A DNA stretch of 64,000 nt from an uncultured Clostridia bacterium (GTDB lineage Bacteria > Bacillota > Clostridia > TANB77 > CAG-508). A model generated the notes under the pieces. That model had not been told where the DNA came from, made no database searches, and worked only from the letters and a program-made list of their open reading frames with translations. Positions within the stretch are counted from its first letter, which is position 1; the number at the start of each line of letters is the position of its first letter. This document shows, one piece after another, positions 1 through 64,000 of the stretch. Made by a program: the position numbers and the translations under genes. The stretch is taken from assembly GCA_944387435.1 (NCBI GenBank), contig CALXEW010000001.1:62001-126000 (forward strand). The letters are read 5' to 3'.

Positions 1-144
1 TTAAATACTCCGATTATAGAAATATTAGGCATAAAATTATATTTAGATGACCTTATTATTATTGGTTTATTGTTTTTCCTTTATAAAGAAGATGTTCAAG
101 ATGAAATCTTGTTTGGCATTCTTCTACTGTTATTATTAAGTTAA
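1..144 (+). CDS. C-terminal end of a small hydrophobic protein (partial)
   Basis: Frame 1 is open from the first base to a TAA at 142-144, giving 47 residues with no start inside the window, so the gene begins to the left. The visible part has a short charged stretch (LYKEDVQDEI) between hydrophobic runs and ends in a leucine tract. Small proteins with this kind of D/E-flanked leucine-rich tail are frequent hypothetical proteins in Clostridia, but I cannot assign a function. It runs convergently into minC, whose stop codon directly follows. Confidence 0.55.
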   Translation, partial: LNTPIIEILGIKLYLDDLIIIGLLFFLYKEDVQDEILFGILLLLLLS

Positions 145-759
145 TTAATCTATTATTATTTTATCTTCTATAACACTAAGATACGCTTGCTTATGCAATG
201 GCTCCTCGTCTCTATTAATTTCTTTTACTATATTTGCAATTCTAACTTGCACAGCATCAAAAAGTCCAGATGCAATAATTGCTTGTTTATTCCCTTTTGC
301 TCCTGCATGTGCTAACCCTCTTAATGCTCCTAATACTACAATATTATCAGAAGCTACAACTTCTGCTCCAGAATTTACATCTCCTAAAATCACTAAGCTT
401 CCTTCGACTTCCATTCTTTGTCCAGACCTTAATGAGCCTCTGTGGAATTTTGTCTCTGACATTGCTATTTCTTTATCAAAAGTTCTTTTAATACTAGAAA
501 GCCCTAAGCTTTTTGGCATATCAAAATCTATCTCAACATCTATTTTTCCTTTTATTATATCTTGTATTTGGTCAATTTCTTTATTTTTCAATATCTTTCC
601 AGTTACCCTTATTGGTGTCTTTTCATCCTTGTATAATTTTCTTAACTCAGGTAATTTCTTTTTTAATACTGTAATTATTTGTTCTTGTTCTGCATTTTCA
701 TCTAGTTTAATTACTATTTCGTCTTTTCTTAAATTAACACTTACATAATTATTTTTCAT
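145..759 (-). CDS. minC: septum site-determining protein MinC
   Basis: MinC is the FtsZ antagonist that, with MinD, blocks division near the poles. The 204-residue product has a poorly conserved N-terminal domain (about 1-100) and the beta-helical C-terminal dimerisation and MinD-binding domain (about 108-204), with the typical RSGQ (111-114), GDVNSGAEV (126-134) and GALRGLAHAG (144-153) signatures. A longer reading from GTG at 780 is possible, but a GGAAGG Shine-Dalgarno at 768-773 lies 8 nt before the ATG at 759, so I place the start there. It has its own promoter and is separated from mrdA by a terminator. minD and minE, which usually follow in Clostridia, are not here; a convergent gene lies downstream instead. 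Confidence 0.9.
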   Translation of the reverse strand: MKNNYVSVNLRKDEIVIKLDENAEQEQIITVLKKKLPELRKLYKDEKTPIRVTGKILKNKEIDQIQDIIKGKIDVEIDFDMPKSLGLSSIKRTFDKEIAMSETKFHRGSLRSGQRMEVEGSLVILGDVNSGAEVVASDNIVVLGALRGLAHAGAKGNKQAIIASGLFDAVQVRIANIVKEINRDEEPLHKQAYLSVIEDKIIID

Positions 760-793
760 TTTTACATCCTTCCAATTCACATTTTACATTTAA

Positions 794-822
794 AATATAA
801 TATAGAAATCATCTATTGTCAA
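794..822 (-). promoter_or_regulatory. sigma-A-type promoter for minC
   Basis: On the minus strand, TTGACA (817-822) is followed after exactly 17 bp by TATATT (794-799), 35 nt upstream of the minC ATG. This is a near-consensus vegetative promoter, so minC can be transcribed independently of the mre/mrdA block. Confidence 0.6.
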
Positions 823-861
823 TATTCACATTATATTTTATACATTTATAAATTTTATAAC

Positions 862-890
862 AAAACTCTAGCGATATTGGCTAGAGTTTT
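862..890 (-). terminator. terminator downstream of mrdA
   Basis: AAAACTCTAGC pairs perfectly with GCTAGAGTTTT around a 7-nt loop, a few bases after the mrdA stop codon. The stem ends in a T run on either strand. It closes the mre-mrdA transcription unit before minC. Confidence 0.8.
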
Positions 891-896
891 CCTATA

Positions 897-3020
897 TTAA
901 TTCATTATTTGAACATAAGGTTCTGCTGTCATATCTTCTTCAATTGTTTCTACATTCATTCCGAAATATTCTTCCATTATATCTCTTACAACTTCTGCTG
1001 TATAATTTCCATGTCCACCATTTTCTACTATAACTACAATCGCTATTTCTGGATTTTCAAATGGTGCAAATCCTACAAACCAAGCATTAACTTTGTTTCC
1101 AGCCTCCGCTGAACCTGTTTTTCCTCCTACTGTTACATCAAAATCTCTAAATCTAACATATGCTGTACCTGAACTATCTTGTGTAACAGATTCCATACCT
1201 GCAAGCACCGCGTCTATATACTCTTGGTTTATATCAATCTCTTCTACTGTTTCTTCTTCTATTCCTAATTTTTGATTTACAAAGTTTCTAATTTCTTCTT
1301 CTGACACTTCTGATCCATCTGCATTTCTAATAGTTCTTACTATTGTTGGTTGTATTCTATTTCCTCCATTCGCTAATATGCTAATATATCTTGCCATTTG
1401 TACAGGACTAAATGAATTATCATTCTGACCTATAGCTGCTTGTAATGTATCTGCTGCATACCAATTTGGATCATCATTTGCATGTAATTCTGCTTTTGTT
1501 TCTTTACTTGCAACAGAACCTGATGTCTCACTTGGTAACTCAACTCCGGTTTTACTTCCTAAACCAAAATACCTTGCAAACTTAGCCAAAGTATCTATTC
1601 CCATTCTATCTGCTGTTTCATAAAAGAAATAGTTACAAGACCTTTCTATTGCTTGTGATACATTAAGCCATCCATGACCTCTTCTATAATCAGTATAATA
1701 CCAACAAACTGGCTGATAATCCCTATATTTTGTATATCTTCCTGTATCGTTTATTCTTGTATTTAAGTCTATAGCTCCTGATTCTAATCCTGCTATCGCT
1801 GTTACCATTTTAAACGTTGACCCTGGTGAATATGCATTTTGTACAGCCTTATTTACTAGTGGATGTGCTGTATCATTATTATAATTATTCCAATTTTCAG
1901 TACTTATTCCTCCTACAAAGTCAGCTGGATTGTATGTTGGATAACTTGCCATTGCAAGTATTTCACCAGTATTTACATTCATAACAACACAAGCTCCAGC
2001 ATTAGTATCAAATCTTTGTCCGAATCCACCACTTGCTATTTTTTGAATATTTGCTGCTAATGCATCTTCCGTAACTTTTTGAAGGTTAGCATCTATTGTA
2101 AGTACAACGTCAGAACCTGATATTGCTTCTTCTGAAATATATTCTGCTGTTGTTGTTCCATCAACAGCCATATCTATCTGTCTTGTTCCATTTTTCCCTT
2201 TTAAATACTCTTCAAATACATACTCTATACCAGTTTTTCCAATAATATCATTTTGACTATATGTATCTTTTCTTGTTTCGTATTCTTCACTACTTATTTG
2301 TGAAGCATAACCTAAAATATGTGCTGCAAGTGTTCCTGAAGTATATTCTCTTACAGGCTTTACAGAGATATTTATTCCAGCAAATTTGTCTGCACTTTCA
2401 CTAAATTCTGCCACTGCTTCTCTTGGAATATTATCAGCTATTGTAATAGACCTCGTGCTACTATATCCCTCAATAGATATTTGATATCTAATAGCAATTA
2501 TTTTCCTTATTTCCTCAATATTAGTTGTATTTGTTATCTCATACTCCTTCACAAATTCATTAAAAGCCGCCTCTGCACTTATATTTTCGTCTAAGTCATT
2601 TTCTTCTTTCCATTCTGCCAATTCCTCGTCAGATATTGTGAAAGTATATGGATTAATACTAATCGGAAAAGAATCTGGATAAGAAGCTCCATATTTTTCA
2701 AGAACTTGTATCATATTCAAAATAGAAATATTAAGCTGGTTATCATCTATTTTCGTTTGATACATTTCTAATGAAAACTGCATATCAGAACTAACTAGTG
2801 TTGCTCCTGTTCTATCCAAAATATCCCCTCTTGCTGCTTCTAAAGTACTTTCTCTTGTAAGCCTTGTATTCGATTGTTCTCTATATTCTGCACCATGTAC
2901 TATTTGAAGGCTAAATAGTCTGACAATTAATATTATTCCTATAATATAAACAACAACTGTTAACAAATTAAATCTAAGATTTATGTTAGCTTTTTTAGGA
3001 GTTTTATTTCTTCTTATCAA
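897..3020 (-). CDS. mrdA: penicillin-binding protein 2 (elongation transpeptidase)
   Basis: Class B penicillin-binding protein that cross-links peptidoglycan during sidewall elongation with MreBCD and RodA. The 707-residue protein has one N-terminal membrane anchor (about 20-38), a dimerisation/pedestal domain with the ARGDILDR motif (63-70), and a transpeptidase domain with all three catalytic motifs: STFK (Ser401, Lys404), SCN (461-463) and KTG (634-636). The start is TTG at 3020, supported by an AAGAAGG Shine-Dalgarno just upstream. It follows mreD by 28 nt and ends the mre operon at a strong terminator. Length and motifs are normal for the family. Confidence 0.93.
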   Translation of the reverse strand: MIRRNKTPKKANINLRFNLLTVVVYIIGIILIVRLFSLQIVHGAEYREQSNTRLTRESTLEAARGDILDRTGATLVSSDMQFSLEMYQTKIDDNQLNISILNMIQVLEKYGASYPDSFPISINPYTFTISDEELAEWKEENDLDENISAEAAFNEFVKEYEITNTTNIEEIRKIIAIRYQISIEGYSSTRSITIADNIPREAVAEFSESADKFAGINISVKPVREYTSGTLAAHILGYASQISSEEYETRKDTYSQNDIIGKTGIEYVFEEYLKGKNGTRQIDMAVDGTTTAEYISEEAISGSDVVLTIDANLQKVTEDALAANIQKIASGGFGQRFDTNAGACVVMNVNTGEILAMASYPTYNPADFVGGISTENWNNYNNDTAHPLVNKAVQNAYSPGSTFKMVTAIAGLESGAIDLNTRINDTGRYTKYRDYQPVCWYYTDYRRGHGWLNVSQAIERSCNYFFYETADRMGIDTLAKFARYFGLGSKTGVELPSETSGSVASKETKAELHANDDPNWYAADTLQAAIGQNDNSFSPVQMARYISILANGGNRIQPTIVRTIRNADGSEVSEEEIRNFVNQKLGIEEETVEEIDINQEYIDAVLAGMESVTQDSSGTAYVRFRDFDVTVGGKTGSAEAGNKVNAWFVGFAPFENPEIAIVVIVENGGHGNYTAEVVRDIMEEYFGMNVETIEEDMTAEPYVQIMN

Positions 3021-3048
3021 ACTATCACCTTCTTTTTTTTATTACTTT

Positions 3049-3483
3049 TTAAAAATACCTAGTTAAAATCTTATTTCCTTTATATTCATTTTCTATATAA
3101 TATCCTGCTTTTTGTATAAGTGGATATAATATAATAGTTAAAATCAAATTATATACAATCTCAATTGCAAGTATAATTAAAAAACTTACTATTTCAACAT
3201 TAATTGTTAAAAACATATAATCTAGTAAATAATTTAAAACTTCTACTAAAAAAGTAGAACCAAATACCATTAGCATTATAGTCATTCTACTATCTTTTGA
3301 AAAGTTTTTATCAAATACTCCTGCTAAAAAACCAACTAATCCTAATGTAACAGCATTAATACCTACTTGTGTCCCGAGTAATAAATCTAGCATTAATCCT
3401 ACTGCTACCCCATAGATTGTCCCAACTGTTCTGCTTGCAAATAAACCAATAAATAATACATATATAACAAATATGTTTGGCAT
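3049..3483 (-). CDS. mreD: rod shape-determining protein MreD, main part (5' end out of frame)
   Basis: Integral membrane partner of MreC and MreB in the elongasome. The 144 residues contain hydrophobic segments typical of MreD. The ATG at 3483 is probably not the natural start: the same frame remains open upstream to a TAG at 3547-3549 and encodes the expected MreD N-terminal region (SNFFTWFNIAGVMPN). The remaining N-terminus, with a good ribosome site right after mreC, lies in another frame (3515-3583). Removing one base near 3544 joins both parts into a protein of normal length (about 168 residues). I read this as one gene with a single-base frameshift, either a sequence error or a real mutation. 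Confidence 0.85.
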   Translation of the reverse strand: MPNIFVIYVLFIGLFASRTVGTIYGVAVGLMLDLLLGTQVGINAVTLGLVGFLAGVFDKNFSKDSRMTIMLMVFGSTFLVEVLNYLLDYMFLTINVEIVSFLIILAIEIVYNLILTIILYPLIQKAGYYIENEYKGNKILTRYF

Positions 3484-3514
3484 AACACCTGCAATATTAA
3501 ACCATGTAAAGAAG

Positions 3515-3583
3515 TTAGATTGAAGATAATATATAATTAATCCGTACTAAAACCAAAACTATATTTATAATTAGTTTTTTCAA
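3515..3583 (-). pseudogene. mreD: frameshifted N-terminal fragment of mreD
   Basis: A TTG at 3583, preceded by AGAGGTG 13 nt after the mreC stop, opens a hydrophobic 22-residue reading frame (LKKLIINIVLVLV then out of frame) that stops at 3515-3517. It looks like the first membrane segment of MreD. Deleting the C of GTACGG (3544) gives LVLVGLIIYYLQSNFF and continues straight into the downstream MreD frame. Confidence 0.7.
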
Positions 3584-3596
3584 TTAATTCACCTCT

Positions 3597-4412
3597 TTAT
3601 TGATTTGTAATTACAAGTACTGTATCTAATTTATCAAAATCTACTGCTGTATCAATTACTGCATATCTATCTGTTATATTCTGAGTATTCTCTACACTCC
3701 TTACTGTTCCCACATGTATACCTTTTGGATAAATTCCTCCAAGGCCTGAAGTCTCAACACTATCTCCTTGAATAACATTAGCATCTGTTGGTATATACAT
3801 TCCTCTTAATGTAGAATTTTCTTCCAACGTTCCTTTACATACTATACTATCACTCGTTGTACTCATTATACAACTAACAGAACTTCCTGTGTCTATAATC
3901 GTTTGTACTTTTGCTGTATTATTAGTTACGGAAATCACATGTCCAACTAAACCTTGATCTCCAATTACAGTCATGTTTTCCTCTACTCCATCATCACTGC
4001 CTATATTTATCACTATTGTTTTTGAATAATTACTTATTTCTTTGTTTATAACATATCCCGGAACTGTAGTATATTCTCCATATTTTTCACTTAAGTTTAA
4101 GTACTCTTGCAATGTTTCATTTTGAGTCTTTATACTTTCAAGTTCCCTTAATGATTGTTCCAATTCACTATTTCTTTGTCTTAATTCTTCATTTTCTTCT
4201 TGTAAATTATTTATATCTGTAAAAAATGTACTATTTCCACTTAATTTATTTTTTAAATATGTTAAACCATTTTGTATAGGCATAACTAAATTAGTTGCAG
4301 CATTTTCAAAAAAACTACTATTATTTTCTCCATTTGAAAATATCACAATTAAAATTAAAATTATAATAGTAATAATAATTCCTATAATTCCACTTTTTTT
4401 ATTTCTATACAT
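3597..4412 (-). CDS. mreC: rod shape-determining protein MreC
   Basis: Bitopic scaffold protein of the elongation machinery that links cytoplasmic MreB to extracellular penicillin-binding proteins. The 271-residue product has a short cytoplasmic tail, a transmembrane helix (about 9-25), a coiled coil rich in L, E and Q (about 62-105), and the two beta-barrel-like MreC domains, including IGSDDGVEENMTVIG in the first. Length is normal. It sits between mreB (16 nt upstream) and mreD (frameshifted), in the standard mreBCD order. Confidence 0.92.
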   Translation of the reverse strand: MYRNKKSGIIGIIITIIILILIVIFSNGENNSSFFENAATNLVMPIQNGLTYLKNKLSGNSTFFTDINNLQEENEELRQRNSELEQSLRELESIKTQNETLQEYLNLSEKYGEYTTVPGYVINKEISNYSKTIVINIGSDDGVEENMTVIGDQGLVGHVISVTNNTAKVQTIIDTGSSVSCIMSTTSDSIVCKGTLEENSTLRGMYIPTDANVIQGDSVETSGLGGIYPKGIHVGTVRSVENTQNITDRYAVIDTAVDFDKLDTVLVITNQ

Positions 4413-4428
4413 TTTTTACTCCTCGTTT

Positions 4429-5463
4429 TTATCTTCTATTATTTCTCGCATTAACAAGAACTCTCCCCAAACGCTCTATATCCTCCAAAGTCTTTCCAGC
4501 ACCTCTAACCACACAATCTAATGGTTCATCAGCTACATAAACTGGCATCCCTGTTTCTTTACTTATTAATTTATCCAAATTCTTAATTAATGCTCCTCCT
4601 CCCGCTAGAACTATACCTTTTTCCATAATATCTGCTGCAAGTTCTGGTGGAGTCTTTTCTAATGTCATCTTTATTATTTCTACTATTTTTGCAATTGATT
4701 CCTTCATTGCCTCTTCTACTTGTGCTGATGTAATTGTTACATTCTTTGGTAAACCTGTACTTAAATCTCTTCCTCTGATTTCCATAGATATTTCAGTCAT
4801 AAGTGGCATTGCGCAACCTAAACCAATCTTTATTTGTTCTGCTGTTGTATCTCCTATTGCTAAATTTAACTCACGTTTAATATAATTTACTATATCTTCA
4901 TCAAGTTCATCTCCAGCAATTCTTAGAGAATGGCTTACAACTATTCCCCCAAGAGAAATAACAGCTACCTCTGTTGTTCCTCCTCCAATGTCAACAATAA
5001 TACTTCCACTTGGTTCTCCAACATCTAAAGAAGCACCTATCGCTGCCGCCATCGGTTCTTCTATTAAATATACTTCCCTTGCACCTGCCTGTATAACTGC
5101 CTCTTCTACAGCTCTTTCTTCTACTTCAGTTATTCCTGATGGCACACCAACAACTACTCTTGGCTTTCCTATATTATATCTTTTTCCTACTTTTGCAATT
5201 ATATTCTTTAACATTAATTGCGTAGCTGTAAAATCAGCTATAACTCCATCTTTCATTGGTCTTACAGCTCTTATTTGTTCTGGCGTTCTCCCTAACATTT
5301 CCTTTGCCTCTGTTCCTGTTGCTACAATATTTCCTGTCTTCCTATTAATTGCTACAACAGAAGGCTCTTTTAGAACAATCCCCTTTCCTTTTAAGGTTAC
5401 TAAAAGATTAGCTGTTCCTAAATCAATCCCAATATCTTTTGATCCAAATGTAAATAATTTCAT
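4429..5463 (-). CDS. mreB: cell shape-determining actin homolog MreB
   Basis: Actin-like ATPase that forms membrane-associated filaments directing sidewall synthesis. The 344-residue protein begins with [17 protein letters not shown], the phosphate-1 loop of the actin/Hsp70 fold, followed by the phosphate-2 loop [12 protein letters not shown] and the adenosine motif LAGGGALI. Residues and length are those of a normal MreB. An AAGGAAC Shine-Dalgarno precedes the ATG. It is the first mre gene and follows radC by 22 nt, an arrangement widespread in Firmicutes. Confidence 0.96.
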
Positions 5464-5485
5464 AATTTTAAGTTCCTTTCTTTAT

Positions 5486-6211
5486 TTAAGTTTTATTATT
5501 TATGCCCTTTTCATTCGTTTTTAATGCAATTTCTGTAAAGATACTTGTATATTTCATGTTTCCTATAATTATATGATCCATCATTTCTAACCCCATTTCT
5601 TGTGCGGCTTTATCCAGCTTGCCAGTAAATAATATGTCTATTTCACTTGGAGTTGCATCACCACTAGGATGATTATGTACTAATATAAATTTAGGTGCTT
5701 TCATTCTAATTGGCTCATATAAAATATCCTTTATAGGAACACTCACAAAATTGATTGTACCATTTGCTACATCTTCTATTTTCAATATTTCATTTTTATT
5801 GTTTAATACAACTACTTTTACAACTTCTTCTTTTTTAAATCTCATACTACTCATTAGCATTTTAGCCAAATCTTGTGGAAACTTTATGACCATTTTTTTA
5901 TAGTTTGATGTTTTAAACATTCTAACCGCAATCTCTCCTACTGCCTTTAACTGTATAGCTTTTACTTTCCCTATTCCTTTTTGTGTCATCAATTCTTGTA
6001 TAGTTAGTGTATTTAAATAATTTAAATTTTCAGCTGTTGTATTATTTAAACTAAGCAATTTCTGTGCTAGTTGCACAGCTGTTTTTTCTCTCGTTCCTGT
6101 TTTTATTATTATTGCAAGTAACTCTGCATCTGACAAAGCTTTTTCTCCATACATTTCTAATTTTTCGTATGGTCTTTCTAATTCTGGCAATTCTTTTATT
6201 TTCATAGACAA
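5486..6211 (-). CDS. radC: RadC family JAB-domain protein
   Basis: UPF0758/RadC proteins combine a helix-hairpin-helix region with a JAB1/MPN metalloprotease-like domain; the cellular role is unsettled despite the historical DNA-repair name. In the 241 residues, a helix-hairpin-helix segment (LMTQKGIGKVKAIQLKAV, about 74-91) precedes the JAB domain with the metal motif HNHPSGDATPSEID (179-192). The start may be TTG at 6211 (AAAGGA upstream) or ATG at 6205; the difference is two residues. The maf/radC/mreB neighbourhood is classical, though maf itself is absent here. Confidence 0.92.
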   Translation of the reverse strand: MSMKIKELPELERPYEKLEMYGEKALSDAELLAIIIKTGTREKTAVQLAQKLLSLNNTTAENLNYLNTLTIQELMTQKGIGKVKAIQLKAVGEIAVRMFKTSNYKKMVIKFPQDLAKMLMSSMRFKKEEVVKVVVLNNKNEILKIEDVANGTINFVSVPIKDILYEPIRMKAPKFILVHNHPSGDATPSEIDILFTGKLDKAAQEMGLEMMDHIIIGNMKYTSIFTEIALKTNEKGINNKT

Positions 6212-6265
6212 AATATATCAAATCCTTTCCTTTATTTGAATTCCCCTATATTTTGCCTTATATCC

Positions 6266-6523
6266 CTATAATTTTTTATAAATGAATACTGCAAGTATCA
6301 TTCCTATTATACTTGATATGTTGATTTTAAACATTAAACCAAATGTAATTTGTATTACACTTAAATCAAGCACTATAGGCTCATTTAGTCCAAAACTTTC
6401 CCCATAGGAAAGCCACCAAAGCCAGTCCACTCTAGATGCTAATTCTCCCAATAATCCACCTACTACTATCCCTGATAATATGAATACTAATAATACCCAT
6501 ATATTTTTTTCTTTTGTTGCCAT
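6266..6523 (-). CDS. DUF4321 family small membrane protein
   Basis: The 85-residue product has two predicted membrane segments (about 9-26 and 64-82) and a conserved-looking middle (FGLNEPIVLDLSVIQITFG) followed by KINISSIIGMILAVFIYKKL. This matches the DUF4321 family, which is commonly found beside radC and mreB in Firmicutes. A GGAGGG ribosome site precedes the ATG. No function is established; the location suggests a link to envelope or shape genes. It is the first gene of the leftward mre transcription unit. Confidence 0.8.
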   Translation of the reverse strand: MATKEKNIWVLLVFILSGIVVGGLLGELASRVDWLWWLSYGESFGLNEPIVLDLSVIQITFGLMFKINISSIIGMILAVFIYKKL

Positions 6524-6800
6524 TTCTATCCCTCCAAAACTCTCTTCCTCTTACGGATATTTATTTTTTACTACACGGGTATTATATCTTGAATTAGTAA
6601 ATTTTTCAAGTAAATACTCTTATTTTTTTCTTAATTTTACGTTTTTTATAATCAAGTTTATTGAAAATACAAAAACCTTATGTTATATTAATAAGAAATT
6701 CTAATTTTATTTAAAAATAATTACCAAAATTTATACATTTAAATATAATAATATTAGTAGTATAATAAAATTAATAGTTGTTTTAGGAGGTATTTACTTT

Positions 6801-7436
6801 ATGAAAATAGAAAAATTGACAGAGGATAAGATAAGAATAATTGTTAATCCTTCTGATTTAGAATTAGAAAATCTTGATATTAATTCAATAATGACCAAAG
6901 CTATAGAACGTCAAGGATTTTTTATACATATGTTAGAAAAAGCAAAAGATGAAGTTGGTTTTAATACAGATGGATGTAAATTACTGATTGAAGCATTTTC
7001 TTCTTCTGATGATATTTTAGTTTTTACTATTACCAAATATTCTGAAATCGAAAAAACTAAAAACATAGATTTAAACAAGAAACTCAAAGTTAAAAGGAAA
7101 TTTTTAAACATAAAAAATACAGAAGCTGTATACACATTTACAAGTTTTGATGAATTTTGTGACTTTTGTGAATGTATTAGCAAAGAATATAAATTTAATA
7201 TAAAAACTCTTTCTAAAAATACATATTTATATCTTTATAATAATATATATTATTTACTAATGAAAAATATTAATATAGAAGAATTAGCAAGAAAAAACTT
7301 CTATTCTATAGCTTCCGAATTTCTATCTCCTGCTCATTACTCTAATAATTTTGAGAGCAAACTTTTAGAACATGGTAAATTAATAATTAAAGGAAATTCA
7401 ATTGTTACTGGAATCAAATATTTTGTTAATAAATAA
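6801..7436 (+). CDS. mecA: MecA-like adaptor protein
   Basis: MecA adaptors deliver substrates such as ComK to the ClpCP protease. The 211-residue protein starts with the typical MKIEKLTEDKIRIIV and carries the N-terminal binding domain (about 1-80), a lysine-rich linker, and the C-terminal ClpC-binding domain (about 112-208, YTFTSFDEFCDFC onward). Length is close to the family norm. A strong AGGAGG precedes the ATG. It is a lone rightward gene between leftward transcription units and ends in a bidirectional terminator. The assignment rests on overall pattern; sequence divergence from Bacillus MecA is high. Confidence 0.8.
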   Translation: MKIEKLTEDKIRIIVNPSDLELENLDINSIMTKAIERQGFFIHMLEKAKDEVGFNTDGCKLLIEAFSSSDDILVFTITKYSEIEKTKNIDLNKKLKVKRKFLNIKNTEAVYTFTSFDEFCDFCECISKEYKFNIKTLSKNTYLYLYNNIYYLLMKNINIEELARKNFYSIASEFLSPAHYSNNFESKLLEHGKLIIKGNSIVTGIKYFVNK

Positions 7437-7466
7437 GCCGAATAATAATTATCCGGCTTATTTTAT
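7432..7466. terminator. bidirectional terminator between mecA and the M23 peptidase gene
   Basis: AATAAGCCG pairs with CGGCTTATT around a 13-nt AT-rich loop and is followed by TTTT. It sits between two convergent genes and can serve both. Confidence 0.8.
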
Positions 7467-7476
7467 ATGTATTTTT

Positions 7477-8496
7477 TTAATAAACATAATTTTGTGGATT
7501 ATATGCAACACCATTTACTCTTACCTCTAAATGTAAATGAGGTCCTGTTGAGTTTCCGGTAGAACCTACTGCAGCAATAGTATCTCCTTGTGATACTTGT
7601 GTTCCTACTCCCATATATAATTTACTACAGTGTGCATAATATGTTTGAACACCATTTCCATGACTTATTACTATCATATTTCCATATGAGCCTTTGTATC
7701 CTGAAAAAGTAACTGTCCCTGAAGCTGCCGCTTTAATCGGTGTTCCGGAAGGTGCTGAAATATCTAGTCCTGTATGTGATGACCTTCTAATGCTACTTGA
7801 TGCACCAAATCTAGAGGTTATTACTCCTGAAATAGGTTTTATTAGACTTATTCCGATGTTTGCTTTTGCACTAGATGTTGTTCCTTTTGTATTTACCGAA
7901 CCACTCGCTACATATTTTGTGGTTCCTCTAGTAGTTGAAGCTACTGCTACTGGTTTCGGTGCCTCCACATATAATTTTGATACAGCCTCCTCCGATGTTA
8001 TTAATTCTTTTAGTTCTGTTTCATATTTTTCTACAATTGCAATCTTTTCTACATTAGAACTATTTTTAGATTTCAAATCGCTTACTACTTTTTCTGCATC
8101 TTCAAATGTTCCTACATATGCTTTTTCTTCTTGATTATCAGTTATTGCATAATATCTATAATATGTAACTCCTGAGCTTTTTATTTTATCAAATATCTCA
8201 TCATCATTTGTCACAATATTTTTCTTTAATAAACAAAGTTTATATTCTGGTAGTTTTTCTACTTGAACAAATGCCACATTTGAATTCGTTCCATCTCCAT
8301 TATCAACATAGTCATTTATTCTATGTTGTAATCCAGATCTATCCTCTGTGTATCCTACCTGCTCACCATTTATAAAAACACTATATGTTGGCTTATATAA
8401 AAAAGCTATTGTTCCTATGATTAAAAAAGCTGCTATGACAAAAAGAATTATAAATTTAATTCCTCTTCTAGTATGTATCAACACTTTTTTTAACAT
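7477..8496 (-). CDS. membrane-anchored M23 (LytM-type) peptidoglycan endopeptidase
   Basis: Zinc endopeptidase or LytM-like regulator acting on the cell wall. The 339-residue protein has an N-terminal membrane anchor (about 13-31), a long extracellular linker with a Ser/Thr-rich stretch, and a C-terminal M23 domain. Its metal and catalytic motifs are HTGLD (241-245) and HLHLE (320-324), with a further His in YYAHC. A longer reading from 8568 exists, but AAAGGAG (8506-8512) sits at correct spacing before the ATG at 8496, and a promoter overlaps the longer reading. In a spore former it could act in vegetative growth or in the spore (SpoIIQ-like); it is not clearly SpoIIQ. Confidence 0.85.
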   Translation of the reverse strand: MLKKVLIHTRRGIKFIILFVIAAFLIIGTIAFLYKPTYSVFINGEQVGYTEDRSGLQHRINDYVDNGDGTNSNVAFVQVEKLPEYKLCLLKKNIVTNDDEIFDKIKSSGVTYYRYYAITDNQEEKAYVGTFEDAEKVVSDLKSKNSSNVEKIAIVEKYETELKELITSEEAVSKLYVEAPKPVAVASTTRGTTKYVASGSVNTKGTTSSAKANIGISLIKPISGVITSRFGASSSIRRSSHTGLDISAPSGTPIKAAASGTVTFSGYKGSYGNMIVISHGNGVQTYYAHCSKLYMGVGTQVSQGDTIAAVGSTGNSTGPHLHLEVRVNGVAYNPQNYVY

Positions 8497-8539
8497 TAAT
8501 ATTCTCTCCTTTGTACATTTTATCCTATTATTCATTGTA

Positions 8540-8568
8540 ATCATATTGTAATATTTCTTTTTTTGCAA
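8540..8568 (-). promoter_or_regulatory. promoter for the M23 peptidase gene
   Basis: Minus-strand TTGCAA (8563-8568), 17-bp spacer, TATGAT (8540-8545), 44 nt before the chosen ATG. Its position inside the longer reading frame argues against the upstream start. Confidence 0.45.
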
Positions 8569-8677
8569 AGAGATTCTATCTTAAATTTCCGTAGATTTTC
8601 TTCTATTTCTTCTTTTTATCTCTTTTTTGTTCGTTTTATCTCGTTTTTTCTTTTTTCTTAATTTAGTAAAAATATAG

Positions 8678-8702
8678 CCGTATGAGATTTAATCTCATAC
8701 GG
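8678..8702 (-). terminator. terminator downstream of the CotF-like gene pair
   Basis: CCGTATGAGAT pairs with the matching AATCTCATACGG arm in a perfect 11-bp hairpin, followed on the minus strand by a T-rich tract. It lies just past the stop codon at 8707. Confidence 0.75.
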
Positions 8703-8706
8703 TACT

Positions 8707-8952
8707 TTATCCTTGCATTTCTGTTTTAACTGTATTTATCTCTGTTATCGTAGCTTTTTGAGCTGGTATATAATAACCTTTACTCTGTGCTACTTTAAAT
8801 AATTCATATTGAAAACTCTCATCATTATTTCTTATTTGTTGAAATGTTTGTCTTAACCCAATATTTTCACATTCCGAAATAGCAGTTTGATATGCTGTTA
8901 AATCAGACTTTACCCCTGCTAAAATATCATTTACCATTACTTTTTCGTCCAT
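8707..8952 (-). CDS. CotF-like spore coat protein
   Basis: The 81 residues read as one all-helical Coat F domain: an N-terminal MVNDILAGVKSDLTAYQTAIS helix region, then LRQTFQQIRNNDESFQYELFKVAQSKGYYIPAQ. Coat F proteins resemble a ferritin-like helical fold and are found in spore coats and in related vegetative proteins. A GGAGG site precedes the ATG. It is 15 nt downstream of a second, related small gene, with which it forms a two-gene unit. Confidence 0.75.
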   Translation of the reverse strand: MDEKVMVNDILAGVKSDLTAYQTAISECENIGLRQTFQQIRNNDESFQYELFKVAQSKGYYIPAQKATITEINTVKTEMQG

Positions 8953-8967
8953 GTTCTTTCCTCCTTT

Positions 8968-9159
8968 TTAATTATTTCCTAAAAAACTCATTAATTTTTG
9001 TTTTGTGTTTAATGCATCTTGCGCTGATTTTGTAAACATTTGCTTAATTTGTGGGTCAACTGCCTGCCCTGCATATGTGTTTAATTTTTGATATGTTGTT
9101 TCATGTGCTCCTATTAAATGTCTTAAATGTTGTAATTCCACTTGATTTAAATCTGGCAT
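8968..9159 (-). CDS. small CotF-like spore coat protein
   Basis: A 63-residue helical protein (MPDLNQVELQHLRHLIGAHE...) resembling the N-terminal half of the Coat F domain. The upstream start at 9177 is unlikely because GGAAGG lies inside those codons, 6 nt ahead of the ATG at 9159. It is paired with the downstream 81-residue CotF-like gene; small tandem CotF-like pairs are common in Clostridia. It is probably made during sporulation, but no sporulation promoter was recognised with confidence. Confidence 0.7.
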   Translation of the reverse strand: MPDLNQVELQHLRHLIGAHETTYQKLNTYAGQAVDPQIKQMFTKSAQDALNTKQKLMSFLGNN

Positions 9160-9221
9160 ATTTATCCTTCCTTTCATTTAAAATCTAAATGTATTATTTC
9201 CAATTTTTATACTTTTATGCA

Positions 9222-9257
9222 AAAAAATAAAAACAGAAAACTCTGTCTTTATTTTTT
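9222..9257. terminator. terminator downstream of the deoxyribonucleotidase gene
   Basis: AAAAATAAA-ACAGA pairs with TCTGT-TTTATTTTT around AAAC, giving T runs on both strands. It separates the nucleotidase gene from the CotF pair. Confidence 0.65.
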
Positions 9258-9264
9258 GTTGTTA

Positions 9265-9822
9265 TTATAATAAAATTTTTTCAACATCTTTCCAATTATT
9301 TACTCTTACAAAGTTATTTTCTTTTAGTTCTTGTTCTGACATGTTTTTGTTATGATATGCAGTAAATAATAATTTTAATCTCGCTTTTCCTATTAATTTT
9401 TTAGGACTATCATCAATTCTAATATCTGCTTCTAATAATTCTTTATTAGAAATAAATATAAATTTATGAGGATCAATAAATGGAAAGTTCTCAATTAAAA
9501 AGTTATATTTATCATTTAATGTTTTTCCTGATACTTGTGGTGCATCTCTAAAAACATATGCTGTTGCTATGTATAGGTCATATTTCTCGTTTAGTTTTTC
9601 TAATGTTTCTTTTGCACCTTCTACGATATTTGCATAATCATATACATTGTTATTTGAATAGAATTCTACCCATTCATCCATTCTATCTTTTGGTATTAAA
9701 TCATTTATGTAATAGCTTTCAGCATTTTCTTGTGTATAATTTGTTCCTAAAAATTCATTTATCATTCTTATGAATCCTTTTTCTGCTATAACATCATCCA
9801 TATCAACTATTAACTTTTCCAT
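9265..9822 (-). CDS. 5'(3')-deoxyribonucleotidase-like HAD phosphatase
   Basis: HAD-superfamily phosphatase of the NT5C type, expected to dephosphorylate deoxyribonucleoside monophosphates. The 185 residues contain motif I VDMDDVIA (6-13) with both nucleophile and acid Asp, a motif II-like segment LYIATAYVF, and motif III/IV DIRIDDSPKKLIG. The ATG follows a GGTGATAG site. It begins 8 nt after the pcrA stop codon, so both are probably in one operon. Substrate is inferred from the family only. Confidence 0.75.
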   Translation of the reverse strand: MEKLIVDMDDVIAEKGFIRMINEFLGTNYTQENAESYYINDLIPKDRMDEWVEFYSNNNVYDYANIVEGAKETLEKLNEKYDLYIATAYVFRDAPQVSGKTLNDKYNFLIENFPFIDPHKFIFISNKELLEADIRIDDSPKKLIGKARLKLLFTAYHNKNMSEQELKENNFVRVNNWKDVEKILL

Positions 9823-9830
9823 TCTATCAC

Positions 9831-12143
9831 CTACTCTATTACTTCTAGATTAGCAAACTTGGCCATAAGCCTTTTATGCCCTACTTTATCAAAACTAATA
9901 TCTACTTTTAAATCTTCTCCTTCTGGTTCCACTTTATTTATTGTACCTTCGCCAAACTTCTTGTGAAATATTCTAACCCCTTCTTTATATTGAGATAAAT
10001 CAACAGTAGTACTACTTTTCTTTTTATTTAAACCACTTAAGAAACTTTCTGCCGTCCTAAACATAAAATTATTATTGTTACCTTTGCTTGCTGCTACGAC
10101 TGTTTCTTTTGGCTCTACTTTATAGCTTTTTACTTTTCCCGCATTTTGACCACTATATGTCCAATTATAAGGGGAATCTTTAAACATTCTATCTTTATTA
10201 GATGTTTCTCCAAATGCTTCTTCATATCCTTCTAGTAAATCTTCGGGAATTTCTTTTAAAAATCTAGATACTTGGTTATAACTTGTTGACCCAAATATAG
10301 TTCTTTGTTTGCTACAAGTTAAAAATAAATGTTCTTTTGCTCTAGTTATTCCAACATAGCATAAACGTCTTTCTTCTTCTAACTCTTTTGGTTCAGATAT
10401 TGATTTATATCCTGGGAATATTCCCTCTTCCATTCCTACTAAAAATACTACCGGGAACTCTAATCCTTTAGCACTATGTAAAGTCATTAATGTAACATAG
10501 TCTGCATCTTCATCTAAATCATCAATATCACTAGATAATGTTATTCCTTCCAAAAACTCTCTTAGTCCATTTTCCGCTTCTTGTTCTTCAAATTCTATTG
10601 CTACTGTTAAAAATTCGTCTAAGTTTTCTATTCTATTTTCCGCTTCTATTGTATTTTCATTTTGAAGAGCTTTAGTATAACCTGTTTTCTTTAAAGTTTC
10701 TTTAATTAATTCTGAAATAGGCATTTCATCTTTCTTTGCTTTTAACTCTTCAATTGCATTTACAAATTCTCTTGAATTTAAAAATACTCTATTTAGACCA
10801 AATTCATCTGCTTTTTTAATTATTTCATACATAGGAATTTCTGTTTCATTAGATAAAGCTTCTATTTTATCTAAACTTGTTTTTCCTATTCCTCTTTTAG
10901 GTTCATTTATTATTCTTCTTAAACTTAAATTATCATTTGAGTTTTGTATTAATCTTAAATATGCAATAATATCTTTAATTTCTTTTCTTTCATAGAATTT
11001 TAAGCCGCCAATTATTTTATATGGTATGTTTTCTCTTCTTAAAATATCTTCTATTGCTCTGGATTGAGTATTCATTCTATAGAGAATAGCAAAATCTTGA
11101 TATTTATAATATTCTTCTCTTTTTAAATGTTCTATTTGTTCCACAATATAACTTGCTTCATCATATTCATTATCTGCTTGATATACTTTTGGTAAATTTC
11201 CTTCTTCATTTTGAGTCCATAATTCTTTTTTATATTTTACTTCATTGTTTTTAATAACACTGTTTGCTGCTTTTAATATATTTCCCGTACAACGATAATT
11301 TTGTTCCAGTTTTATTATTTTCGTTCCTGGAAAATCTTTCTCGAAATTTAGTATGTTAGAGATATCTGCTCCTCTAAATGAATAAATTCCTTGGTCATTA
11401 TCTCCAACAACTGTTATATTTTTATATCTTGATGCTAAAATAGTAACTAATGTGAACTGTGATTTATTTGTATCTTGATACTCATCTACTAAAACATATT
11501 TGAATTTATTACTATAATATTCTCTTATATCTTCATTTTCTTGTAATATTTTTATTGTATAATTTATAATATCATCAAAATCAATTGCATTATTTTCTTT
11601 TAATCTCTTTTGATATAATCCATAAACTTCTGAAATCTTTTCTTTTCTAAAATCTCCATTTGCCCTTAAAGTATATTGGTCCGGTTCTAACATTTCATTT
11701 TTTGCATTACTAATTTCTGATAAAACGCTTCTTTCATTAAATAATTTATCATCTATATTTAAATCTTTTAAACAATTTTTTACTAAAGTTCTTTGATCTG
11801 TTGTGTCAAATATAATAAAAGATGTATCAAATCCAATTCTATCTATAAACCTTCTTAAAATTCTTACACAAATAGAGTGAAATGTTCCCATCCAAATATC
11901 AGCTGCCTCATCTCCAACTAAATTTGCAATTCTTTCTTTCATCTCATTTGCTGCTTTATTTGTAAATGTAATTGCTAAGATATCCCAAGGTTTTACTCCT
12001 TTTTCTTTTATTAAATATGCAATTTTATGTGTTAATACTTTTGTTTTTCCGCTTCCTGCACCTGCTATTACTAAGCAAGGGCCTTCTGTATTTACTACAG
12101 CTTCGTATTGTTTATCGTTTAATCCTTCTAATATTTCTGACAT
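9831..12143 (-). CDS. pcrA: ATP-dependent DNA helicase PcrA
   Basis: Superfamily 1A 3'-5' helicase used in repair and in plasmid and replication-fork processing. The 770-residue protein shows the Q-motif region (LNDKQYEAV), Walker A AGAGSGKT (27-34), motif Ia TFTNKAANEM, Walker B VDEYQDT, motif III GDNDQGIYSFRGAD, motif IV YRMNTQSRAIE, motif V TLHSAKGLEFPVVFLVG, motif VI YVGITRAKEHL, and the PcrA-type C-terminal KVGHKRLMAKFANLEVIE region that binds RNA polymerase. Length is standard. Starts at ATG with a GGGAAAA context. Confidence 0.96.
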   Translation of the reverse strand: MSEILEGLNDKQYEAVVNTEGPCLVIAGAGSGKTKVLTHKIAYLIKEKGVKPWDILAITFTNKAANEMKERIANLVGDEAADIWMGTFHSICVRILRRFIDRIGFDTSFIIFDTTDQRTLVKNCLKDLNIDDKLFNERSVLSEISNAKNEMLEPDQYTLRANGDFRKEKISEVYGLYQKRLKENNAIDFDDIINYTIKILQENEDIREYYSNKFKYVLVDEYQDTNKSQFTLVTILASRYKNITVVGDNDQGIYSFRGADISNILNFEKDFPGTKIIKLEQNYRCTGNILKAANSVIKNNEVKYKKELWTQNEEGNLPKVYQADNEYDEASYIVEQIEHLKREEYYKYQDFAILYRMNTQSRAIEDILRRENIPYKIIGGLKFYERKEIKDIIAYLRLIQNSNDNLSLRRIINEPKRGIGKTSLDKIEALSNETEIPMYEIIKKADEFGLNRVFLNSREFVNAIEELKAKKDEMPISELIKETLKKTGYTKALQNENTIEAENRIENLDEFLTVAIEFEEQEAENGLREFLEGITLSSDIDDLDEDADYVTLMTLHSAKGLEFPVVFLVGMEEGIFPGYKSISEPKELEEERRLCYVGITRAKEHLFLTCSKQRTIFGSTSYNQVSRFLKEIPEDLLEGYEEAFGETSNKDRMFKDSPYNWTYSGQNAGKVKSYKVEPKETVVAASKGNNNNFMFRTAESFLSGLNKKKSSTTVDLSQYKEGVRIFHKKFGEGTINKVEPEGEDLKVDISFDKVGHKRLMAKFANLEVIE

Positions 12144-12229
12144 TTATTTTTCCCTTTCTCTTTTTAATTTTGACTTTTTTTATTATATCAACATGTCCAA
12201 TTCTTTACAAGCGAACAAAACAAATTTTT

Positions 12230-12700
12230 CTATTTTTTATTTATCTTTTTTAATAATAATTCTATACACTCACTAATCTCTTTACTACATTCTAAATATG
12301 TTTCTTTATCATATCCCCAAGGGTCTGCTATATCTATCTTATCATGATTTGGTTCGTTATATTCTACATATTCTTTCATGGTAAAAACTTTTCCTTTTAA
12401 TTCTGGATATAATTCTAAAACATCTCTTTTATGGTATCTAGTAGCACATAATATTAAATCCATATCTTTAATGTTTGAATTTCTAATATTGCTTGCTCTA
12501 TGTTTTTCTAAATTAACATCATAGTAATTTTTCATGATGTATTTTGCTTCCCATGTAGATTCTTCTCCATTATATGCATGCACTCCACATGAATACACTT
12601 TTACATTTTCTATTTTTAAATCCCTTAATCTCTTTTCTAGCAAATAATGCGCCATTGCACTTCTACATATATTTCCTGTACATACAAACATTATGTTCAT
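12230..12700 (-). CDS. low-molecular-weight protein tyrosine/arginine phosphatase
   Basis: The 156-residue protein opens with the catalytic P-loop CTGNICRS (Cys7, Arg13, Ser14) and has the general acid in DPWG (Asp126), as in the LMW-PTP family. In Firmicutes this family includes YwlE (protein-arginine phosphatase) and YfkJ/YwqE-associated tyrosine phosphatases; sequence alone does not decide. It is preceded by its own promoter. Length is normal for the family. Confidence 0.88.
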   Translation of the reverse strand: MNIMFVCTGNICRSAMAHYLLEKRLRDLKIENVKVYSCGVHAYNGEESTWEAKYIMKNYYDVNLEKHRASNIRNSNIKDMDLILCATRYHKRDVLELYPELKGKVFTMKEYVEYNEPNHDKIDIADPWGYDKETYLECSKEISECIELLLKKINKK

Positions 12701-12738
12701 ATAAATTGTACCTCCTATTTCTCTACTTTTACATTATT

Positions 12739-12767
12739 ATTATAAGGTATACTTTATTGTATATCAA
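12739..12767 (-). promoter_or_regulatory. promoter for the LMW phosphatase gene
   Basis: Minus strand: TTGATA (12762-12767), 17-bp spacer, TATAAT (12739-12744), about 39 nt upstream of the ATG. The spacer contains the palindrome-like GTATAC. Confidence 0.55.
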
Positions 12768-12787
12768 CAAATTTATAAATTATATTT

Positions 12788-13528
12788 TTACAACTTAGTA
12801 GCAAAAATTCCTATTATAAAACCTAACATATTTCCAACTGCAGTCATTCTTCCATGATATAAACTATTTGATTCTGGTGTTAGTTCTCCTGATACTATAT
12901 AAAGCATCGCACCTGCTGCAAAACTTAAACAAATTGAAATTACTTGTTCTGAAATAGAACCTACTATTGCTCCAAAAAATGCACCTATTCCTGTTGTTAC
13001 TCCTGATAATATCACATAAAAGATAACCTTTAATGGATTCATTCCACCATTTTTCATAGGAATTGACATAGAAATCCCTTCTGGCACATCATGAAGACAT
13101 ATTGCAATTGCTAGACTTAATCCTAGTTTTAATGAAGATTCAAATCCTGAACCTATCGCTAACCCTTCAGGGAAATTATGTATTGCTAAACCAATAGATA
13201 CTATCATTCCAGTTTTTAGTAATTTACTTTGTTTATTATGTACTTGTACCTTTCCACTAAATTTCTTATCTACCAGCAAATCACAAAAAATCATAGCAAT
13301 TATTCCTAAAATCACTCCAATAATTACTTCTAATATGTTACTAATTTCCAAAGCTTCCGGTATTAAATCAAAACATATTACTGCCATCATTAATCCTGAT
13401 GCTAAAGCTAAGATAAAACTTAAGAACTTATTTGATTGTTTTTTTATAACAACACCTAAAATACCACCCAAGGTTGTTCCAAATGTTCCAAAAAATAATC
13501 CTAAAAGTGTAGTTTTTAATATTTCCAT
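12788..13528 (-). CDS. ZIP family divalent metal transporter
   Basis: The 246-residue protein has about eight hydrophobic segments and both ZIP signature helices with metal-binding His and Glu: HNFPEGLAIG (TM4) and HDVPEGISMSIP (TM5). ZIP proteins import Zn2+ (also Fe2+, Mn2+) into the cytoplasm. The central linker between TM3 and TM4 is short and not His-rich. The gene is monocistronic, with an AAGGAG site before the ATG. The bacterial relative is ZupT-like; the exact metal is not predictable. Confidence 0.88.
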   Translation of the reverse strand: MEILKTTLLGLFFGTFGTTLGGILGVVIKKQSNKFLSFILALASGLMMAVICFDLIPEALEISNILEVIIGVILGIIAMIFCDLLVDKKFSGKVQVHNKQSKLLKTGMIVSIGLAIHNFPEGLAIGSGFESSLKLGLSLAIAICLHDVPEGISMSIPMKNGGMNPLKVIFYVILSGVTTGIGAFFGAIVGSISEQVISICLSFAAGAMLYIVSGELTPESNSLYHGRMTAVGNMLGFIIGIFATKL

Positions 13529-13639
13529 AAATAAAAAACTCCTTACAATTCTATATATTTTAATTTATTGTAAAAAGTTTAATATTATTCTTTACTTTTT
13601 TATGTTTTCAATTAATAATATTTATAAGTCCCATATAAG

Positions 13640-13678
13640 AAAGACTTCTTAAAACATCATTTTCAAGAAGTCTTTTTA
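13640..13678. terminator. terminator downstream of the YfcE-like gene
   Basis: AGACTTCTT pairs with AAGAAGTCT around a 13-15 nt loop, directly next to the stop codon at 13679. The plus-strand side has TTTTTATT. Confidence 0.7.
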
Positions 13679-14233
13679 TTACATTTTCTTATCCAAAACT
13701 TTTTCTTGGATTATATTTCCATCTACATCTTTTAATGTTAATTTATCATTATCTAATATTAAATAACTATGCTCACTATTTTCTTTTGGTAAGGAAATAG
13801 AACCAGGATTTGCAAAAACAATTCCATCTTTTTCTTTAATAAATCCTACATGGAAATGTCCATACATCATGATATCTATTTTTACTCCTAATGGTGGTAA
13901 ATTATCTATATTATATTTATGCCCATGTGTTAAGAATAAATCATATCCATTTACGTTTATTTCAATATTTTCTTTAAAAGGAAATTCTGATATCATTTCA
14001 TCTACTTCTGCATCACAATTACCTTTTACTACTAATAATTTATCTTTTAAAGAATTTAATATTTTAGAAACTTCCATTGGATTATATTCTTGTGTCAAGT
14101 CATTTCTTGGTCCATGATAATATAAGTCTCCTAATAATACTATTTTATCCGGATTTTCCTTTTCTACTATTTCTAATATTTTTTTAGCATAATACCAAGA
14201 ACCATGAATATCAGATACCACTAATAATTTCAT
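13679..14233 (-). CDS. yfcE: YfcE-like metallophosphodiesterase
   Basis: Calcineurin-like phosphodiesterase of the MJ0936/YfcE family. In 184 residues the five metal motifs are visible: SDIHG (7-11), GDLYYHGP, GNCD, THGHKYN and YGHFH. Such enzymes need Mn2+ and hydrolyse phosphodiesters in vitro; the physiological substrate is unknown. The gene starts 1 nt after the prfA stop codon, so the two are co-transcribed and probably translationally coupled. Confidence 0.88.
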   Translation of the reverse strand: MKLLVVSDIHGSWYYAKKILEIVEKENPDKIVLLGDLYYHGPRNDLTQEYNPMEVSKILNSLKDKLLVVKGNCDAEVDEMISEFPFKENIEINVNGYDLFLTHGHKYNIDNLPPLGVKIDIMMYGHFHVGFIKEKDGIVFANPGSISLPKENSEHSYLILDNDKLTLKDVDGNIIQEKVLDKKM

Positions 14234-14234
14234 A

Positions 14235-15296
14235 TTATTCCTCGTCTCCTTTTAATTTTTCCGCCCTATCTGCTGCAATTAAATTATCTATCATTTCATC
14301 TAAATCACCATTTAAGAAGTTTTCCATTTGATAAATACTCATACCTATTCTATGGTCTGTAATTCTTCCTTGAGGATAGTTATATGTTCTTATTTTTTCA
14401 CTTCTATCTCCTGACCCAACTTGAGATTTTCTTGCATTTGCTATAGTACTATCTTGTTTTGCTTTTTCAATTTCATAAAGTTTTGTTCTAAGCATTTTCA
14501 TAGCATTGTCTCTATTTTGGAATTGAGACCTTTCTGTTTGACATTCTACTGTAATCCCTGTAGGAATATGTATTAATCTTACTGCTGAAGATGTTTTATT
14601 AATATGTTGTCCACCAGCTCCTGAAGACCTAAATACTTCCATTTTTATATCTGATTGGTTTATTTCTATTTCTACATCTTCTACAACTGGTAATACTGCA
14701 ACTGTTACTGTTGATGTATGTATTCTTCCACTACTCTCTGTATCTGGAACTCTTTGTACTCTATGTACTCCACTTTCAAATTTTAATCTACTATATACAC
14801 CTTTACCAGTAATCATAAAAGATATTTCTTTATATCCTCCAAGCCCTGTTTCATTTTCATTTAAAACTTCTACTTTCCAATGTTTTTTCTCTGCATACAT
14901 TGAATACATTCTAAATAATGTTCCTGCAAATAACGCTGCTTCTTCTCCACCAGCTCCTGCTCTTATTTCACATATAATGTTTTTGTCATCATCAGGGTCT
15001 TTTGGAATTAATAAGAATTTTAACTCTTCTTCTAATTTTGGTAATTGTTCTTTTTTATCATAATATTCAGCTTCTGCAAGTTCTTTCATTTCTGGGTCAG
15101 TCATCAATTCTTCAGCTTCTTCCATTTCTTTTTTTACTTTTTTATATTCACGAAATTTTTGTACTAGTTCCTCCAAACTAGCATGCTCTTTCATCGCTTT
15201 TTGCCATTCTGTTTGGTTTGAAATTAATTCTGGATCAGCTATCTCTTTTGTCAATTCTTCATACCTTTTTTCAATTGCCTCTAATTTCTCAAACAT
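14235..15296 (-). CDS. prfA: peptide chain release factor 1
   Basis: Class I release factor that ends translation at UAA and UAG. The 353-residue protein has the N-terminal helical domain, the tripeptide anticodon motif PxT (as PDT in [14 protein letters not shown]), and the universal GGQ motif in GAGGQHINK, whose Gln is the usual PrmC methylation target. Length is normal. No frameshift site is present, which fits RF1 rather than RF2. AAAGGAG precedes the ATG. A prmC gene is not adjacent. Confidence 0.97.
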
Positions 15297-15385
15297 ATAA
15301 ATTTCTCCTTTACAATTTTTAACAACAATTATTATACTACATTTTAAGCTTTATTACAAGACTAATTTTAGGCAATGTATAAATA

Positions 15386-15425
15386 AAAAACATAGCAATA
15401 AAATAATAATTATTACTATGTTTTT
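15386..15425. terminator. terminator downstream of the YhaN-like gene
   Basis: AAAAACATAG pairs with CTATGTTTTT around an AT-rich loop, 12 nt past the stop codon of the ATPase gene at 15438. Confidence 0.7.
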
Positions 15426-15437
15426 CATTTTTTATTA

Positions 15438-17402
15438 TTACATTTCATAATAATTAAATTCTATATTATCTTTTTCTAATATCTCTTTTTCTCTATTTGT
15501 GCAAGTTAATAATATTACTTGATGTTCTTTAAATTTATCATTCACATATTTTAATATATTTTCTAATCTTTCTTCATCAAAATATGCAAAAGCTTCATCT
15601 AATATTATTGGCATACTTTCTTCTGATAAATCTTCTATCATTGATAATCTTAATGATAAATATAATTGGTCAATTGTACCTACACTTAGTTTAGAGGCTG
15701 TAACATATTCACCATTTGGAAGTTTTACTATTAAACCAACTTCATCATTAAACCTTACATTAGTATACTTTCCATTTGTTATGCTAGAAATATTTTTAGA
15801 TAACTCCTCTGTAAACTTAGGGGTAACTGTATTTTTCATTTCTTCATATGCATTTGTTAAAACTTCTTTTGCTAAATTAAAACTTTCATTATTTTTTCTT
15901 AAAGTTAACATCTTATTATTATTGTTAACTAATTCTTCTTCTATTTTTGATAAATTATCTAATTTTGGTTCTATATTTTTTTGGTCTAATTCCAATTTAT
16001 GAAGTTCTATATTTTTATTGTTTATTTTATTTTGCATATTTTCTACTTCATAATTTATATTTTCTAAATTAATTAAATTATTTAATTTAGAATTTTCTAT
16101 TTTTCCTAAATATTTATTTTTTATTTTTTCTTTTTCTAAATTAATTTTTAAATTAAAATTATTTTTTAAATTATTTAATTTATTTTCAGTTTCTAAATTA
16201 TTATTTTCTAATAATTTTATTTCTTGTTCTAAATTATTTATTTCTGAATTTACATTATTAAATAATTCTTGTTTTTTATTTTCTTCTAATTCTTCTTTTT
16301 TTATTTTTTTATTTAATTTATTTTTTAAATAAATAGAAAAAATTAAAACCATTGGCACTGTAAGAAGAAAAATATAATTAAATATTTTATTTTTTATAAA
16401 AATAAATTGTATTACATTAATTAATATTACTAAAATAAATATTAAAATTATTTTTTTATTTAATTTATTTTTTTCTCTATTTATTTTTTTGTTATTTTTT
16501 GATTTATCAAAATTATTTTCTAAAATATTTTTATTATTATTTCTTATTTCTTCTATTTTATTTTTTACTGCATTTATTTTTTCATTATTTTCATTTTTTA
16601 TATTTTCTTGGATTTTTATTTTTTCTCTTTCTATTTTTTCTTTTTCATTTAATAATTTAATTTCTTTTAATAAATTATTTTCATTTTCTAATTTTGATAT
16701 TTCTTCTTTTAAATTATTTCTATTTTCTTCTATTTCATATTTAAAATTTTCATATTTAGATAATTCATTTTTTTGAGTTTCTAATTCTTCTATTTTTCTA
16801 GCAGTTACGTTTATTGGTTTTTCCCTAGAGTTTGATGTTCCAACTTCATTTAATTGTCTTCTATTTATTCTATCTATCGCTCTTTTAAATGAAACATTAT
16901 CTTCTCCAGTTCCCACTAAGTTTGCTATTTTTTGCACTAACATACTTTGCTGTTTACTTTCTAACTCTACTTCCTTTTGTCCTACTACCATTGTAGATAA
17001 AAATAAATCTTCATCTACTTTTGTTTGCTCATAAAAAAATTGATTTCCATTTGTTTTATCTATATTAAATTCTTTTGATATATCTTCTTTTCTTTCATTA
17101 TAAATATTAGGATTTTTCTTTTTAAAATCTCTATGTATTTCATATTTTGTCTTATCATTTAATTCATATTCAATATTTCCTGAAAATTCTTCACCACTCC
17201 ATGGCTTGTATCTATCATAGTCCGAATATTCTTTTCCTTTTTTATTTTTAGATATGCCATAAAAACTATTTATTATGAATCTTAAAAGTGTAGATTTTCC
17301 CGCTTCATTTTTTCCATATATTATATTTATACCATCTTTTAAGTCTATTTCTTTATCTTTTAATTTTCCATAAGAATTTATTTTTATTTTATTAATTTTC
17401 AA
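15438..17402 (-). CDS. YhaN-like SMC/Rad50-type ATPase with membrane hairpin
   Basis: Rad50/SbcC-type ABC ATPase expected to work with the adjacent SbcD-like nuclease on DNA ends. The 654 residues begin with an ATPase N-lobe with Walker A YGKNEAGKST (29-38), then a long coiled coil. The C-lobe carries the signature LSVGTIDQLYLSLRLS and Walker B IILDEAFAYFDEE. Two strongly hydrophobic segments (about 318-336 and 340-360) interrupt the coil, so the protein is probably membrane-tethered, as reported for YhaN-type proteins. The start is TTG at 17402 with AGAGGTG 5 nt upstream, 11 nt after the nuclease stop codon. The coiled-coil part is extremely AT-rich (Asn, Lys, Ile). Confidence 0.85.
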   Translation of the reverse strand: MKINKIKINSYGKLKDKEIDLKDGINIIYGKNEAGKSTLLRFIINSFYGISKNKKGKEYSDYDRYKPWSGEEFSGNIEYELNDKTKYEIHRDFKKKNPNIYNERKEDISKEFNIDKTNGNQFFYEQTKVDEDLFLSTMVVGQKEVELESKQQSMLVQKIANLVGTGEDNVSFKRAIDRINRRQLNEVGTSNSREKPINVTARKIEELETQKNELSKYENFKYEIEENRNNLKEEISKLENENNLLKEIKLLNEKEKIEREKIKIQENIKNENNEKINAVKNKIEEIRNNNKNILENNFDKSKNNKKINREKNKLNKKIILIFILVILINVIQFIFIKNKIFNYIFLLTVPMVLIFSIYLKNKLNKKIKKEELEENKKQELFNNVNSEINNLEQEIKLLENNNLETENKLNNLKNNFNLKINLEKEKIKNKYLGKIENSKLNNLINLENINYEVENMQNKINNKNIELHKLELDQKNIEPKLDNLSKIEEELVNNNNKMLTLRKNNESFNLAKEVLTNAYEEMKNTVTPKFTEELSKNISSITNGKYTNVRFNDEVGLIVKLPNGEYVTASKLSVGTIDQLYLSLRLSMIEDLSEESMPIILDEAFAYFDEERLENILKYVNDKFKEHQVILLTCTNREKEILEKDNIEFNYYEM

Positions 17403-17413
17403 AATATCACCTC

Positions 17414-18484
17414 TTATCTCAATGCATCTAAGCCTATTTCTATTGCTTTTTCTAGTATTTCCTTTTTTCCTACATCATTTTCGCTTTCTAATTTTTCAAT
17501 CATCTCTTTTACAAATAATCCTCTTAATGTACTTTCATTTGCTATTTTCTCCAAATTTCTTGCTACCTTTGTTTCATCTTTTATTTTTATAATTCTATCA
17601 TTTTGAATATATTTTAATATATCATATTTATCTATTTCAAAATTTCTTTCACCTACAAGTACTATTTCCACATATTCATTTGGATTAATATTTAAACTGT
17701 TTATAGTTTCAATTAATTCCTCTTTTGAGCCTAAGTTATCCACATTTATTTCACTAATTGTGAATTCTTCATCATCTAACGGTACAAATTCTAGTTTTAA
17801 ATCTCCATCAAGATTTCCTACTATCATTCCATGCTTTCCAAGTTCATCAAATCCAAGAGAAATTGTAGAACCAGGATATACTATTTTTTTATATTCATAA
17901 TCTGCCTTATGAATATGACCTAATGCCACATAGTCAAATCCTTTTTCTAATAATATTTTTTTAGATATAGGATTATATGGTTTGTCATCTTTTTTTGCAC
18001 CATCTAAATTTCCGTGTATTACTAAAATATTTGGCTTTTCGTTTTGTTCAACTAAAACATCTCCAAGACCACAATCATTACAATAAAAATCATCAAAGCT
18101 ATAACCATAAATATTACAATCACTTTCTTCTACTTTTTCTATAAAAGAGTCAAATATTTTTACATTTTCATTCCAATTAAATTTATTGTAATATGAATTT
18201 TTTACTTTTGGGTCATGGTTCCCTGCTGCTATATATATTTTTGTTTTAGGTATTTCTTTAAATAAATTATTTATATATTCAATACTAGATTGTTTTATAT
18301 ATTTATGCTCATATAAATCTCCCGATATAAAGAAATATTCAATATTATTTTCTTTAATATATTCTATTATTTTCTTAAAAACTTTTCTTTGTTCTAGCCT
18401 TCTTAAATCTCCCATTATATCTTTATCTGACAAATTTACAAATGGACTATCAAAATGCATGTCTGCAATATGAATGAATTTCAT
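17414..18484 (-). CDS. YhaO/SbcD-like DNA exonuclease
   Basis: Mre11/SbcD-type metallophosphoesterase, the nuclease partner of the downstream ATPase. In 356 residues the metal motifs are ADMHFDSP (7-14), SGDLYEH, GNHDPK, VIHGNLDG and LGHIHKAD. The second part, after about residue 240, is the capping domain. AGAGGTG precedes the ATG. The pairing and order (nuclease, then ATPase) match yhaO-yhaN of Firmicutes better than sbcDC, where the ATPase is much longer. Confidence 0.87.
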   Translation of the reverse strand: MKFIHIADMHFDSPFVNLSDKDIMGDLRRLEQRKVFKKIIEYIKENNIEYFFISGDLYEHKYIKQSSIEYINNLFKEIPKTKIYIAAGNHDPKVKNSYYNKFNWNENVKIFDSFIEKVEESDCNIYGYSFDDFYCNDCGLGDVLVEQNEKPNILVIHGNLDGAKKDDKPYNPISKKILLEKGFDYVALGHIHKADYEYKKIVYPGSTISLGFDELGKHGMIVGNLDGDLKLEFVPLDDEEFTISEINVDNLGSKEELIETINSLNINPNEYVEIVLVGERNFEIDKYDILKYIQNDRIIKIKDETKVARNLEKIANESTLRGLFVKEMIEKLESENDVGKKEILEKAIEIGLDALR

Positions 18485-18589
18485 CTTTACACCTCTTTTT
18501 TATACTTTCCTATTTCTTATATCACGTCGAACATATTTTTGCAAGTACTTTTAAAGAAAAATATTTTTTACAAAGTCAAAAATAAAAAA

Positions 18590-18624
18590 GTATAGATAAA
18601 AGAATTTTTTCCAATTATCTATAC
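18590..18624. terminator. terminator-like hairpin between the GLUG gene and the nuclease gene
   Basis: GTATAGATAA pairs with TTATCTATAC around a 15-nt loop, followed by CCTTTATTTTATT. It lies 75 nt past the end of the GLUG reading frame (18699) and upstream of the nuclease gene. Confidence 0.55.
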
Positions 18625-18698
18625 CTTTATTTTATTAAAATTTATAATGTTGTTTTTAATATATTTTATATTTGGTTTTAAAATCTAATTTCTAATTT

Positions 18699-19382
18699 TT
18701 ATTCAAAAATTGGATAACTCCCATCTAACTTCCATTTAGATAATATATTTTTGTTCTCACTGTTTTCTATATTATTATTTAATATTTCAATAAAAGAAGA
18801 TTGTTTCATATCGTTTGAAGCCATTTTTATTGTATTATTTGGCTCAATATTTTGAACGCCGTTTTCTACATTATCTAAATAATATGCATTTTTTATTGAT
18901 ATATTGTTATTATATGTTGGTAATGAAAATGCTATTCCATTTGAATAGTTATAACCCGAAATATCTCCAGTATTATATACATTTGAAATACTAATATTAC
19001 TATTGTTTCCTTCTATTTCCCCTATTATTCCACTACTAGCTCCATTTCCAAACTCATTATTTGCACTATTGCTACTAATTAAGTTTCCAGTGTTATAACA
19101 ATTTTCGATCTGTAAATTTATAGGAATTCCCGTATATCCACGTACTATACATACTATACCGCCTGAAGTAGTACGTCCACTAATATCAGCATCATTATAT
19201 GAATTTAGTATTTTGCAATTTGTTTCATCTATTTCATCCCCATTCGGCTGTAATCCTCCTACAATTCCTCCTGCCCAACCAAAACTATTAGTATTAGCTA
19301 AGTTACTTATAACTCCGTTGTTATAACAATTAACTATTTCACAATTTTTTACACTTCCTATAATTCCTCCAGCACTAGACAT
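18699..19382 (-). CDS. GLUG-repeat C-terminal part of a frameshifted prepilin-like surface protein
   Basis: The 227 residues consist of GLUG-type repeats, each with a GGIIG/GGIVG turn followed by an NCYN/NSYN element (for example AGGIIGSVKNCEIVNCYNNG), and a closing segment ending SYPIFE. It has no natural start: the same frame is open upstream to about 19440 (SNSNVIITNSYNLGEVSGM), where it meets the other half of the gene in a different frame. Removing one base near 19443 fuses the two into one protein of about 535 residues, similar to the intact paralog at 28473-29999. GLUG repeats form a beta-solenoid and occur in secreted or surface proteins. Confidence 0.75.
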   Translation of the reverse strand: MSSAGGIIGSVKNCEIVNCYNNGVISNLANTNSFGWAGGIVGGLQPNGDEIDETNCKILNSYNDADISGRTTSGGIVCIVRGYTGIPINLQIENCYNTGNLISSNSANNEFGNGASSGIIGEIEGNNSNISISNVYNTGDISGYNYSNGIAFSLPTYNNNISIKNAYYLDNVENGVQNIEPNNTIKMASNDMKQSSFIEILNNNIENSENKNILSKWKLDGSYPIFE

Positions 19383-19431
19383 TCCTGAAACTTCACCTAA
19401 ATTATAAGAATTTGTAATAATTACATTAGAA

Positions 19432-20307
19432 TTAGATACTCCGTCCTCCTAATATTCCCCCTGCAGAATATCCACTTTTATTATTTATAATATTAGCTCT
19501 ATTATAACAATTTGAAATGCTAGCATTTGAGTAAAAAAGTGTACTTCCCACTATTCCACCAACATCTGTATTTGCACCATTATTTATAATTTTTCCTGAC
19601 ACCGTTAAACCATCTATTACTGCATAATCTTTAATAGCTCCAAAAAATCCTATTCCTTCTCCTGCGGTTCCATTTTCCATATTATTTATATATATATTTG
19701 TTATTTCATGACTATTTCCTAAAAATATTCCAGAAAAGCTATTCGTGGCTAATCTACCTATAGAATTCCAACTTTTATTGTCTCCTTCTGAACAAAATGA
19801 AGACAAATCTATATCGTTTTGTAAAGAATATACTGAACTTGATGAAAAGGTATAATCTACTCCATTTATATTAACAATTTGTTCTGCTCCACTTTCACAT
19901 ACTTCCGCTATTTTAACCAATTGCTCTGCTGTATATATGGGTATAATATCAGTTTTTACTTCTCCTGTTCCTGTATTTATTATATAAGTATTGTCTTTAT
20001 AATATATTACTTTAATAATATTATTACTTATTACACTAGTTTCTGGATACTGTTTTTCCAATTCTTCTTTAATAGCGTTGTTAAAATCTATTGTATCTAA
20101 TGTATCTTCCATTTTGGCTTGTTCTATTGCAAGTTTTATTTCTTCTATATTGCTTGCTTTATCTGTTTCTTCTTTTGCTCTTTGTGCTTGAGTAAGTATT
20201 CCATTCTCTCCTGTAAGCATTGCAATTGATACACTTGCAAGTATTAATAAAACTATAATAGTGATAACAAGTGCTATAAGTGTGATTCCATTTTTATTCT
20301 TTATCAT
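19432..20307 (-). CDS. prepilin-like N-terminal part of a frameshifted GLUG-repeat protein
   Basis: The 291 residues start with a type IV prepilin-like leader: basic MIKNKNG, then a hydrophobic helix (ITLIALVITIIVLL) and ML(T)GENGILTQAQRAKEET. The usual Glu at position +5 after the Gly cleavage site is Ala here. A charged region, a linker, and the first GLUG repeats (VGGIVGSTLFYSNASISNCYN) follow. The frame ends abruptly at 19432 after AGGILGGRSI because of one extra base. The gene is transcribed divergently from an XRE regulator and has a TTGACA-17-TAAAAT promoter. Function is unknown; a pilus-like or cell-surface role is inferred from the leader. Confidence 0.78.
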   Translation of the reverse strand: MIKNKNGITLIALVITIIVLLILASVSIAMLTGENGILTQAQRAKEETDKASNIEEIKLAIEQAKMEDTLDTIDFNNAIKEELEKQYPETSVISNNIIKVIYYKDNTYIINTGTGEVKTDIIPIYTAEQLVKIAEVCESGAEQIVNINGVDYTFSSSSVYSLQNDIDLSSFCSEGDNKSWNSIGRLATNSFSGIFLGNSHEITNIYINNMENGTAGEGIGFFGAIKDYAVIDGLTVSGKIINNGANTDVGGIVGSTLFYSNASISNCYNRANIINNKSGYSAGGILGGRSI

Positions 20308-20365
20308 ATCTTTTCTCTCCTTCTCTCTTGTATAAATTCATAATATTATAATTAATTTCAAAACT

Positions 20366-20394
20366 ATTTTATCTGAATTTTTATTGACTGTCAA
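20366..20394 (-). promoter_or_regulatory. promoter of the first GLUG prepilin-like gene
   Basis: Minus strand TTGACA (20389-20394), 17-bp spacer, TAAAAT (20366-20371), 59 nt before the ATG at 20307. The second GLUG gene has hexamers identical to these at identical spacing. Confidence 0.6.
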
Positions 20395-20395
20395 G

Positions 20396-20410
20396 TACTA
20401 CTTTATAGTA
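20396..20410. promoter_or_regulatory. inverted repeat, candidate XRE operator
   Basis: TACTA-CTTTA-TAGTA, a perfect 5+5+5 palindrome, ends 1 bp upstream of the -35 box of the GLUG promoter, in the divergent intergenic region shared with the XRE gene. A binding role is inferred from position. Confidence 0.35.
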
Positions 20411-20468
20411 TGTTATTTTTTAAAACTGTCTATATTATGATTATTTTATGAAAAAGAGGTGTATATAT

Positions 20469-20732
20469 ATGAAAAAAGATAATATTAAACCGATTGTTTA
20501 TGAAATACAATATGGAAAAATAATCGTAAAATTAGACGAAATTATGAAAAAATTAGATGTTTCTAATTACGAATTAAATAGTAAAGCAAATATAAAATTT
20601 CAAACAATTCAAAATTTAAGAATTAATAAATCTTCAAGAATTGATTTTGAAGTACTTGCTAAACTTTGTTATTCACTTGATTGTAAAGTAGAAGATATAC
20701 TAGAATATGTACCAAATAATGATACCGAATAA
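20469..20732 (+). CDS. XRE/Cro-type transcriptional regulator
   Basis: An 87-residue single-domain helix-turn-helix protein of the Cro/CI (YozG-like) type: KLDEIMKKLDVSNYELNSKANIKFQTIQNLRINK covers the helix-turn-helix, followed by DFEVLAKLCYSLDCKVEDILEYV, the usual terminal helices. An upstream ATG at 20448 is unlikely because AGAGGTG lies inside those codons, 7 nt before the ATG at 20469. It is divergent from the first GLUG prepilin-like gene, so it probably controls that gene and itself. The same arrangement, with another XRE subfamily, recurs near 30.1 kb. Confidence 0.82.
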   Translation: MKKDNIKPIVYEIQYGKIIVKLDEIMKKLDVSNYELNSKANIKFQTIQNLRINKSSRIDFEVLAKLCYSLDCKVEDILEYVPNNDTE

Positions 20733-20801
20733 TTTATGTTTTTTATATTATAAATCTTTTTGACTTTTATTTGCATTTTATAGATTTAAAAGAAACATAT
20801 A

Positions 20802-20889
20802 AGCAAGGTTTTAAATTAGGCAATTTTGCGTAGGGAAATTAAGGGTAGCTAAATTGCAGGTAAGCGAAGCTTAAATTTAAAAACTTGCT
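20802..20889. other. 88-nt three-way-junction element (structured RNA or cruciform DNA)
   Basis: AGCAAG-G-TTTTAAATT (20802-20817) pairs with AATTTAAAA-A-CTTGCT (20874-20889), a 15-bp stem with one mismatch. Inside are two further hairpins: GCAATTT (20820-20826) with AAATTGC (20851-20857) around a G-rich loop (GTAGGG...GGGTAG), and TAAGC-GAA-GCTTA (20861-20873), whose core GCGAAGC is a known exceptionally stable mini-hairpin. It lies in a gene-free stretch between an XRE gene and virD4, and a terminator hairpin follows on the plus strand. I do not recognise it as a known riboswitch or RNA family. Confidence 0.5.
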
Positions 20890-20910
20890 CCAAATCCCTG
20901 TTATATAGAA

Positions 20911-20945
20911 AAAAGTTAGAAAATAATTAATATTTCCTAACTTTT
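20911..20945. terminator. terminator hairpin after the 88-nt element
   Basis: AAAAGTTAG pairs with CTAACTTTT around an AT-rich 17-nt loop that can extend the stem. T runs lie on both strands. It can end transcription from the XRE/88-nt element side (plus) or from virD4 (minus). Confidence 0.6.
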
Positions 20946-20953
20946 ATTATTTG

Positions 20954-20981
20954 ATGTTTTTTGCCCCGTCCCAGAAAACAT
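20954..20981. repeat. CCGTCC-loop hairpin, copy 1
   Basis: ATGTTTTTT (20954-20962) and AGAAAACAT (20973-20981) form a 9-bp stem with one G-T wobble around the loop GCCCCGTCCC. It touches the virD4 stop codon (20981-20983). The stem and loop core are shared with copies at 32351, 44428 and 56172. Confidence 0.65.
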
Positions 20982-22555
20982 TACTCCTCATCTATTGGTC
21001 CAAATAGTTCATCAAATTTAGCTTCTAACTCTTTTTGCAAATCGTATGTATCTTCTTCTTCCCCTTCTTGAGGTAATATTGGCGCATCATTGAAATCTTC
21101 TAAATCTAGTACACCAACATCTTGTTTTTTAGGTTCTTCTTTTGCCTCTTTTATTTCTTCTATTTTTGGTTCTACTTTTGGTTCTACTTTTTTAATTTCT
21201 GGTTCATCTTCAAATAAATCATCTAAAGATTCTATCTTCAAATCTTGCTTTGGTGCTTGGTCTTTTTCTTCAACATATGGATTATAAGGATTATATTTTC
21301 TCCAAATGCCTCTATCTATTTCACCAATATCATTATGACTAATTTCCATTCTTGCTAGCTCTTTGGCCATTGGATGTTTAAAGTAATAATATTTCTCAGC
21401 TTTAACTGGTTTTATTCCTTTTTCAAAAATAATACATAAATCATTATCTAATCTACGAAGTTCATCTGGAGTCATTAATGCCCTTGCCATAACTTGGTCT
21501 GAGACCGATTTTCCTGTTCTCCAGTTTTGTCTATCTCTATTTATAGAAACACTATCTCTTTCTATTGTTTTTTCTCCTAATGCTTTAGAAAAATACTCAA
21601 CAGTCTTAAATGAGTTACTTCCCAAAAATACATGTGTATCACAGTTACCCATAATTGTTTCATAAGACTTTTCATAAACAGCTTCTAATTGATCCACATT
21701 TTGTAAAATTACACTAAATGATATTCCTCTACTTCTTGATGTTGAAATCTTCTTATCAAAATCTGGTATTTTACCAATATTTGCAAACTCATCCAATATG
21801 AAAAATGTTTGCTCTTTTAATCTACCACCATTTAAATCTGCATAATCATATAATTGTTGTATCATTTGAGAGAAAAATATAGTAAGTAAGAAATCATATG
21901 CAGCATGTGTATCTGAAGATATTACATATACTGCTGTTTTTTTGTTTCCTATTTCCTCAAAGTCTATTGTGTCTGTTGATGTTAGCTCTGCTATTTCTTT
22001 TGAGTCAAATTTTCCTAATTTTGATTGTAACGAACTTAAAATAGAGCTATATGTTTTTTCTGGTGCTATTTCAATAGATTTATAATACATTCTAGCTGGG
22101 TGGTCATATGGAAGTTGTCCCATAAGTTCTGAAAGTAAGTTATTTCCTCCCTTATTGTTTGCTGCTCTTACTAATTCAGCACAACTTGCCAAATTTTGTT
22201 CTTCTTCTGGTCTTGTTGCTATTAAATAATATATTAAAGCTTTTAATAGCATTTCAGCTGAATCATCCCAGAATGGGTCAGAGTTCCCGCCTTCTGATTG
22301 CTGTCCTTTTACAACTGTATTTGCAATTACATCCACATCTAGCTCTGATGAAATGTGCATAAGTGGATTATACCCATCACTATATTGTGGTCTTACTAAG
22401 TTTAATACTTTAATTTCATATCCTTTTGATTTTAAATATCCTGCCGTTCTATCATACAATTCTCCTTTAGGGTCTGTGAATACATATGACCCTAAACATT
22501 GATATGCATTAGGTATTGAATAAGATGCTGACTTACCAGAACCAGAACCGTCCAA
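20981..22555 (-). CDS. VirD4/TraG-like conjugative coupling ATPase, main part (frameshifted)
   Basis: Type IV coupling protein that normally pumps DNA-relaxase complexes into a conjugation channel. The 524-residue part starts artificially at a TTG inside the Walker A motif and continues GSGSGKSASYSIPNAYQ, then FTDPKGELYD, the Walker B region FFILDEFANIGKIPDF, SRSRGISFSVILQN, and an acidic, Lys-rich tail after about 440 (repeated EPKVEPK units). The N-terminal membrane part is in another frame (22533-23015). One extra base in GGACGG (22550) separates them; without it the P-loop reads VVGGSGSGKS. No relaxase or transfer genes are visible nearby. Confidence 0.85.
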   Translation of the reverse strand: MDGSGSGKSASYSIPNAYQCLGSYVFTDPKGELYDRTAGYLKSKGYEIKVLNLVRPQYSDGYNPLMHISSELDVDVIANTVVKGQQSEGGNSDPFWDDSAEMLLKALIYYLIATRPEEEQNLASCAELVRAANNKGGNNLLSELMGQLPYDHPARMYYKSIEIAPEKTYSSILSSLQSKLGKFDSKEIAELTSTDTIDFEEIGNKKTAVYVISSDTHAAYDFLLTIFFSQMIQQLYDYADLNGGRLKEQTFFILDEFANIGKIPDFDKKISTSRSRGISFSVILQNVDQLEAVYEKSYETIMGNCDTHVFLGSNSFKTVEYFSKALGEKTIERDSVSINRDRQNWRTGKSVSDQVMARALMTPDELRRLDNDLCIIFEKGIKPVKAEKYYYFKHPMAKELARMEISHNDIGEIDRGIWRKYNPYNPYVEEKDQAPKQDLKIESLDDLFEDEPEIKKVEPKVEPKIEEIKEAKEEPKKQDVGVLDLEDFNDAPILPQEGEEEDTYDLQKELEAKFDELFGPIDEE

Positions 22556-23015
22556 CTACCAAAACATTTATATTTCCCCTTTTATCAAGTGGTAAATAAT
22601 TATCTTCTGCAAGTATTATTCCTTTATTTTTGCTTAATATTTGATATTGTTCTCCTCTTTGACTCCAGTCACTAGAACCATGTTCTATATCTGAAAACTC
22701 ATTTTTAGGGGCTGATTTTACAAATCCTATAAAGAAAAATACTGTATAAAAAATAGTTACAACTAGTAATGTCGAAATAAAATTACTTACAGCTCCACTT
22801 GTAAACAAAGCACCTAACGTTCCAAACGGATTAGTAATTGACGTTCCAAGAGTTTCTATAAATACGTCCAATTTAAATTCACCATCTAGTCCTGCAACAT
22901 GTGCACTATAACTAAATGGCGAAACAAATACTATGGCAATAACAACCCATAATATTGCATATATTATGAAGTTTTTTCTATTTCTTTTAATAGCTCCTTC
23001 TATTTTATAATTCAT
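22533..23015 (-). CDS. VirD4-like coupling protein, membrane N-terminal part (frameshifted)
   Basis: The 160 residues contain two membrane segments (about 17-36 and 79-99) separated by an extracytoplasmic loop. A cytoplasmic stretch then includes HGSSDWSQRGEQY and LPLDKRGNINVLVVG, which leads into the Walker A motif. The reading then fails (RFWFW, stop) because of a single-base insertion. The arrangement matches the CD1115-type VirD4-like proteins of Firmicutes integrative elements. Together with the downstream frame it would give one protein of about 676 residues. Start is ATG at 23015. Confidence 0.82.
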   Translation of the reverse strand: MNYKIEGAIKRNRKNFIIYAILWVVIAIVFVSPFSYSAHVAGLDGEFKLDVFIETLGTSITNPFGTLGALFTSGAVSNFISTLLVVTIFYTVFFFIGFVKSAPKNEFSDIEHGSSDWSQRGEQYQILSKNKGIILAEDNYLPLDKRGNINVLVVGRFWFW

Positions 23016-23037
23016 ATCTTACACCTACTCTTTTGTT

Positions 23038-23361
23038 CTATCTAGATTCTCCACTTCTTGCCTGTTGTTTTCCTCCGTCTTCCGCTTTTATTGTCATTCC
23101 TTGTTCTAACTCCGTACTTAATACTTCTCTTTGAACAAAATTTGGCGTGACTGTCTTTATATTTTTCTTCGTTGCTTTTTTATCTTTACTTTGTTCACTA
23201 AAATATTCTTGTAATTCAACAGCACGGAATTTAAATGTATCATTTTTACCTGCTGCCCCTTCTATATATTCTGGATTTTTCTCTTTTTTTGTTTTGGGCA
23301 TTCTTTTTTGCTCTACATCACTTACATCATACTTTGATTGCATGAATCCTTTATCTGACAT
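23038..23361 (-). CDS. hypothetical protein of the VirD4 operon
   Basis: A 107-residue, charged, soluble protein with no membrane segment, rich in Lys, Glu and Gln (for example KTKKEKNPEY and EQSKDKKATKK) and probably largely disordered. I do not recognise a family. It lies between a 170-residue hypothetical gene (15 nt upstream) and virD4 (22 nt downstream), under one promoter, so it may be an accessory factor of the coupling protein. The GGAGG site before the ATG supports translation. Confidence 0.55.
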   Translation of the reverse strand: MSDKGFMQSKYDVSDVEQKRMPKTKKEKNPEYIEGAAGKNDTFKFRAVELQEYFSEQSKDKKATKKNIKTVTPNFVQREVLSTELEQGMTIKAEDGGKQQARSGESR

Positions 23362-23376
23362 TGCTTTTCCTCCCTA

Positions 23377-23889
23377 TTATTCTCTTATTTCGAATGCAAA
23401 ATAAGATTTATATGGTTTTAATTTACATTTTCCCTTTACTTCATTTGTTTTTTCATCAAAGTAAAGAACTGGCTTTACTTCTTCTGTCGTTTCTGGGTCT
23501 ATAATTGATATTGGTCTTTTTAAGTTCGGTGTATATTGAAATTCTTTATACTCCATTGGTTTATCTGAATATATCGTATCAAACTTAAATGGAGTAGGTC
23601 TTTTTGTTATCTTAACCTCATCACCCAGCAATATACCATTATTAATAATTACTTTATCATCTCCAAATGATAAAATAATCAATTGATTTCCATCTTTTTG
23701 TGGTTCTTCTACATAGAATGTTTTCTTATTATATTTACCGACTATTTCTTCTGTAAAATCAAGTCTTTCAACTGTATATTTAGGATATTGGTCACAATAT
23801 TCTTTTTTAGTTTTATTAACTTGATATATTACAGTTTTAATACCTTCTGGATCTGTTATACTAAAATGTTTTCCTTGTATAGCATCCAT
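23377..23889 (-). CDS. hypothetical protein, first gene of the VirD4 operon
   Basis: 170 residues, no signal peptide or membrane segment, predicted mostly beta-strand. Sequence signs include DPEGIKTVIYQVNKTKKEYCDQYP and a C-terminal YKSYFAFEIRE. No family recognised. It begins an apparent three-gene transcription unit with a perfect-consensus vegetative promoter (TTGACA-17-TATAAT) and a good ribosome site (GAGGTG). Base composition resembles the neighbours, so no clear sign of recent transfer. Confidence 0.6.
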   Translation of the reverse strand: MDAIQGKHFSITDPEGIKTVIYQVNKTKKEYCDQYPKYTVERLDFTEEIVGKYNKKTFYVEEPQKDGNQLIILSFGDDKVIINNGILLGDEVKITKRPTPFKFDTIYSDKPMEYKEFQYTPNLKRPISIIDPETTEEVKPVLYFDEKTNEVKGKCKLKPYKSYFAFEIRE

Positions 23890-23949
23890 TTTTTACACCT
23901 CACTCCTATGTTCTAATCCATAGCTTATCCTTTGTTAAACACTATATTA

Positions 23950-23978
23950 ATTATAGCGAAAAATCAACATTTTGTCAA
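23950..23978 (-). promoter_or_regulatory. perfect-consensus promoter of the VirD4 operon
   Basis: Minus strand TTGACA (23973-23978), 17-bp spacer, TATAAT (23950-23955), 61 nt before the ATG at 23889. Both hexamers are exact sigma-A consensus. Confidence 0.65.
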
Positions 23979-24004
23979 TACAAAATTTATGTAAAGTGTT
24001 GTTT

Positions 24005-24877
24005 TTAAGCTCTAGGATTAAATTTTGATATTTTACTTAATTCTTTATAAACATTTTTTTCTTTATCAGTTAAATGTTTTGGAACTACTATTTTTACTTC
24101 CGCAATCAAATCTCCTCTTGATTCTTTATTTGCATAATATCCCTTATTAGGTATACGTATTTTTTCTCCTGTCTGAATTCCTTCTGGGACATATACATTA
24201 GTTTCATCATCTATTGTTTTTACCGTAGTCCTTGTTCCCAAAGCTGCCTCCCAAGGAGTTAAAAGTAAATCTGTATATAAATCATATCCTTTTAATCTAA
24301 ACTTATTATCATCCTCAATATTTATTTTAATTAATAAATCTCCGCTCTTTCCTCCATTTTTTCCTGGTTTTCCTTGACTTATTAATCTTATTTTTTCACC
24401 ATTACGAATACCTCTTGGTATTTTTACCGTATAAGTTTTTGACTTTCCTTCAATCGTTTTTAAAGCAATTTGCTTATCCAACCCGTAAAATGCATCATAA
24501 ATACTTACTTTTATTTCAGTTTCTATGTTTTCTCCTTTTATTGGATTTCTTCTAATTTTATCTTCTTTTTCTATATTATCTATATTACCTAAAAAGATAT
24601 TAAATATAGCACCTTTTTGTGATTTATCTGAAAAAGCTTTTGGCCCTTTACCAAATTTTGAATTCCATACTCTATCATACTTTCTCTTAGAAGCTGGTAC
24701 TGATAAGACTTTATATGCTTCATTTATATCTTTAATTTTTTCTTCTGCTAAGCTATCTCCTACATTTAAATCAGGGTGATACTTTTTAGCTGCTTGTCTA
24801 TATGCAACTTTTATTTCATCTAATGAAACATGACTTGTTTCTAAATCTAATATTTTGTAATAATTTTTAAAAACCAT
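24005..24877 (-). CDS. CbpA-type DnaJ (J-domain plus C-terminal substrate domains)
   Basis: Hsp70 co-chaperone of 290 residues: an N-terminal J domain with the HPD motif in [12 protein letters not shown], then a connecting region without the Cys-rich zinc finger, then two DnaJ C-terminal beta domains (KIPRGIRNGEKIRLISQGKPG and YVPEGIQTGEKIRIPNKG). This is the class B (CbpA-like) layout rather than full DnaJ. A GGGAGG site precedes the ATG. It would stimulate DnaK ATPase; dnaK is not in the window. Confidence 0.88.
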   Translation of the reverse strand: MVFKNYYKILDLETSHVSLDEIKVAYRQAAKKYHPDLNVGDSLAEEKIKDINEAYKVLSVPASKRKYDRVWNSKFGKGPKAFSDKSQKGAIFNIFLGNIDNIEKEDKIRRNPIKGENIETEIKVSIYDAFYGLDKQIALKTIEGKSKTYTVKIPRGIRNGEKIRLISQGKPGKNGGKSGDLLIKINIEDDNKFRLKGYDLYTDLLLTPWEAALGTRTTVKTIDDETNVYVPEGIQTGEKIRIPNKGYYANKESRGDLIAEVKIVVPKHLTDKEKNVYKELSKISKFNPRA

Positions 24878-24935
24878 TTTTTACATCCTCCCAAAAATTT
24901 GGTAAGCACATTTTATCACATAATCGTCTGAAAAT

Positions 24936-25319
24936 CTATATATTTTTTTGATTTTCCATTTGTCTTTTTATCCATGTCATAATTACTTCTACAATATAAT
25001 CTTTTTGCTCTTTTGTTAGTTCTACATTTTTCGGCATTTTGTGCCATTTATATAGACATCCTCTACAACAACAACCTGTTGCATGCTGGGCAATAAATAC
25101 AGGATGTCCTCTCATAGGTGTCTGCTTCCCATCATTTTTAGGAAATGCTGGGGATATTCTTTTCTCTATTAAATCCCTTGTATGTTCTTCTATAACATCT
25201 ATTCCTTTTTCTCTTACATATTCCTTATCTTTTTCTTTTAAAGAGAACTTACTTCTAAAATTTGATTTTGATAAACTCTCTAAAACTCTTTCTATTCTTT
25301 GATTTTGCAAAGTAGTCAT
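24936..25319 (-). CDS. DUF4186 family protein
   Basis: The 127 residues match the DUF4186 family in order and length: a basic start (FRSKFSLKEKDKEYVREKG), DLIEKRISPAFPKNDGKQTP, the highly conserved RGHPVFIAQHATGCCCRGCL, a WHKMPKN segment and a C-terminal helix. The Cys cluster with nearby His suggests metal binding, but no function is established. Its ATG is 5 nt downstream of the nitroreductase stop codon, so they form one transcription unit. Confidence 0.82.
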   Translation of the reverse strand: MTTLQNQRIERVLESLSKSNFRSKFSLKEKDKEYVREKGIDVIEEHTRDLIEKRISPAFPKNDGKQTPMRGHPVFIAQHATGCCCRGCLYKWHKMPKNVELTKEQKDYIVEVIMTWIKRQMENQKNI

Positions 25320-25324
25320 CTCCG

Positions 25325-25843
25325 TTAATCTATATAATACACATAATTATCTTTTCTAGGTTTCAAACTTCCTTCTTCTGCTTTATATCCTAATATACAA
25401 TGTCCTATTCCTTCATATTCTTCTTCTATCCCTAAAGATTTTAAAATTTCTTTTCCTTCATCTGTTTCAAACTCTTCTTTTGCCCTATGTATCCAGCAAC
25501 TTCCTATTCCTAGAGAATTTGCAGCAAGCATCAAGTTTTCCATAACTAAACTTCCATCATAGACATGTGTTGGTATATCTTTTTTAGCTAGAACTACAAG
25601 AACAACTGGTGCTCCATAAAATGGATCTACACTAGTTCCCATTATTTTTGCATTTAATTTTGATAATTTGTCTCTTAAGTTTTTATTAGTTATATCAATT
25701 ATAATACTAGATTGTCTTCCCATTCCACTTGGTGCATATGTTCCTGCCTCTACTATTTTTTCTATTATTTCTTTTGGCACTTTATCTTCTTTATATTTTT
25801 TAATACTTCTTCTTTCTTCAATATTTTTAATAACTTCGTTCAT
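25325..25843 (-). CDS. nitroreductase family protein
   Basis: FMN-dependent oxidoreductase of 172 residues. It shows the N-terminal FMN-binding RRSIKKYKEDKVP, the APSGMGRQ segment, and the LMLAANSLGIGSCWIHR motif, with ILGYKAEE near the C-terminus. Length is at the short end of the family. Reduces quinones or nitro compounds in general; the true substrate cannot be inferred. It is followed immediately by the DUF4186 gene. An AGGAGG site precedes the ATG. Confidence 0.85.
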   Translation of the reverse strand: MNEVIKNIEERRSIKKYKEDKVPKEIIEKIVEAGTYAPSGMGRQSSIIIDITNKNLRDKLSKLNAKIMGTSVDPFYGAPVVLVVLAKKDIPTHVYDGSLVMENLMLAANSLGIGSCWIHRAKEEFETDEGKEILKSLGIEEEYEGIGHCILGYKAEEGSLKPRKDNYVYYID

Positions 25844-25904
25844 AAAAATACCTCCTTTAAAAATCTACACTAATATTATCACAAACAAGAAAAAAAAGGA
25901 AGTT

Positions 25905-26960
25905 TTAAACTCCCTCTTCTGCTAACTCTATCAATTTGGTTAATAGCTCTTTATATGATATACCACTTGCTTCAAACATTTTAGGATACATACTAATACT
26001 AGTAAATCCAGGTAATGTATTTATTTCATTTATATAAATTTTATTAGTAGCATTTTCTATAAAAAAATCTACTCTTGATAATCCTTTTCCATCTATTGAC
26101 TTAAAAGCTTTTATTGCTTGTTCTCTAATTTCCTTTGATAATTTTTCTGAAATATTTGCAGGAATTTCTGTTCTAGATTCCTCATTTTTATATTTAGCAT
26201 CATAACTATAAAATTCATCTGCTGCATTAATTTCTCCGACACAAGATGCTATTACATCTTCATTACCAAGAACAGCACATTCTACTTCTTTACCATTTAT
26301 TCCTTGTTCAATTAATACTTTTTTATCAAAAGATGCGGCATATTCTATGTTTTCTATAAGTTCTTCTAAATTTTCAGTTTTTCTAACTCCTACGCTTGAA
26401 CCTGAGTTAGATGGTTTAACAAACATAGGTAATTTTATATTTTTAGCTATTTTTTCTGCCACTTCTTCGACTTTCATAATACTTTCATTAAAGTTTTTAT
26501 CTACATAAATATATTTATCTTTATATTTTCTAACATATTCATATGGTACTTGGTTTAAACCTGCTTTTTCAAATACGATTTTTGTGTATACTTTATCCAT
26601 TCCCACACTTGAGGCTAGAACTTTACAACCAACATATGGAATTTTTAGTAATTCGAATAATCCTTGTATAGTTCCATCTTCTCCATATAAACCATGTAGT
26701 ACAGGGAATATCACATCTAAACCTTTTAGATATTCTATTAAATTTTCTATTTTTTCTTTATTATCTACTTCTGCTCCAAATTCTCTTTTTTGTCCATTTT
26801 CTATGTATTTCCACCACTTTCCTTGTTTGTCTATGTATATTGGATATACCTCATATTTTTCTCTATCCAAATTATTTAGTATTGATTCTGCAGATAACAC
26901 AGACACCTCATTTTCTGTTGACATCCCTCCAAATATTACTCCTAGTTTTTTCTTTGCCAT
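25905..26960 (-). CDS. ddl: D-alanine--D-alanine ligase
   Basis: ATP-grasp ligase making the D-Ala-D-Ala dipeptide for peptidoglycan. The 351-residue protein begins KKLGVIFGGMSTENEVS, the family N-terminal motif, and has HGLYGEDGTIQGLFEL, FVKPSNSGSSVGV, SRVDFFIE, and NEINTLPGFTSISMYPK, the metal and substrate site near the C-terminus. Its ATG lies inside the last codons of murF (overlap of 19 nt), so both steps of MurNAc-pentapeptide assembly are coupled. The Tyr/Phe selecting D-Ala versus D-lactate was not resolved by eye. Confidence 0.94.
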   Translation of the reverse strand: MAKKKLGVIFGGMSTENEVSVLSAESILNNLDREKYEVYPIYIDKQGKWWKYIENGQKREFGAEVDNKEKIENLIEYLKGLDVIFPVLHGLYGEDGTIQGLFELLKIPYVGCKVLASSVGMDKVYTKIVFEKAGLNQVPYEYVRKYKDKYIYVDKNFNESIMKVEEVAEKIAKNIKLPMFVKPSNSGSSVGVRKTENLEELIENIEYAASFDKKVLIEQGINGKEVECAVLGNEDVIASCVGEINAADEFYSYDAKYKNEESRTEIPANISEKLSKEIREQAIKAFKSIDGKGLSRVDFFIENATNKIYINEINTLPGFTSISMYPKMFEASGISYKELLTKLIELAEEGV

Positions 26961-28345
26961 AACTCCACCATCCTTTCAGCTATTTTATAATATTGCATCC
27001 CATTTGATGCTTTAAACAAAATGACATCTCCTTTGTTTATTATTTTTTGTAGTAAACTCTCTATATCTTCTTTATTTTCTAAGTAATATACATTGCATTC
27101 TTTCATTCCTTTTTTAGCTTCTTCTGCTATATACTTTGAATTTTCTCCAGATGTGATTAATATATCTATCTTATTTTTTTCTACTTCTTCTCCCACTTTT
27201 TTATGCAATTCTTTTGCAAAATCTCCCAATTCAAACATATCTCCAAGTACTGCAATCTTTCTATTTTCTTTAAACTCTGCTAATACTTTTAAAGAAGCTC
27301 TCATTGACTCTAAACTTGCATTATAAGCATCATTTATGATTTTTACTCCATTTTGAAGCTCTATTATATCCATTCTTTTTTTAGTAAGCTCAAAACTTTC
27401 TATTCCTGATTTTATTTTATCTGCCTCTATTCCTAAAACTTCTCCTACTGTTATTGCACATAAACTATTTAATACAAAATGCTCTCCTCCTACGGGAACA
27501 GTTATTCTTTCTTCTTTTCCATTTATATTACAAGTAAAATCACTTGCATTTTCTTTTAAACTTATATTTTTTGCCATTACATCACTTTTTTCAGTTATCG
27601 AATAAGTTTTTATATTATAACTTTCCTTATTTTCTTCATACCATTTATGTAATAAATCATTATCATTATTAACAATTACTGCTTCTTTTTTGCTTCCTTC
27701 TAATATTTCTAATTTTGCTTTTAAAATATTTTCTCTTGAACCTAAATTTCCTATGTGTGATGTTCCAATATTTGTAATTATACAAATATTAGGATTAGCA
27801 ATTGAGGCAAGTAAGCTTATTTCTCCAAAATGATTCATTCCCATCTCTAGCACTGCTGCTTCTTCATCTTGCATTCTAAGTATTGTAAATGGCAACCCTA
27901 TATTATTATTGTTATTTCCTTCTGTTTTTAATGTTTTATATTTTTTAGCAACTACACTTGCAACTATATCCTTTGTACTTGTTTTTCCTACACTTCCTGT
28001 TATTGCAATTACTGGTATATCATATAAATTTCTTTTATATCTTGCGATAGAGTATAAAGCTTCTAATGTATTTTCTACTTTTATTATATTTTTATCTGCC
28101 CATTTTTTCATTTTTCCACTATCAATATCCACATTTTGCACAATAACTGTGGAAGCTCCATTTTCTAATGCTTGCTCCCAGAACTTACTTCCATCAAAAG
28201 TTTCTCCCTTTATTCCTATATAGCAATCTCCTTTTCTTATTGTTCTTGTGTCTTTAGAATAAGATTTGCAAACATAATCTTCATTACCTACTATTAATTC
28301 TCCATTTGTTACGTCTAAAATATTTTTTACAGTTAAATCTTTCAT
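26942..28345 (-). CDS. murF: UDP-MurNAc-tripeptide--D-Ala-D-Ala ligase MurF
   Basis: Mur ligase that adds the D-Ala-D-Ala dipeptide to UDP-MurNAc-tripeptide in the cytoplasm. 467 residues with three domains: an N-terminal UDP-binding domain including GDCYIGIKGETFDGSKF, the ATPase domain with P-loop AITGSVGKTSTKD, NNNNIGLP, EMGMNHFGEI, and a C-terminal Rossmann-like domain starting near ENRKIAVLGDMFELGD. Length is normal. ddl follows with overlap, a common pairing. Confidence 0.95.
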   Translation of the reverse strand: MKDLTVKNILDVTNGELIVGNEDYVCKSYSKDTRTIRKGDCYIGIKGETFDGSKFWEQALENGASTVIVQNVDIDSGKMKKWADKNIIKVENTLEALYSIARYKRNLYDIPVIAITGSVGKTSTKDIVASVVAKKYKTLKTEGNNNNNIGLPFTILRMQDEEAAVLEMGMNHFGEISLLASIANPNICIITNIGTSHIGNLGSRENILKAKLEILEGSKKEAVIVNNDNDLLHKWYEENKESYNIKTYSITEKSDVMAKNISLKENASDFTCNINGKEERITVPVGGEHFVLNSLCAITVGEVLGIEADKIKSGIESFELTKKRMDIIELQNGVKIINDAYNASLESMRASLKVLAEFKENRKIAVLGDMFELGDFAKELHKKVGEEVEKNKIDILITSGENSKYIAEEAKKGMKECNVYYLENKEDIESLLQKIINKGDVILFKASNGMQYYKIAERMVELWQRKN

Positions 28346-28424
28346 TCTACTCTCCTTAAATTTCTCTTTGCTAAATTATATGTCTTTTTACTTATTTTTG
28401 CAACTAAAAACCTTAAACAAAAAT

Positions 28425-28452
28425 AAAAGTAGTAAATTTCTCTACTACTTTA
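28425..28452. terminator. terminator between the second GLUG gene and murF
   Basis: AAAAGTAGTA pairs with TACTACTTT(T) around an 8-nt loop, about 20 nt past the GLUG gene stop codon. Confidence 0.7.
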
Positions 28453-28472
28453 TAAATACATTATTTATTTTT

Positions 28473-29999
28473 CTATTGCCATTCTAAAATCGGATAACCT
28501 TGATTAATATTTTCCGAATCTTTTTCAAAATCTGTTCCTATAACTTCTAAAATTTCAGGAATTTCACTTTTTTCTTTTAATGTCACATTATTTATCGTAT
28601 TATTACCTCTATCATATCCAATTGTACCAACACTTTCTTCTATTACACCGAAACAATTATTAAAAGTTGTAGATAATGTTCTTCCTATAATTTGTCCAAT
28701 ATTCTGTACTGTTGAATTCTCCAAACTTATTTTTCCCATACTATAGCAATTATTTATAGTACTTAGATAACTATCTCCCGTAATATTTCCAATTCCGATA
28801 CTATTATTATCATTTAATAAGTTAGCACTTATTTGACCTTCATTGAAACAATTATTTATTTCTGCATTTTCATTATTATATCCTATTATATTTCCTACTA
28901 GTATCATTTTTGTCACCTGAACATTAGCATTTAAATTAATTTTTCCAATGTTGTAACAATTTTCAACTTTTATATCGTTCGCTGATGCTATACCTCCTAC
29001 AACATTCTCGACATCTGCGTTCACATTAATATTAATCTCTCCAACATTATAACATGATTTAATATAATTATCATTTACTGCTCCGGCTATTCCTCCAACA
29101 TTTGTTGATATAGAAAAGCTACTATTACTCGATACTTCAATATTAGTTTTAGAATAACATTTTTCTACTACTCCAAATGATTGACCTGTTATTCCAGAAG
29201 CATAAGTAGCTTTAACTCCATTATCTATCATTTTGAAATTACCACTAGTTCCACAATTTTTAATAGTTCCACTATTTCTACCACATATTACTCCAGACAC
29301 AACAAACATATTATTAGTAGTAAAATTCATATTACAATTTTCTATTTTTAAATTGTTTATTATACCCCCATTTGTACTAAAAAATCCTATTATTGTTGTG
29401 TTGTCTGAATCCTCATAACTTTGATACAAATTATAAATTGTATTATAATTTCCATCAAAAGTTCCGTAAAAATAATTAGTACTAACATCTGTATCATAAG
29501 TTGATCCAATAGGTCTAAATCCTTCTTCTGTTGTTAATAATGTTTTTAATTCCCCATTATACCCGTACTCACTATAATCAGTCCTAAATGGCTCTACATA
29601 TGATTTTGTAGAATTAAAATCTAAACTTAATCCAAGTTTAACAGTTTTTCCTTCATATTTATTTCCGTTTGTTACATCATAAGCAAAAAATACTAAATCT
29701 TCTATACTATTTACCACAAAAGTATTTATACTTTCCTGTTCTAATTGTCCTGGATTTTCATCTGTTACCTGTTCTACCTCTACTCCATTTAAAGTTTCAT
29801 TTATTAAATCTTCTTGTTTTGCTAAATCTAATTGTTCATTTTTAGCTGCTTCATTTGTCTCATTTTTTGCTCTTTGTGTTTGTGAAAGTATTCCATTATC
29901 TCCTGTTAGCATTGCAATTGATACACCTGCCAAAATAAGTAAAACAACAATTGTTAATACTAAAGCTATAAGTGTTATTCCATTATTTTTTCTATACAT
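28473..29999 (-). CDS. prepilin-like GLUG-repeat surface protein (intact paralog)
   Basis: 508 residues: a prepilin-type N-terminus (MYRKNNG, then ITLIALVLTIVVLLILAGVS, AMLTGDNGILSQTQRA), a charged helical stretch, and about eight GLUG-like repeats between roughly 190 and 460 (for example SGVICGRNSGTIKNCGTSG and VGGIAGAVNDNYIKSCYNVG), ending QGYPILEWQ. The pilin Glu at +5 is replaced by Ala. It matches the broken gene at 18699-20307 in leader, repeats and C-terminal end. It is transcribed divergently from an XRE regulator. Secretion and assembly by a type IV pilus-like system is inferred; no such system is in the window. Confidence 0.82.
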   Translation of the reverse strand: MYRKNNGITLIALVLTIVVLLILAGVSIAMLTGDNGILSQTQRAKNETNEAAKNEQLDLAKQEDLINETLNGVEVEQVTDENPGQLEQESINTFVVNSIEDLVFFAYDVTNGNKYEGKTVKLGLSLDFNSTKSYVEPFRTDYSEYGYNGELKTLLTTEEGFRPIGSTYDTDVSTNYFYGTFDGNYNTIYNLYQSYEDSDNTTIIGFFSTNGGIINNLKIENCNMNFTTNNMFVVSGVICGRNSGTIKNCGTSGNFKMIDNGVKATYASGITGQSFGVVEKCYSKTNIEVSSNSSFSISTNVGGIAGAVNDNYIKSCYNVGEININVNADVENVVGGIASANDIKVENCYNIGKINLNANVQVTKMILVGNIIGYNNENAEINNCFNEGQISANLLNDNNSIGIGNITGDSYLSTINNCYSMGKISLENSTVQNIGQIIGRTLSTTFNNCFGVIEESVGTIGYDRGNNTINNVTLKEKSEIPEILEVIGTDFEKDSENINQGYPILEWQ

Positions 30000-30029
30000 A
30001 TTATCACCTCTTTTGTAATTTATAAAAAT

Positions 30030-30058
30030 ATTTTACAACCAAATGGTTGTAATGTCAA
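30030..30058 (-). promoter_or_regulatory. promoter of the second GLUG prepilin-like gene
   Basis: Minus strand TTGACA (30053-30058), 17-bp spacer, TAAAAT (30030-30035), 30 nt before the ATG. The hexamers are identical to those of the first GLUG gene. Confidence 0.6.
30035..30050. promoter_or_regulatory. palindromic candidate operator inside the GLUG promoter
   Basis: ACAACC-AAAT-GGTTGT is a perfect 6+4+6 inverted repeat that fills nearly the whole spacer between the -35 and -10 boxes of the GLUG promoter. A bound dimer would block RNA polymerase. The adjacent XRE protein is the likely ligand. Confidence 0.5.
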
Positions 30059-30076
30059 TACATTTATTTGAATGTA
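30059..30076. promoter_or_regulatory. second inverted repeat in the divergent region
   Basis: TACATT-TATTTG-AATGTA, perfect 6+6+6, lies between the GLUG -35 box and the XRE ribosome site. It could be a second operator for autoregulation of the XRE gene. Confidence 0.35.
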
Positions 30077-30104
30077 TGTAAAATATATTTATGGAGGTAA
30101 TCTT

Positions 30105-30320
30105 ATGTATTTAAAAAGGCTAAAAGATTTAAGAGAAGATAATGATTTTACACAACAAGAAATTGCTGATGTTCTAAAAATAAAACAGCAACAATATAGT
30201 TTATATGAAACTGGAAAAAGAGATTTACCTTTTGAACTTGCAATTATTTTAGCTAAATTTTACAATACATCTTTAGATTACATTGCTGAATTAACAAATA
30301 ATAAAGAAAACTATAAATAA
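30105..30320 (+). CDS. XRE-family helix-turn-helix regulator
   Basis: 71 residues, a minimal Cro/CI helix-turn-helix protein: LKRLKDLREDNDFTQQEIADVLKIKQQQYSLYETGKRDLPFE contains the full motif, and the end LAKFYNTSLDYIAELT is the standard last helix. A further ATG at 30072 is possible, but GGAGG stands 7 nt before the ATG at 30105. It is divergent from the intact GLUG gene with palindromes in between, so it is likely its repressor. Confidence 0.88.
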   Translation: MYLKRLKDLREDNDFTQQEIADVLKIKQQQYSLYETGKRDLPFELAIILAKFYNTSLDYIAELTNNKENYK

Positions 30321-30367
30321 GATAATTTTAATAAATTTTGCATACTTATTTCAATATTAGAAATTTT

Positions 30368-30398
30368 AAAACTTGGAGCATTTTGCCCCAAGTTTTTT
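30368..30398. terminator. bidirectional terminator between the XRE and SASP genes
   Basis: AAAACTTGG pairs with CCAAGTTTT around an 11-nt loop, with T runs on both sides, between convergent genes. Confidence 0.75.
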
Positions 30399-30399
30399 G

Positions 30400-30570
30400 T
30401 TATTTGTTTTCTACACTTCTATTTGCTATTTCTATTGCTTTTTTAACAATATTGCCACAATCTCTTGATGATACATTTGCCCAACTACCACCATCTTGTG
30501 CTATTTTGTCATATACTCCTAGTTCTTTTGCTATTTCTTCTCTCAGATTATTAGAGATTAACTTACTCAT
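30400..30570 (-). CDS. small acid-soluble spore protein, alpha/beta-type
   Basis: A 56-residue reading frame starting at ATG 30570 with GGGAGG 5 nt upstream. The sequence has the SASP pattern: EEIAKELGVYDKI, then GGSWANVSSRDCGNIV (compare the conserved SR..G.(I/V)GG.(M/I)V region) and KKAIEIANRS. These proteins coat DNA in the spore core and protect it. It is shorter than typical Bacillus members and has NIV in place of the usual GG, as some clostridial members do. An AT-rich region upstream (about 30590-30620) could hold a sporulation promoter, which I could not confirm. Confidence 0.65.
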   Translation of the reverse strand: MSKLISNNLREEIAKELGVYDKIAQDGGSWANVSSRDCGNIVKKAIEIANRSVENK

Positions 30571-30760
30571 AATATCCTCCCTGTAAATTTCCTAATTTTG
30601 AAAATTTCTATTTTGGATTCATAAAACTTTAATCAAAGTTTTATAATTATAGTATAAACAATTTTTCAAATTTTATTTTGACAATTTTTTATATAAATAT
30701 ATTTTTTTTGACAAAGAAATATGATATAATTAAATAGATATTTTTCTAAAGGAGAGAAGA

Positions 30761-32344
30761 ATGAGCATAAAGGAAATTGAAAAAGAACTAAAGGAAGATA
30801 ATAAGAAATTAGAAAAAACTTTAAAAAAGGACGAAAATCCTTCAAATAAACAAGAAGAATCGCCTATTCAAGAATTTAAACCTGTAGAAAAAGAAAAAAG
30901 AAGTGCTCTATCAATTTTTGGTATTTTAATTTTTATTATAATAACAATATTAGTTATAGCATTTCTTATTTTTACAGGCTATAATGCTTTAAATCAAAAT
31001 ATAGTTTCTGGTGTACATATAAAAGATCTTGATGTATCTAATATGAGTAAATCTGATGCAAGATATCAATTAGAAAATTATATTGCAAATACTCTACCAG
31101 AAGAAATAACGTTAAAGCATGGTGATTATCAAACAACTATATCTCTTTCTCAAATAAGTGTTAACTTTGATGTTAAAAAAGCTGTAAATGATGCTTACAA
31201 TGTTGGAAGACAAGGAAATCTTTTTGAAAATAATTTCCATGTTTTATCTAGCATGTTTGGAAAAGTTAACATAGAACCAACACTAAACCTAGATACAGAA
31301 CAATTAACACAAAATCTAAATGAAATTTCAACTCAACTGCCAGATAAAGTTGTTGAAAGTAGTTATTACATAGAAGATAATAATTTAATAATAACTAATG
31401 GAAAAGAAGGAAATGTAGTCGATGTAGAAGCTACAATTGAAGCTATAAAATCAGCTATTTCTGATTTTTCCACAATTAATGACCCAATAGAAGTAGCAGT
31501 AAAATCTCAATCACCAGCAGCTATTGATATCGATAAAATTCACTCAGAAATATACAAAGAGCCTCAAGATGCATATTATACTCAAGACCCATTTGCTGTA
31601 TATCCTTCTGAAAACGGTTTAGATTTTGATGTTTCAATTGATGAAGCCAAAAATATTTTAGGAGACCAATCTGCTGAAGAATATACTATACCTTTAAAAA
31701 CACTATATCCTAGTGTGACTACTAATATGATTGGTACAGAAGCTTTTCCTGATTTGCTATCTGGTTATTCTACTAGATATGCTACTAGTAATAGAGACAG
31801 AACAACAAACCTACAATTAGCTGCAAATAAGATTAACGGAACAGTTTTAATGCCAGGAGAAACATTCTCTTATAACAAAGTAGTAGGAGAAAGAACTATT
31901 GCAGCAGGATATAAAGAAGCTCCAATATATGTAAGTGGTGAAGTTGTAGATGGTCTTGGTGGTGGTATTTGTCAGATCACTTCAACATTATATAATGCTG
32001 TCGTATACGCAAACCTAGAAGTAACTGAAAGAAGCAACCATCAATTTGTTCCTTCTTATGTTACAGCAAGTAGAGATGCGACTGTTGTTTACGGGTCTAT
32101 TGACTTCAAATTTAAAAACAATAGGAATTATCCAATAAAAATAACATGTTCTGTATCTGGTGGAATTGCACAATTCCAAATATTTGGATTAAAACAAGAC
32201 GATGATTATGAAGTTCAAATCTCTTCTTACGAAACAGGAAGAACATCAACTGCAATTTATTCAGAAGCCTATAAAATTTTAAAACGTGATGGTAAAGAAG
32301 TACGTAGAGTTCTACTTTCAAAAGATACATATAAAAGACATTAA
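30761..32344 (+). CDS. VanW family membrane-anchored protein
   Basis: 527 residues: a charged cytoplasmic N-terminus, one membrane segment (about 50-72), a peptidoglycan-binding-4-like extracellular region (about 85-300), and a C-terminal VanW domain with ETFSYNKVVGERTIAAGYKE, GLGGGICQITSTLYNAVVYA and ERSNHQFVPSYV. YoaR-type VanW proteins are common in spore formers and act at the cell wall, with function unknown despite the vancomycin-related name. GGAGAG precedes the ATG. It is monocistronic, followed by a CCGTCC-loop hairpin and a terminator. Confidence 0.88.
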   Translation: MSIKEIEKELKEDNKKLEKTLKKDENPSNKQEESPIQEFKPVEKEKRSALSIFGILIFIIITILVIAFLIFTGYNALNQNIVSGVHIKDLDVSNMSKSDARYQLENYIANTLPEEITLKHGDYQTTISLSQISVNFDVKKAVNDAYNVGRQGNLFENNFHVLSSMFGKVNIEPTLNLDTEQLTQNLNEISTQLPDKVVESSYYIEDNNLIITNGKEGNVVDVEATIEAIKSAISDFSTINDPIEVAVKSQSPAAIDIDKIHSEIYKEPQDAYYTQDPFAVYPSENGLDFDVSIDEAKNILGDQSAEEYTIPLKTLYPSVTTNMIGTEAFPDLLSGYSTRYATSNRDRTTNLQLAANKINGTVLMPGETFSYNKVVGERTIAAGYKEAPIYVSGEVVDGLGGGICQITSTLYNAVVYANLEVTERSNHQFVPSYVTASRDATVVYGSIDFKFKNNRNYPIKITCSVSGGIAQFQIFGLKQDDDYEVQISSYETGRTSTAIYSEAYKILKRDGKEVRRVLLSKDTYKRH

Positions 32345-32350
32345 TTTAAA

Positions 32351-32381
32351 GATGTTTTTTAGGACGGACTCAAAAAACATC
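32351..32381. repeat. CCGTCC-loop hairpin, copy 2
   Basis: GATGTTTTTT and AAAAAACATC form a perfect 10-bp stem around an 11-nt loop, AGGACGGACTC on the plus strand (GAGTCCGTCCT on the minus). It is 6 nt past the VanW gene, ahead of an ordinary terminator. Its loop is inverted relative to copies 1, 3 and 4. Confidence 0.65.
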
Positions 32382-32385
32382 ATAT

Positions 32386-32424
32386 AAAAAAGGATTTAGA
32401 ACATTTAAGTTTTAAATCCTTTTT
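32386..32424. terminator. terminator after the VanW gene
   Basis: AAAAAGGATTTA pairs with TAAATCCTTTTT around a 14-nt loop, followed by ATTTTT. It also faces the small leftward frame ending at 32429. Confidence 0.75.
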
Positions 32425-32428
32425 ATTT

Positions 32429-32557
32429 TTATCTTTCATCATCTTCTTGCTCTGCTTCTACTTCTTTTTCTTTATTTTCTTTTAATATATCTAATATTTG
32501 TCTGGATTTATTTCCATATGCTCTTTTTATTTTCTCTTCTTCATTATCTTTCTCCAT
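32429..32557 (-). CDS. small acidic/basic hypothetical protein
   Basis: A 42-residue frame (MEKDNEEEKIKRAYGNKSRQ...), almost all charged residues, that begins inside the last codons of the repeat-protein gene (overlap of 14 nt). A GAGGTG-type site stands 9 nt before its ATG. Overlap with the upstream gene suggests translational coupling. It has no recognisable domain and is helical by composition. It could be spurious given its length. Confidence 0.4.
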   Translation of the reverse strand: MEKDNEEEKIKRAYGNKSRQILDILKENKEKEVEAEQEDDER

Positions 32558-34712
32558 CGCTCACTTCACCTCTTTTTATATCTCTTATTTGGGTTAAAAT
32601 AGCCTTTATTCTTCCCCTTTCTTCTTGTCTTTCTTTTCCGGTTACTTCTCCATATATTTCATCTAAATCTTCCATTGTAACTTTTGCTTCTTCTTCTGTT
32701 CTTTCTTTCTCTTTAGAACTTGCTAAAACTCTATCCATATCAGTATCTCTACAAAAGTTTATATCTGTTACTCTATTATTTCTTAACTTTTCTTCTAATT
32801 GTTTTCTAACATCAGAATCTCCTGTTTTCTTATATTCTTCAAATAACTCTTCTGTCTTTTGTTTTTCAGCTTCTAAACACTCATCTTCATCTATTACTAC
32901 AATTGGTAAACCTCCAAAATCTTCAGATGCCTTTTCTGCTTTATCCATATTAGGAATTTTACCATTTTTTCTAAATACTACTATATAATCTGGTTGCTTC
33001 TTTTCTCCACCTTGTATTCTTCTAAAGTCCATTTCATTATATCTAGTAGTTTCTCTTATTTGGCTATCTGGTGCTAAATATCTTTCATTCCCTCTAGCTG
33101 TTGATTCAAAGGCTACACCTGAAGACCCAATATCTCTTGAGCCTGATAACATCAAAGAATCTTCTTTCATTTCTTCAAAACCATAGCATATGCTACGAAT
33201 AGGTGCGTGACCTAACATATCATTTCTTATATATGATGCACAAAAGTGCTGAGAACCAATCGCTGGTCTGTTCCAATCTTCTTTATAATCTGCAATTATA
33301 TTAGAATAATAAGCTCCAACAGATGTTATTATCATCTTAAAATCTGTTCCGGCACTATATACATTTTCTCTATCTGGTAATTTTATTGCGTCTTCCACTT
33401 TAAACAAATCATTATTATATAACTTCCCATATTCTGTTTTTAACATTCTTTCCATAAGTAACGGATTATTTGTTTCTAATTCTTCTACTTGTTTAAATAT
33501 TTCTTCTAACGCTTTAGGATTTTTAGTTTTTAAAATTTCTTGTAAACTTTTTATATATGCCTTTAAATCTTCATCTTTTATTTTATCTATATCTTCTCCA
33601 AATTTTGAGATTAATTTTTTAGTTTCTCTCATTCCTTGTCCAAATATCTTTAAAAGTACACCTTTTTGTTTTTCTTCTACTGTTTCTCCATTTATTAACT
33701 CTTTACATCTTCTTCTTTTTATTTCTTGGAAATTCTCAACATCATCAATAGTCTTAATATCAAAGTCATTTGAATGTATTAATATTGGTATAAGCTTGCT
33801 TATATCAATATCCTCATTTTCTTCTATATTAGAAACTAACTCTCTATAGCTACCAATATTGTCTAATATTTTATTTGCAAGAGGCGTCCATTCTTCACCT
33901 TTAGTTATATCCATATATTCATCTAAAGTTTTTCCTAATAATTTTAATTCTCCGTCACTTAGTCCTAACACTCTATTTGCTACATAAGGATAACAAGAAA
34001 TTTGATTTACTTTTTCTGCTCCTAGTATATTAATATATCTTTCATCAAGAATATCAAAATTTCCTTTTAATATTACTTCATTCTTTTCTGCCATTTTAAG
34101 TAATATATCTTGCTTAATATTTGTACCTTCAATTTCTAAAAATTCACCTAAATGTTCTTTTATATACTGAATAGATACATATCTTTCCCTATAAACTTCA
34201 CTTGTTTCTTTATCAATCAATTTAAATACTTCTTCATCAAAATTTCTAAGAAGTAATTCTGCTACAGTTTCAGCACTTAATTTATATTCTTTTCTATTGG
34301 TTATTATCTCTTTTAATTCGTCTGTATTTCCAATTTTTACAATTAAATTAATTAATGTGTAACTGCAACCACTTAACTCGTATTTTTCTCTATTTTTTAA
34401 ACAATTTTTTATAAAAACTATATCATTAGAATTTTCAATTAGATCTAGTGCATCACGTTCAGAAAGTCCAAGTTGTTCTCTATTTTTCATAATCTCTTTT
34501 GTAAATTCATTTTCATTTATATCTTCTAATAAAACTTTGATGTCGAAGCTACTCAAATCATATTTTGGGGCATTTTCTATTACTTGTTTTGTATAATCAA
34601 TTTCATTTACTTTTTCCAATAAAATTCGTATATTAGAACCATATAAGCCATATTTTTCTCTATTTTCTATTACTTGTTTTGTATAATCTAATTCGTCTAC
34701 AAAGTTAACCAA
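32544..34712 (-). CDS. large helical-repeat protein of unknown function, main part
   Basis: The 722 residues from TTG 34712 are only the part after an artificial start: the frame is open, without ATG, GTG or TTG, up to 35213 and continues the same repeats. Residues about 1-160 hold roughly 30-residue helical units (DYTKQVIENREKYGLYGSN-type, then IRILLEKVNEI). They are followed by a helical middle and a compact C-terminal domain, about 440-600, with conserved-looking motifs (QHFCASYIRNDMLGHAP, YNEMDFRRIQGG, PDYIVVFRKNGKIPN). No known family recognised. With two single-base corrections upstream it forms a 955-residue protein starting at 35413. It ends overlapping a 42-residue gene. Confidence 0.6.
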   Translation of the reverse strand: MVNFVDELDYTKQVIENREKYGLYGSNIRILLEKVNEIDYTKQVIENAPKYDLSSFDIKVLLEDINENEFTKEIMKNREQLGLSERDALDLIENSNDIVFIKNCLKNREKYELSGCSYTLINLIVKIGNTDELKEIITNRKEYKLSAETVAELLLRNFDEEVFKLIDKETSEVYRERYVSIQYIKEHLGEFLEIEGTNIKQDILLKMAEKNEVILKGNFDILDERYINILGAEKVNQISCYPYVANRVLGLSDGELKLLGKTLDEYMDITKGEEWTPLANKILDNIGSYRELVSNIEENEDIDISKLIPILIHSNDFDIKTIDDVENFQEIKRRRCKELINGETVEEKQKGVLLKIFGQGMRETKKLISKFGEDIDKIKDEDLKAYIKSLQEILKTKNPKALEEIFKQVEELETNNPLLMERMLKTEYGKLYNNDLFKVEDAIKLPDRENVYSAGTDFKMIITSVGAYYSNIIADYKEDWNRPAIGSQHFCASYIRNDMLGHAPIRSICYGFEEMKEDSLMLSGSRDIGSSGVAFESTARGNERYLAPDSQIRETTRYNEMDFRRIQGGEKKQPDYIVVFRKNGKIPNMDKAEKASEDFGGLPIVVIDEDECLEAEKQKTEELFEEYKKTGDSDVRKQLEEKLRNNRVTDINFCRDTDMDRVLASSKEKERTEEEAKVTMEDLDEIYGEVTGKERQEERGRIKAILTQIRDIKRGEVSDGER

Positions 34713-35413
34713 ATCTAATACTTGATAACTGTCAAGATAATAATGATTTCCATTATCTAATATTTTCTTGATATAATTAGAATCATTTACAAATTTTAGT
34801 AACCTAACTAGGCTATCACCTTCAACATAACCTTTATCTATCCAACTTTTTATATAATCAATGTCATTTATACTTATTAATATATCTGTATCATTAATAG
34901 AAGTTAATTCATATTCATCTGTATTTTCTAATACTTTTTTCTTATATTCTGTATCTTTTACATAACAAAGTACTTTTCCTCTTTGAGTATTGCCAAGACC
35001 ATATTCATTGTAATGCCCTTTGTTTCCTTCATTATAAACTACTTTACTTTCTACAAGTTCTTTTAATAACTCATCATCTAAAGCATCTCCAAATATTAAT
35101 GCAACCTTTCCTATTGTTTCTTTATCTTTCGTTTTTATATATTCCGTTAACTGCTTACTATTTTCTTTTAGCCAATTTCTAATTTTCTGTTCTTCACCGC
35201 ATAAAAAGACATATTAATTCTTTTTTCTGCCAACGTTTAGAACGCTGTTCTCCGATATTCTACTCCTATTTTATCTAACCAACTTTTAATTTCACTAGTA
35301 GATTCAAATTTCCAATCAACATAATATCTAATATCACCATTAAACTCATTGTAGTCAACTTTTAAGTTATCTTCTACCATTCCTATTAATATATCAATAA
35401 TTTCTTTTTCCAT
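34713..35413 (-). pseudogene. 5' part of the helical-repeat gene, with two frameshifts
   Basis: ATG 35413, with AGGAG 6 nt upstream, opens a 58-residue frame (MEKEIIDILIGMVEDNLKV...) that stops at 35237. A second frame covers about 35195-35262, and the main frame is open from 35213 leftward. Removing one base near 35254 (TATCGGAG) and one near 35199 (ATGCGGTG) joins everything; the corrected length from 35413 to 32544 is exactly divisible by three. The region encodes more helical repeats (for example DYIKSWIDKGYVEGDSLVRL). Confidence 0.6.
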
Positions 35414-35428
35414 TTGTACTCCTAAAAA

Positions 35429-35887
35429 TTATTTTTTAAATATTTTCTTTATAAAGTTAAATATTTTCATGTACCATTTTTCTTTTTCTACTTCTATAGG
35501 TAAATTTATTTTTTCTTGTTCTGTATCTTCTATCTCTTCTTCATTTTGGATTTTTTCTTTTTTTCTACTTTCAAAATCAATTTTATATTTTTCTTGTAAT
35601 ATCTTTTCTTCTCTTCTAATCTCCTCTAAATCTAATGCCAATAGCTCTTCTCTTTTTTCTTTGCTACATAGATAATCTCTATAAATAAGAGAAAGTATTA
35701 CTTTAGATTCTTTTAATAGTTGTTTCTTAATATCAATGGTGTAATCTATATTAAAAATATATTCTAAATCTCTGTTATCTTTTATTAAATTCATAAAACT
35801 CTTTGGTATTTCTTCTTGCATTTCTTCGCTCATGTGGTTAATAACATCATATACTTCACTAAATGCTTGATTCGTTGTATTTCTCAT
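35429..35887 (-). CDS. hypothetical protein upstream of the helical-repeat gene
   Basis: 152 residues, predicted almost wholly helical: FSEVYDVINHMSEEMQEEIPKSF and LLKESKVILSLIYRDYLC, then a long charged coil (LEEIRREEKILQEKYKIDFES) and a basic, amphipathic tail (WYMKIFNFIKKIFKK) that could touch a membrane. No family recognised. It ends 15 nt before the start of the repeat-protein gene, so the two (plus the 42-residue frame) look like one operon. AGGAG precedes the ATG. Confidence 0.6.
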   Translation of the reverse strand: MRNTTNQAFSEVYDVINHMSEEMQEEIPKSFMNLIKDNRDLEYIFNIDYTIDIKKQLLKESKVILSLIYRDYLCSKEKREELLALDLEEIRREEKILQEKYKIDFESRKKEKIQNEEEIEDTEQEKINLPIEVEKEKWYMKIFNFIKKIFKK

Positions 35888-35993
35888 ATTTTTTCTCCTA
35901 AGTTATTTTATCACACTTATTATAACATAAAATTAATATATGCAACATACTTTCTAAAATATATGTCACAAAATACAAAAATGTACTAATAAA

Positions 35994-36033
35994 GACGTTT
36001 CATTTTGCACATTTTTATGCAAATAGAAACGTC
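35994..36033 (-). terminator. long hairpin/terminator downstream of ypeB
   Basis: GACGTTTC pairs with GAAACGTC, and the interior TTTTGCA pairs with TGCAAA, giving an extended hairpin with TTTATT beyond it on the minus strand. It lies just after the ypeB stop codon. Confidence 0.6.
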
Positions 36034-36040
36034 CCTGTTG

Positions 36041-37417
36041 TTACATTGCTAATGTCCCATTTGGTGTATTTGTTATAATTAAGATATCTTCTTCTCTTCC
36101 ATTTTCAGCATTTATATAAACTAAAAATTCTTTATCTTCTACTTTACCTTTGAATTCATAGCAAAGTATCTCAGATTCCCACTCTGTAGGGATTACAGCT
36201 AATCCACTTGATATTATTTCTAAATCATCATTTAAATCTTCTTTTGCTTGTTCTTCTGTAATTTTAATATTACTAGTATCCCTTTCTGTATGATTATTTA
36301 AATACCCTGTTGTTTCTATTCCCAAAATTTCACCATTATCTAATGCTACTTTTACCTTTATTAAATCTGGATACATAATAACATTATCTTGCATATATGC
36401 ATAATTTATAGTTACTATTCCTTCTTGTTTTAAGTAATAAGTTTCTTGCATATTAGGGAATCCTTTATTATCTAGAAATTCTTTTGCTTTATTTCCCGCT
36501 TCTTCTTGAGAAATTATTTCAGATGAAATATCTCTATTAGCATTCATGTTTACAACATGCCCACCTTTTTTAGATATTGATATACTTATAATTTCATCAT
36601 TATTATTTGTAATAGAAAAATCAAATACAGGAATTGTTGCATTTTCTGAATATCCTAAATTGCTTGTTTCTTTAATATTATCTTTTCCTACAAATTCTTC
36701 TGCAATTTCTTTTGCTTTATTTTCATCTATATCATCACCTGTCAAACCTTTTGGCTCACTACTTGTTAAATGTTCTGAATATGCTCCATCGTAAATTAAA
36801 CCCGAATATTCGTGGAAATTCTCCTCTAAATTACTAAAACTTTCTTTAGATATATTATCTACTTGCTGAGCAAATGCTACTGTTCCTTTTTCAGTCAATT
36901 CTCCCCAACTAAATCTTCCATTATTTAAATCTTCTGATAATTGATTTAAAGTATTTTCTAAATCAACACTATATGTGTGTAATTCTTTTAAATTATTTAA
37001 GTCTTCATCTGATAATTCTTCATTATAGATATTTTTTCTAGATAAACTATAACTATAATCACTTACTTGGTTTAAAAACTTTTCTGTACTTGATAATTCT
37101 TGACTTTCTATTGGAAGTCTACTTAAATACACCTGTGCTAGGTTTGCTTCTCTCCATAAATGAGTTAATGTTTCTGCTCCATGCTCTGGGGTTGATGAAA
37201 TTAAAGATTTTGCAAGATATGTCTCAACATTTTGAACATAATCTACTAGTTCATAAAACGCCATGTTATAACTGTTTTCTGATGCTTGTCTATATTCTCT
37301 TTGTTTCCTATATAAAATAACACCTAAAATAGCAACTATAACAAGTAAAACACATATAACACTTAACATATGTCCTTTTTTTAATCTATTCTTCCAATCA
37401 ACTAAAATATTTTTCAT
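36041..37417 (-). CDS. ypeB: germination protein YpeB
   Basis: Partner that stabilises and localises the cortex-lytic enzyme SleB in the dormant spore. 458 residues: a short cytoplasmic start, one membrane segment or uncleaved signal (about 19-36), an N-terminal helical region (about 45-200), and PepSY-like domains in the C-terminal half (for example EEAGNKAKEFLDNKGFPNM and ITEEQAKEDLNDDL). Length matches YpeB. It begins 17 nt downstream of sleB, the standard sleB-ypeB order. Expected expression is in the forespore. The ribosome site reads AAAGGACGG, one base away from AAAGGAGG. Confidence 0.9.
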   Translation of the reverse strand: MKNILVDWKNRLKKGHMLSVICVLLVIVAILGVILYRKQREYRQASENSYNMAFYELVDYVQNVETYLAKSLISSTPEHGAETLTHLWREANLAQVYLSRLPIESQELSSTEKFLNQVSDYSYSLSRKNIYNEELSDEDLNNLKELHTYSVDLENTLNQLSEDLNNGRFSWGELTEKGTVAFAQQVDNISKESFSNLEENFHEYSGLIYDGAYSEHLTSSEPKGLTGDDIDENKAKEIAEEFVGKDNIKETSNLGYSENATIPVFDFSITNNNDEIISISISKKGGHVVNMNANRDISSEIISQEEAGNKAKEFLDNKGFPNMQETYYLKQEGIVTINYAYMQDNVIMYPDLIKVKVALDNGEILGIETTGYLNNHTERDTSNIKITEEQAKEDLNDDLEIISSGLAVIPTEWESEILCYEFKGKVEDKEFLVYINAENGREEDILIITNTPNGTLAM

Positions 37418-37434
37418 AATTTCCGTCCTTTCTA

Positions 37435-37911
37435 TTATTTACAAAATATATGCTTTCCTATTGTTTTTACTTGTGGTCTAGACCAAATCCACTTATTTGT
37501 TGCTGTATTTGGATTAAAATAATATATACATCCACCTGTTGGATCCCATCCATTCATTGCATCTCTTGCTGCTTTATATACACTAGAACCTTCTTCTATA
37601 GGTACATTTATTTGACCATCTGCTACTGCTGTAAAAGCACCTGATTGATATATAACTCCTGCTATTGTATTCGGGAATTTAGAACTTTTTACTCTATTTA
37701 ATATAACTGCTCCAACTGCAACTTGTCCTTCATATGGCTCTCCTCTTGCCTCTCCATTTATTGCTCTTGCCATAAGTTGAATATCCGAAGTACTAGAGCT
37801 TGCTGCATAACTTGCAATTTCTTCTTCTATATTATTATCAAATATAACCATTACAATTACAGATAATATTAAAATTAAAAACAAGATTATTACTTTTATT
37901 ATATTTTTCAA
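37435..37911 (-). CDS. sleB: spore cortex-lytic cell wall hydrolase SleB
   Basis: Hydrolase_2 family lytic transglycosylase that degrades spore cortex at germination. 158 residues: an N-terminal membrane signal (about 5-22) and the catalytic domain with ARAINGEARGEPYEGQVAVGAVILNRV (catalytic Glu in GEARGE) and the GGCIYYFNPNTATNKWIW segment near the end. The N-terminal peptidoglycan-binding domain of Bacillus SleB is missing, as in many clostridial versions. Followed by ypeB in one operon. Confidence 0.9.
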   Translation of the reverse strand: MKNIIKVIILFLILILSVIVMVIFDNNIEEEIASYAASSSTSDIQLMARAINGEARGEPYEGQVAVGAVILNRVKSSKFPNTIAGVIYQSGAFTAVADGQINVPIEEGSSVYKAARDAMNGWDPTGGCIYYFNPNTATNKWIWSRPQVKTIGKHIFCK

Positions 37912-37995
37912 AATATCACCTTTTTCTTTTCTAAGTTTTTTATTTTTTCCAATTTTTATTATTTTGCATAAAATTCTTAAGATTTATTCTATTTT

Positions 37996-38024
37996 TTGAA
38001 ATTTTTTCTATTATGTGATACAAT
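37996..38024 (+). promoter_or_regulatory. promoter of the glycosyltransferase gene
   Basis: TTGAAA (37996-38001), 17-bp spacer, TACAAT (38019-38024), 26 nt before the ATG at 38051. It overlaps the longer reading frame from 38015 and so supports the downstream start. Confidence 0.5.
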
Positions 38025-38050
38025 TTGAAAAAAATAAAAGGAGATTAATT

Positions 38051-39181
38051 ATGAAAGTTTTAATCTTTTATGCATCTTATGGTGGTGGGCATCTAAATGC
38101 TGCTAAATCAATTGAAAATTGCATAAAAAATAATTATAAAGATATTTCTGTAGAATTAATTGACTGTATGAAATATGTAAATAAAACTATTGAAAAAGTG
38201 ACTACGGCTGCTTATAGGGAGATGGCTAAAAAAGTTCCTTGGGCTTGGGGAAGAATTTATTCTGATGCACAAAAAGGGCCTCTTGCTCATATTACAACAA
38301 GGTCTAATAAAATTATGGCAATTAAATTATTAAAATTGCTTAGAGAAAAAAGACCTGATTTAATTATCTCTACACATCCATTTGGAAGTCAAATGTGTAG
38401 TTATTTAAAAAGAAAAGGTAAAATAACAGCAAAAATTGCAACTATAATGACAGATTTCGCACCACATGACCAATGGCTTGTAGGTCACGAGTTTACTGAT
38501 TATTTCTTTGTTGCACATGACAAAATGAAAGATTATTTAATTAGTAAAAATGTTAAAGAAGAAAAGATTTTTTCTACTGGAATTCCTATTTCTGAGAAAT
38601 TTCGAGAAAAATATGACAAAGCTGAAATAGTTGAAAAATACAACCTAGATGAAAATAAATTTACTATCTTATTTTTTGGTGGTGGTGAGTTTGGACTTGG
38701 AAAAACTAGAACAGTTCAAATATTTGAAAATTTCGTACAAGAGACTCTAAAACATGATATTCAAATCATTGCAATTTCAGGAAAAAACCCTAAAATGAAA
38801 TCTGCTTTTGAGGAAATAGCAAATGATAACAAAGCAGAAAATAATGTTAAGATAATAGGATTTTCAAATGAAGTCCCTAAACTTATGAGTATTTCAGACC
38901 TTGTCGTTACAAAGCCAGGTGGTCTTACTACTTCTGAGAGTTTAGCATCCAACCTTCCTATGGTTGTTATTAATCCAATTCCTGGTCAAGAAGAAGAAAA
39001 TGCTGAATTTCTTGAAAGTAAAGGAATTGCTATTTGGATTAAAAAGACTGATGATAGTAAAAAAATAATTGAAGAACTTCTAAATAACAAAGACAAACTA
39101 AATAAAATGAAAGAAAACACTAAAATACTTGCTAAGCCTAATTCAACAGATGATATTTGTAAAATTTTATTTGAAAAATAA
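38051..39181 (+). CDS. MGDG synthase/UgtP-like glycosyltransferase
   Basis: GT28-family glycosyltransferase, 376 residues, of the monogalactosyldiacylglycerol synthase/processive diacylglycerol glucosyltransferase type, probably acting on membrane diacylglycerol. The N-terminal domain begins FYASYGGGHLNAAKSIE; the C-terminal UDP-sugar domain has LFFGGGEFGLGKT, KIIGFSNEVPKLMSISDLVVTKPGG and the NPIPGQEEENAEFLES segment. AAAAGGAG lies 8-9 nt before ATG 38051, and a promoter covers the earlier ATG at 38015. Sugar and lipid specificity are inferred from the family. Confidence 0.85.
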   Translation: MKVLIFYASYGGGHLNAAKSIENCIKNNYKDISVELIDCMKYVNKTIEKVTTAAYREMAKKVPWAWGRIYSDAQKGPLAHITTRSNKIMAIKLLKLLREKRPDLIISTHPFGSQMCSYLKRKGKITAKIATIMTDFAPHDQWLVGHEFTDYFFVAHDKMKDYLISKNVKEEKIFSTGIPISEKFREKYDKAEIVEKYNLDENKFTILFFGGGEFGLGKTRTVQIFENFVQETLKHDIQIIAISGKNPKMKSAFEEIANDNKAENNVKIIGFSNEVPKLMSISDLVVTKPGGLTTSESLASNLPMVVINPIPGQEEENAEFLESKGIAIWIKKTDDSKKIIEELLNNKDKLNKMKENTKILAKPNSTDDICKILFEK

Positions 39182-39210
39182 TTTTTCATATTTTATAACT
39201 TAATTAACTA

Positions 39211-39240
39211 AAAGCCGGATATTGTTATTCCGGCTTTCTT
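39211..39240. terminator. terminator between the glycosyltransferase gene and recR
   Basis: AAAGCCGGA pairs with TCCGGCTTT around a 9-nt loop, followed by CTTTTTT; lies between convergent genes. Confidence 0.8.
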
Positions 39241-39242
39241 TT

Positions 39243-39842
39243 TTATATTTCTGTTCTTCCTTCTAAAGCTTTTGTTAAAGTAATTTCATCTGTATATTCT
39301 AAATCTCCACCTACTGGGATACCATGTGCTATTCTTGTAACCTTAACTCCTAAAGGTTTAATAAGTTTAGATAAGTACATAGCTGTTGCTTCTCCTTCTA
39401 CTCTTGGGTTAGTAGCTAAGATTACTTCTTTTACTTCTCCGCCCATTAATCTAGCTAAAAGTTCTTTTATTTTTATATCATCTGGACCTATCCCATTCAT
39501 TGGTGATATTGAACCATGAAGCACATGATAGACACCTTTAAATTCATGTGTTTTCTCCATAGCAACAACATCTCTTACATCTTCAACAACACAAATTATA
39601 CTTTTATCTCTCTTAGGATTACCACATATATTACAAGGATCCGTATCTGAAATATTATAACAAATACTACAATATTTTAAATTCTTTTTGGCATTTATAA
39701 TAGAAGAAACAAATTCATTTGTTTCTTCTTCTGAGCAATTAAGCATATAAAATGCAAGTCTTGCCGCTGTTTTATGTCCAATACTTGGTAATCTTTCAAA
39801 ACTCTCTATTAGTTTTTCTATTGATGGTGAATATAATGACAT
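39243..39842 (-). CDS. recR: recombination mediator RecR
   Basis: RecR works with RecO and RecF in gap repair and RecA loading. 199 residues: helix-hairpin-helix ([20 protein letters not shown]), a four-Cys zinc motif ([17 protein letters not shown]), and a Toprim domain starting [14 protein letters not shown], with a Walker-like C-terminal stretch [17 protein letters not shown]. Length is exact for the family. It follows ebfC by 15 nt, completing the conserved dnaX-ebfC-recR operon. Confidence 0.96.
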
Positions 39843-39857
39843 CCTTTATTCCTCCAA

Positions 39858-40205
39858 TTAAAGTCCTAATCCTGGTATGTTATATTTCCCAAAAGATTGT
39901 GCTTGTGCTGAATCAACCTGCCTTAAAGCTTCATTAACACATGTTAAAACTAAATCCTCTAACATTTCTACATCATCAGGGTCTAATACTTCTGGCTTTA
40001 TTTTTATTTCTTTAATCATTTTTTCTCCTGATACTTTTACTGTTACTGCTCCTCCACCTGCTGATGCTTCAAATTCTTTAGTTGCAAGCTCTGCTTGTGA
40101 TTTTTCCATATCTGCTTGCATTTTTTTTGCTTCTTTCATTAAATTTCCTAGATTCATTCCTCCGAATCCTCCCATTCCTCCTGGAAATCCACCTCTTTTT
40201 GACAT
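39858..40205 (-). CDS. nucleoid-associated protein YbaB/EbfC
   Basis: 115-residue DNA-binding YbaB/EbfC protein. A Gly/Phe/Met-rich N-terminus ([14 protein letters not shown]) leads to [36 protein letters not shown] and the conserved [15 protein letters not shown]. Its place between dnaX and recR is conserved across bacteria, which links it to replication and repair. The Gly-rich N-terminus is common in Firmicutes. AAGGAGG precedes the ATG. Confidence 0.94.
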
Positions 40206-40265
40206 ATAAACTCCTCCTTTAATCTTTTATTTCATTTCCTTTCTTTACTTTATTTTCTTATTCCT

Positions 40266-41912
40266 CTATTCAATAACATTAAAAGGTATATCTGAATCTT
40301 TTGCAAGTTTTTGTAAATTTTCTTCTTCTGTCATTTGATGAAGATTATTATTTCCTGATATATACTTTATTTGCATTGGTTTTCCACAAGCCATTGAAAC
40401 CATTGTAGAGATTTCTTTTATGTTTTCTGGTTTTTCTAAAACAGTTCTATTAAATGAACTCATTCCATTTGGGAATTCTATTCCTACTGTCATATCATTA
40501 AGTTCATTAGCTACGCTTCCATTTAGACTCGTACATAAAACTATTTTACCATTTTGTTTTAGCTCGTTAAGTATTTGTGGCCAATATTCATCTGCTTTAT
40601 TCGAAAAATTTGTTGTTGTAGTTGTATTTTGAGTCCTAGATATATTTCTCTTTTGGGAAGCTGACGTATTTTGAAGATTTTGAATCGTTTTGTTTATTGG
40701 GCCATTTCTTTGTGCTATTTCATTGTTTGTATTTGATACTGTGTTATTTACTATAGTTCCTCTTCCTGATTTCAAATATTTCTCTATTTTCTCAACTCTT
40801 TCTTCTAAATTAGAACTAACCTCCGTTTGTTTACTACATAACTTAATTATTCCTGCTTGAAATACTATCGTTTTTTGAGTTGACCATTTTATATTACCTT
40901 CTAGTTCTGATAATTTATATACTAAATCAATTAGCTTTTCTTTTGAAACTTTATCTGCTAACTCTTTTATCTTCTTCATTTCTTCTTCAGTATATAACTC
41001 CAATTTTTTAGAAGTTTTTAGCATTAGTATATCTTTAACATATTTAATCATTTCCCAAAGTAGATTTGTAATATCTTTTCCATCATTTAAGACTATATCC
41101 ACTCCTTCTAGCGCTTTATCTACATCAAAATCTATAATTCCATCTACAATATTATGAATATAAGTTATTTTAGGAATTCCCACTAGGTCCCTTATCTTAT
41201 TTTCATCAATTTTGTTTTCTCCATCTTGAACACATCTTTCTAAAATAGATAGAGCATCTCTCATTGCACCTTCTGCTAATACGGCAATCATTTGCATAGC
41301 TTCATTTGTTATTTCTATATTACTACCTTTACATACTACTTTTAATCTTTTAATAATGTTGTCATTTGAAATTCTTTTAAAATCAAATCTTTGACATCTA
41401 GAAAGAATAGTTGCAGGTAATTTTTGTGGCTCTGTTGTAGCTAGTATGAATTTAACATGTTCTGGTGGTTCTTCTAATGTTTTAAGTAAAGCATTAAATG
41501 CTCCTGTAGATAACATATGAACCTCATCTATGATATATACTCTATATTTTGCTTTTGTTGGTAAAAAGTTTACTTCCTCGCGAATAGCTCTTATGTCTTC
41601 TACACTATTATTAGACGCTGCATCCATTTCAACAATATCAGTAAGTGAACCATTTATTGCTCCTCTACATATTTCACATTCATTACATGGCTCTCCATCT
41701 TTTGGGTTTAAACAATTAATTGCTCTTGCTAACACTTTAGCTGCTGATGTTTTACCAGTTCCTCTACCACCATTAAATAAATATGCATGCCCTACTCTTC
41801 CTGCAATAATTTGATTTCTTAATGTTCTTGTTATATGTTCTTGACCAACTATTTCTGAAAATGTAAGTGGTCTAAATTTTCTATAAAGAGCTGTGTATCC
41901 CAATTTTCTCAC
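40266..41912 (-). CDS. dnaX: DNA polymerase III subunits gamma/tau
   Basis: Clamp-loader ATPase of 548 residues. N-terminal AAA+ domain with YRKFRPLTFSEIVGQEHI, Walker A GGRGTGKT (48-55), a four-Cys zinc module (CLNPKDGEPCNECEIC), DEVHMLS Walker B and the SRCQRF sensor. The lid and collar domain III follow to about residue 365, then a low-complexity, Asn/Thr-rich linker and a short tau C-terminus. A programmed frameshift for a shorter form was not seen. It is preceded by the SRP RNA gene, as in Bacillus. Confidence 0.95.
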   Translation of the reverse strand: MRKLGYTALYRKFRPLTFSEIVGQEHITRTLRNQIIAGRVGHAYLFNGGRGTGKTSAAKVLARAINCLNPKDGEPCNECEICRGAINGSLTDIVEMDAASNNSVEDIRAIREEVNFLPTKAKYRVYIIDEVHMLSTGAFNALLKTLEEPPEHVKFILATTEPQKLPATILSRCQRFDFKRISNDNIIKRLKVVCKGSNIEITNEAMQMIAVLAEGAMRDALSILERCVQDGENKIDENKIRDLVGIPKITYIHNIVDGIIDFDVDKALEGVDIVLNDGKDITNLLWEMIKYVKDILMLKTSKKLELYTEEEMKKIKELADKVSKEKLIDLVYKLSELEGNIKWSTQKTIVFQAGIIKLCSKQTEVSSNLEERVEKIEKYLKSGRGTIVNNTVSNTNNEIAQRNGPINKTIQNLQNTSASQKRNISRTQNTTTTTNFSNKADEYWPQILNELKQNGKIVLCTSLNGSVANELNDMTVGIEFPNGMSSFNRTVLEKPENIKEISTMVSMACGKPMQIKYISGNNNLHQMTEEENLQKLAKDSDIPFNVIE

Positions 41913-41926
41913 ATCCTTATATAAAA

Positions 41927-42066
41927 AATGGTAGATACTCTAAATCTCTCTATGGAAAGTATCCCACATAAAGATATCTACTTATTGCTGCTTCCTTCCG
42001 GACCTGACAAGATTCATAGGTCTTTATTGGTCTACTCTCCATACAAAGATTTAAGGTACATACCAT
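41927..42066 (-). ncRNA. ffs: signal recognition particle RNA (large, Firmicutes type)
   Basis: The minus strand contains the universal SRP apical domain: TGTCAGGTCCGGAAGGAAGC plus AGCA, the asymmetric and symmetric loops that bind Ffh. The ends pair (ATGGTA at the 5' end with TACCAT at the 3' end), and internal arms are long enough for an Alu domain, about 140 nt in all. A run of T residues follows the 3' end as a terminator. It lies between tadA and dnaX, the same context as scr in Bacillus. Exact ends are uncertain by a few bases. Confidence 0.9.
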
Positions 42067-42107
42067 TTGTATTATATAATGAATTTTATATTTTATCAAG
42101 TAAAAAT

Positions 42108-42878
42108 TTAATTTTTCGTTCTTTTAAATACTATATCATCTAAATCAGTTATTTCTCTTGAAACTGTTCCGTTTTCCACAACACCTTCTATTGGTACATC
42201 TAGTGATATATTTGCTTTATATTCTTTTCCTTCTTCTGTTGTTATGCTTATATCAAATGTTAATTTTGATTTTAAATCTTCTTCATTTACATTAGCACTT
42301 TTTAACAATTGATTAGTGGTTATTTCATTATTAGTTGACACATCTGATATATATTCTGCAACATTATTGTTTGCATATCTAAAAATGATAAGACCTCCTT
42401 GATTTCCTATAACTAGATTTTTAATATCTGACTCTAGGCCTCCTGTATATTCCAAGCTTTGAACTTCATTTTCTTCAGTATTACTAAAATTGCCTCCACT
42501 TTCTTCTACATTAGGTCTATAAAACTTAACTGTTCCTAATTCTTTTTCTTTTTGCACATTTAAATTATCTATTATAATACTTCTTATTGCTTCTTCTTCT
42601 TTGTAATTATCATTTTTTTCTATATATATGTATATATCATTATTTTGATTAATATCAAAAGCCCAATTAGTATTATCTCCTTCTTGATTTTTATCCACCC
42701 CATCTGATGTACTTATTAAAGTTATTTTAGTAATATCAAATGGCATATTTGTTTCACCCTCTACTTGATATCTTAATATCAATATTCCTGCTATAAATAA
42801 TATAACTGCTATTATTACAATTGTCATGCAAATATGAAATGATTTTTTACTTGTTATATATTTTAACTTTTCTAACAT
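42108..42878 (-). CDS. membrane-anchored hypothetical protein
   Basis: 256 residues: a basic start, one membrane segment (about 17-36), and an extracytoplasmic part of mixed strands, rich in Asn, Glu and Ile. The order (ISTSDGVDKNQEGDNTNWAF, DIYIYIEKND, a long beta region, then EGKEYKANISLDVPIEG) suggests an immunoglobulin-like or other beta-rich extracellular fold. No family recognised. It is between tadA (15 nt upstream) and SRP RNA, and may be co-transcribed with tadA. Confidence 0.6.
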   Translation of the reverse strand: MLEKLKYITSKKSFHICMTIVIIAVILFIAGILILRYQVEGETNMPFDITKITLISTSDGVDKNQEGDNTNWAFDINQNNDIYIYIEKNDNYKEEEAIRSIIIDNLNVQKEKELGTVKFYRPNVEESGGNFSNTEENEVQSLEYTGGLESDIKNLVIGNQGGLIIFRYANNNVAEYISDVSTNNEITTNQLLKSANVNEEDLKSKLTFDISITTEEGKEYKANISLDVPIEGVVENGTVSREITDLDDIVFKRTKN

Positions 42879-42893
42879 ATGCTCCTCCTAATT

Positions 42894-43370
42894 TTAATCA
42901 TCCCTAGCACTTTTCTTTATTTTTCTCAAGTTTTTAAAAAAATCTTTTAAAATTTTTTCACATTCTTCTTGCATTATACCTTGTTCCACTTCAACATTAT
43001 GATTAAATTTATAATCTTCAAACAAGTTAAAAACAGAACCTACTGCTCCTGTTTTCTCATCTAGAGCTCCTACATATATTTTTTTTATTCTTGCATTAAT
43101 AATTGCTCCTGCGCACATTGAACAAGGTTCTAATGTTACATACATTTCACAATCCAGAAGTCTCCAAGCTCCTAGTTTTCTACTTGCCTTCTGTATTGCA
43201 AGTATCTCTGCATGTTTTGTTGTATCTTTTTTTGTCTCTTTTAAATTATGAGCTCTTGCAATTATTTTTCCATCTTTGACAATAACAGCGCCTACCGGCA
43301 CTTCTAACTTTTCATATGCTTTCTTTGCTTCTTTTAAAGCTTCTTTCATAAATTTCTCTTTATATTCCAT
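42894..43370 (-). CDS. tadA: tRNA-specific adenosine deaminase TadA
   Basis: Zinc enzyme that converts A34 to inosine in tRNA-Arg(ACG). 158 residues with the deaminase motifs TKHAEILAIQKASRKLGAWRL-type (catalytic HAE) and EPCSMCAGAIINARI (zinc Cys pair PCxxC). The family-typical DCEMYVTLEPCSMC and VGALDEKTGAVGS are present. Length is normal. Adjacent to the SRP RNA and dnaX, as in Firmicutes. Confidence 0.94.
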   Translation of the reverse strand: MEYKEKFMKEALKEAKKAYEKLEVPVGAVIVKDGKIIARAHNLKETKKDTTKHAEILAIQKASRKLGAWRLLDCEMYVTLEPCSMCAGAIINARIKKIYVGALDEKTGAVGSVFNLFEDYKFNHNVEVEQGIMQEECEKILKDFFKNLRKIKKSARDD

Positions 43371-43391
43371 ATCAATACCTTAAATAATAAA

Positions 43392-43467
43392 TGGTGTGCC
43401 CAGAGGGAATTGAACCCCCATCTACCGCTTAGGAGGCGGTTACTCTATCCATTTGAGCTATGAGCAC
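43392..43467 (-). tRNA. tRNA-Arg (anticodon CCT)
   Basis: Minus-strand cloverleaf: acceptor GTGCTCA with TGGGCAC, D-arm GCTC...GAGT, anticodon stem ACCGC/GCGGT with loop CTCCTAA (anticodon CCT, reading AGG), and a T-arm with TTCAATT loop. The discriminator is A and CCA is encoded. It stands alone upstream of tadA. Confidence 0.93.
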
Positions 43468-43693
43468 ATAAATATACTTTTTACTTTTCAACATCTAGAT
43501 TATAAAATAAAAAATACAAAAAGTCAACCAACACTAGTTTTCCATTAAGTTTAATTTAAACTTTTGAATAATTTTAATATACATTTTTTAATAAGCCTAA
43601 GATACAAATTTTAATATTTTCGTTTTTTATGCTATTCATATCAACTCAAACATTATCTTGACAATATCTGTTATAATTATATAGGTGATTAAA

Positions 43694-44410
43694 ATGCAAA
43701 GAATATTAAGTCATATGAGAAAAGCAATAGAAGAATATAATATGATAGATGAAGGAGATAAAATCGCTGTATGTTTATCTGGCGGAAAAGATTCAATAAC
43801 AATGCTTCATGCATTTAAATCCTTACAAAGATTTTATCCTAAGAAATTTGAAGTAGTAGCAATAAGTATAAACCCTGGTTTTGAATTTTTTGACACTAAA
43901 TTTTTACAAGAAATATGTGATAATTTAGATATTCCTTTATTTATTGAAGAAAGCCACGCGAAAGAAATTGTTTTTGATATAAGAAAAGAAAAAAATCCTT
44001 GTTCTCTATGTGCTAATTTAAGAAGAGGCATAATTAACTCAATAGCTATACGCGAAGGATGTAACAAAATTGCTTTAGGTCATAATCAGGATGATGTGCT
44101 AGAAACATTTTTATTGAACTTGCTTTATACAGGAAATATTGGAACCTTTGCACCTATGAGTTACATGGATAGAACAAAAATAACTTTAATTAGACCTTTA
44201 ATATATACTCCTGAAAAAGAAACAAAAAGATTTATAAAAAAGAATAATTTATCTGTAATGCCTAAAGTTTGTCCTATGGATGGAACTTCTAAACGTGAAG
44301 ATATGAAACAATTAATCTATTCTCTTGGAAAAAAGATTCCAATGGTTAGAGCAAATCTATTTGGCGCAATTCAAAGAAATCTTCCGGAATGGAAATTAGA
44401 TAATAAATAA
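43694..44410 (+). CDS. TtcA/TilS-type tRNA thiolation or modification enzyme
   Basis: PP-loop ATP pyrophosphatase of 238 residues with SGGKDS (29-34) and a CSLC pair (Cys103, Cys106), typical of TtcA-like enzymes that use an iron-sulfur cluster to thiolate cytidine 32 of tRNA. Later motifs GHNQDDVLETFLLNLLY and IRPLIYTPEKE fit. An upstream GTG at 43685 exists, but AGGTG lies 6 nt before the ATG at 43694. The second CxxC, expected near residue 190, is represented only by a single Cys (MPKVCPMDG). Confidence 0.8.
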   Translation: MQRILSHMRKAIEEYNMIDEGDKIAVCLSGGKDSITMLHAFKSLQRFYPKKFEVVAISINPGFEFFDTKFLQEICDNLDIPLFIEESHAKEIVFDIRKEKNPCSLCANLRRGIINSIAIREGCNKIALGHNQDDVLETFLLNLLYTGNIGTFAPMSYMDRTKITLIRPLIYTPEKETKRFIKKNNLSVMPKVCPMDGTSKREDMKQLIYSLGKKIPMVRANLFGAIQRNLPEWKLDNK

Positions 44411-44427
44411 TAAAATCACAAAATATT

Positions 44428-44466
44428 AAAAGCTGTTTTTTGAGCCCGTCCCAAAAAACAGCTTTT
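44428..44466. repeat. CCGTCC-loop hairpin, copy 3 (also terminator)
   Basis: AAAAGCTGTTTTTT pairs perfectly over 14 bp with AAAAAACAGCTTTT around an 11-nt loop GAGCCCGTCCC, followed by CTTTTATTTT. It is between the convergent TtcA-like and pgcA genes and probably acts as a terminator; its loop matches copies 1, 2 and 4. Confidence 0.7.
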
Positions 44467-44469
44467 CTT

Positions 44470-46194
44470 TTATTTTACTATAGCTACCATAGCATCTTTT
44501 AAATCTTCTAATTTTTTATTTGCATCTTCATCAGAAGCTCCTTTAACACCCATATATAATTTAATTTTAGGTTCTGTTCCTGATGGTCTTACACAGCACC
44601 AACTATCGTTTTCTAATTCATAATATAATACATTTGATTTTGGTAATCCTGTAGATTTTGTTTCTCCTGTTAGCATATCTTTATCAATATCTTTTTCTAC
44701 ATCTTTAAACTCTAAAACTCTATAATCTCCTATTTTCTCTACAGGTGTATTTCTCATATTTGTCATCATCTTTTGAATTTCTTTAGCACCTTCTGCGCCT
44801 TCTAATACTATTGATACTTGTGTTTCTTTATAGTATCCATATTTCTTATAGATATCTTCCATAGCATCCCATAAAGTTTTTCCTTTTGATCTATAATAAC
44901 ATGCTGCTTCACAAAGTGCCATAACTGCTGCAATTCCATCTTTATCTCTTGCATAATCTCCAATTAAGCAACCATAACTTTCTTCAAATCCAAATACATA
45001 TGTCTTATCTTTATTTTCTTCTGCTTTTTTCATAACACTACCAATATTCTTAAATCCTGTTAATACTTCTATACATTCTAATCCGTATGCCTTTGCAATT
45101 GCTCTTGTTAAATTTGAAGATACTATTGTTGTAATAATCATACCATCTTTTGGAAGTATTCCTTTTTCTTTCATTTGAGAAATTCTATATTCTGCAATTA
45201 ATAAAGCTGACATATTTCCTGTATATTCCATATATTTTCCAGATTTACTATCTTTTGCAAAAATTCCTAAACGGTCTGCATCTGGGTCTGTTGCAAGAAC
45301 AACATCTGCATCTACTTTTTCAGCAAGTTCAAGTGCTAATTTAAATGCTTTTTTATCTTCAGGGTTTGGATAACTAACTGTTGGAAATTCTCCATCTGGA
45401 TCTTTTTGTTCTGGTACTACATATACATTTTCTAGACCTATTTCATGTAAAAGTCTTTCAGCAATTGTATTTCCTGTTCCATGTAATGGTGTATATACTA
45501 CTTTTAAAGACTTTCCTTCTTCTTTTACAACTCCAGGATTTAATACTTTAGATTTTAATACTCCTAAATATTTATCATCCATTTCTGTTCCTATAACATT
45601 GAACAACCCTTTACTTTCTGCTTCTTCTCTTGAAATTTCTTTTATTTCACTAAAGCTTTCAACAGCTCTTACTTTTGCTATGATATCTTTATCTCTTGGA
45701 GCTATAATTTGAGACCCATCATCCCAATACACTTTATATCCGTTATATTTTGGTGGATTATGACTTGCTGTAATCATAACGCCTGCTGTACACCCAAGTT
45801 CTCTTACGGCAAATGATAATTCTGGAACTGGTCTTAAATTTTCAAAAAGAAAAGTTTTTATTCCATTTGCATTTAAAATTAAAGCTGTTTGCATACTAAA
45901 TTCTTTTGACATTCTTCTTGAATCATAACTAATTGCAACACCTTTATCCCCTGTTCCTTGCTCCACTATGTAATTTGCTAAACCTTGTGTTGCTTTTCCT
46001 ACTGTGTATTTATTCATTCTATTTGTTCCTGCACCAATTACTCCTCTAAGTCCTGCTGTTCCAAATTCTAATTCTTTATAAAACCTATCTTCAATTTCTT
46101 TTTCATCATCTTTGATAGCTAGTAATTCTTTTTTTGTTTCTTCATCAAATTCTGAACTTTCACACCATTTTTTGTATTCTTCCATATAATTCAT
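44470..46194 (-). CDS. pgcA: phosphoglucomutase/phosphomannomutase (PgcA-type)
   Basis: Alpha-D-phosphohexomutase of 574 residues converting glucose-6-phosphate and glucose-1-phosphate. Motifs: FGTAGLRGVIGAG at the start, the phosphoserine loop TASHNPPKYNGYK (catalytic Ser144), the Mg2+ loop DPDADRLG, the sugar loop GFEESYGCLIG, and the phosphate-binding RPSGTEPKIKLY. The ATG follows GGAGG. It is downstream of the UDP-sugar pyrophosphorylase gene, with which it would supply UDP-glucose for glycolipids, wall polymers or glycogen. Confidence 0.94.
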   Translation of the reverse strand: MNYMEEYKKWCESSEFDEETKKELLAIKDDEKEIEDRFYKELEFGTAGLRGVIGAGTNRMNKYTVGKATQGLANYIVEQGTGDKGVAISYDSRRMSKEFSMQTALILNANGIKTFLFENLRPVPELSFAVRELGCTAGVMITASHNPPKYNGYKVYWDDGSQIIAPRDKDIIAKVRAVESFSEIKEISREEAESKGLFNVIGTEMDDKYLGVLKSKVLNPGVVKEEGKSLKVVYTPLHGTGNTIAERLLHEIGLENVYVVPEQKDPDGEFPTVSYPNPEDKKAFKLALELAEKVDADVVLATDPDADRLGIFAKDSKSGKYMEYTGNMSALLIAEYRISQMKEKGILPKDGMIITTIVSSNLTRAIAKAYGLECIEVLTGFKNIGSVMKKAEENKDKTYVFGFEESYGCLIGDYARDKDGIAAVMALCEAACYYRSKGKTLWDAMEDIYKKYGYYKETQVSIVLEGAEGAKEIQKMMTNMRNTPVEKIGDYRVLEFKDVEKDIDKDMLTGETKSTGLPKSNVLYYELENDSWCCVRPSGTEPKIKLYMGVKGASDEDANKKLEDLKDAMVAIVK

Positions 46195-46269
46195 TTTAAA
46201 TTCCTCCGTTTTCTTTTATTTTTATATTACAAAAAACGCCGCAAGAAAACGCTCTCATTATAACAAATC

Positions 46270-46295
46270 GTCGCATGAGAAACGTCATATGCGAC
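46270..46295 (-). terminator. hairpin between the UDP-sugar pyrophosphorylase gene and pgcA
   Basis: GTCGCAT pairs with ATGCGAC around a 12-nt loop, just after the pyrophosphorylase stop codon. The T run is weak on the minus strand, so termination may be partial. Confidence 0.45.
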
Positions 46296-46302
46296 ATTTC
46301 TT

Positions 46303-47553
46303 CTAATCTAATTTATAAAATTTCTTATATAATTCTCTTGCTGTACTTGGACAGTCTACTCCTGCTGAATCTGCATTTTTTACAGGCGCAAATTCTTCTT
46401 CTCTTTTTACTCTTAATATTGCCATATCATCGACTTCACTAAACGCGTCAAATAGAAATGCTTCAAATTTGTAAGCATTTGGTGAATCTGGCACTACAAG
46501 ATTTCCATCTTTATCCATGTAGGTTGCTTTCTTATATGCTACATGATAAGGAAGTGGTTCTGCTCCCATTCTTTCTATTGCACCTACACTAAATAAATTA
46601 CATAGAATATGAGACTCTCCATATAATAATTCACCATCTTTATCAGTTGCTTCTGCCATTTCATCTGTAATCTCTGTATATTCAATTACATTAGGTTTTC
46701 CATTTCGCTTGCAGAAAACTCCAACTCTTTCATGAGGATTAGCCTTTACAACAGATTTACAAGCAACTGTAACTTCTTTATCAATTGCAATTCCCATTAG
46801 AACTGGGTCTACCATTTTAACAAGGCAGTTATCTACTCCTCCTATGAATACCCATTCAACACCCATTTCTCTCATTTTCTTAGTCATACCTGTTTTTACT
46901 AAAGATTCGTAAATTCCTCCATGCCCATCTGCTGCAAGTTTAATTAATCCATCTTCACCAATTAAAATTTTACCTTCTGTATCCATCATTGGTAGTTCTC
47001 CTTGGATAAAGAAGAATAAATTTTTATCTTTCTCATATCCAAAATATTTATGTTCTTTAAAGAATTTAACTGTTGCTTCGTTGTTTTCTCTACTTGTCAT
47101 AATAAACCAAGGTATAGTAACTCCATATTTTTTACCTTCTTCTTTTATCCCATCACATAATAATTCAAATAAGGATTTATGTGAGTCTAATCCTATATCA
47201 TATGTACCTTTAGGTCCATCATGTCCAAGTCTCGTTCCTTGTCCTCCTGCCATAGTAACAGCCGCTAATTTTCCCTCTTTTATTGCTTTCTTTCCAATCT
47301 CTTCATAATATTTATATCTATCTCCTAATTTAAATTTATCTAAATAATCAATTGGTGTAATTTCATCTTTACTATTTTTTATTTCTTTCTTTGTGTTCTC
47401 ATATAAACTATTCACAAGTTCAAAATCAATTTCGTTAATTTGCTCTAATAATTTTTTCTTGTGAAAATCATCTAGTTTATCATAATGATTTAATAAGTGT
47501 CCCTGTCCATACTTTTTTAAAATAGCTTTTACTTCCTCTAAATTATTTTCCAT
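46303..47553 (-). CDS. UDP-sugar pyrophosphorylase (UDPGP type 1 family)
   Basis: Nucleotidyltransferase of 416 residues of the eukaryote-like UDPGP family (UDP-N-acetylglucosamine or UDP-glucose pyrophosphorylase). The nucleotide loop MAGGQGTRLG (101-110) followed by GPKGTYDIG is diagnostic; later motifs are FIQGELPMMD, AADGHGGIYESL, FIGGVDNCLV and the C-terminal FEAFLFDAF. This family differs from GalU and GlmU. Substrate, GlcNAc-1-P or Glc-1-P, is not determined; the nearby pgcA favours glucose-1-phosphate. Confidence 0.88.
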   Translation of the reverse strand: MENNLEEVKAILKKYGQGHLLNHYDKLDDFHKKKLLEQINEIDFELVNSLYENTKKEIKNSKDEITPIDYLDKFKLGDRYKYYEEIGKKAIKEGKLAAVTMAGGQGTRLGHDGPKGTYDIGLDSHKSLFELLCDGIKEEGKKYGVTIPWFIMTSRENNEATVKFFKEHKYFGYEKDKNLFFFIQGELPMMDTEGKILIGEDGLIKLAADGHGGIYESLVKTGMTKKMREMGVEWVFIGGVDNCLVKMVDPVLMGIAIDKEVTVACKSVVKANPHERVGVFCKRNGKPNVIEYTEITDEMAEATDKDGELLYGESHILCNLFSVGAIERMGAEPLPYHVAYKKATYMDKDGNLVVPDSPNAYKFEAFLFDAFSEVDDMAILRVKREEEFAPVKNADSAGVDCPSTARELYKKFYKLD

Positions 47554-47636
47554 TTGACAATCTCCTTTTTTATTAATTGTATTTATATTTATATTTTATA
47601 TACTATTTTAAAAAAAATATCAACCTTTTTTATTCT

Positions 47637-48113
47637 TTATTTTACTATTTTCTTTTCTCCCGTAGTACTTAAGACCTTTCCATACTTTTTTACCACATCT
47701 TCAAAACTATCCCTTATCTCTTCTATATCATAACAATCTATGGTTTTTACTTTGTCATTTTTCTCTGTCCATTTTTCTATGTTTTCATTTATATTTTTTA
47801 TATAATTTTCTTTTCCTTTTATAAAAATAATTAAATCTTTATTTTCTTCTATATCTTTTTTTATTTCTTTAAATTTGTTTAAATCGTCGTTTCTCCAATT
47901 AATTTTATAAATATTATTTTTCTTTTCTTCTTTTAAATTAACCTTTGACATCAAAGTAGTTATGCTTTCTTCTAAATCATTTTCTGTTAAAATTATAATT
48001 TTTTTATTTTCTTCTATGTTCTTTTCTATATAAGGTAATGTAATCATCTCAAAATGATAGTCACTTGCATAAAATGCACATATTTTTTCTTTAGTTATTT
48101 GATTTTTATTCAT
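47637..48113 (-). CDS. MEDS-domain-like hypothetical protein
   Basis: 158 residues resembling the MEDS (methanogen/methylotroph DcmR sensory) domain: KICAFYASDYHFEMITLPYI is close to the family's C-x-F/L-Y-x-S/N-D...P(Y/F)(I/L) start, and KKIIILTENDLEESITTLMS resembles its second conserved segment. The C-terminal part is charged and helical. It is a single-domain protein without a helix-turn-helix, so it may be a sensor or partner. Its promoter contains a palindrome. Function unknown. Confidence 0.5.
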   Translation of the reverse strand: MNKNQITKEKICAFYASDYHFEMITLPYIEKNIEENKKIIILTENDLEESITTLMSKVNLKEEKKNNIYKINWRNDDLNKFKEIKKDIEENKDLIIFIKGKENYIKNINENIEKWTEKNDKVKTIDCYDIEEIRDSFEDVVKKYGKVLSTTGEKKIVK

Positions 48114-48175
48114 TAAAAAACCTCTCCTTTTCTTTTAAAAGCATACGGAAATAAAGTTTTTCTCTTTCTGCTTAC

Positions 48176-48190
48176 TGGTAAATTTTACCA
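48176..48190. promoter_or_regulatory. palindrome overlapping the -10 box of the MEDS-like gene
   Basis: TGGTAAA-T-TTTACCA, a perfect 7+1+7 palindrome covering the -10 hexamer of the leftward promoter. It is a candidate operator; no cognate regulator was identified. Confidence 0.35.
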
Positions 48191-48210
48191 TTTCTTTACA
48201 AATATGTCAA
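48182..48210 (-). promoter_or_regulatory. promoter for the MEDS-like gene
   Basis: Minus strand TTGACA (48205-48210), 17-bp spacer, TAAAAT (48182-48187), 68 nt from the ATG. Confidence 0.5.
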
Positions 48211-48333
48211 TATTATTTCAAATATATTTCAGAAAAAGTTTTCGACATTTTTTTCAAAATGTATAAAATTATTCTAATTTGTTAATACTTAAAACAAGAA
48301 GATTTTAGAAAAAAAGTTTATTGGAGGTAACTT

Positions 48334-48999
48334 ATGAAAAAAATATTAAATTTATTTAAAAATCCCAAGGTAAAAATGGTAATTATTTTAAGTTTTTTAC
48401 TTTTCTTATATACTACAATTTGTGCATTTTCTTATGCTGAAAATGTTTCAACAGATATAGCAGAAAATGTTTTTAGATTACATGTAATTGCTAACAGTGA
48501 CAGCACTGAAGATCAAAATTTGAAATATAAAGTTAGAGATAGTTTACTTAAATATATGAAGGAAATTTGTGGTAATTGTAAAAATAAAGATGAGGCAATT
48601 CTACTTGTTACAGAACATCAGGAAGAATTTAAACAAATCGCTCTTCAAACAATTTATGATGAAGGATATTCGTATGATGTTGATATAAGTATTGGTAACT
48701 TTGAATTTCCTACAAAACATTATGGAGATATTTCTCTTCCTGCAGGATTTTATGATGCTCTAAGAGTTGAAATTGGTGAGGCAAAAGGCCAGAACTGGTG
48801 GTGTGTCATGTTTCCACCTCTATGTTTTGTTGATGTAACTTCTGGAGTTGTACCAGAAGAATCTAAAAAACAATTAGAAAATGATTTATCAGAAGAAGAA
48901 TATGCTCTAGTTTCTGATGATTCTGACACAAAAATTCAGTTTAAATTTAAAATACTTGAATTTTTTAATGAAAATGGATTTATTACAGCAAGAAAATAG
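48334..48999 (+). CDS. spoIIR: stage II sporulation protein R
   Basis: Secreted forespore signal that activates SpoIIGA, which cleaves pro-sigma E in the mother cell. 221 residues: a signal or membrane segment (about 14-32), the conserved FRLHVIANSDSTEDQNLKYKVRD, EGYSYDVDISIGNFEFPTKHYGDISLPAGFYDALRVEIG-type core, and GQNWWCVMFPPLCFVD. The expected regulation is by sigma F in the forespore; the upstream region was not resolved. A GGAGG site precedes the ATG. A terminator hairpin separates it from murA. Confidence 0.93.
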   Translation: MKKILNLFKNPKVKMVIILSFLLFLYTTICAFSYAENVSTDIAENVFRLHVIANSDSTEDQNLKYKVRDSLLKYMKEICGNCKNKDEAILLVTEHQEEFKQIALQTIYDEGYSYDVDISIGNFEFPTKHYGDISLPAGFYDALRVEIGEAKGQNWWCVMFPPLCFVDVTSGVVPEESKKQLENDLSEEEYALVSDDSDTKIQFKFKILEFFNENGFITARK

Positions 49000-49037
49000 T
49001 TGCAAACGTTTCAACTTTATGTTATATTTATGAAGTA

Positions 49038-49068
49038 ATAGAGTGTAATAAGATACGCTCTATTTTTA
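49038..49068 (+). terminator. terminator between spoIIR and murA
   Basis: ATAGAGTG pairs (with one G-T) to CGCTCTAT around a 10-nt loop, followed by TTTTTATTTG. Confidence 0.6.
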
Positions 49069-49106
49069 TTTGTAATATAGGATATAATTTATTGGAGGGA
49101 ATATAA

Positions 49107-50369
49107 TTGGAAAAATTAGTAGTTACAGGACCTACTCAATTAAAAGGAGAGGTTACAATAAGTGGAGCAAAAAATGCAGCAGTAGCACTTCTACCTGCAA
49201 CACTTTTAATAGATGGTGTTTGCACTATTGAAAATTTGCCACATATTAGTGATATAGAAATATCTTGTACAATATTAGAAAAATTAGGTGCTAAAATTAC
49301 ATGGAATGATAAACATTGTATTACAATAGATACTAGAAATATCACTACAACAAAAGCTCCCTTAGATTTAACAAGTAAATTCAGAGCATCTTACTATATA
49401 ATAGGTAGCATGCTTGGTAGAAAAGGTGAAATTGAAGTTGGCATGCCTGGTGGTTGTAAATTAGGTGCAAGACCTATTGACCAACATATTAAAGGATTTG
49501 AAGCTTTAGGTGCAACCGTTACTGTTGAAAAAGGTAAAATATATGGTAAAGCTAAAAAATTAAAAGGTACATCAATATATATGGACATTGTTTCTGTAGG
49601 AGCTACTATTAATGTAATGTTAGCAGCCGTTTTAGCAAAAGGAACAACAACAATAGACAATGCTGCTAAAGAGCCACATATAGTTGACGTAGCAAACTTT
49701 CTAAATACAATGGGCGCTGATATTCGTGGGGCCGGAACAGATGTAATAAAAATTAATGGTGTAGAAAAACTACATGGAAATGCTACATATTCAGTGGTTC
49801 CTGACCAAATAGAAGCTGGAACATTTATGCTTGCAGCAGTTGCTACAAGAGGAGATTTAACATTAAAAAATTGTATTACAAAACACTTAGAATCTATAAC
49901 AGCAAAAATTATAGAAGTAGGTGGGAATGTTGAAGACTATGGTGACAGTATTCGCGTTTGGTGTAATAAAAGACCAAATAAAGCCAATATAAAAACTTTA
50001 CCTTATCCAGGATTTCCAACAGATTTACAACCTCAAATGGGAGTTGTGTTATCTTTAGCAAATGGTACTAGTGTAATAAATGAAAGTATATGGGAATCTA
50101 GATTTCAATATACTGATGAATTAAATAAAATGGGGGCTAAAATAACAGCTCAAGGAAAAACAGCTTTTTTTGAAGGAGTCAAAAAATTATATGGAGCACC
50201 AGTATATTCTACAGATTTAAGAGCAGGTGCAGCACTAGTAATTGCTGGAACAGCTGCTCAAGGCGAAACAGACATATACAATTTACAACATATAGACCGT
50301 GGATATGAAGATATAGAAGGAAAATTTAGAAAAATTGGAGCAAATATAAAAAGAGTAACAGAAGAATAA
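49107..50369 (+). CDS. murA: UDP-N-acetylglucosamine 1-carboxyvinyltransferase MurA
   Basis: First committed enzyme of peptidoglycan synthesis, adding enolpyruvate from PEP to UDP-GlcNAc in the cytoplasm. 420 residues with SGAKNAAVALLPATLL (Lys and Asn at the substrate site), the active loop PGGCKLGARPIDQH including the PEP-reactive Cys (the fosfomycin target), and GFPTDLQPQMG. Start is TTG at 49107, preceded by GGAGGG at correct spacing. It heads a murA-walJ-rlmH gene series. Spore formers often have two copies; which this is cannot be told. Confidence 0.95.
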   Translation: MEKLVVTGPTQLKGEVTISGAKNAAVALLPATLLIDGVCTIENLPHISDIEISCTILEKLGAKITWNDKHCITIDTRNITTTKAPLDLTSKFRASYYIIGSMLGRKGEIEVGMPGGCKLGARPIDQHIKGFEALGATVTVEKGKIYGKAKKLKGTSIYMDIVSVGATINVMLAAVLAKGTTTIDNAAKEPHIVDVANFLNTMGADIRGAGTDVIKINGVEKLHGNATYSVVPDQIEAGTFMLAAVATRGDLTLKNCITKHLESITAKIIEVGGNVEDYGDSIRVWCNKRPNKANIKTLPYPGFPTDLQPQMGVVLSLANGTSVINESIWESRFQYTDELNKMGAKITAQGKTAFFEGVKKLYGAPVYSTDLRAGAALVIAGTAAQGETDIYNLQHIDRGYEDIEGKFRKIGANIKRVTEE

Positions 50370-50383
50370 GGAAGTAAAAAACA

Positions 50384-51178
50384 ATGTTTAATTTTTGTAG
50401 TTTATATAGTGGTAGTAGCGGAAATAGTCTTTTTGTTGAAACAAAAAATACTAAAATATTAATTGATGCAGGTGTTAGTTGCAAAAAAATAGAAACTGCT
50501 TTAACTGATATAGATATTAACCCTAAATCTTTAGATGGCATTTTAGTTACACATGAACATATAGACCATGTTCAAGCTTTAGGAACTTTGTCTAAAAAGT
50601 TCAACTTGCCTGTATTTGTTAATCAAGAAACTTTAGACGCTATGCCAAAACAAAGAGATAAGATATCAGATGAAAATATAAATATTTTTAAAGTAAATGA
50701 TAAATTTGAAATTGGTGATTTATTAATTAAGCCTTTTTCAATTCCTCATGATGCTGCTAACCCTTGTGGTTTTAATTTATATAAAGGTAATGAAAAAATA
50801 AGTATAGCCACAGATATTGGTCATATGACAAATGATATCTTAAGAAATTTAGAAGAAAGCTTATTTGTTATGCTAGAAGCAAATTACGACCCTGAAGTCT
50901 TAAGATGTTCACCATATCCATTTTCTTTAAAAACAAGAATTGCAGGACCTACTGGTCACCTTTCAAATGAAATAGCTGGAAAGACTATTTCTCATTTAAT
51001 AAATTCTGGTCTTAAAAATGCTATGTTAGGCCACTTAAGTAAAGAAAGTAACTTTCCAGAACTTGCTTATCAGACTGTTGTTGATGAGCTAATTTCTAAA
51101 AACTATAATGAAAATTCACTTTCTCTTAGTGTTGCTTCAAGAGATTGCCATAGTAAAATTATTAATATAAAGGAGTAA
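50384..51178 (+). CDS. WalJ/YycJ-like metallo-beta-lactamase-fold hydrolase
   Basis: 264-residue metallo-beta-lactamase-fold protein. LYSGSSGNSLFVE near the start and the metal motif THEHIDHVQAL are typical of YycJ/WalJ, a predicted exonuclease encoded near WalRK in Firmicutes. Further metal residues are DIGHMT and LGHLSKESN. It is directly upstream of rlmH, which in Firmicutes often lies in the same yyc region near the origin. walR/walK are not in this window, so regulatory context is partly lost. Confidence 0.85.
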   Translation: MFNFCSLYSGSSGNSLFVETKNTKILIDAGVSCKKIETALTDIDINPKSLDGILVTHEHIDHVQALGTLSKKFNLPVFVNQETLDAMPKQRDKISDENINIFKVNDKFEIGDLLIKPFSIPHDAANPCGFNLYKGNEKISIATDIGHMTNDILRNLEESLFVMLEANYDPEVLRCSPYPFSLKTRIAGPTGHLSNEIAGKTISHLINSGLKNAMLGHLSKESNFPELAYQTVVDELISKNYNENSLSLSVASRDCHSKIINIKE

Positions 51179-51188
51179 TAACCTTAAA

Positions 51189-51668
51189 ATGTTAAACATA
51201 CATATTGTTTGTGTTGGTAAAATAAAAGAAAACTATTTAAAAGATGCTATCTCGGAATATAGTAGAAGATTATCTAGGTATTGTAAACTAGATTTTATAG
51301 AACTTCCTGATGAAAAGATTCCAGATAAATTGAATTCTAATCTAGAACTAGATATTAAAGAAAAAGAAGCAAAACAAATACTTTCTCATTTACCTAAAGA
51401 CTCTTTTAAAATTGCTTTGGACTTAAAAGGTAAAGAATTTACTTCTGAAGAATTTTCTAAAAAGCTAGATGATTTGTCTATGGAAAACAGTCATATCACT
51501 TTTATCATAGGTGGCTCTTTAGGGTTAACTGAAGAAGTTTTAAATAATTGTAACTTTAAAGTTTGCTTTTCTAAAATGACTTTTCCTCATCAATTAATTA
51601 GGGTATTTTTATTAGAACAAATCTTTAGAGCTTTTAAAATTTCACATGGTGAAACTTATCATAGATAA
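51189..51668 (+). CDS. rlmH: 23S rRNA pseudouridine-1915 N3-methyltransferase RlmH
   Basis: SPOUT-family methyltransferase that modifies pseudouridine 1915 on assembled ribosomes. 159 residues with the knot motifs HITFIIGGSLGLTEEVL and LIRVFLLEQIFRAFKISHGETYHR at the C-terminus, which is the conserved end in this family. Length is exact. AAGGAG overlaps the end of walJ. In staphylococci the 3' end of rlmH is the SCCmec attachment site; here the last codons read GAAACTTATCATAGATAA and a 500-bp gene-poor region follows, but no integrase is seen. Confidence 0.96.
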   Translation: MLNIHIVCVGKIKENYLKDAISEYSRRLSRYCKLDFIELPDEKIPDKLNSNLELDIKEKEAKQILSHLPKDSFKIALDLKGKEFTSEEFSKKLDDLSMENSHITFIIGGSLGLTEEVLNNCNFKVCFSKMTFPHQLIRVFLLEQIFRAFKISHGETYHR

Positions 51669-51680
51669 TAATATATTGTT

Positions 51681-51741
51681 TTGTAGAGAAAATAGATAGT
51701 TGTGATAAGGGCCTAAAAAACAAAAAATATTTTCTCTACAA
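51681..51741. other. long perfect hairpin downstream of rlmH
   Basis: TTGTAGAGAAAATA and TATTTTCTCTACAA form a perfect 14-bp stem around a 33-nt loop containing GTTGTGATAAGGGCC and then A-rich sequence. It starts 12 nt past the rlmH stop codon and has no T run, so it is not a plain terminator; a separate terminator follows at 51781. It could be a small RNA, a processing site or an mRNA-protecting element. Confidence 0.45.
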
Positions 51742-51780
51742 GATTAATATCAAAACAAAAATGGAAAACTTCCATACTTA

Positions 51781-51807
51781 GCACTACTTTAAGTTAGTGC
51801 CTTTTTT
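51781..51807 (+). terminator. terminator of the murA-walJ-rlmH unit
   Basis: GCACTA and TTAGTGC form a compact hairpin followed by CTTTTTTATT on the plus strand. It is 113 nt past rlmH, after the 14-bp hairpin. Confidence 0.65.
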
Positions 51808-51911
51808 ATTAAAGAAATAATTTTTAATTTTTTCCTTAACTTTTTAAAAAAACCTTTTCGTTAATGACCCTTGTTCTCAGTCTACAGCTCGTTATTTCTT
51901 ATCTGAATTTA

Positions 51912-52013
51912 TTATCTTTTTACTATCTGTTTCAATATATCTTTTGATAATTTTTTTATTACTAATTTCCTAACTATACAAAATACGAAAATAAATATTA
52001 TTATTTTAATCAT
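51912..52013 (-). CDS. putative 33-residue hydrophobic/cationic peptide
   Basis: ATG 52013, with GAGG 8 nt upstream, opens a 33-residue frame: a hydrophobic first half (KIIIFIFVFCIV) and a Lys/Arg-rich second half (RKLVIKKLSKDILKQIVKR). The shape resembles type I toxin peptides or membrane-active peptides, but it could be random in AT-rich DNA. No antisense RNA was identified. Besides this and the hairpins, the 500 bp between rlmH and spmB (51669-52168) shows nothing I can name. Confidence 0.25.
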   Translation of the reverse strand: MIKIIIFIFVFCIVRKLVIKKLSKDILKQIVKR

Positions 52014-52168
52014 ATAAAAAACCTCTTAAAAATACTATTTTATAAAAATTGAATTTAGAAAGAAATTTTCTAAAAAATAAATAATTGATAAAAAGTATAT
52101 TTATAATACTCTCATTTACAAAATTTGTCAATAAAATTTTGAAAATATTAATCTTATATGTAATATTT

Positions 52169-52696
52169 TCAAGCTATAATTTGACATATAATTGTACTTA
52201 CAATTATTCCTGCAACATCTGCTGCTAATGCTGCAACTAATATGAATCTTGTTTTCTTTACCTTTATGCAGCTTGTATATACTGCAATTGTATATAATGT
52301 TGTTTCAGTTGAACCCATTATTGTTGATGCAATATTTCCTATTACACTATCCACACCACAATTCTTCATAATGTCTGTTGCTACTGCAATTGACCCGCTT
52401 CCTGATATTGGCCTTAATATTGCAAGTGGCATAAGTTCACTTGGGAAATTAAAAATATCAAGAACAGGACTAGCAATACGAATAATTAATTCTAAAACAC
52501 CAGAACTTCTCAAAGTACCAATTGCTAAAAATAATCCTATTAATGTTGGTAAAATACTTAAAGTTGTTTTTATTCCTTCTTTTGCCCCATCTAAAAAAGT
52601 ATCAAAAATTTTATTTTTTTCTTTTACGCCATAAAGAACAATAAGTAAAATTACCATTGGCATTGCCACACTTGATAAAAAATCAATTATCTTCAC
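52169..52696 (-). CDS. spmB: spore maturation protein SpmB
   Basis: Membrane protein needed for spore core dehydration, partner of SpmA. 175 residues with hydrophobic segments and a nucleoside-recognition (gate) domain: GAKEGIKTTLSILPTLIGLFLAIG and RPISGSGSIAVATDIM, then GSTETTLYTIAVYTS near the end. The start is GTG at 52696, whose G is also the last base of the spmA TAG stop (TAGTG), so translation is coupled. Confidence 0.92.
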   Translation of the reverse strand: MKIIDFLSSVAMPMVILLIVLYGVKEKNKIFDTFLDGAKEGIKTTLSILPTLIGLFLAIGTLRSSGVLELIIRIASPVLDIFNFPSELMPLAILRPISGSGSIAVATDIMKNCGVDSVIGNIASTIMGSTETTLYTIAVYTSCIKVKKTRFILVAALAADVAGIIVSTIICQIIA

Positions 52697-53286
52697 TAAA
52701 ACTTCTCTCCTTTTGTGAGTTTTATTACAATTTTAGCAACAACAATTCCAACTATTGCTGCAATAATTGTAGCAATCCATGTTGGAAATACAATTGAAGT
52801 TGGATTTTGAGAACCAAGAGAATTTCTAATTGCAATAACAGTTGTAGGAATTATTTGGATGGATGCTGTATTTATTACAATAAACATCATCATTGAATCT
52901 GACAAAGTATCTTTTTTTTCATTTATTTCTTGCATAGATTTCATTGCTTTTAGCCCTAGTGGTGTAGCTGCATTTCCCAATCCTAATATATTTGCAGCCA
53001 TATTCATAGAAATTTCTTTTTTTATTTTTTTGTTGTTTTTTAATTTCGGAAATAAAAAATTAAGTAGTGGATTCAAAAATTTAGTTAAATTTTCAATTAA
53101 GCTAGTCTTACTAGCAATTTGCATAATTCCACTCCATAAACAAAGCGTACCTAATAAATCAATTGATAAACTTATTGCTGAATTAGTACTTTCAAAAATA
53201 GAATTATTTAAATTTTCTAAATTTCCTGAAAAAATTGCAAAAGAAAATGATATTATTATAAAAATTGGCCAAACTATATTTAACAT
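52696..53286 (-). CDS. spmA: spore maturation protein SpmA
   Basis: Membrane protein of 196 residues with four or five hydrophobic segments and the gate-domain sequence AISLSIDLLGTLCLWSGIMQIA, then GLGNAATPLGLKAMKSMQEIN and the NTASIQIIPTTVIAIRNSLGSQNP segment, all typical of SpmA. Together with SpmB it supports spore core dehydration and heat resistance. Expected to be expressed in the mother cell under sigma E; the intergenic region to the AbrB gene holds the promoter, not resolved. Confidence 0.92.
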   Translation of the reverse strand: MLNIVWPIFIIISFSFAIFSGNLENLNNSIFESTNSAISLSIDLLGTLCLWSGIMQIASKTSLIENLTKFLNPLLNFLFPKLKNNKKIKKEISMNMAANILGLGNAATPLGLKAMKSMQEINEKKDTLSDSMMMFIVINTASIQIIPTTVIAIRNSLGSQNPTSIVFPTWIATIIAAIVGIVVAKIVIKLTKGEKF

Positions 53287-53419
53287 ACTATCACCAAAAT
53301 AATTTTATTTATTAATTATAGTTTTTATTCCAATAGAATTGACCAAATCTTTTGTTTGTGATATATTATGTCATAAGCAAATGGATTGTAAATATATAAC
53401 TTTTAAGGAGGAATTAGTT

Positions 53420-53674
53420 ATGAAATCGACGGGTATTATTAGAAGGATGGACGAGCTAGGTAGAGTTGTAATTCCAATTGAAATAAGAAATCAGTTTGAT
53501 ATAGTAGAAAAAGACCCAATTGAAATTTATGTAGATGGCTCTTCAATAGTATTAAAAAAATTCGAACCTAATTGTATCTTTTGCGGAAACACAAAAAATT
53601 TATTAACATATCATGATAAATTAATTTGTAAAGATTGCTCAAAAAAGATAGGTAATCTAAAAAGTGAAAAATAA
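53420..53674 (+). CDS. AbrB/SpoVT-type transition-state regulator with zinc ribbon
   Basis: 84 residues: an N-terminal AbrB/SpoVT swapped-hairpin DNA-binding domain (TGIIRRMDELGRVVIPIEIRN) and a C-terminal zinc-ribbon-like part with CIFCGN and CKDC, four Cys in two CxxC pairs. Classic Bacillus AbrB lacks the second CxxC module. The longer reading from 53339 is excluded by AAGGAGG just before ATG 53420. It is monocistronic, divergent from spmA, and shares a bidirectional terminator with rsmI. Likely a growth-phase regulator. Confidence 0.88.
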   Translation: MKSTGIIRRMDELGRVVIPIEIRNQFDIVEKDPIEIYVDGSSIVLKKFEPNCIFCGNTKNLLTYHDKLICKDCSKKIGNLKSEK

Positions 53675-53702
53675 CAAAGAAGAAGTTTTAAACTTCTTCT
53701 TT
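53675..53702. terminator. bidirectional terminator between the AbrB-type gene and rsmI
   Basis: AAAGAAGAAGTTT pairs with AAACTTCTTCTTT with a 2-base loop; it covers the last codons of rsmI, which ends at 53688. Confidence 0.7.
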
Positions 53703-54533
53703 ATCAATAAAGAGTTTATATATTTCATTTTTATTCACATTTCTATCTTTAGCAATTTTTTTTATTATTTCTTTTTTCTCTAATCCCTGTTCTTTATAAT
53801 ATTTATAATGTTCTTCAATGGATAACTCACATAATGAATTTTCTTTTTTCTCATAATTTCCTTCGATAATTAATACCATCTCACCTTTTAAATTATCAAT
53901 CTTTGAAATGATTTCATCTATATTTTCTCTAATAAATTCTTCATGAATCTTTGTTATTTCTCTTGCTAAAACTATTTTTCTATCCTTATCTAAAATTTTC
54001 TTCAAATCCTCTAAAGTATTTTTGATTTTATGAGGTGCTTCATAAAGAATTATAGTTTTATTTATATATTTTATTTCCTCTAATTTTTCTTTTCTATTTT
54101 TCTTATTTAAAGGCAAAAAGCCATAAAAACAAAATTCTTTTGTATTAATCCCTGAACAAATTAGGGCATTTATCATGGCGCAAGCACCTGGGATTGGAAC
54201 TATTTTTATATCTTTTACAATACACTCTTTTACTATTTCTTCACCCGGGTCACTAATTCCTGGTGTTCCTGCATCTGAGACTAATGCAATATTTTTCCCT
54301 TCTTTCAATTCTTTTATCAAATACTCGCATCTAAACTCTTCATTATGTCTATGATAACTAACCATTGGCTTTGAAATATCTAAATGATTTAATAATTTTA
54401 AAGTATGTCTTGTATCTTCTGCAGCAATTAAATCCACTTCTTTTAATACTTTTATTGCTCTTAATGTTATATCATCCAAATTTCCAATTGGTGTTGCAAC
54501 TAAATATAATACACCTTTTCCTCCATTTTCCAT
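53688..54533 (-). CDS. rsmI: 16S rRNA (cytidine1402-2'-O)-methyltransferase RsmI
   Basis: SAM-dependent tetrapyrrole-methylase-fold enzyme that 2'-O-methylates C1402 in 16S rRNA. 281 residues with LVATPIGNLDDITLRA, AAEDTRHTLKLLNH, SDAGTPGISDPGEE and PGACAMINALICSG; a C-terminal helical extension ends at IYKLFIDKEEV. Length is usual. It starts 15 nt downstream of the TrmN6-like gene, an arrangement seen in Bacillus (yabB-yazA-rsmI). Confidence 0.95.
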   Translation of the reverse strand: MENGGKGVLYLVATPIGNLDDITLRAIKVLKEVDLIAAEDTRHTLKLLNHLDISKPMVSYHRHNEEFRCEYLIKELKEGKNIALVSDAGTPGISDPGEEIVKECIVKDIKIVPIPGACAMINALICSGINTKEFCFYGFLPLNKKNRKEKLEEIKYINKTIILYEAPHKIKNTLEDLKKILDKDRKIVLAREITKIHEEFIRENIDEIISKIDNLKGEMVLIIEGNYEKKENSLCELSIEEHYKYYKEQGLEKKEIIKKIAKDRNVNKNEIYKLFIDKEEV

Positions 54534-54547
54534 ATTAAATACTCCTT

Positions 54548-55291
54548 CTATATTTTATTATATATTTTTAATATTTCTTCTGTATAATCTCCTTTTTCAT
54601 CATAAATATATAAATTTTTATCAATCTTTAAAAATGTTTTAGCATTTTTTACTCCTTTAACTAAAACTAATTTAGGTGATTTGTTTTTATTTGAATATAC
54701 AAATCTAATTTCTTTTGGTTCTATCTTATACTTTCTAAGTAAACTCAAAATATCAACTAATCTTTCTGGCCTATGGACCATATAAAATTCACCTTTATCT
54801 TTTAACAAATCTCTTGAAATTTTTATAAAATCTTCCAAATTTGCTGTTATTTCATGTCTTGATATTATTTTTCTTTCATCTTCATTTATTATTCCTGTAT
54901 TTTTTTTCTTATATGGTGGATTTGTTACTATAGCGTCAAATGTTTGATTTTCAAATCTCTTATTTAAGTCTAAGATATTTTCATTTAAAATTTTAAACCT
55001 GTTTTCCAAGTGATTTAATATGCTACTTCTTTTTGCCATATTGCTTACATCTTCTTGTATTTCTACTCCTATTATTTTTTTTAGCTCTGTTTTTCCACAC
55101 AACAAAATAGGAATAATACCTGTTCCCGTACCTAAATCTAATACCATACTATTTTTTCTAATATTTTTAGCAAAATCAGATAATAACACACTATCTATAC
55201 CAAAACAAAAACCTTTTTCGTTCTGAATTATTTTCAAACCCTTAAATTCCAAATCATCTATTCTTTCATTTGCTTTTAATTCTATTTTCAT
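54548..55291 (-). CDS. TrmN6-like tRNA/protein methyltransferase
   Basis: Class I SAM methyltransferase of 247 residues. LDLGTGTGIIPILL is the SAM loop and TNPPYKK the catalytic N/DPPY motif of N6-adenine methylases. In Bacillus the relative YabB is placed beside rsmI, and the family includes tRNA1(Val) A37 methylase. An ATG at 55327 is possible, but AAAGGA is 7-8 nt before the ATG at 55291. Substrate is inferred, not shown. Confidence 0.85.
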   Translation of the reverse strand: MKIELKANERIDDLEFKGLKIIQNEKGFCFGIDSVLLSDFAKNIRKNSMVLDLGTGTGIIPILLCGKTELKKIIGVEIQEDVSNMAKRSSILNHLENRFKILNENILDLNKRFENQTFDAIVTNPPYKKKNTGIINEDERKIISRHEITANLEDFIKISRDLLKDKGEFYMVHRPERLVDILSLLRKYKIEPKEIRFVYSNKNKSPKLVLVKGVKNAKTFLKIDKNLYIYDEKGDYTEEILKIYNKI

Positions 55292-55373
55292 TTTATTTTC
55301 CTTTAAACATTTTAAAACTTTTAACATATTATATAATAAAATAACTAAAAAATCAAAGTTTTAGAGGTATATT

Positions 55374-55544
55374 ATGGAATACAATAAAAATAGAGGTGAT
55401 AAAAAACCACCTCATAAAAAACAATTTGATTTTAAAACTTGTAAAAACAATACAGTAAAATCATTAAGAGAAGTAGAATATTTTTTGAATAATTTTAAAA
55501 AGTTTACTCGTTGCATGCATTTATACAAATTCTTTAAGAAGTAA
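55374..55544 (+). CDS. small basic hypothetical protein
   Basis: 56-residue frame from ATG 55374 with GAGGT 6 nt upstream and an AT-rich promoter-like region before it. Sequence: EYNKNRGDKKPPHKKQFDFKTC, then TVKSLREVEYFLNNFKKFTRC and a basic end (YKFFKK). The second half is a clear amphipathic helix. No family recognised. It overlaps the end of the leftward GerMN gene by 11 nt. It may be a real short gene; coding support comes from the strong ribosome site and amino-acid pattern. Confidence 0.5.
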   Translation: MEYNKNRGDKKPPHKKQFDFKTCKNNTVKSLREVEYFLNNFKKFTRCMHLYKFFKK

Positions 55545-56094
55545 AATTTTGAATAGTATATACTTCATTAAATTCTTCATTTTCTGCTCCATCTATTAAT
55601 ATTTTTATACTATTTACTTCATTTAATTGTGTTAATGTATCCACTATAGATTTTATTAGATTTTCTTTTGCTTTTTCATCTGTCTTGTCATAATTCAAGA
55701 AATCAGATGAGAAGTCCAATGTTAGGCAATCATCATCTAAAATTGAGCTTAGTAATTTTGTATATTCAGGAATTATTCTTTCTTTATTTTCATCTTTTGG
55801 CCCTTCTATTAATAAATTTACTATTTTTTCATATGGATTTTCTAGTATTTCCTTTATATCTACTAATCTTGCTTCTGGTTCCAATTCTTTTGTTTCCTTA
55901 TTTGGAAAATATAAGCTTACAATTGTTTGTCTTAATTGATCTTCAGATATTTCTTCTTGTGGTGTGTATTCTTCCACTATTGATTGTTCCTCTTCCCCAT
56001 TATCTTGTTTTAAATAATTAATTAAAAAATATCCACCAACTATTAAAATAATAAACAAAACAGAAAAAATTATAATTATCTTTTTATTTTTCAT
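55534..56094 (-). CDS. GerMN-domain membrane-anchored protein
   Basis: 186 residues: an N-terminal membrane segment (about 5-25), an acidic linker (DNGEEEQSIVEEY), and a GerMN domain (about 52-180; VSLYFPNKETKELEPEARLVD, LIEGPKDENKERIIPE, LTLDFSSDFL). Such domains occur in GerM, which anchors the SpoIIIA-SpoIIQ channel, and in other envelope proteins. Only one GerMN domain is present and there is no lipobox Cys, so it is not a typical GerM lipoprotein. Confidence 0.82.
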   Translation of the reverse strand: MKNKKIIIIFSVLFIILIVGGYFLINYLKQDNGEEEQSIVEEYTPQEEISEDQLRQTIVSLYFPNKETKELEPEARLVDIKEILENPYEKIVNLLIEGPKDENKERIIPEYTKLLSSILDDDCLTLDFSSDFLNYDKTDEKAKENLIKSIVDTLTQLNEVNSIKILIDGAENEEFNEVYTIQNFTS

Positions 56095-56171
56095 TTTCTC
56101 CTCCCTCTTCCTTTACATTATTATATTCCATATTATTATTTGTTTGTCCTTTTTAGAACTCAAAATTTCTA

Positions 56172-56202
56172 AATGTTTTTTTACTCCGTCCTAAAAAACA
56201 TT
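56172..56202. repeat. CCGTCC-loop hairpin, copy 4
   Basis: AATGTTTTTT and AAAAAACATT form a perfect 10-bp stem around the 11-nt loop TACTCCGTCCT. It lies in the divergent region between the GerMN gene and the 1443-residue gene, 15 nt upstream of a promoter, so here it cannot be a terminator for a gene reading toward it. Confidence 0.65.
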
Positions 56203-56216
56203 ACATTATTTTCCAT

Positions 56217-56245
56217 TTGACAAAATGCCGATTTCCGTATAAAAT
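56217..56245 (+). promoter_or_regulatory. promoter of the large activase-like gene
   Basis: TTGACA (56217-56222), 17-bp spacer, TAAAAT (56240-56245), 49 nt before the ATG at 56294. The same hexamers and spacing occur at both GLUG genes and the MEDS-like gene. Confidence 0.55.
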
Positions 56246-56293
56246 TAAGGTGTTTAAAAGTATATTTTTATAGACAGAAAGGAAGATTTTGTC

Positions 56294-59200
56294 ATGAGTG
56301 AATTATTACATGTTGGTTTAGATGTAGGTTCTACAACTGTAAAAATTATAGTTATGGATAAGAACCTAAATACTATATATAAAAATTATCAAAGACACTT
56401 CTCAGATACAAAAAATACTGTATGTAGTGTTCTAGAAGATTTATTATTAAAATATCCAAATAATACATATACACTAGCTCTAACAGGTTCTGGTGCTATG
56501 TCTGCTGCTAAATTCTTAGGGGTAGACTTTATTCAAGAGGTTGTTTCTTGTAAAAGAGCTGTTGAAAAATATATACCAAGAACTGATGTTGTAATTGAGC
56601 TTGGTGGTGAAGATGCAAAAATTATTTATTTTGACCAATCTATAGAACAACGTATGAATGGAACTTGTGCTGGTGGTACAGGTGCATTCTTGGACCAAAT
56701 GGCATCACTACTTCATACAGATACAGCAGGATTAAATGAGCTTGCAAAAAATTACAAAACCATTTATCCTATTGCATCTCGTTGTGGAGTTTTTGCTAAA
56801 ACTGATATTCAACCTTTAATTAATGAGGGCGCTGCAAAAGAAGATATTGCTGCATCTATTTTCCAAGCTGTTGTAAATCAAACCATTAGCGGTTTAGCTT
56901 GTGGAAGGCCAATTAGAGGTAATGTTGCATTTTTAGGTGGACCACTTAATTATTTGTCTGAATTACGTAAAAGATTTATAGAAACTCTTCATTTAAAAGA
57001 TGATGAAATTATAGTACCTGAAGAAGCTCATCTTTTAGTTGCAAAAGGTGCTGCCTTAGATTCTATAAACACTAATCCTATAACACCTGACGAACTAGCT
57101 AAAAAAATCGAAAACTTGAAAATATCACACGATAACACAACAAGACCTCTAAACCCATTATTTAAAAATGCTGACGAGTATAAAGCTTTTAAAGAAAGAC
57201 ATGATAAAACAAAAGCACTAAGAGCAGATTTAGCTTCATACGAAGGTGATTGTTATCTTGGAATCGATGCAGGTTCTACTACAACAAAAATTGTTTTGAT
57301 AGATAGAGATGGCAAACTTCTTTATTCTTTATATGGAAGCAATGAAGGAAATCCTCTAAAAAGTGTTATGACTATGTTAAAGAAGCTTTACCATGAATTA
57401 CCTGAAAAGGCCGTTTTAAGATATAGTGGTGTTACTGGATATGGTGAAAAATTAATACAAACGGCTTTAAATGTTGACTTAAACGAAATAGAAACTATAG
57501 CACATTATACAGCCGCAAAAGAATTTGAACCAGACGTTACAAGTATCGTTGATATCGGTGGTCAAGATATGAAATACATAAAAATGAAAAATGGTTCAAT
57601 TGATAATATTATGCTTAATGAAGCTTGTTCTTCAGGATGTGGTTCTTTTATAGAAACCTTTGCTAAGAGTTTAAATATAGAAATTTCTGAATTTGTAAAA
57701 GAAGCTATTAAATCAAAAACTCCTGTTGACCTAGGTTCAAGATGTACTGTTTTTATGAACTCTAAAATAAAGCAAGCTCAAAAAGAAGGTTATTCTGTTG
57801 GTGACATTTCTGCGGGACTTTCATATTCTGTTATTAAAAATGCTATACAAAAAGTTATGAAAGTAAGAGATGTTGAAACATTAGGAGACCATATTGTTGT
57901 ACAAGGTGGAACTTTCTATAATGACGCTGTTTTACGTGCTTTTGAATTAATAGTTGGTAAAAATGTTGTAAGACCAGATATCGCAGGTCTTATGGGTGCT
58001 TATGGTATGGCTCTTCTATCTAAAGAACAATATGAAGCAAATCTTGATATGGAATATAAATCTACTATCTTAAAAGAAGATGAATTAGATAAGCTAGAAA
58101 TAAAAGTTACACATACACGTTGTGGTATTTGTGAAAACCATTGTAAATTAACTATAAATAAGTTTAGTAATGGACAAATACATGTATCTGGTAACCGTTG
58201 TGAAAGAGGAGCTGGTAGTATAACAAAGAAAAAGGATTTACCAAACTTAGTTCAATATAAATATAAAAGAATCTTTGATTATACTCCTCTTGAAGAACAA
58301 TATGCTACAAGAGGAACAATAGGTATTCCTAGGGTTTTAAATATGTATGAGGACTATCCTTTCTGGTTTACTTTCCTAACTAGCTTAGGATTTAGAGTAA
58401 TTATTTCAGAAAAGAGTACTCGTGCAACTTATGAAAAAGGTATGGAGTCTATGCCTTCTGAGTCTGTTTGTTACCCTGCAAAACTTTCTCATGGACATAT
58501 AGAAAGTTTACTAGAACAAGGTATTAAAACAATATTCTATCCTTGTATTCCATATTCTAGGAAAGAATATGAAAAATCAGATAACCATTATAACTGCCCT
58601 ATTGTTATTTCTTATTCAGAGGTTTTAAAGAATAATGTCGAAGACCTAAAGGCTCCTGGTGTTAAATTTATTAACCCATTCTTACCTCTTGATAAGAAGA
58701 ACTTAGTTAAGAAAATATTAGAATTAAATGAATTTAAAGAATATAACTTTACAAAAGCAGAATTAAATGAAGCTGCTGATAAAGCAGAAGTAGAATATCA
58801 AAAATGTAAAGAAGATATTAGAAGAAAGGGTAGCGAGACTGTTAAATACATAGAAGAAAATAATTTAAAAGGAATTGTACTAGCTGGAAGACCTTATCAC
58901 GTAGACCCTGAAATTAACCATGGTATTGATACTTTAATCACATCTCTTGGCTTATGCGTTTTAACAGAAGATAGTGTTTCTGATAAAACAGAAGCAAAAA
59001 GACCTTTAAGAGTTGTTGACCAATGGGTATATCATGCAAGATTATATGCAGCAGCTGACTTTGTAGGAAAACATGATTGTTTGGAATTGGTACAACTAAA
59101 TTCATTTGGTTGTGGTGTAGATGCTGTCACAACAGACCAAGTAGAAGAAATTTTATCTAGTTATGGAAAAATGTATACTTTAATAAAAATAGATGAAGTA

Positions 59201-60625
59201 AATAATTTAGGAGCTGTACGTATTCGTATTCGTTCATTACTTGCTAGTATGAAAAAACGTGAGCAAGAAAAAATAGAACAAAAAGCTGATGGTGATTACG
59301 GAATTCATAAAAAGATATTTACTAAGGAAATGAAAAAGGAATATACTATTTTATTTCCACAAATGGCTCCTATTCACTTTGAACTATTAGAAACAGCTGC
59401 TAGAGCTTCTGGATATAATATAGAATTGCTTAGAAATTGTACTCAAAAAACAGTAGATACTGGACTTAAATATGTAAATAATGATGCTTGCTATCCATCA
59501 ATACTTGTTACAGGTCAAATGATTGAAGCGCTTCAGTCTGGAAAATATGACGTAAATAAAACTGCTTTAATTATTTCACAAACTGGTGGTGGGTGTAGAG
59601 CTACTAATTACATTGGATTCATTAGAAAGGCACTAAAAGATGCAGGTTTTGAAAATGTTCCAGTAATATCTCTAAACTTTGTTGGTATGGAAAAAATGCC
59701 TGGGTTTAAACTAACAGTTCCTCTTATCGAAAGATTATTTAAAACTGTTATTTATGCTGACCTTTTACAAAAAATGCTAACAAAAAATAGAGCTTATGAA
59801 GTACATAAAGGAGAATCTCAAGCACTTTTTGATACTTGGATGGAAAAATGCAAAAAGTTACTTACAAAGTCAACTAATAAAGAATTTAAACAAAGTATTT
59901 ATAATATTGTTAATGATTTTGAAAAAATAGAACTAGATACATCCGTAGAAAAACCAAAGGTTGGTATAGTTGGAGAAGTTTTAATTAAATATCATCCTTT
60001 TGGAAATAATTTTGTTGCAAATATTCTAGAAAAAGAAGGAGCTGAAGTAGTTTTACCTGACTTTATGGGATTTGCAAAATTTATGGCAACACATAAAATT
60101 ACTTTTAATAAATTGTTAAACACAAATAAAACTTCATCTAAAATTAGTAAAATAGCTATTAAACTTATTGATATTTTAGAAAAAGACGTAAAAATCGCTT
60201 TAGCAAATTCTAAGAAAGGTTATTTACCTCCTTGTGATATTTGGCATTTAGAAGACAAAGTAAAAGATATATTATCTATCGGTAATCAAACTGGCGAAGG
60301 TTGGTTCTTAACTGCTGAAATGATTGAATATATTGAAAATGATATTCCAAATATTGTTTGTGTTCAACCATTTGCATGCTTACCTAACCATGTCGTTGGT
60401 AAAGGCGTTATTAAAACTATACGTAGTAAATTCCCTGAAGCTAATATTTCACCTATTGATTACGATCCAGGTGCTAGTGAATCTAACCAAACTAATAGAA
60501 TTAAACTTCTTATGACAGTTGCTAAAGATAACTTAAAAGCTAAACAAAATAGCAAGAAAGCTATTGATAAAGAAAATAAAGAAAAAACTATTTCAGAAAA
60601 GGCAACTAATATTTCTAATAATTAA
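56294..60625 (+). CDS. giant 2-hydroxyacyl-CoA dehydratase activase-like protein
   Basis: 1443 residues combining two BadF/BadG/BcrA/BcrD-type ASKHA ATPase domains (GLDVGSTTVKIIVMD at about 7-21; GIDAGSTTTKIVLID at about 320-334; later GTCAGGTGAFLDQ and ACSSGCGSFIETF, each with the cluster-ligating Cys), a Cys motif RCGICENHCK, a DUF2229 region (GIPRVLNMYEDYPFWFTF) and a C-terminal dehydratase-like part (QTGGGCRATNY). Such proteins are common in strict anaerobes, usually without dehydratase subunits. They are thought to drive low-potential electron transfer, but the substrate is unknown. GAAAGGAAG precedes the ATG. It is monocistronic. Confidence 0.9.
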   Translation: MSELLHVGLDVGSTTVKIIVMDKNLNTIYKNYQRHFSDTKNTVCSVLEDLLLKYPNNTYTLALTGSGAMSAAKFLGVDFIQEVVSCKRAVEKYIPRTDVVIELGGEDAKIIYFDQSIEQRMNGTCAGGTGAFLDQMASLLHTDTAGLNELAKNYKTIYPIASRCGVFAKTDIQPLINEGAAKEDIAASIFQAVVNQTISGLACGRPIRGNVAFLGGPLNYLSELRKRFIETLHLKDDEIIVPEEAHLLVAKGAALDSINTNPITPDELAKKIENLKISHDNTTRPLNPLFKNADEYKAFKERHDKTKALRADLASYEGDCYLGIDAGSTTTKIVLIDRDGKLLYSLYGSNEGNPLKSVMTMLKKLYHELPEKAVLRYSGVTGYGEKLIQTALNVDLNEIETIAHYTAAKEFEPDVTSIVDIGGQDMKYIKMKNGSIDNIMLNEACSSGCGSFIETFAKSLNIEISEFVKEAIKSKTPVDLGSRCTVFMNSKIKQAQKEGYSVGDISAGLSYSVIKNAIQKVMKVRDVETLGDHIVVQGGTFYNDAVLRAFELIVGKNVVRPDIAGLMGAYGMALLSKEQYEANLDMEYKSTILKEDELDKLEIKVTHTRCGICENHCKLTINKFSNGQIHVSGNRCERGAGSITKKKDLPNLVQYKYKRIFDYTPLEEQYATRGTIGIPRVLNMYEDYPFWFTFLTSLGFRVIISEKSTRATYEKGMESMPSESVCYPAKLSHGHIESLLEQGIKTIFYPCIPYSRKEYEKSDNHYNCPIVISYSEVLKNNVEDLKAPGVKFINPFLPLDKKNLVKKILELNEFKEYNFTKAELNEAADKAEVEYQKCKEDIRRKGSETVKYIEENNLKGIVLAGRPYHVDPEINHGIDTLITSLGLCVLTEDSVSDKTEAKRPLRVVDQWVYHARLYAAADFVGKHDCLELVQLNSFGCGVDAVTTDQVEEILSSYGKMYTLIKIDEVNNLGAVRIRIRSLLASMKKREQEKIEQKADGDYGIHKKIFTKEMKKEYTILFPQMAPIHFELLETAARASGYNIELLRNCTQKTVDTGLKYVNNDACYPSILVTGQMIEALQSGKYDVNKTALIISQTGGGCRATNYIGFIRKALKDAGFENVPVISLNFVGMEKMPGFKLTVPLIERLFKTVIYADLLQKMLTKNRAYEVHKGESQALFDTWMEKCKKLLTKSTNKEFKQSIYNIVNDFEKIELDTSVEKPKVGIVGEVLIKYHPFGNNFVANILEKEGAEVVLPDFMGFAKFMATHKITFNKLLNTNKTSSKISKIAIKLIDILEKDVKIALANSKKGYLPPCDIWHLEDKVKDILSIGNQTGEGWFLTAEMIEYIENDIPNIVCVQPFACLPNHVVGKGVIKTIRSKFPEANISPIDYDPGASESNQTNRIKLLMTVAKDNLKAKQNSKKAIDKENKEKTISEKATNISNN

Positions 60626-60631
60626 AATTCC

Positions 60632-60670
60632 AAGGAATAAACTCTGTTAATCAGAATTTATTCCTTTAAA
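60632..60670 (+). terminator. terminator of the large activase-like gene
   Basis: AAGGAATAAA pairs with TTTATTCCTT, the interior CTCTG pairs with CAGA(A), and TTTAAATTTATTTTT follows. Confidence 0.8.
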
Positions 60671-60786
60671 TTTATTTTTAGTTATTTTATTATTTCTATA
60701 CATTTGTTTTTTAATTATGATTTCTTGAAGGTTATGATTTTTTGTGTTATATTTAATTTAGGAAAATTTAAAGGAGATATATACAA

Positions 60787-61425
60787 ATGAATTACTATAA
60801 AATATTAGAAGTAGATAAAAATGCTTCTCCTGAAGTTATAGAAAAGGCATATAAAACATTAGCTAAAAAATATCATCCAGACCTTCAAGAATCTAATATG
60901 AAACAAAAAGCTGAAGAAAAGCTAAAATTAATCAATGAAGCATATGAAATTCTTTCTAATCCTGATTCTAGAGCTAAATATGATATGACCTTAAAGCAAA
61001 ATGAAATTTCAGAAGAAGCTTTTAATAGATTATCAGAGGAAAATAGAAATTTATATAATGAACTTAATAGTTTAAAACATAATACTGCTAATTATTATAA
61101 TATTAATGAACCTACTTATGAAGAAATAAAAAAGAAAGACGAATATAACCAAAAACAATATGAAGAACAACTAGAATATGAAAATCAAATAAAACAAGCT
61201 AGGGAAAAAGCTTATCATGATGCCTATATTCAAGATTTAAAAAATAGAGGATATAAAATAAAATATAAAAAAGAACCAAAAGATTATTTTAAAAGTTTCC
61301 TTGCATTAATTATAACTGTTGCAATTTTATTTGTTTTATGGCAAATACCATTTATACATAACTTTTTTATAAAATTATTTGAAGAAAATCCTTTACTACA
61401 AGCTATTATGAACTTATTCAATTAA
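60787..61425 (+). CDS. J-domain membrane protein
   Basis: 212 residues: an N-terminal J domain ([23 protein letters not shown] in [10 protein letters not shown]), a charged coil rich in Tyr, Glu and Lys (about 75-160), and one membrane segment (about 172-188) near the C-terminus, followed by [20 protein letters not shown]. It probably recruits DnaK to the membrane. No partner gene is evident. AAAGGAG precedes the ATG. Confidence 0.85.
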
Positions 61426-61466
61426 TAGTGTTTTTTGCTTAACATAACTATTATTTATGACAACAA

Positions 61467-61495
61467 TTGTTTTTTTTACTAAAATATGTTATAAT
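61467..61495 (+). promoter_or_regulatory. promoter of the small membrane protein gene
   Basis: TTGTTT (61467-61472), 17-bp spacer, TATAAT (61490-61495), 38 nt before the ATG at 61533. Confidence 0.55.
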
Positions 61496-61532
61496 TATTA
61501 TAAGTATTATTGCTTATGCAATGGAGGTAACA

Positions 61533-61784
61533 ATGACCGTATTTTTCATCGGTATAGCACTTTTTATTTTAATTGCTTTCTTCCCTTCGTGTGTACCTAT
61601 TCTTGTAGGTGCTACCCTTCCACTTTTCATACGGGTTATTATATCCGCTATAATTGTGGTAGGCATGCTTGACCTACTTGATGGTATCAATATTCACGAT
61701 GAGAACAAACTAAAAGTGCTCCTCTCTATAGGTTTAGAAGTTATTGGCATTATTATAGTCATTTATCTTCTTGCCTTTATGTAA
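61533..61784 (+). CDS. small integral membrane protein, base composition unlike its neighbours
   Basis: 83 residues, ATG 61533 with GGAGG 5 nt upstream; the frame is open earlier but the promoter and ribosome site fix this start. Two to three hydrophobic helices (TVFFIGIALFILIAFFPS, IRVIISAIIVVGMLDLL and GLEVIGIIIVIYLLAFM) flank a short polar loop (DGINIHDENK). Codon use is visibly richer in G and C (GGT, GGC, CTT, CTC, GTG) than adjoining genes, suggesting acquisition or strong expression. No family recognised. Confidence 0.65.
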   Translation: MTVFFIGIALFILIAFFPSCVPILVGATLPLFIRVIISAIIVVGMLDLLDGINIHDENKLKVLLSIGLEVIGIIIVIYLLAFM

Positions 61785-61836
61785 TTATTATCTCTACGCA
61801 ATGCTTAGTATCTAACTAGAGCTTTGCAGAAAGGAA

Positions 61837-61870
61837 AAGGAAAGTTGCTATGCACCTTTCCTTATTTTTT
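61837..61870. terminator. terminator between the small membrane protein and the permease gene
   Basis: AAGGAAAG pairs with CTTTCCTT around an 11-nt loop and is followed by ATTTTTT on the plus strand; lies between convergent genes. Confidence 0.7.
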
Positions 61871-63490
61871 CTATATTATCTTATCAAATAATTTTTCACT
61901 CTTATTCCTTATAATTCTATCTATTATTATAAATAAAATCATAAATATACCAAGCTCTATTATTAATGTTAAAGTAACATTTATATTTTTAAATATATTT
62001 GATAAATAAAGATATATAAGTATCATTATAATTGTTAAACCATATTGAAATGATTTATTATCATTTCTCTTTACTACGGAATATTCTGAGTTCCAATTTA
62101 AATATGGTCTTCTTAAATCCACAATTAACATTAAATAACTATTTATTAAATTAATAAATACTGATATTACAAATATTAATAATATATTAATTAACCCTAT
62201 TTGAGGAAGATAATAATATACTATTAATAGTGCTACTATTGATACAATAATATTTAAAACAACTTGAATTACATTTTTATATAAAAATTGTTTGTAATAA
62301 CTAAGTGGTATATATTTCATAAATATAGCACTTTTTCCCTCTCTTGATATCGCTGTAAGAGATACACTAGATAAAGAAAACATACACTGCAATACACCAA
62401 AAATAATACATATCATTTCCGTATTAAAACTTAATGAAGATAAACTATTCTTTATTGTGTCATTATTTTGAACTGCTGAATCTATAACAGGTATCAAAAC
62501 ATTTGCTATCATTATTATACTAATTAATACCATTATTATAGGAAACACTGTTTGCATAAAAAAGATTGGTTGCTTAAATAACATTTTAAATTCTTTTTTT
62601 ATATACTCTCTTCCTACTTTTATTTTTTTATCTTTTATATTTACTGATTTTTTTTCAATTAATCTTAAATTCTTTTTAGTTATAGTTAAACTTTTTAATA
62701 CTACTTTTAAATAAAATCTTTTTCCTATAAATACCAAAGTTATTAACGTTGCTATATCTAAAATTAATAAAATAAAAATATATTTTGCTTTTTGTCCTAT
62801 TTCTATACCAGTTAATATTTGAACTATAGGCGTTATAAAATAATTTGATTCTTTCAAGTTTCCTATATTCCCAATTAATTTATTTTCCACAAACAATAAA
62901 ATTAATATTAATATAAAACTAACTATATTTTGTAAAATAGTTTTATTTTTTATAAAACTAAATATATTCATAAGAACTATTGCTAAAAAAACTATAATAG
63001 TTATGAAAACTATTGGTAGCAAAATTAATAACAAGAACATCCAAAAGAAATAGTCAAATCCAGTATAATTTAAAAATCCATACAAAATAAGCGGTGATAA
63101 TCCAAATATTAATTCTGTTATGTATGCCATAAACAATATGGTGTTAAACTTTGATATTAATAATTCTTTTGAGCTTACTGGCAATGGAAGAACAAATTCT
63201 AAATCCTTTGAGAAAAAGAAGATGTTGGTACATATTAAAGTAATTTGAAACATTAATATTATTGTTAAAAATAATATATAAAAGTTTATAAAGGTTTCTG
63301 GCGTTCCTATTGATATACATAAATTAATTGCTCTATAACTAATATAAATCATTGCAATTGCTACTATTATCAACATCCAAAAATATATAGACTTAGTATT
63401 TAATTTTTTTGTTTCTTTGCTTACTAAATTTGTACTTTGGTAAAAATCTTTTATAAAGATTTTTGTCAAAGCTTTTATTTTACCAAACAT
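61871..63490 (-). CDS. ABC-2-type exporter permease-like membrane protein
   Basis: 539 residues with about twelve hydrophobic segments in two groups separated by a charged cytoplasmic stretch (about 285-320, KKSVNIKDKKIKVGREYIKKEF). The order KTKSIYFWMLIIV-type start, FFFSKDLEFVLPLPVSSKELLISKF and the later ISREGKSAIFMKYIPLSYYKQF is typical of putative ABC exporter permeases, in which LPL/IPLS segments recur in each half. The expected ATPase is not in the window and may lie to the right. GGGAGAAGAAG precedes the ATG. Substrate unknown. Confidence 0.75.
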   Translation of the reverse strand: MFGKIKALTKIFIKDFYQSTNLVSKETKKLNTKSIYFWMLIIVAIAMIYISYRAINLCISIGTPETFINFYILFLTIILMFQITLICTNIFFFSKDLEFVLPLPVSSKELLISKFNTILFMAYITELIFGLSPLILYGFLNYTGFDYFFWMFLLLILLPIVFITIIVFLAIVLMNIFSFIKNKTILQNIVSFILILILLFVENKLIGNIGNLKESNYFITPIVQILTGIEIGQKAKYIFILLILDIATLITLVFIGKRFYLKVVLKSLTITKKNLRLIEKKSVNIKDKKIKVGREYIKKEFKMLFKQPIFFMQTVFPIIMVLISIIMIANVLIPVIDSAVQNNDTIKNSLSSLSFNTEMICIIFGVLQCMFSLSSVSLTAISREGKSAIFMKYIPLSYYKQFLYKNVIQVVLNIIVSIVALLIVYYYLPQIGLINILLIFVISVFINLINSYLMLIVDLRRPYLNWNSEYSVVKRNDNKSFQYGLTIIMILIYLYLSNIFKNINVTLTLIIELGIFMILFIIIDRIIRNKSEKLFDKII

Positions 63491-63503
63491 CTTCTTCTCC
63501 CAT

Positions 63504-64000
63504 TTATTCTAAGCTAAATGACATTACAAAGTCTGTTCCTTCATTTAACTGCATAATTACTGTTAAATGCTTTGACTCTGCTGCACTTCCTGCTCCACTT
63601 CTTATCGTAGTTTCATATATATATGTGCTTCCCTCATTACTAATATCTACATCTGAGGTAGTATTTAAATTATAATTAAAGAAGTTTGCGTTTACATATT
63701 CTTTAAATTCTTCTAAGGTTGCAAAATTATTATTTCTAAAAGTTTCATCTAATAATTCATAAGCATGACTATAATCTTTTGTATTTATCATTTGTAAGAA
63801 TATATATACATTTGCTTGTATTTTTTGCTCTATACTTAATTTATTATATTCCTCTTCATATGTATCAACTTTAATTGTATAATTGTCAAGAAGAATTGTA
63901 TAATCCCATATTCCTGTTGTTCTTATTGTATAAGAATTATTATAATTGTCAACTAATATATATTCTGTATAATTATCTTTTATTTCTACATCATATTTAG
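63504..64000 (-). CDS. hypothetical protein, C-terminal part (cut by the window end)
   Basis: The minus-strand frame is open from the window edge to the stop at 63504, giving 164 residues without a start, so the gene begins beyond 64000. ATG 63791 is internal. The sequence is beta-rich, with repeated YTI/DNY elements (SYTIRTTGIWDYTILLDNYTI), then EEEYNKLSIEQKIQANVYIFLQMINTKDYSHAYELLDETFRNN, which resembles NTF2-like or DUF4878-like extracytoplasmic folds. It ends 13 nt before the permease ATG, so both are likely co-transcribed. Function unknown. Confidence 0.6.
   Translation of the reverse strand, partial: KYDVEIKDNYTEYILVDNYNNSYTIRTTGIWDYTILLDNYTIKVDTYEEEYNKLSIEQKIQANVYIFLQMINTKDYSHAYELLDETFRNNNFATLEEFKEYVNANFFNYNLNTTSDVDISNEGSTYIYETTIRSGAGSAAESKHLTVIMQLNEGTDFVMSFSLE

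Follow-up and report, generated by a model that had tools for sequence, protein, structure and literature searches.

A folded element of about 105 bp in the genome of an uncultured Clostridia bacterium was found to be one copy of a dispersed family with a conserved fold. The evidence for a conserved structural element is very strong. In this family the stems and the pseudoknot covary, stems P1 and P2 pair almost exclusively by Watson-Crick pairs, the orientation is opposed to the local GC skew, some copies are carried on mobile DNA, and copies at orthologous sites are conserved above neutral expectation. Folded DNA is a likelier working form of the conserved structure than an ordinary small RNA, and the reading that we favour, with somewhat less than even confidence, is that of a polar folded-DNA element which is carried by mobile DNA and held at fixed sites. 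The original prediction, which proposed from a single copy either an unrecognised small RNA or riboswitch-like element or a folded DNA site used by a mobile element, was partly supported in its interpretation.

One copy lies in the window, the whole 64-kb stretch of DNA that was analysed, where covariance model R1, which had this copy among the 26 used to build it, gave a single match among those listed (20799-20901). The predicted 88-nt three-way junction at 20802-20889 was confirmed as the minimum free energy (MFE) structure of the RNA (-21.6 kcal/mol, z -2.45, with 2 of 200 shuffles equally good), at a low ensemble frequency (0.026) and with a different centroid structure. DNA parameters likewise yielded the three-way junction for either strand, with energies of -19.2 and -15.6 kcal/mol and z-scores of -5.3 and -5.0 (0 of 200 shuffles), better than the z-score as RNA. 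The proposed 15-bp closing stem corresponds to P1, which has 16 positions, 15 of them paired in this copy (G20808 faces A20883), and the proposed G-rich loop, GTAGGGAAATTAAGGGTA, is real and is the best-conserved unpaired part of the family. The 88-nt extent was correct for the junction but too short for the element, which consists of the three-way junction and a tail, CAAATCCCT, whose bases pair with those of the G-rich loop. The stable GCGAAGC turn is present in P3 of this copy but is not a family trait, since it occurs in 41 of the 118 copies. What had been taken for a terminator hairpin is an inverted repeat rich in A+T (20911-20919 with 20937-20945), and a terminator scan gave no call. 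The 248-bp gene-free stretch (20733-20980) was correct, and the XRE and conjugation genes on its two sides were borne out by Pfam matches. The parts of the element and its neighbours are as follows.

20799..20901, + strand: whole element, about 105 nt; covariance model R1, 109.0 bits, E 2.8e-20, model positions 1-104
20802..20817, + strand: P1 5' arm, 16 positions facing 20874-20889; mismatch 20808/20883; 16/16 pairs covary in the family
20819..20829, + strand: P2 5' arm, facing 20848-20858; 9/11 paired here; 11/11 pairs covary in the family
20830..20847, + strand: P2 loop, GTAGGGAAATTAAGGGTA; hardly any variation in its GUAGGG and AAGGGUA columns across 103 rows
20831..20836, + strand: pseudoknot strand 1 (TAGGGA, in the P2 loop), facing 20895-20900
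20848..20858, + strand: P2 3' arm, pairing with the P2 5' arm
20861..20873, + strand: P3 hairpin TAAGC-GAA-GCTTA, 5/5 paired; contains the GCGAAGC turn; loop not conserved
20874..20889, + strand: P1 3' arm, pairing with the P1 5' arm
20890..20900, + strand: tail, CCAAATCCCTG; TCCCTG (20895-20900) is pseudoknot strand 2; CCCT nearly invariant
20911..20945, no strand assigned: A+T-rich inverted repeat, placed after the tail and before the conjugation gene; may be a bidirectional terminator, absent from the terminator-scan calls
20448..20732, + strand: upstream gene, Cro/C1-type HTH (PF13443, E 2.1e-15)
20981..22555, - strand: convergent gene, type IV coupling protein, VirD4/TraG (PF02534, E 1.9e-78; PF12696, E 2.2e-38)

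The coupling-protein gene was found to span two overlapping frames within 20981-23015, namely 20981-22555, which matches PF02534 from profile position 52, and 22533-23015, for which no Pfam match was obtained; the gene is either broken or split by an assembly error. Genes with a pilin-like N-terminus (GITLIALVITI.ILLILA.VSIAMLTG.NGILT.AQ) recur beside copies of the element, at 19432-20307 of the window (no Pfam match), 1-1428 of L040 and 7661-9337 of L054. As for a guide RNA of the OMEGA/TnpB type, no TnpB gene lies beside the window copy; at L049 a TnpB-like N-terminal piece was seen by eye upstream of the element.

The fold was examined in two alignments. Alignment A1 comprised 26 copies from four genomes, aligned by MAFFT with no structural guide; with a structure drawn by hand from this alignment, 95.8% of the cells paired and double changes were present in 21 of the 39 pairs, and RNAalifold recovered P1, P2, and P3 unaided. 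In alignment A4 (103 copies, 98 distinct), which is fitted to the model and hence biased towards it, whereas A1 is unfitted, 97.4% of 3791 cells were standard pairs and 35 of the 39 pairs had double changes; when the partners were shifted by one to three columns, pairing fell to 36.8-54.0%, and 0 of 500 shuffles matched the observed values. Compensatory changes ran through all 27 P1 and P2 pairs of A4, and the predicted fold thus withstood comparison with its homologs. The pairing between loop and tail joins UAGGGA to UCCCU(G/A), with double changes at 3 of 7 pairs in A4, while columns 36-38 vary never or hardly. Compensated variants of this pseudoknot included (i) GGGUAC with GUACCC in L080-L084; (ii) GGGAAC with GUUCCC in L083; (iii) AGGGGA with UCCCCU in L055, L201, and L203; (iv) GAAGGGAA with UUCCCUUC in L192; and (v) GUGGGGA with UCCCCAU in L041. 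Of 97 rows, 19 lack the outermost pair (column 34 with 146) and 40 lack the innermost (40 with 140), so that the core of the pseudoknot is taken to be five pairs. Among the unpaired bases, variation is nearly absent from the junction A, from the loop CGUAGGGAA...AAGGGUAG, from the GG that precedes P3, and from CCCU. In a second lineage, about 128 nt long, P3 is longer and the stem sequences are unrelated, yet the loop and CCCU tail are unchanged.

The own genome of the window (G000) was found to carry nine copies, a count reproduced with covariance models, and strong copies were detected in three more genomes of the genus among 142 relatives searched. Model R1 located the element in 21 of 385 genomes of the order; model R2 located it in 23 of 194 genomes of the genus, with 1 to 18 copies each, and in two genomes of a class sample of 341, both belonging to the order of the window. 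Eleven of the 23 carriers in the genus have one or two copies and G411 has the most with 18, where copy numbers from scans of more than 40 genomes are lower bounds because these scans used stricter filters and scored the best 6-20 candidates per genome. Such several covarying copies per genome, 9 in G000 and 18 in G411, are what a dispersed structured repeat should show. A degenerate pattern run against a genome collection of 84,980 species returned 81 stretches; the 80 listed were all from metagenome-assembled genomes (MAGs) labelled Clostridia, Clostridium, Clostridiaceae, Oscillospiraceae (L143), or Ca. Equimonas (L165), and in a model check of these listed stretches, which left out L181, L143 matched and L165 did not. 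No match was found in viral contigs with this one pattern, in a phage collection with a long-P3 copy as the sole query, or in a plasmid collection of 72,556 records. Altogether 207 model matches were obtained, of which 37 were antisense echoes of the same copies and were removed, leaving 170 matches and 118 unique copies. That the element is unrecognised held up: Rfam 15 scans of the window and six variant loci gave tRNA and SRP RNA only and rule out a known RNA family, with RsaE as the best sub-threshold match at the element (24.2 bits against a gathering threshold of 79), and a literature search, for which most subscription papers were out of reach, yielded no description of this element. 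To our knowledge, it bears no likeness to the consensus sequences of self-cleaving ribozymes.

A helix acting as RNA would be expected to pass through G-U pairs, as SRP RNA does, and the scarcity of these pairs in P1 and P2 leans towards DNA. In A4, 2587 of the 2629 P1 and P2 cells were Watson-Crick, 15 were G-U (0.6%) and 6 were A-C, compared with 90/900 G-U (10.0%) and no A-C for SRP RNA from 30 genomes of the genus (best 30 of 51 matches, structure from RNAalifold) and 25/275 G-U (9.1%) for 13 tRNAs from the loci. Counting against DNA, however, G-U pairs occupied 85 of the 3791 cells (2.2%) when all 39 pairs were considered, and 51 of these fell at the outermost pseudoknot pair, where 51 of 97 rows have U-G and 25 have U-A; provided that this pair is real, + strand RNA accounts for its U-G state better than DNA does. 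In P3, 17 of 483 cells were G-U, 11 of them in one visibly misaligned column. Within P1 and P2 the excess of G-U over A-C, 15 to 6 (p 0.08) or 11 to 6 in distinct contexts (p 0.33), was not significant and leans slightly in the RNA direction.

Such pairs would be expected of a structured RNA family made from the + strand, by read-through or as part of 3' UTRs, whose loop and tail, common to the sibling copies, would bind a protein or RNA target. Also in line with it, the element begins at or a few bases past the stop codon, on the coding strand, of the ISNCY transposase, an ISLre2 remnant, and one RHH gene in L307, and copies so placed would be transcribed, which counts against the DNA reading; in addition, one lineage (L088, L090, L101, L121, L122, L145, and L150) was seen by eye to have a TATAAT box, along with a terminator-like hairpin, immediately before the element. 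We nonetheless regard this RNA family as a doubtful, if serious, possibility, given both the G-U scarcity and the promoter analysis. No conserved promoter was seen, and TATAAT and TTGACA matches had no clear position; the sole positional exception was a TATAAG formed by the element's own first bases (32/84). The 60 nt upstream are less conserved than the element in 6 of 7 ortholog groups (median identity 0.65-0.77, or 0.93 in the seventh, ky88, against 0.82-0.96 for the elements). At the window copy, the number of promoter-like sites did not exceed chance (4 versus 5.7). Likewise, no conserved terminator of the element was seen by eye, and the conserved promoter and terminator of its own that would mark a small RNA gene were thus not found.

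Polarity provided a further argument. The element-bearing strand had a negative GC skew in 89 of the 94 loci of at least 4 kb, a count that leaves out 24 of the 118 copies on stretches shorter than 4 kb, and it is thus opposed to the local leading strand, where replication direction was deduced from GC skew and coding bias with origins unmapped and the window is mostly strongly skewed. This orientation also speaks against + strand RNA, and a discrete small RNA, one of the possibilities first raised, is weakened by it together with the missing conserved promoter and the few G-U pairs of P1 and P2. Among copies between convergent genes, where neither neighbour sets the direction, the skew was negative in 20 of 21. 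When loci were merged, 21 of 22 evaluable standard groups were opposed to the skew (p 1e-5) and the long-P3 groups stood 1 to 1, with 56 copies chained into one group and 10 of the 34 groups undetermined. The five positive-skew loci were L123, L125, L149, L155, and L159. As a polarity control, the REP repeats of the own genome gave 12/23 and are not polar. The copy at the polC locus has the same fold on both strands (-24.9 and -23.6 kcal/mol), and since both strands are able to fold, polarity should rest on the loop and tail. Overall, the evidence on the molecule is mixed and leans towards DNA; this lean rests on the scarcity of wobble pairs in the long stems, on the GC-skew polarity, and on nothing beyond about 105 bp being seen conserved.

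Orientation was also related to neighbouring genes, taken as plain open reading frames. A downstream frame was present within 600 bp of 112 of the 118 unique copies and was convergent in 93 of the 112; the facing gene ends a median of 55 nt from the element (76/93 within 20-95 nt), and tandem neighbours were antisense to the element 50 times and sense 9 times. A riboswitch-like role, as had been suggested, found no support, as there is no consistent downstream gene and the tail faces differing, convergent genes in those 93 loci. Opposition to replication and opposition to the facing gene are largely confounded, with few discordant loci, some of them orthologous. The spacing of the facing genes would suit a transcription terminator or 3'-end stabiliser that serves these genes as - strand RNA, as would the A-rich tract upstream of P1, which on the - strand is a U-rich tract after the stem. 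We judge this very improbable because (i) the U-rich part peaks 7-9 nt past the stem; (ii) - strand G-U, equal to + strand A-C, is rarer than the reverse; (iii) the next frame is co-directional with the element in the ky88 group, in L091, and mostly in the long-P3 lineage; and (iv) in ISNCY the facing frame lies outside the end of the transposon.

Some copies were found on mobile elements. The element lies at the stop codon of an ISNCY transposase (NF033594, E 1.4e-104) in L219/L084, L241/L081, and L238/L082, and in L080 the last codons of this transposase are visible at the contig edge before the element. An ISLre2 remnant precedes it in L091, and L307 carries two copies beside RHH genes, one at each end of a region that contains a tyrosine integrase. 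Association with a transposase or integrase was thus observed at L080 (last codons), L081, L082, L084, L091, and L307, and copies beside conjugation, RHH/XRE, or integrase genes occur in the window, L085-L090, and L307; most copies have no adjoining transposase or integrase gene, as far as their partly annotated neighbours show. The two units of RHH gene and element in L307 (2765-3259 and 16797-17137) lie 14 kb apart, and each is followed by similar sequence that by eye forms candidate attachment sites.

The element is not an intrinsic part of ISNCY: among 30 transposase-relative loci the model finds it only in L219, L238, and L241, and of the 23 loci in which the transposase 3' end is readable two (L219 and L238) have it. 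Weak matches were limited to two without the loop in L229 and one at E 0.19 in L224. The sister insertion sequences L220, L230, and L233, which are the closest relatives, retain the site without the element, their stop codon being followed by a terminator-like hairpin. In L231, a more distant relative, TTTATGCCGAGAAAACT and then a long inverted repeat lie at about the corresponding position downstream of the transposase stop codon; this sequence presumably recalls the RS_B box of ssoA.

Copies were also found to travel with REP-like repeats. Of the 15 copies examined among the 18 of G411, eight have one common REP-like repeat about 20 nt beyond the tail, five of these eight share a leader of about 110 nt that starts at the inverted repeat, and three further copies have a different inverted pair. 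L185 holds inverted copies 350 bp apart (2474-2577 on the - strand and 2927-3030 on the + strand), each with its own REP-like repeat, and its + copy (= L123) is among the five with positive GC skew. A separate REP-like repeat (GATGTGTCCCNAA - hairpin - GRAACGTCCC) occurs in 28 copies in the own genome at up to one mismatch (reversed control, 3); in inverted orientation it flanks a Y1_Tnp (PF01797) match at C2:21340-21672 (G000:C2:20907-21856, L279), and one REP half is at 36026-36035 of the window. The element was rejected as a part of this repeat, since REP copies exist with no element beside them and lack polarity in the own genome. Y1_Tnp genes were present in all four carriers examined (G000, G005, G028, and G076), and Y1 transposases were present in 117 of 142 relatives regardless of the element; PF01797, the sole candidate tried for a single gene tied to the element, therefore does not discriminate, and no protein partner was found.

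The shared inverted-REP cassettes of G411, with their near-identical copies, and the Y1_Tnp genes of the four carriers could be accounted for by a purely selfish MITE- or REPIN-like repeat, mobilised in single-stranded form by a Y1 (HUH) transposase and folded only as a transposition signal. Strand polarity would fit as well, IS608 and ISDra2 being described in the available text of PMC6006769 as using the lagging-strand template. We consider such a repeat unlikely, as no transposase gene was found between the paired copies of L183 and L185, the accompanying REPs show no polarity in the own genome, and orthologous copies are held above neutral sites, which is unexpected for a dead transposon. 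Of the roles first raised, a folded DNA site of a mobile element suits the data best, in part: it applies to some copies, but most of those seen are chromosomal, kept in place, and not at integration junctions.

Retention was measured against fourfold sites of the facing gene. The element was more identical than these sites in 161 of 163 usable ortholog pairs from 16 groups (pairs are not independent, and 7 of 170 were dropped for too few sites), and in 84 of 86 pairs of seven hand-picked groups. Ten distinct orthologs of the own copy at the 3' end of polC share 95-99% identity with it, against 61-86% for the fourfold sites of the polC end. The unpaired core had a median identity of 0.88-1.00 in six ortholog groups. 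Conservation of loop, junction, and tail bases, unpaired as they are, also excludes template-switch palindrome repair as the sole source of covariation. Median identity was 0.824 between loci versus 0.908 within loci; as copies are alike across loci too, conversion between copies could contribute to the conservation. Presence at a site is not universal: among the 30 nearest genomes eight have the element at polC and several others have REP only, while in G409 it is absent and an 18-bp gap separates the genes.

Repeats of the ERIC and bcr1 type are, like the element, roughly 100-150 bp, intergenic, dispersed, foldable, and possibly transcribed, with a different structure and different hosts. 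REP/REPIN repeats, GTAG- or CGTC-tagged palindromes, are small intergenic repeats linked to Y1 transposases in the available text of PMC3733652 and PMC6006769. The element resembles them in the GTAG of its loop and in travelling with REP-like repeats; however, its GTAG lies inside the P2 loop and not at the foot of a hairpin, it is about 105 nt long with three arms and tail-loop pairing rather than a palindrome of 20-40 bp tagged at one end, and the REPs next to it are a distinct, non-polar repeat. The mobile/repeat sequence candidates (MRSC) that emerged from screening 50 bacterial genomes are likewise multi-copy, with covarying structure, and sometimes beside transposases, and their authors allow the structure to matter as DNA (PMC11109978, available text). 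The one motif compared, the described example MRSC-65-2 (one beside 249 others in that study), consists of a single long stem with >20,000 representatives in diverse phyla (PMC11109978, available text), whereas the element is a polar three-way junction with a pseudoknot, held at fixed sites and found in one Clostridia order in the samples searched. The single-strand origins (sso) found on RCR plasmids and on ICEs, for example sso1 of ICEBs1, are orientation-specific folded DNA with three stem-loops on a conjugative element, and for sso structure is reported to be important besides or instead of sequence (PMC4595007, available text); the likeness is one of description, and unlike sso most copies of the element are chromosomal. 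STAXI shares a pseudoknot near DNA-handling genes, for which a single-stranded DNA form has been considered, but differs in that its pseudoknot stands in two or three tandem repeats, often with UUCG tetraloops (PMC2864571, available text).

Under the polar folded-DNA reading, the element would act strand-specifically when replication or conjugative transfer exposes one strand, and it would probably be the target of a protein recognising the invariant loop and tail, in principle comparable to single-strand origins or to the folded ends of single-strand (HUH) transposases. It may have spread by hitch-hiking on mobile elements, followed by retention at particular chromosomal sites. In its fullest form, which we put forward as rather improbable, this would be a new polar chromosomal DNA element with a three-armed pseudoknotted single-strand fold, directed against replication, spread by mobile DNA, selected at about ten sites per genome, and read by a host protein, either at the replication fork or on single-stranded DNA that has been transferred. 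Intergenic structures that covary are by routine classed as RNA, and this family leans to DNA instead; two inexpensive tests, wobble frequency relative to SRP RNA of the same genus and GC-skew polarity, are applicable to other orphan 'RNA' motifs. If the DNA reading is true, folded single-stranded sites would also be domesticated and selected on the chromosome, not just on mobile elements.
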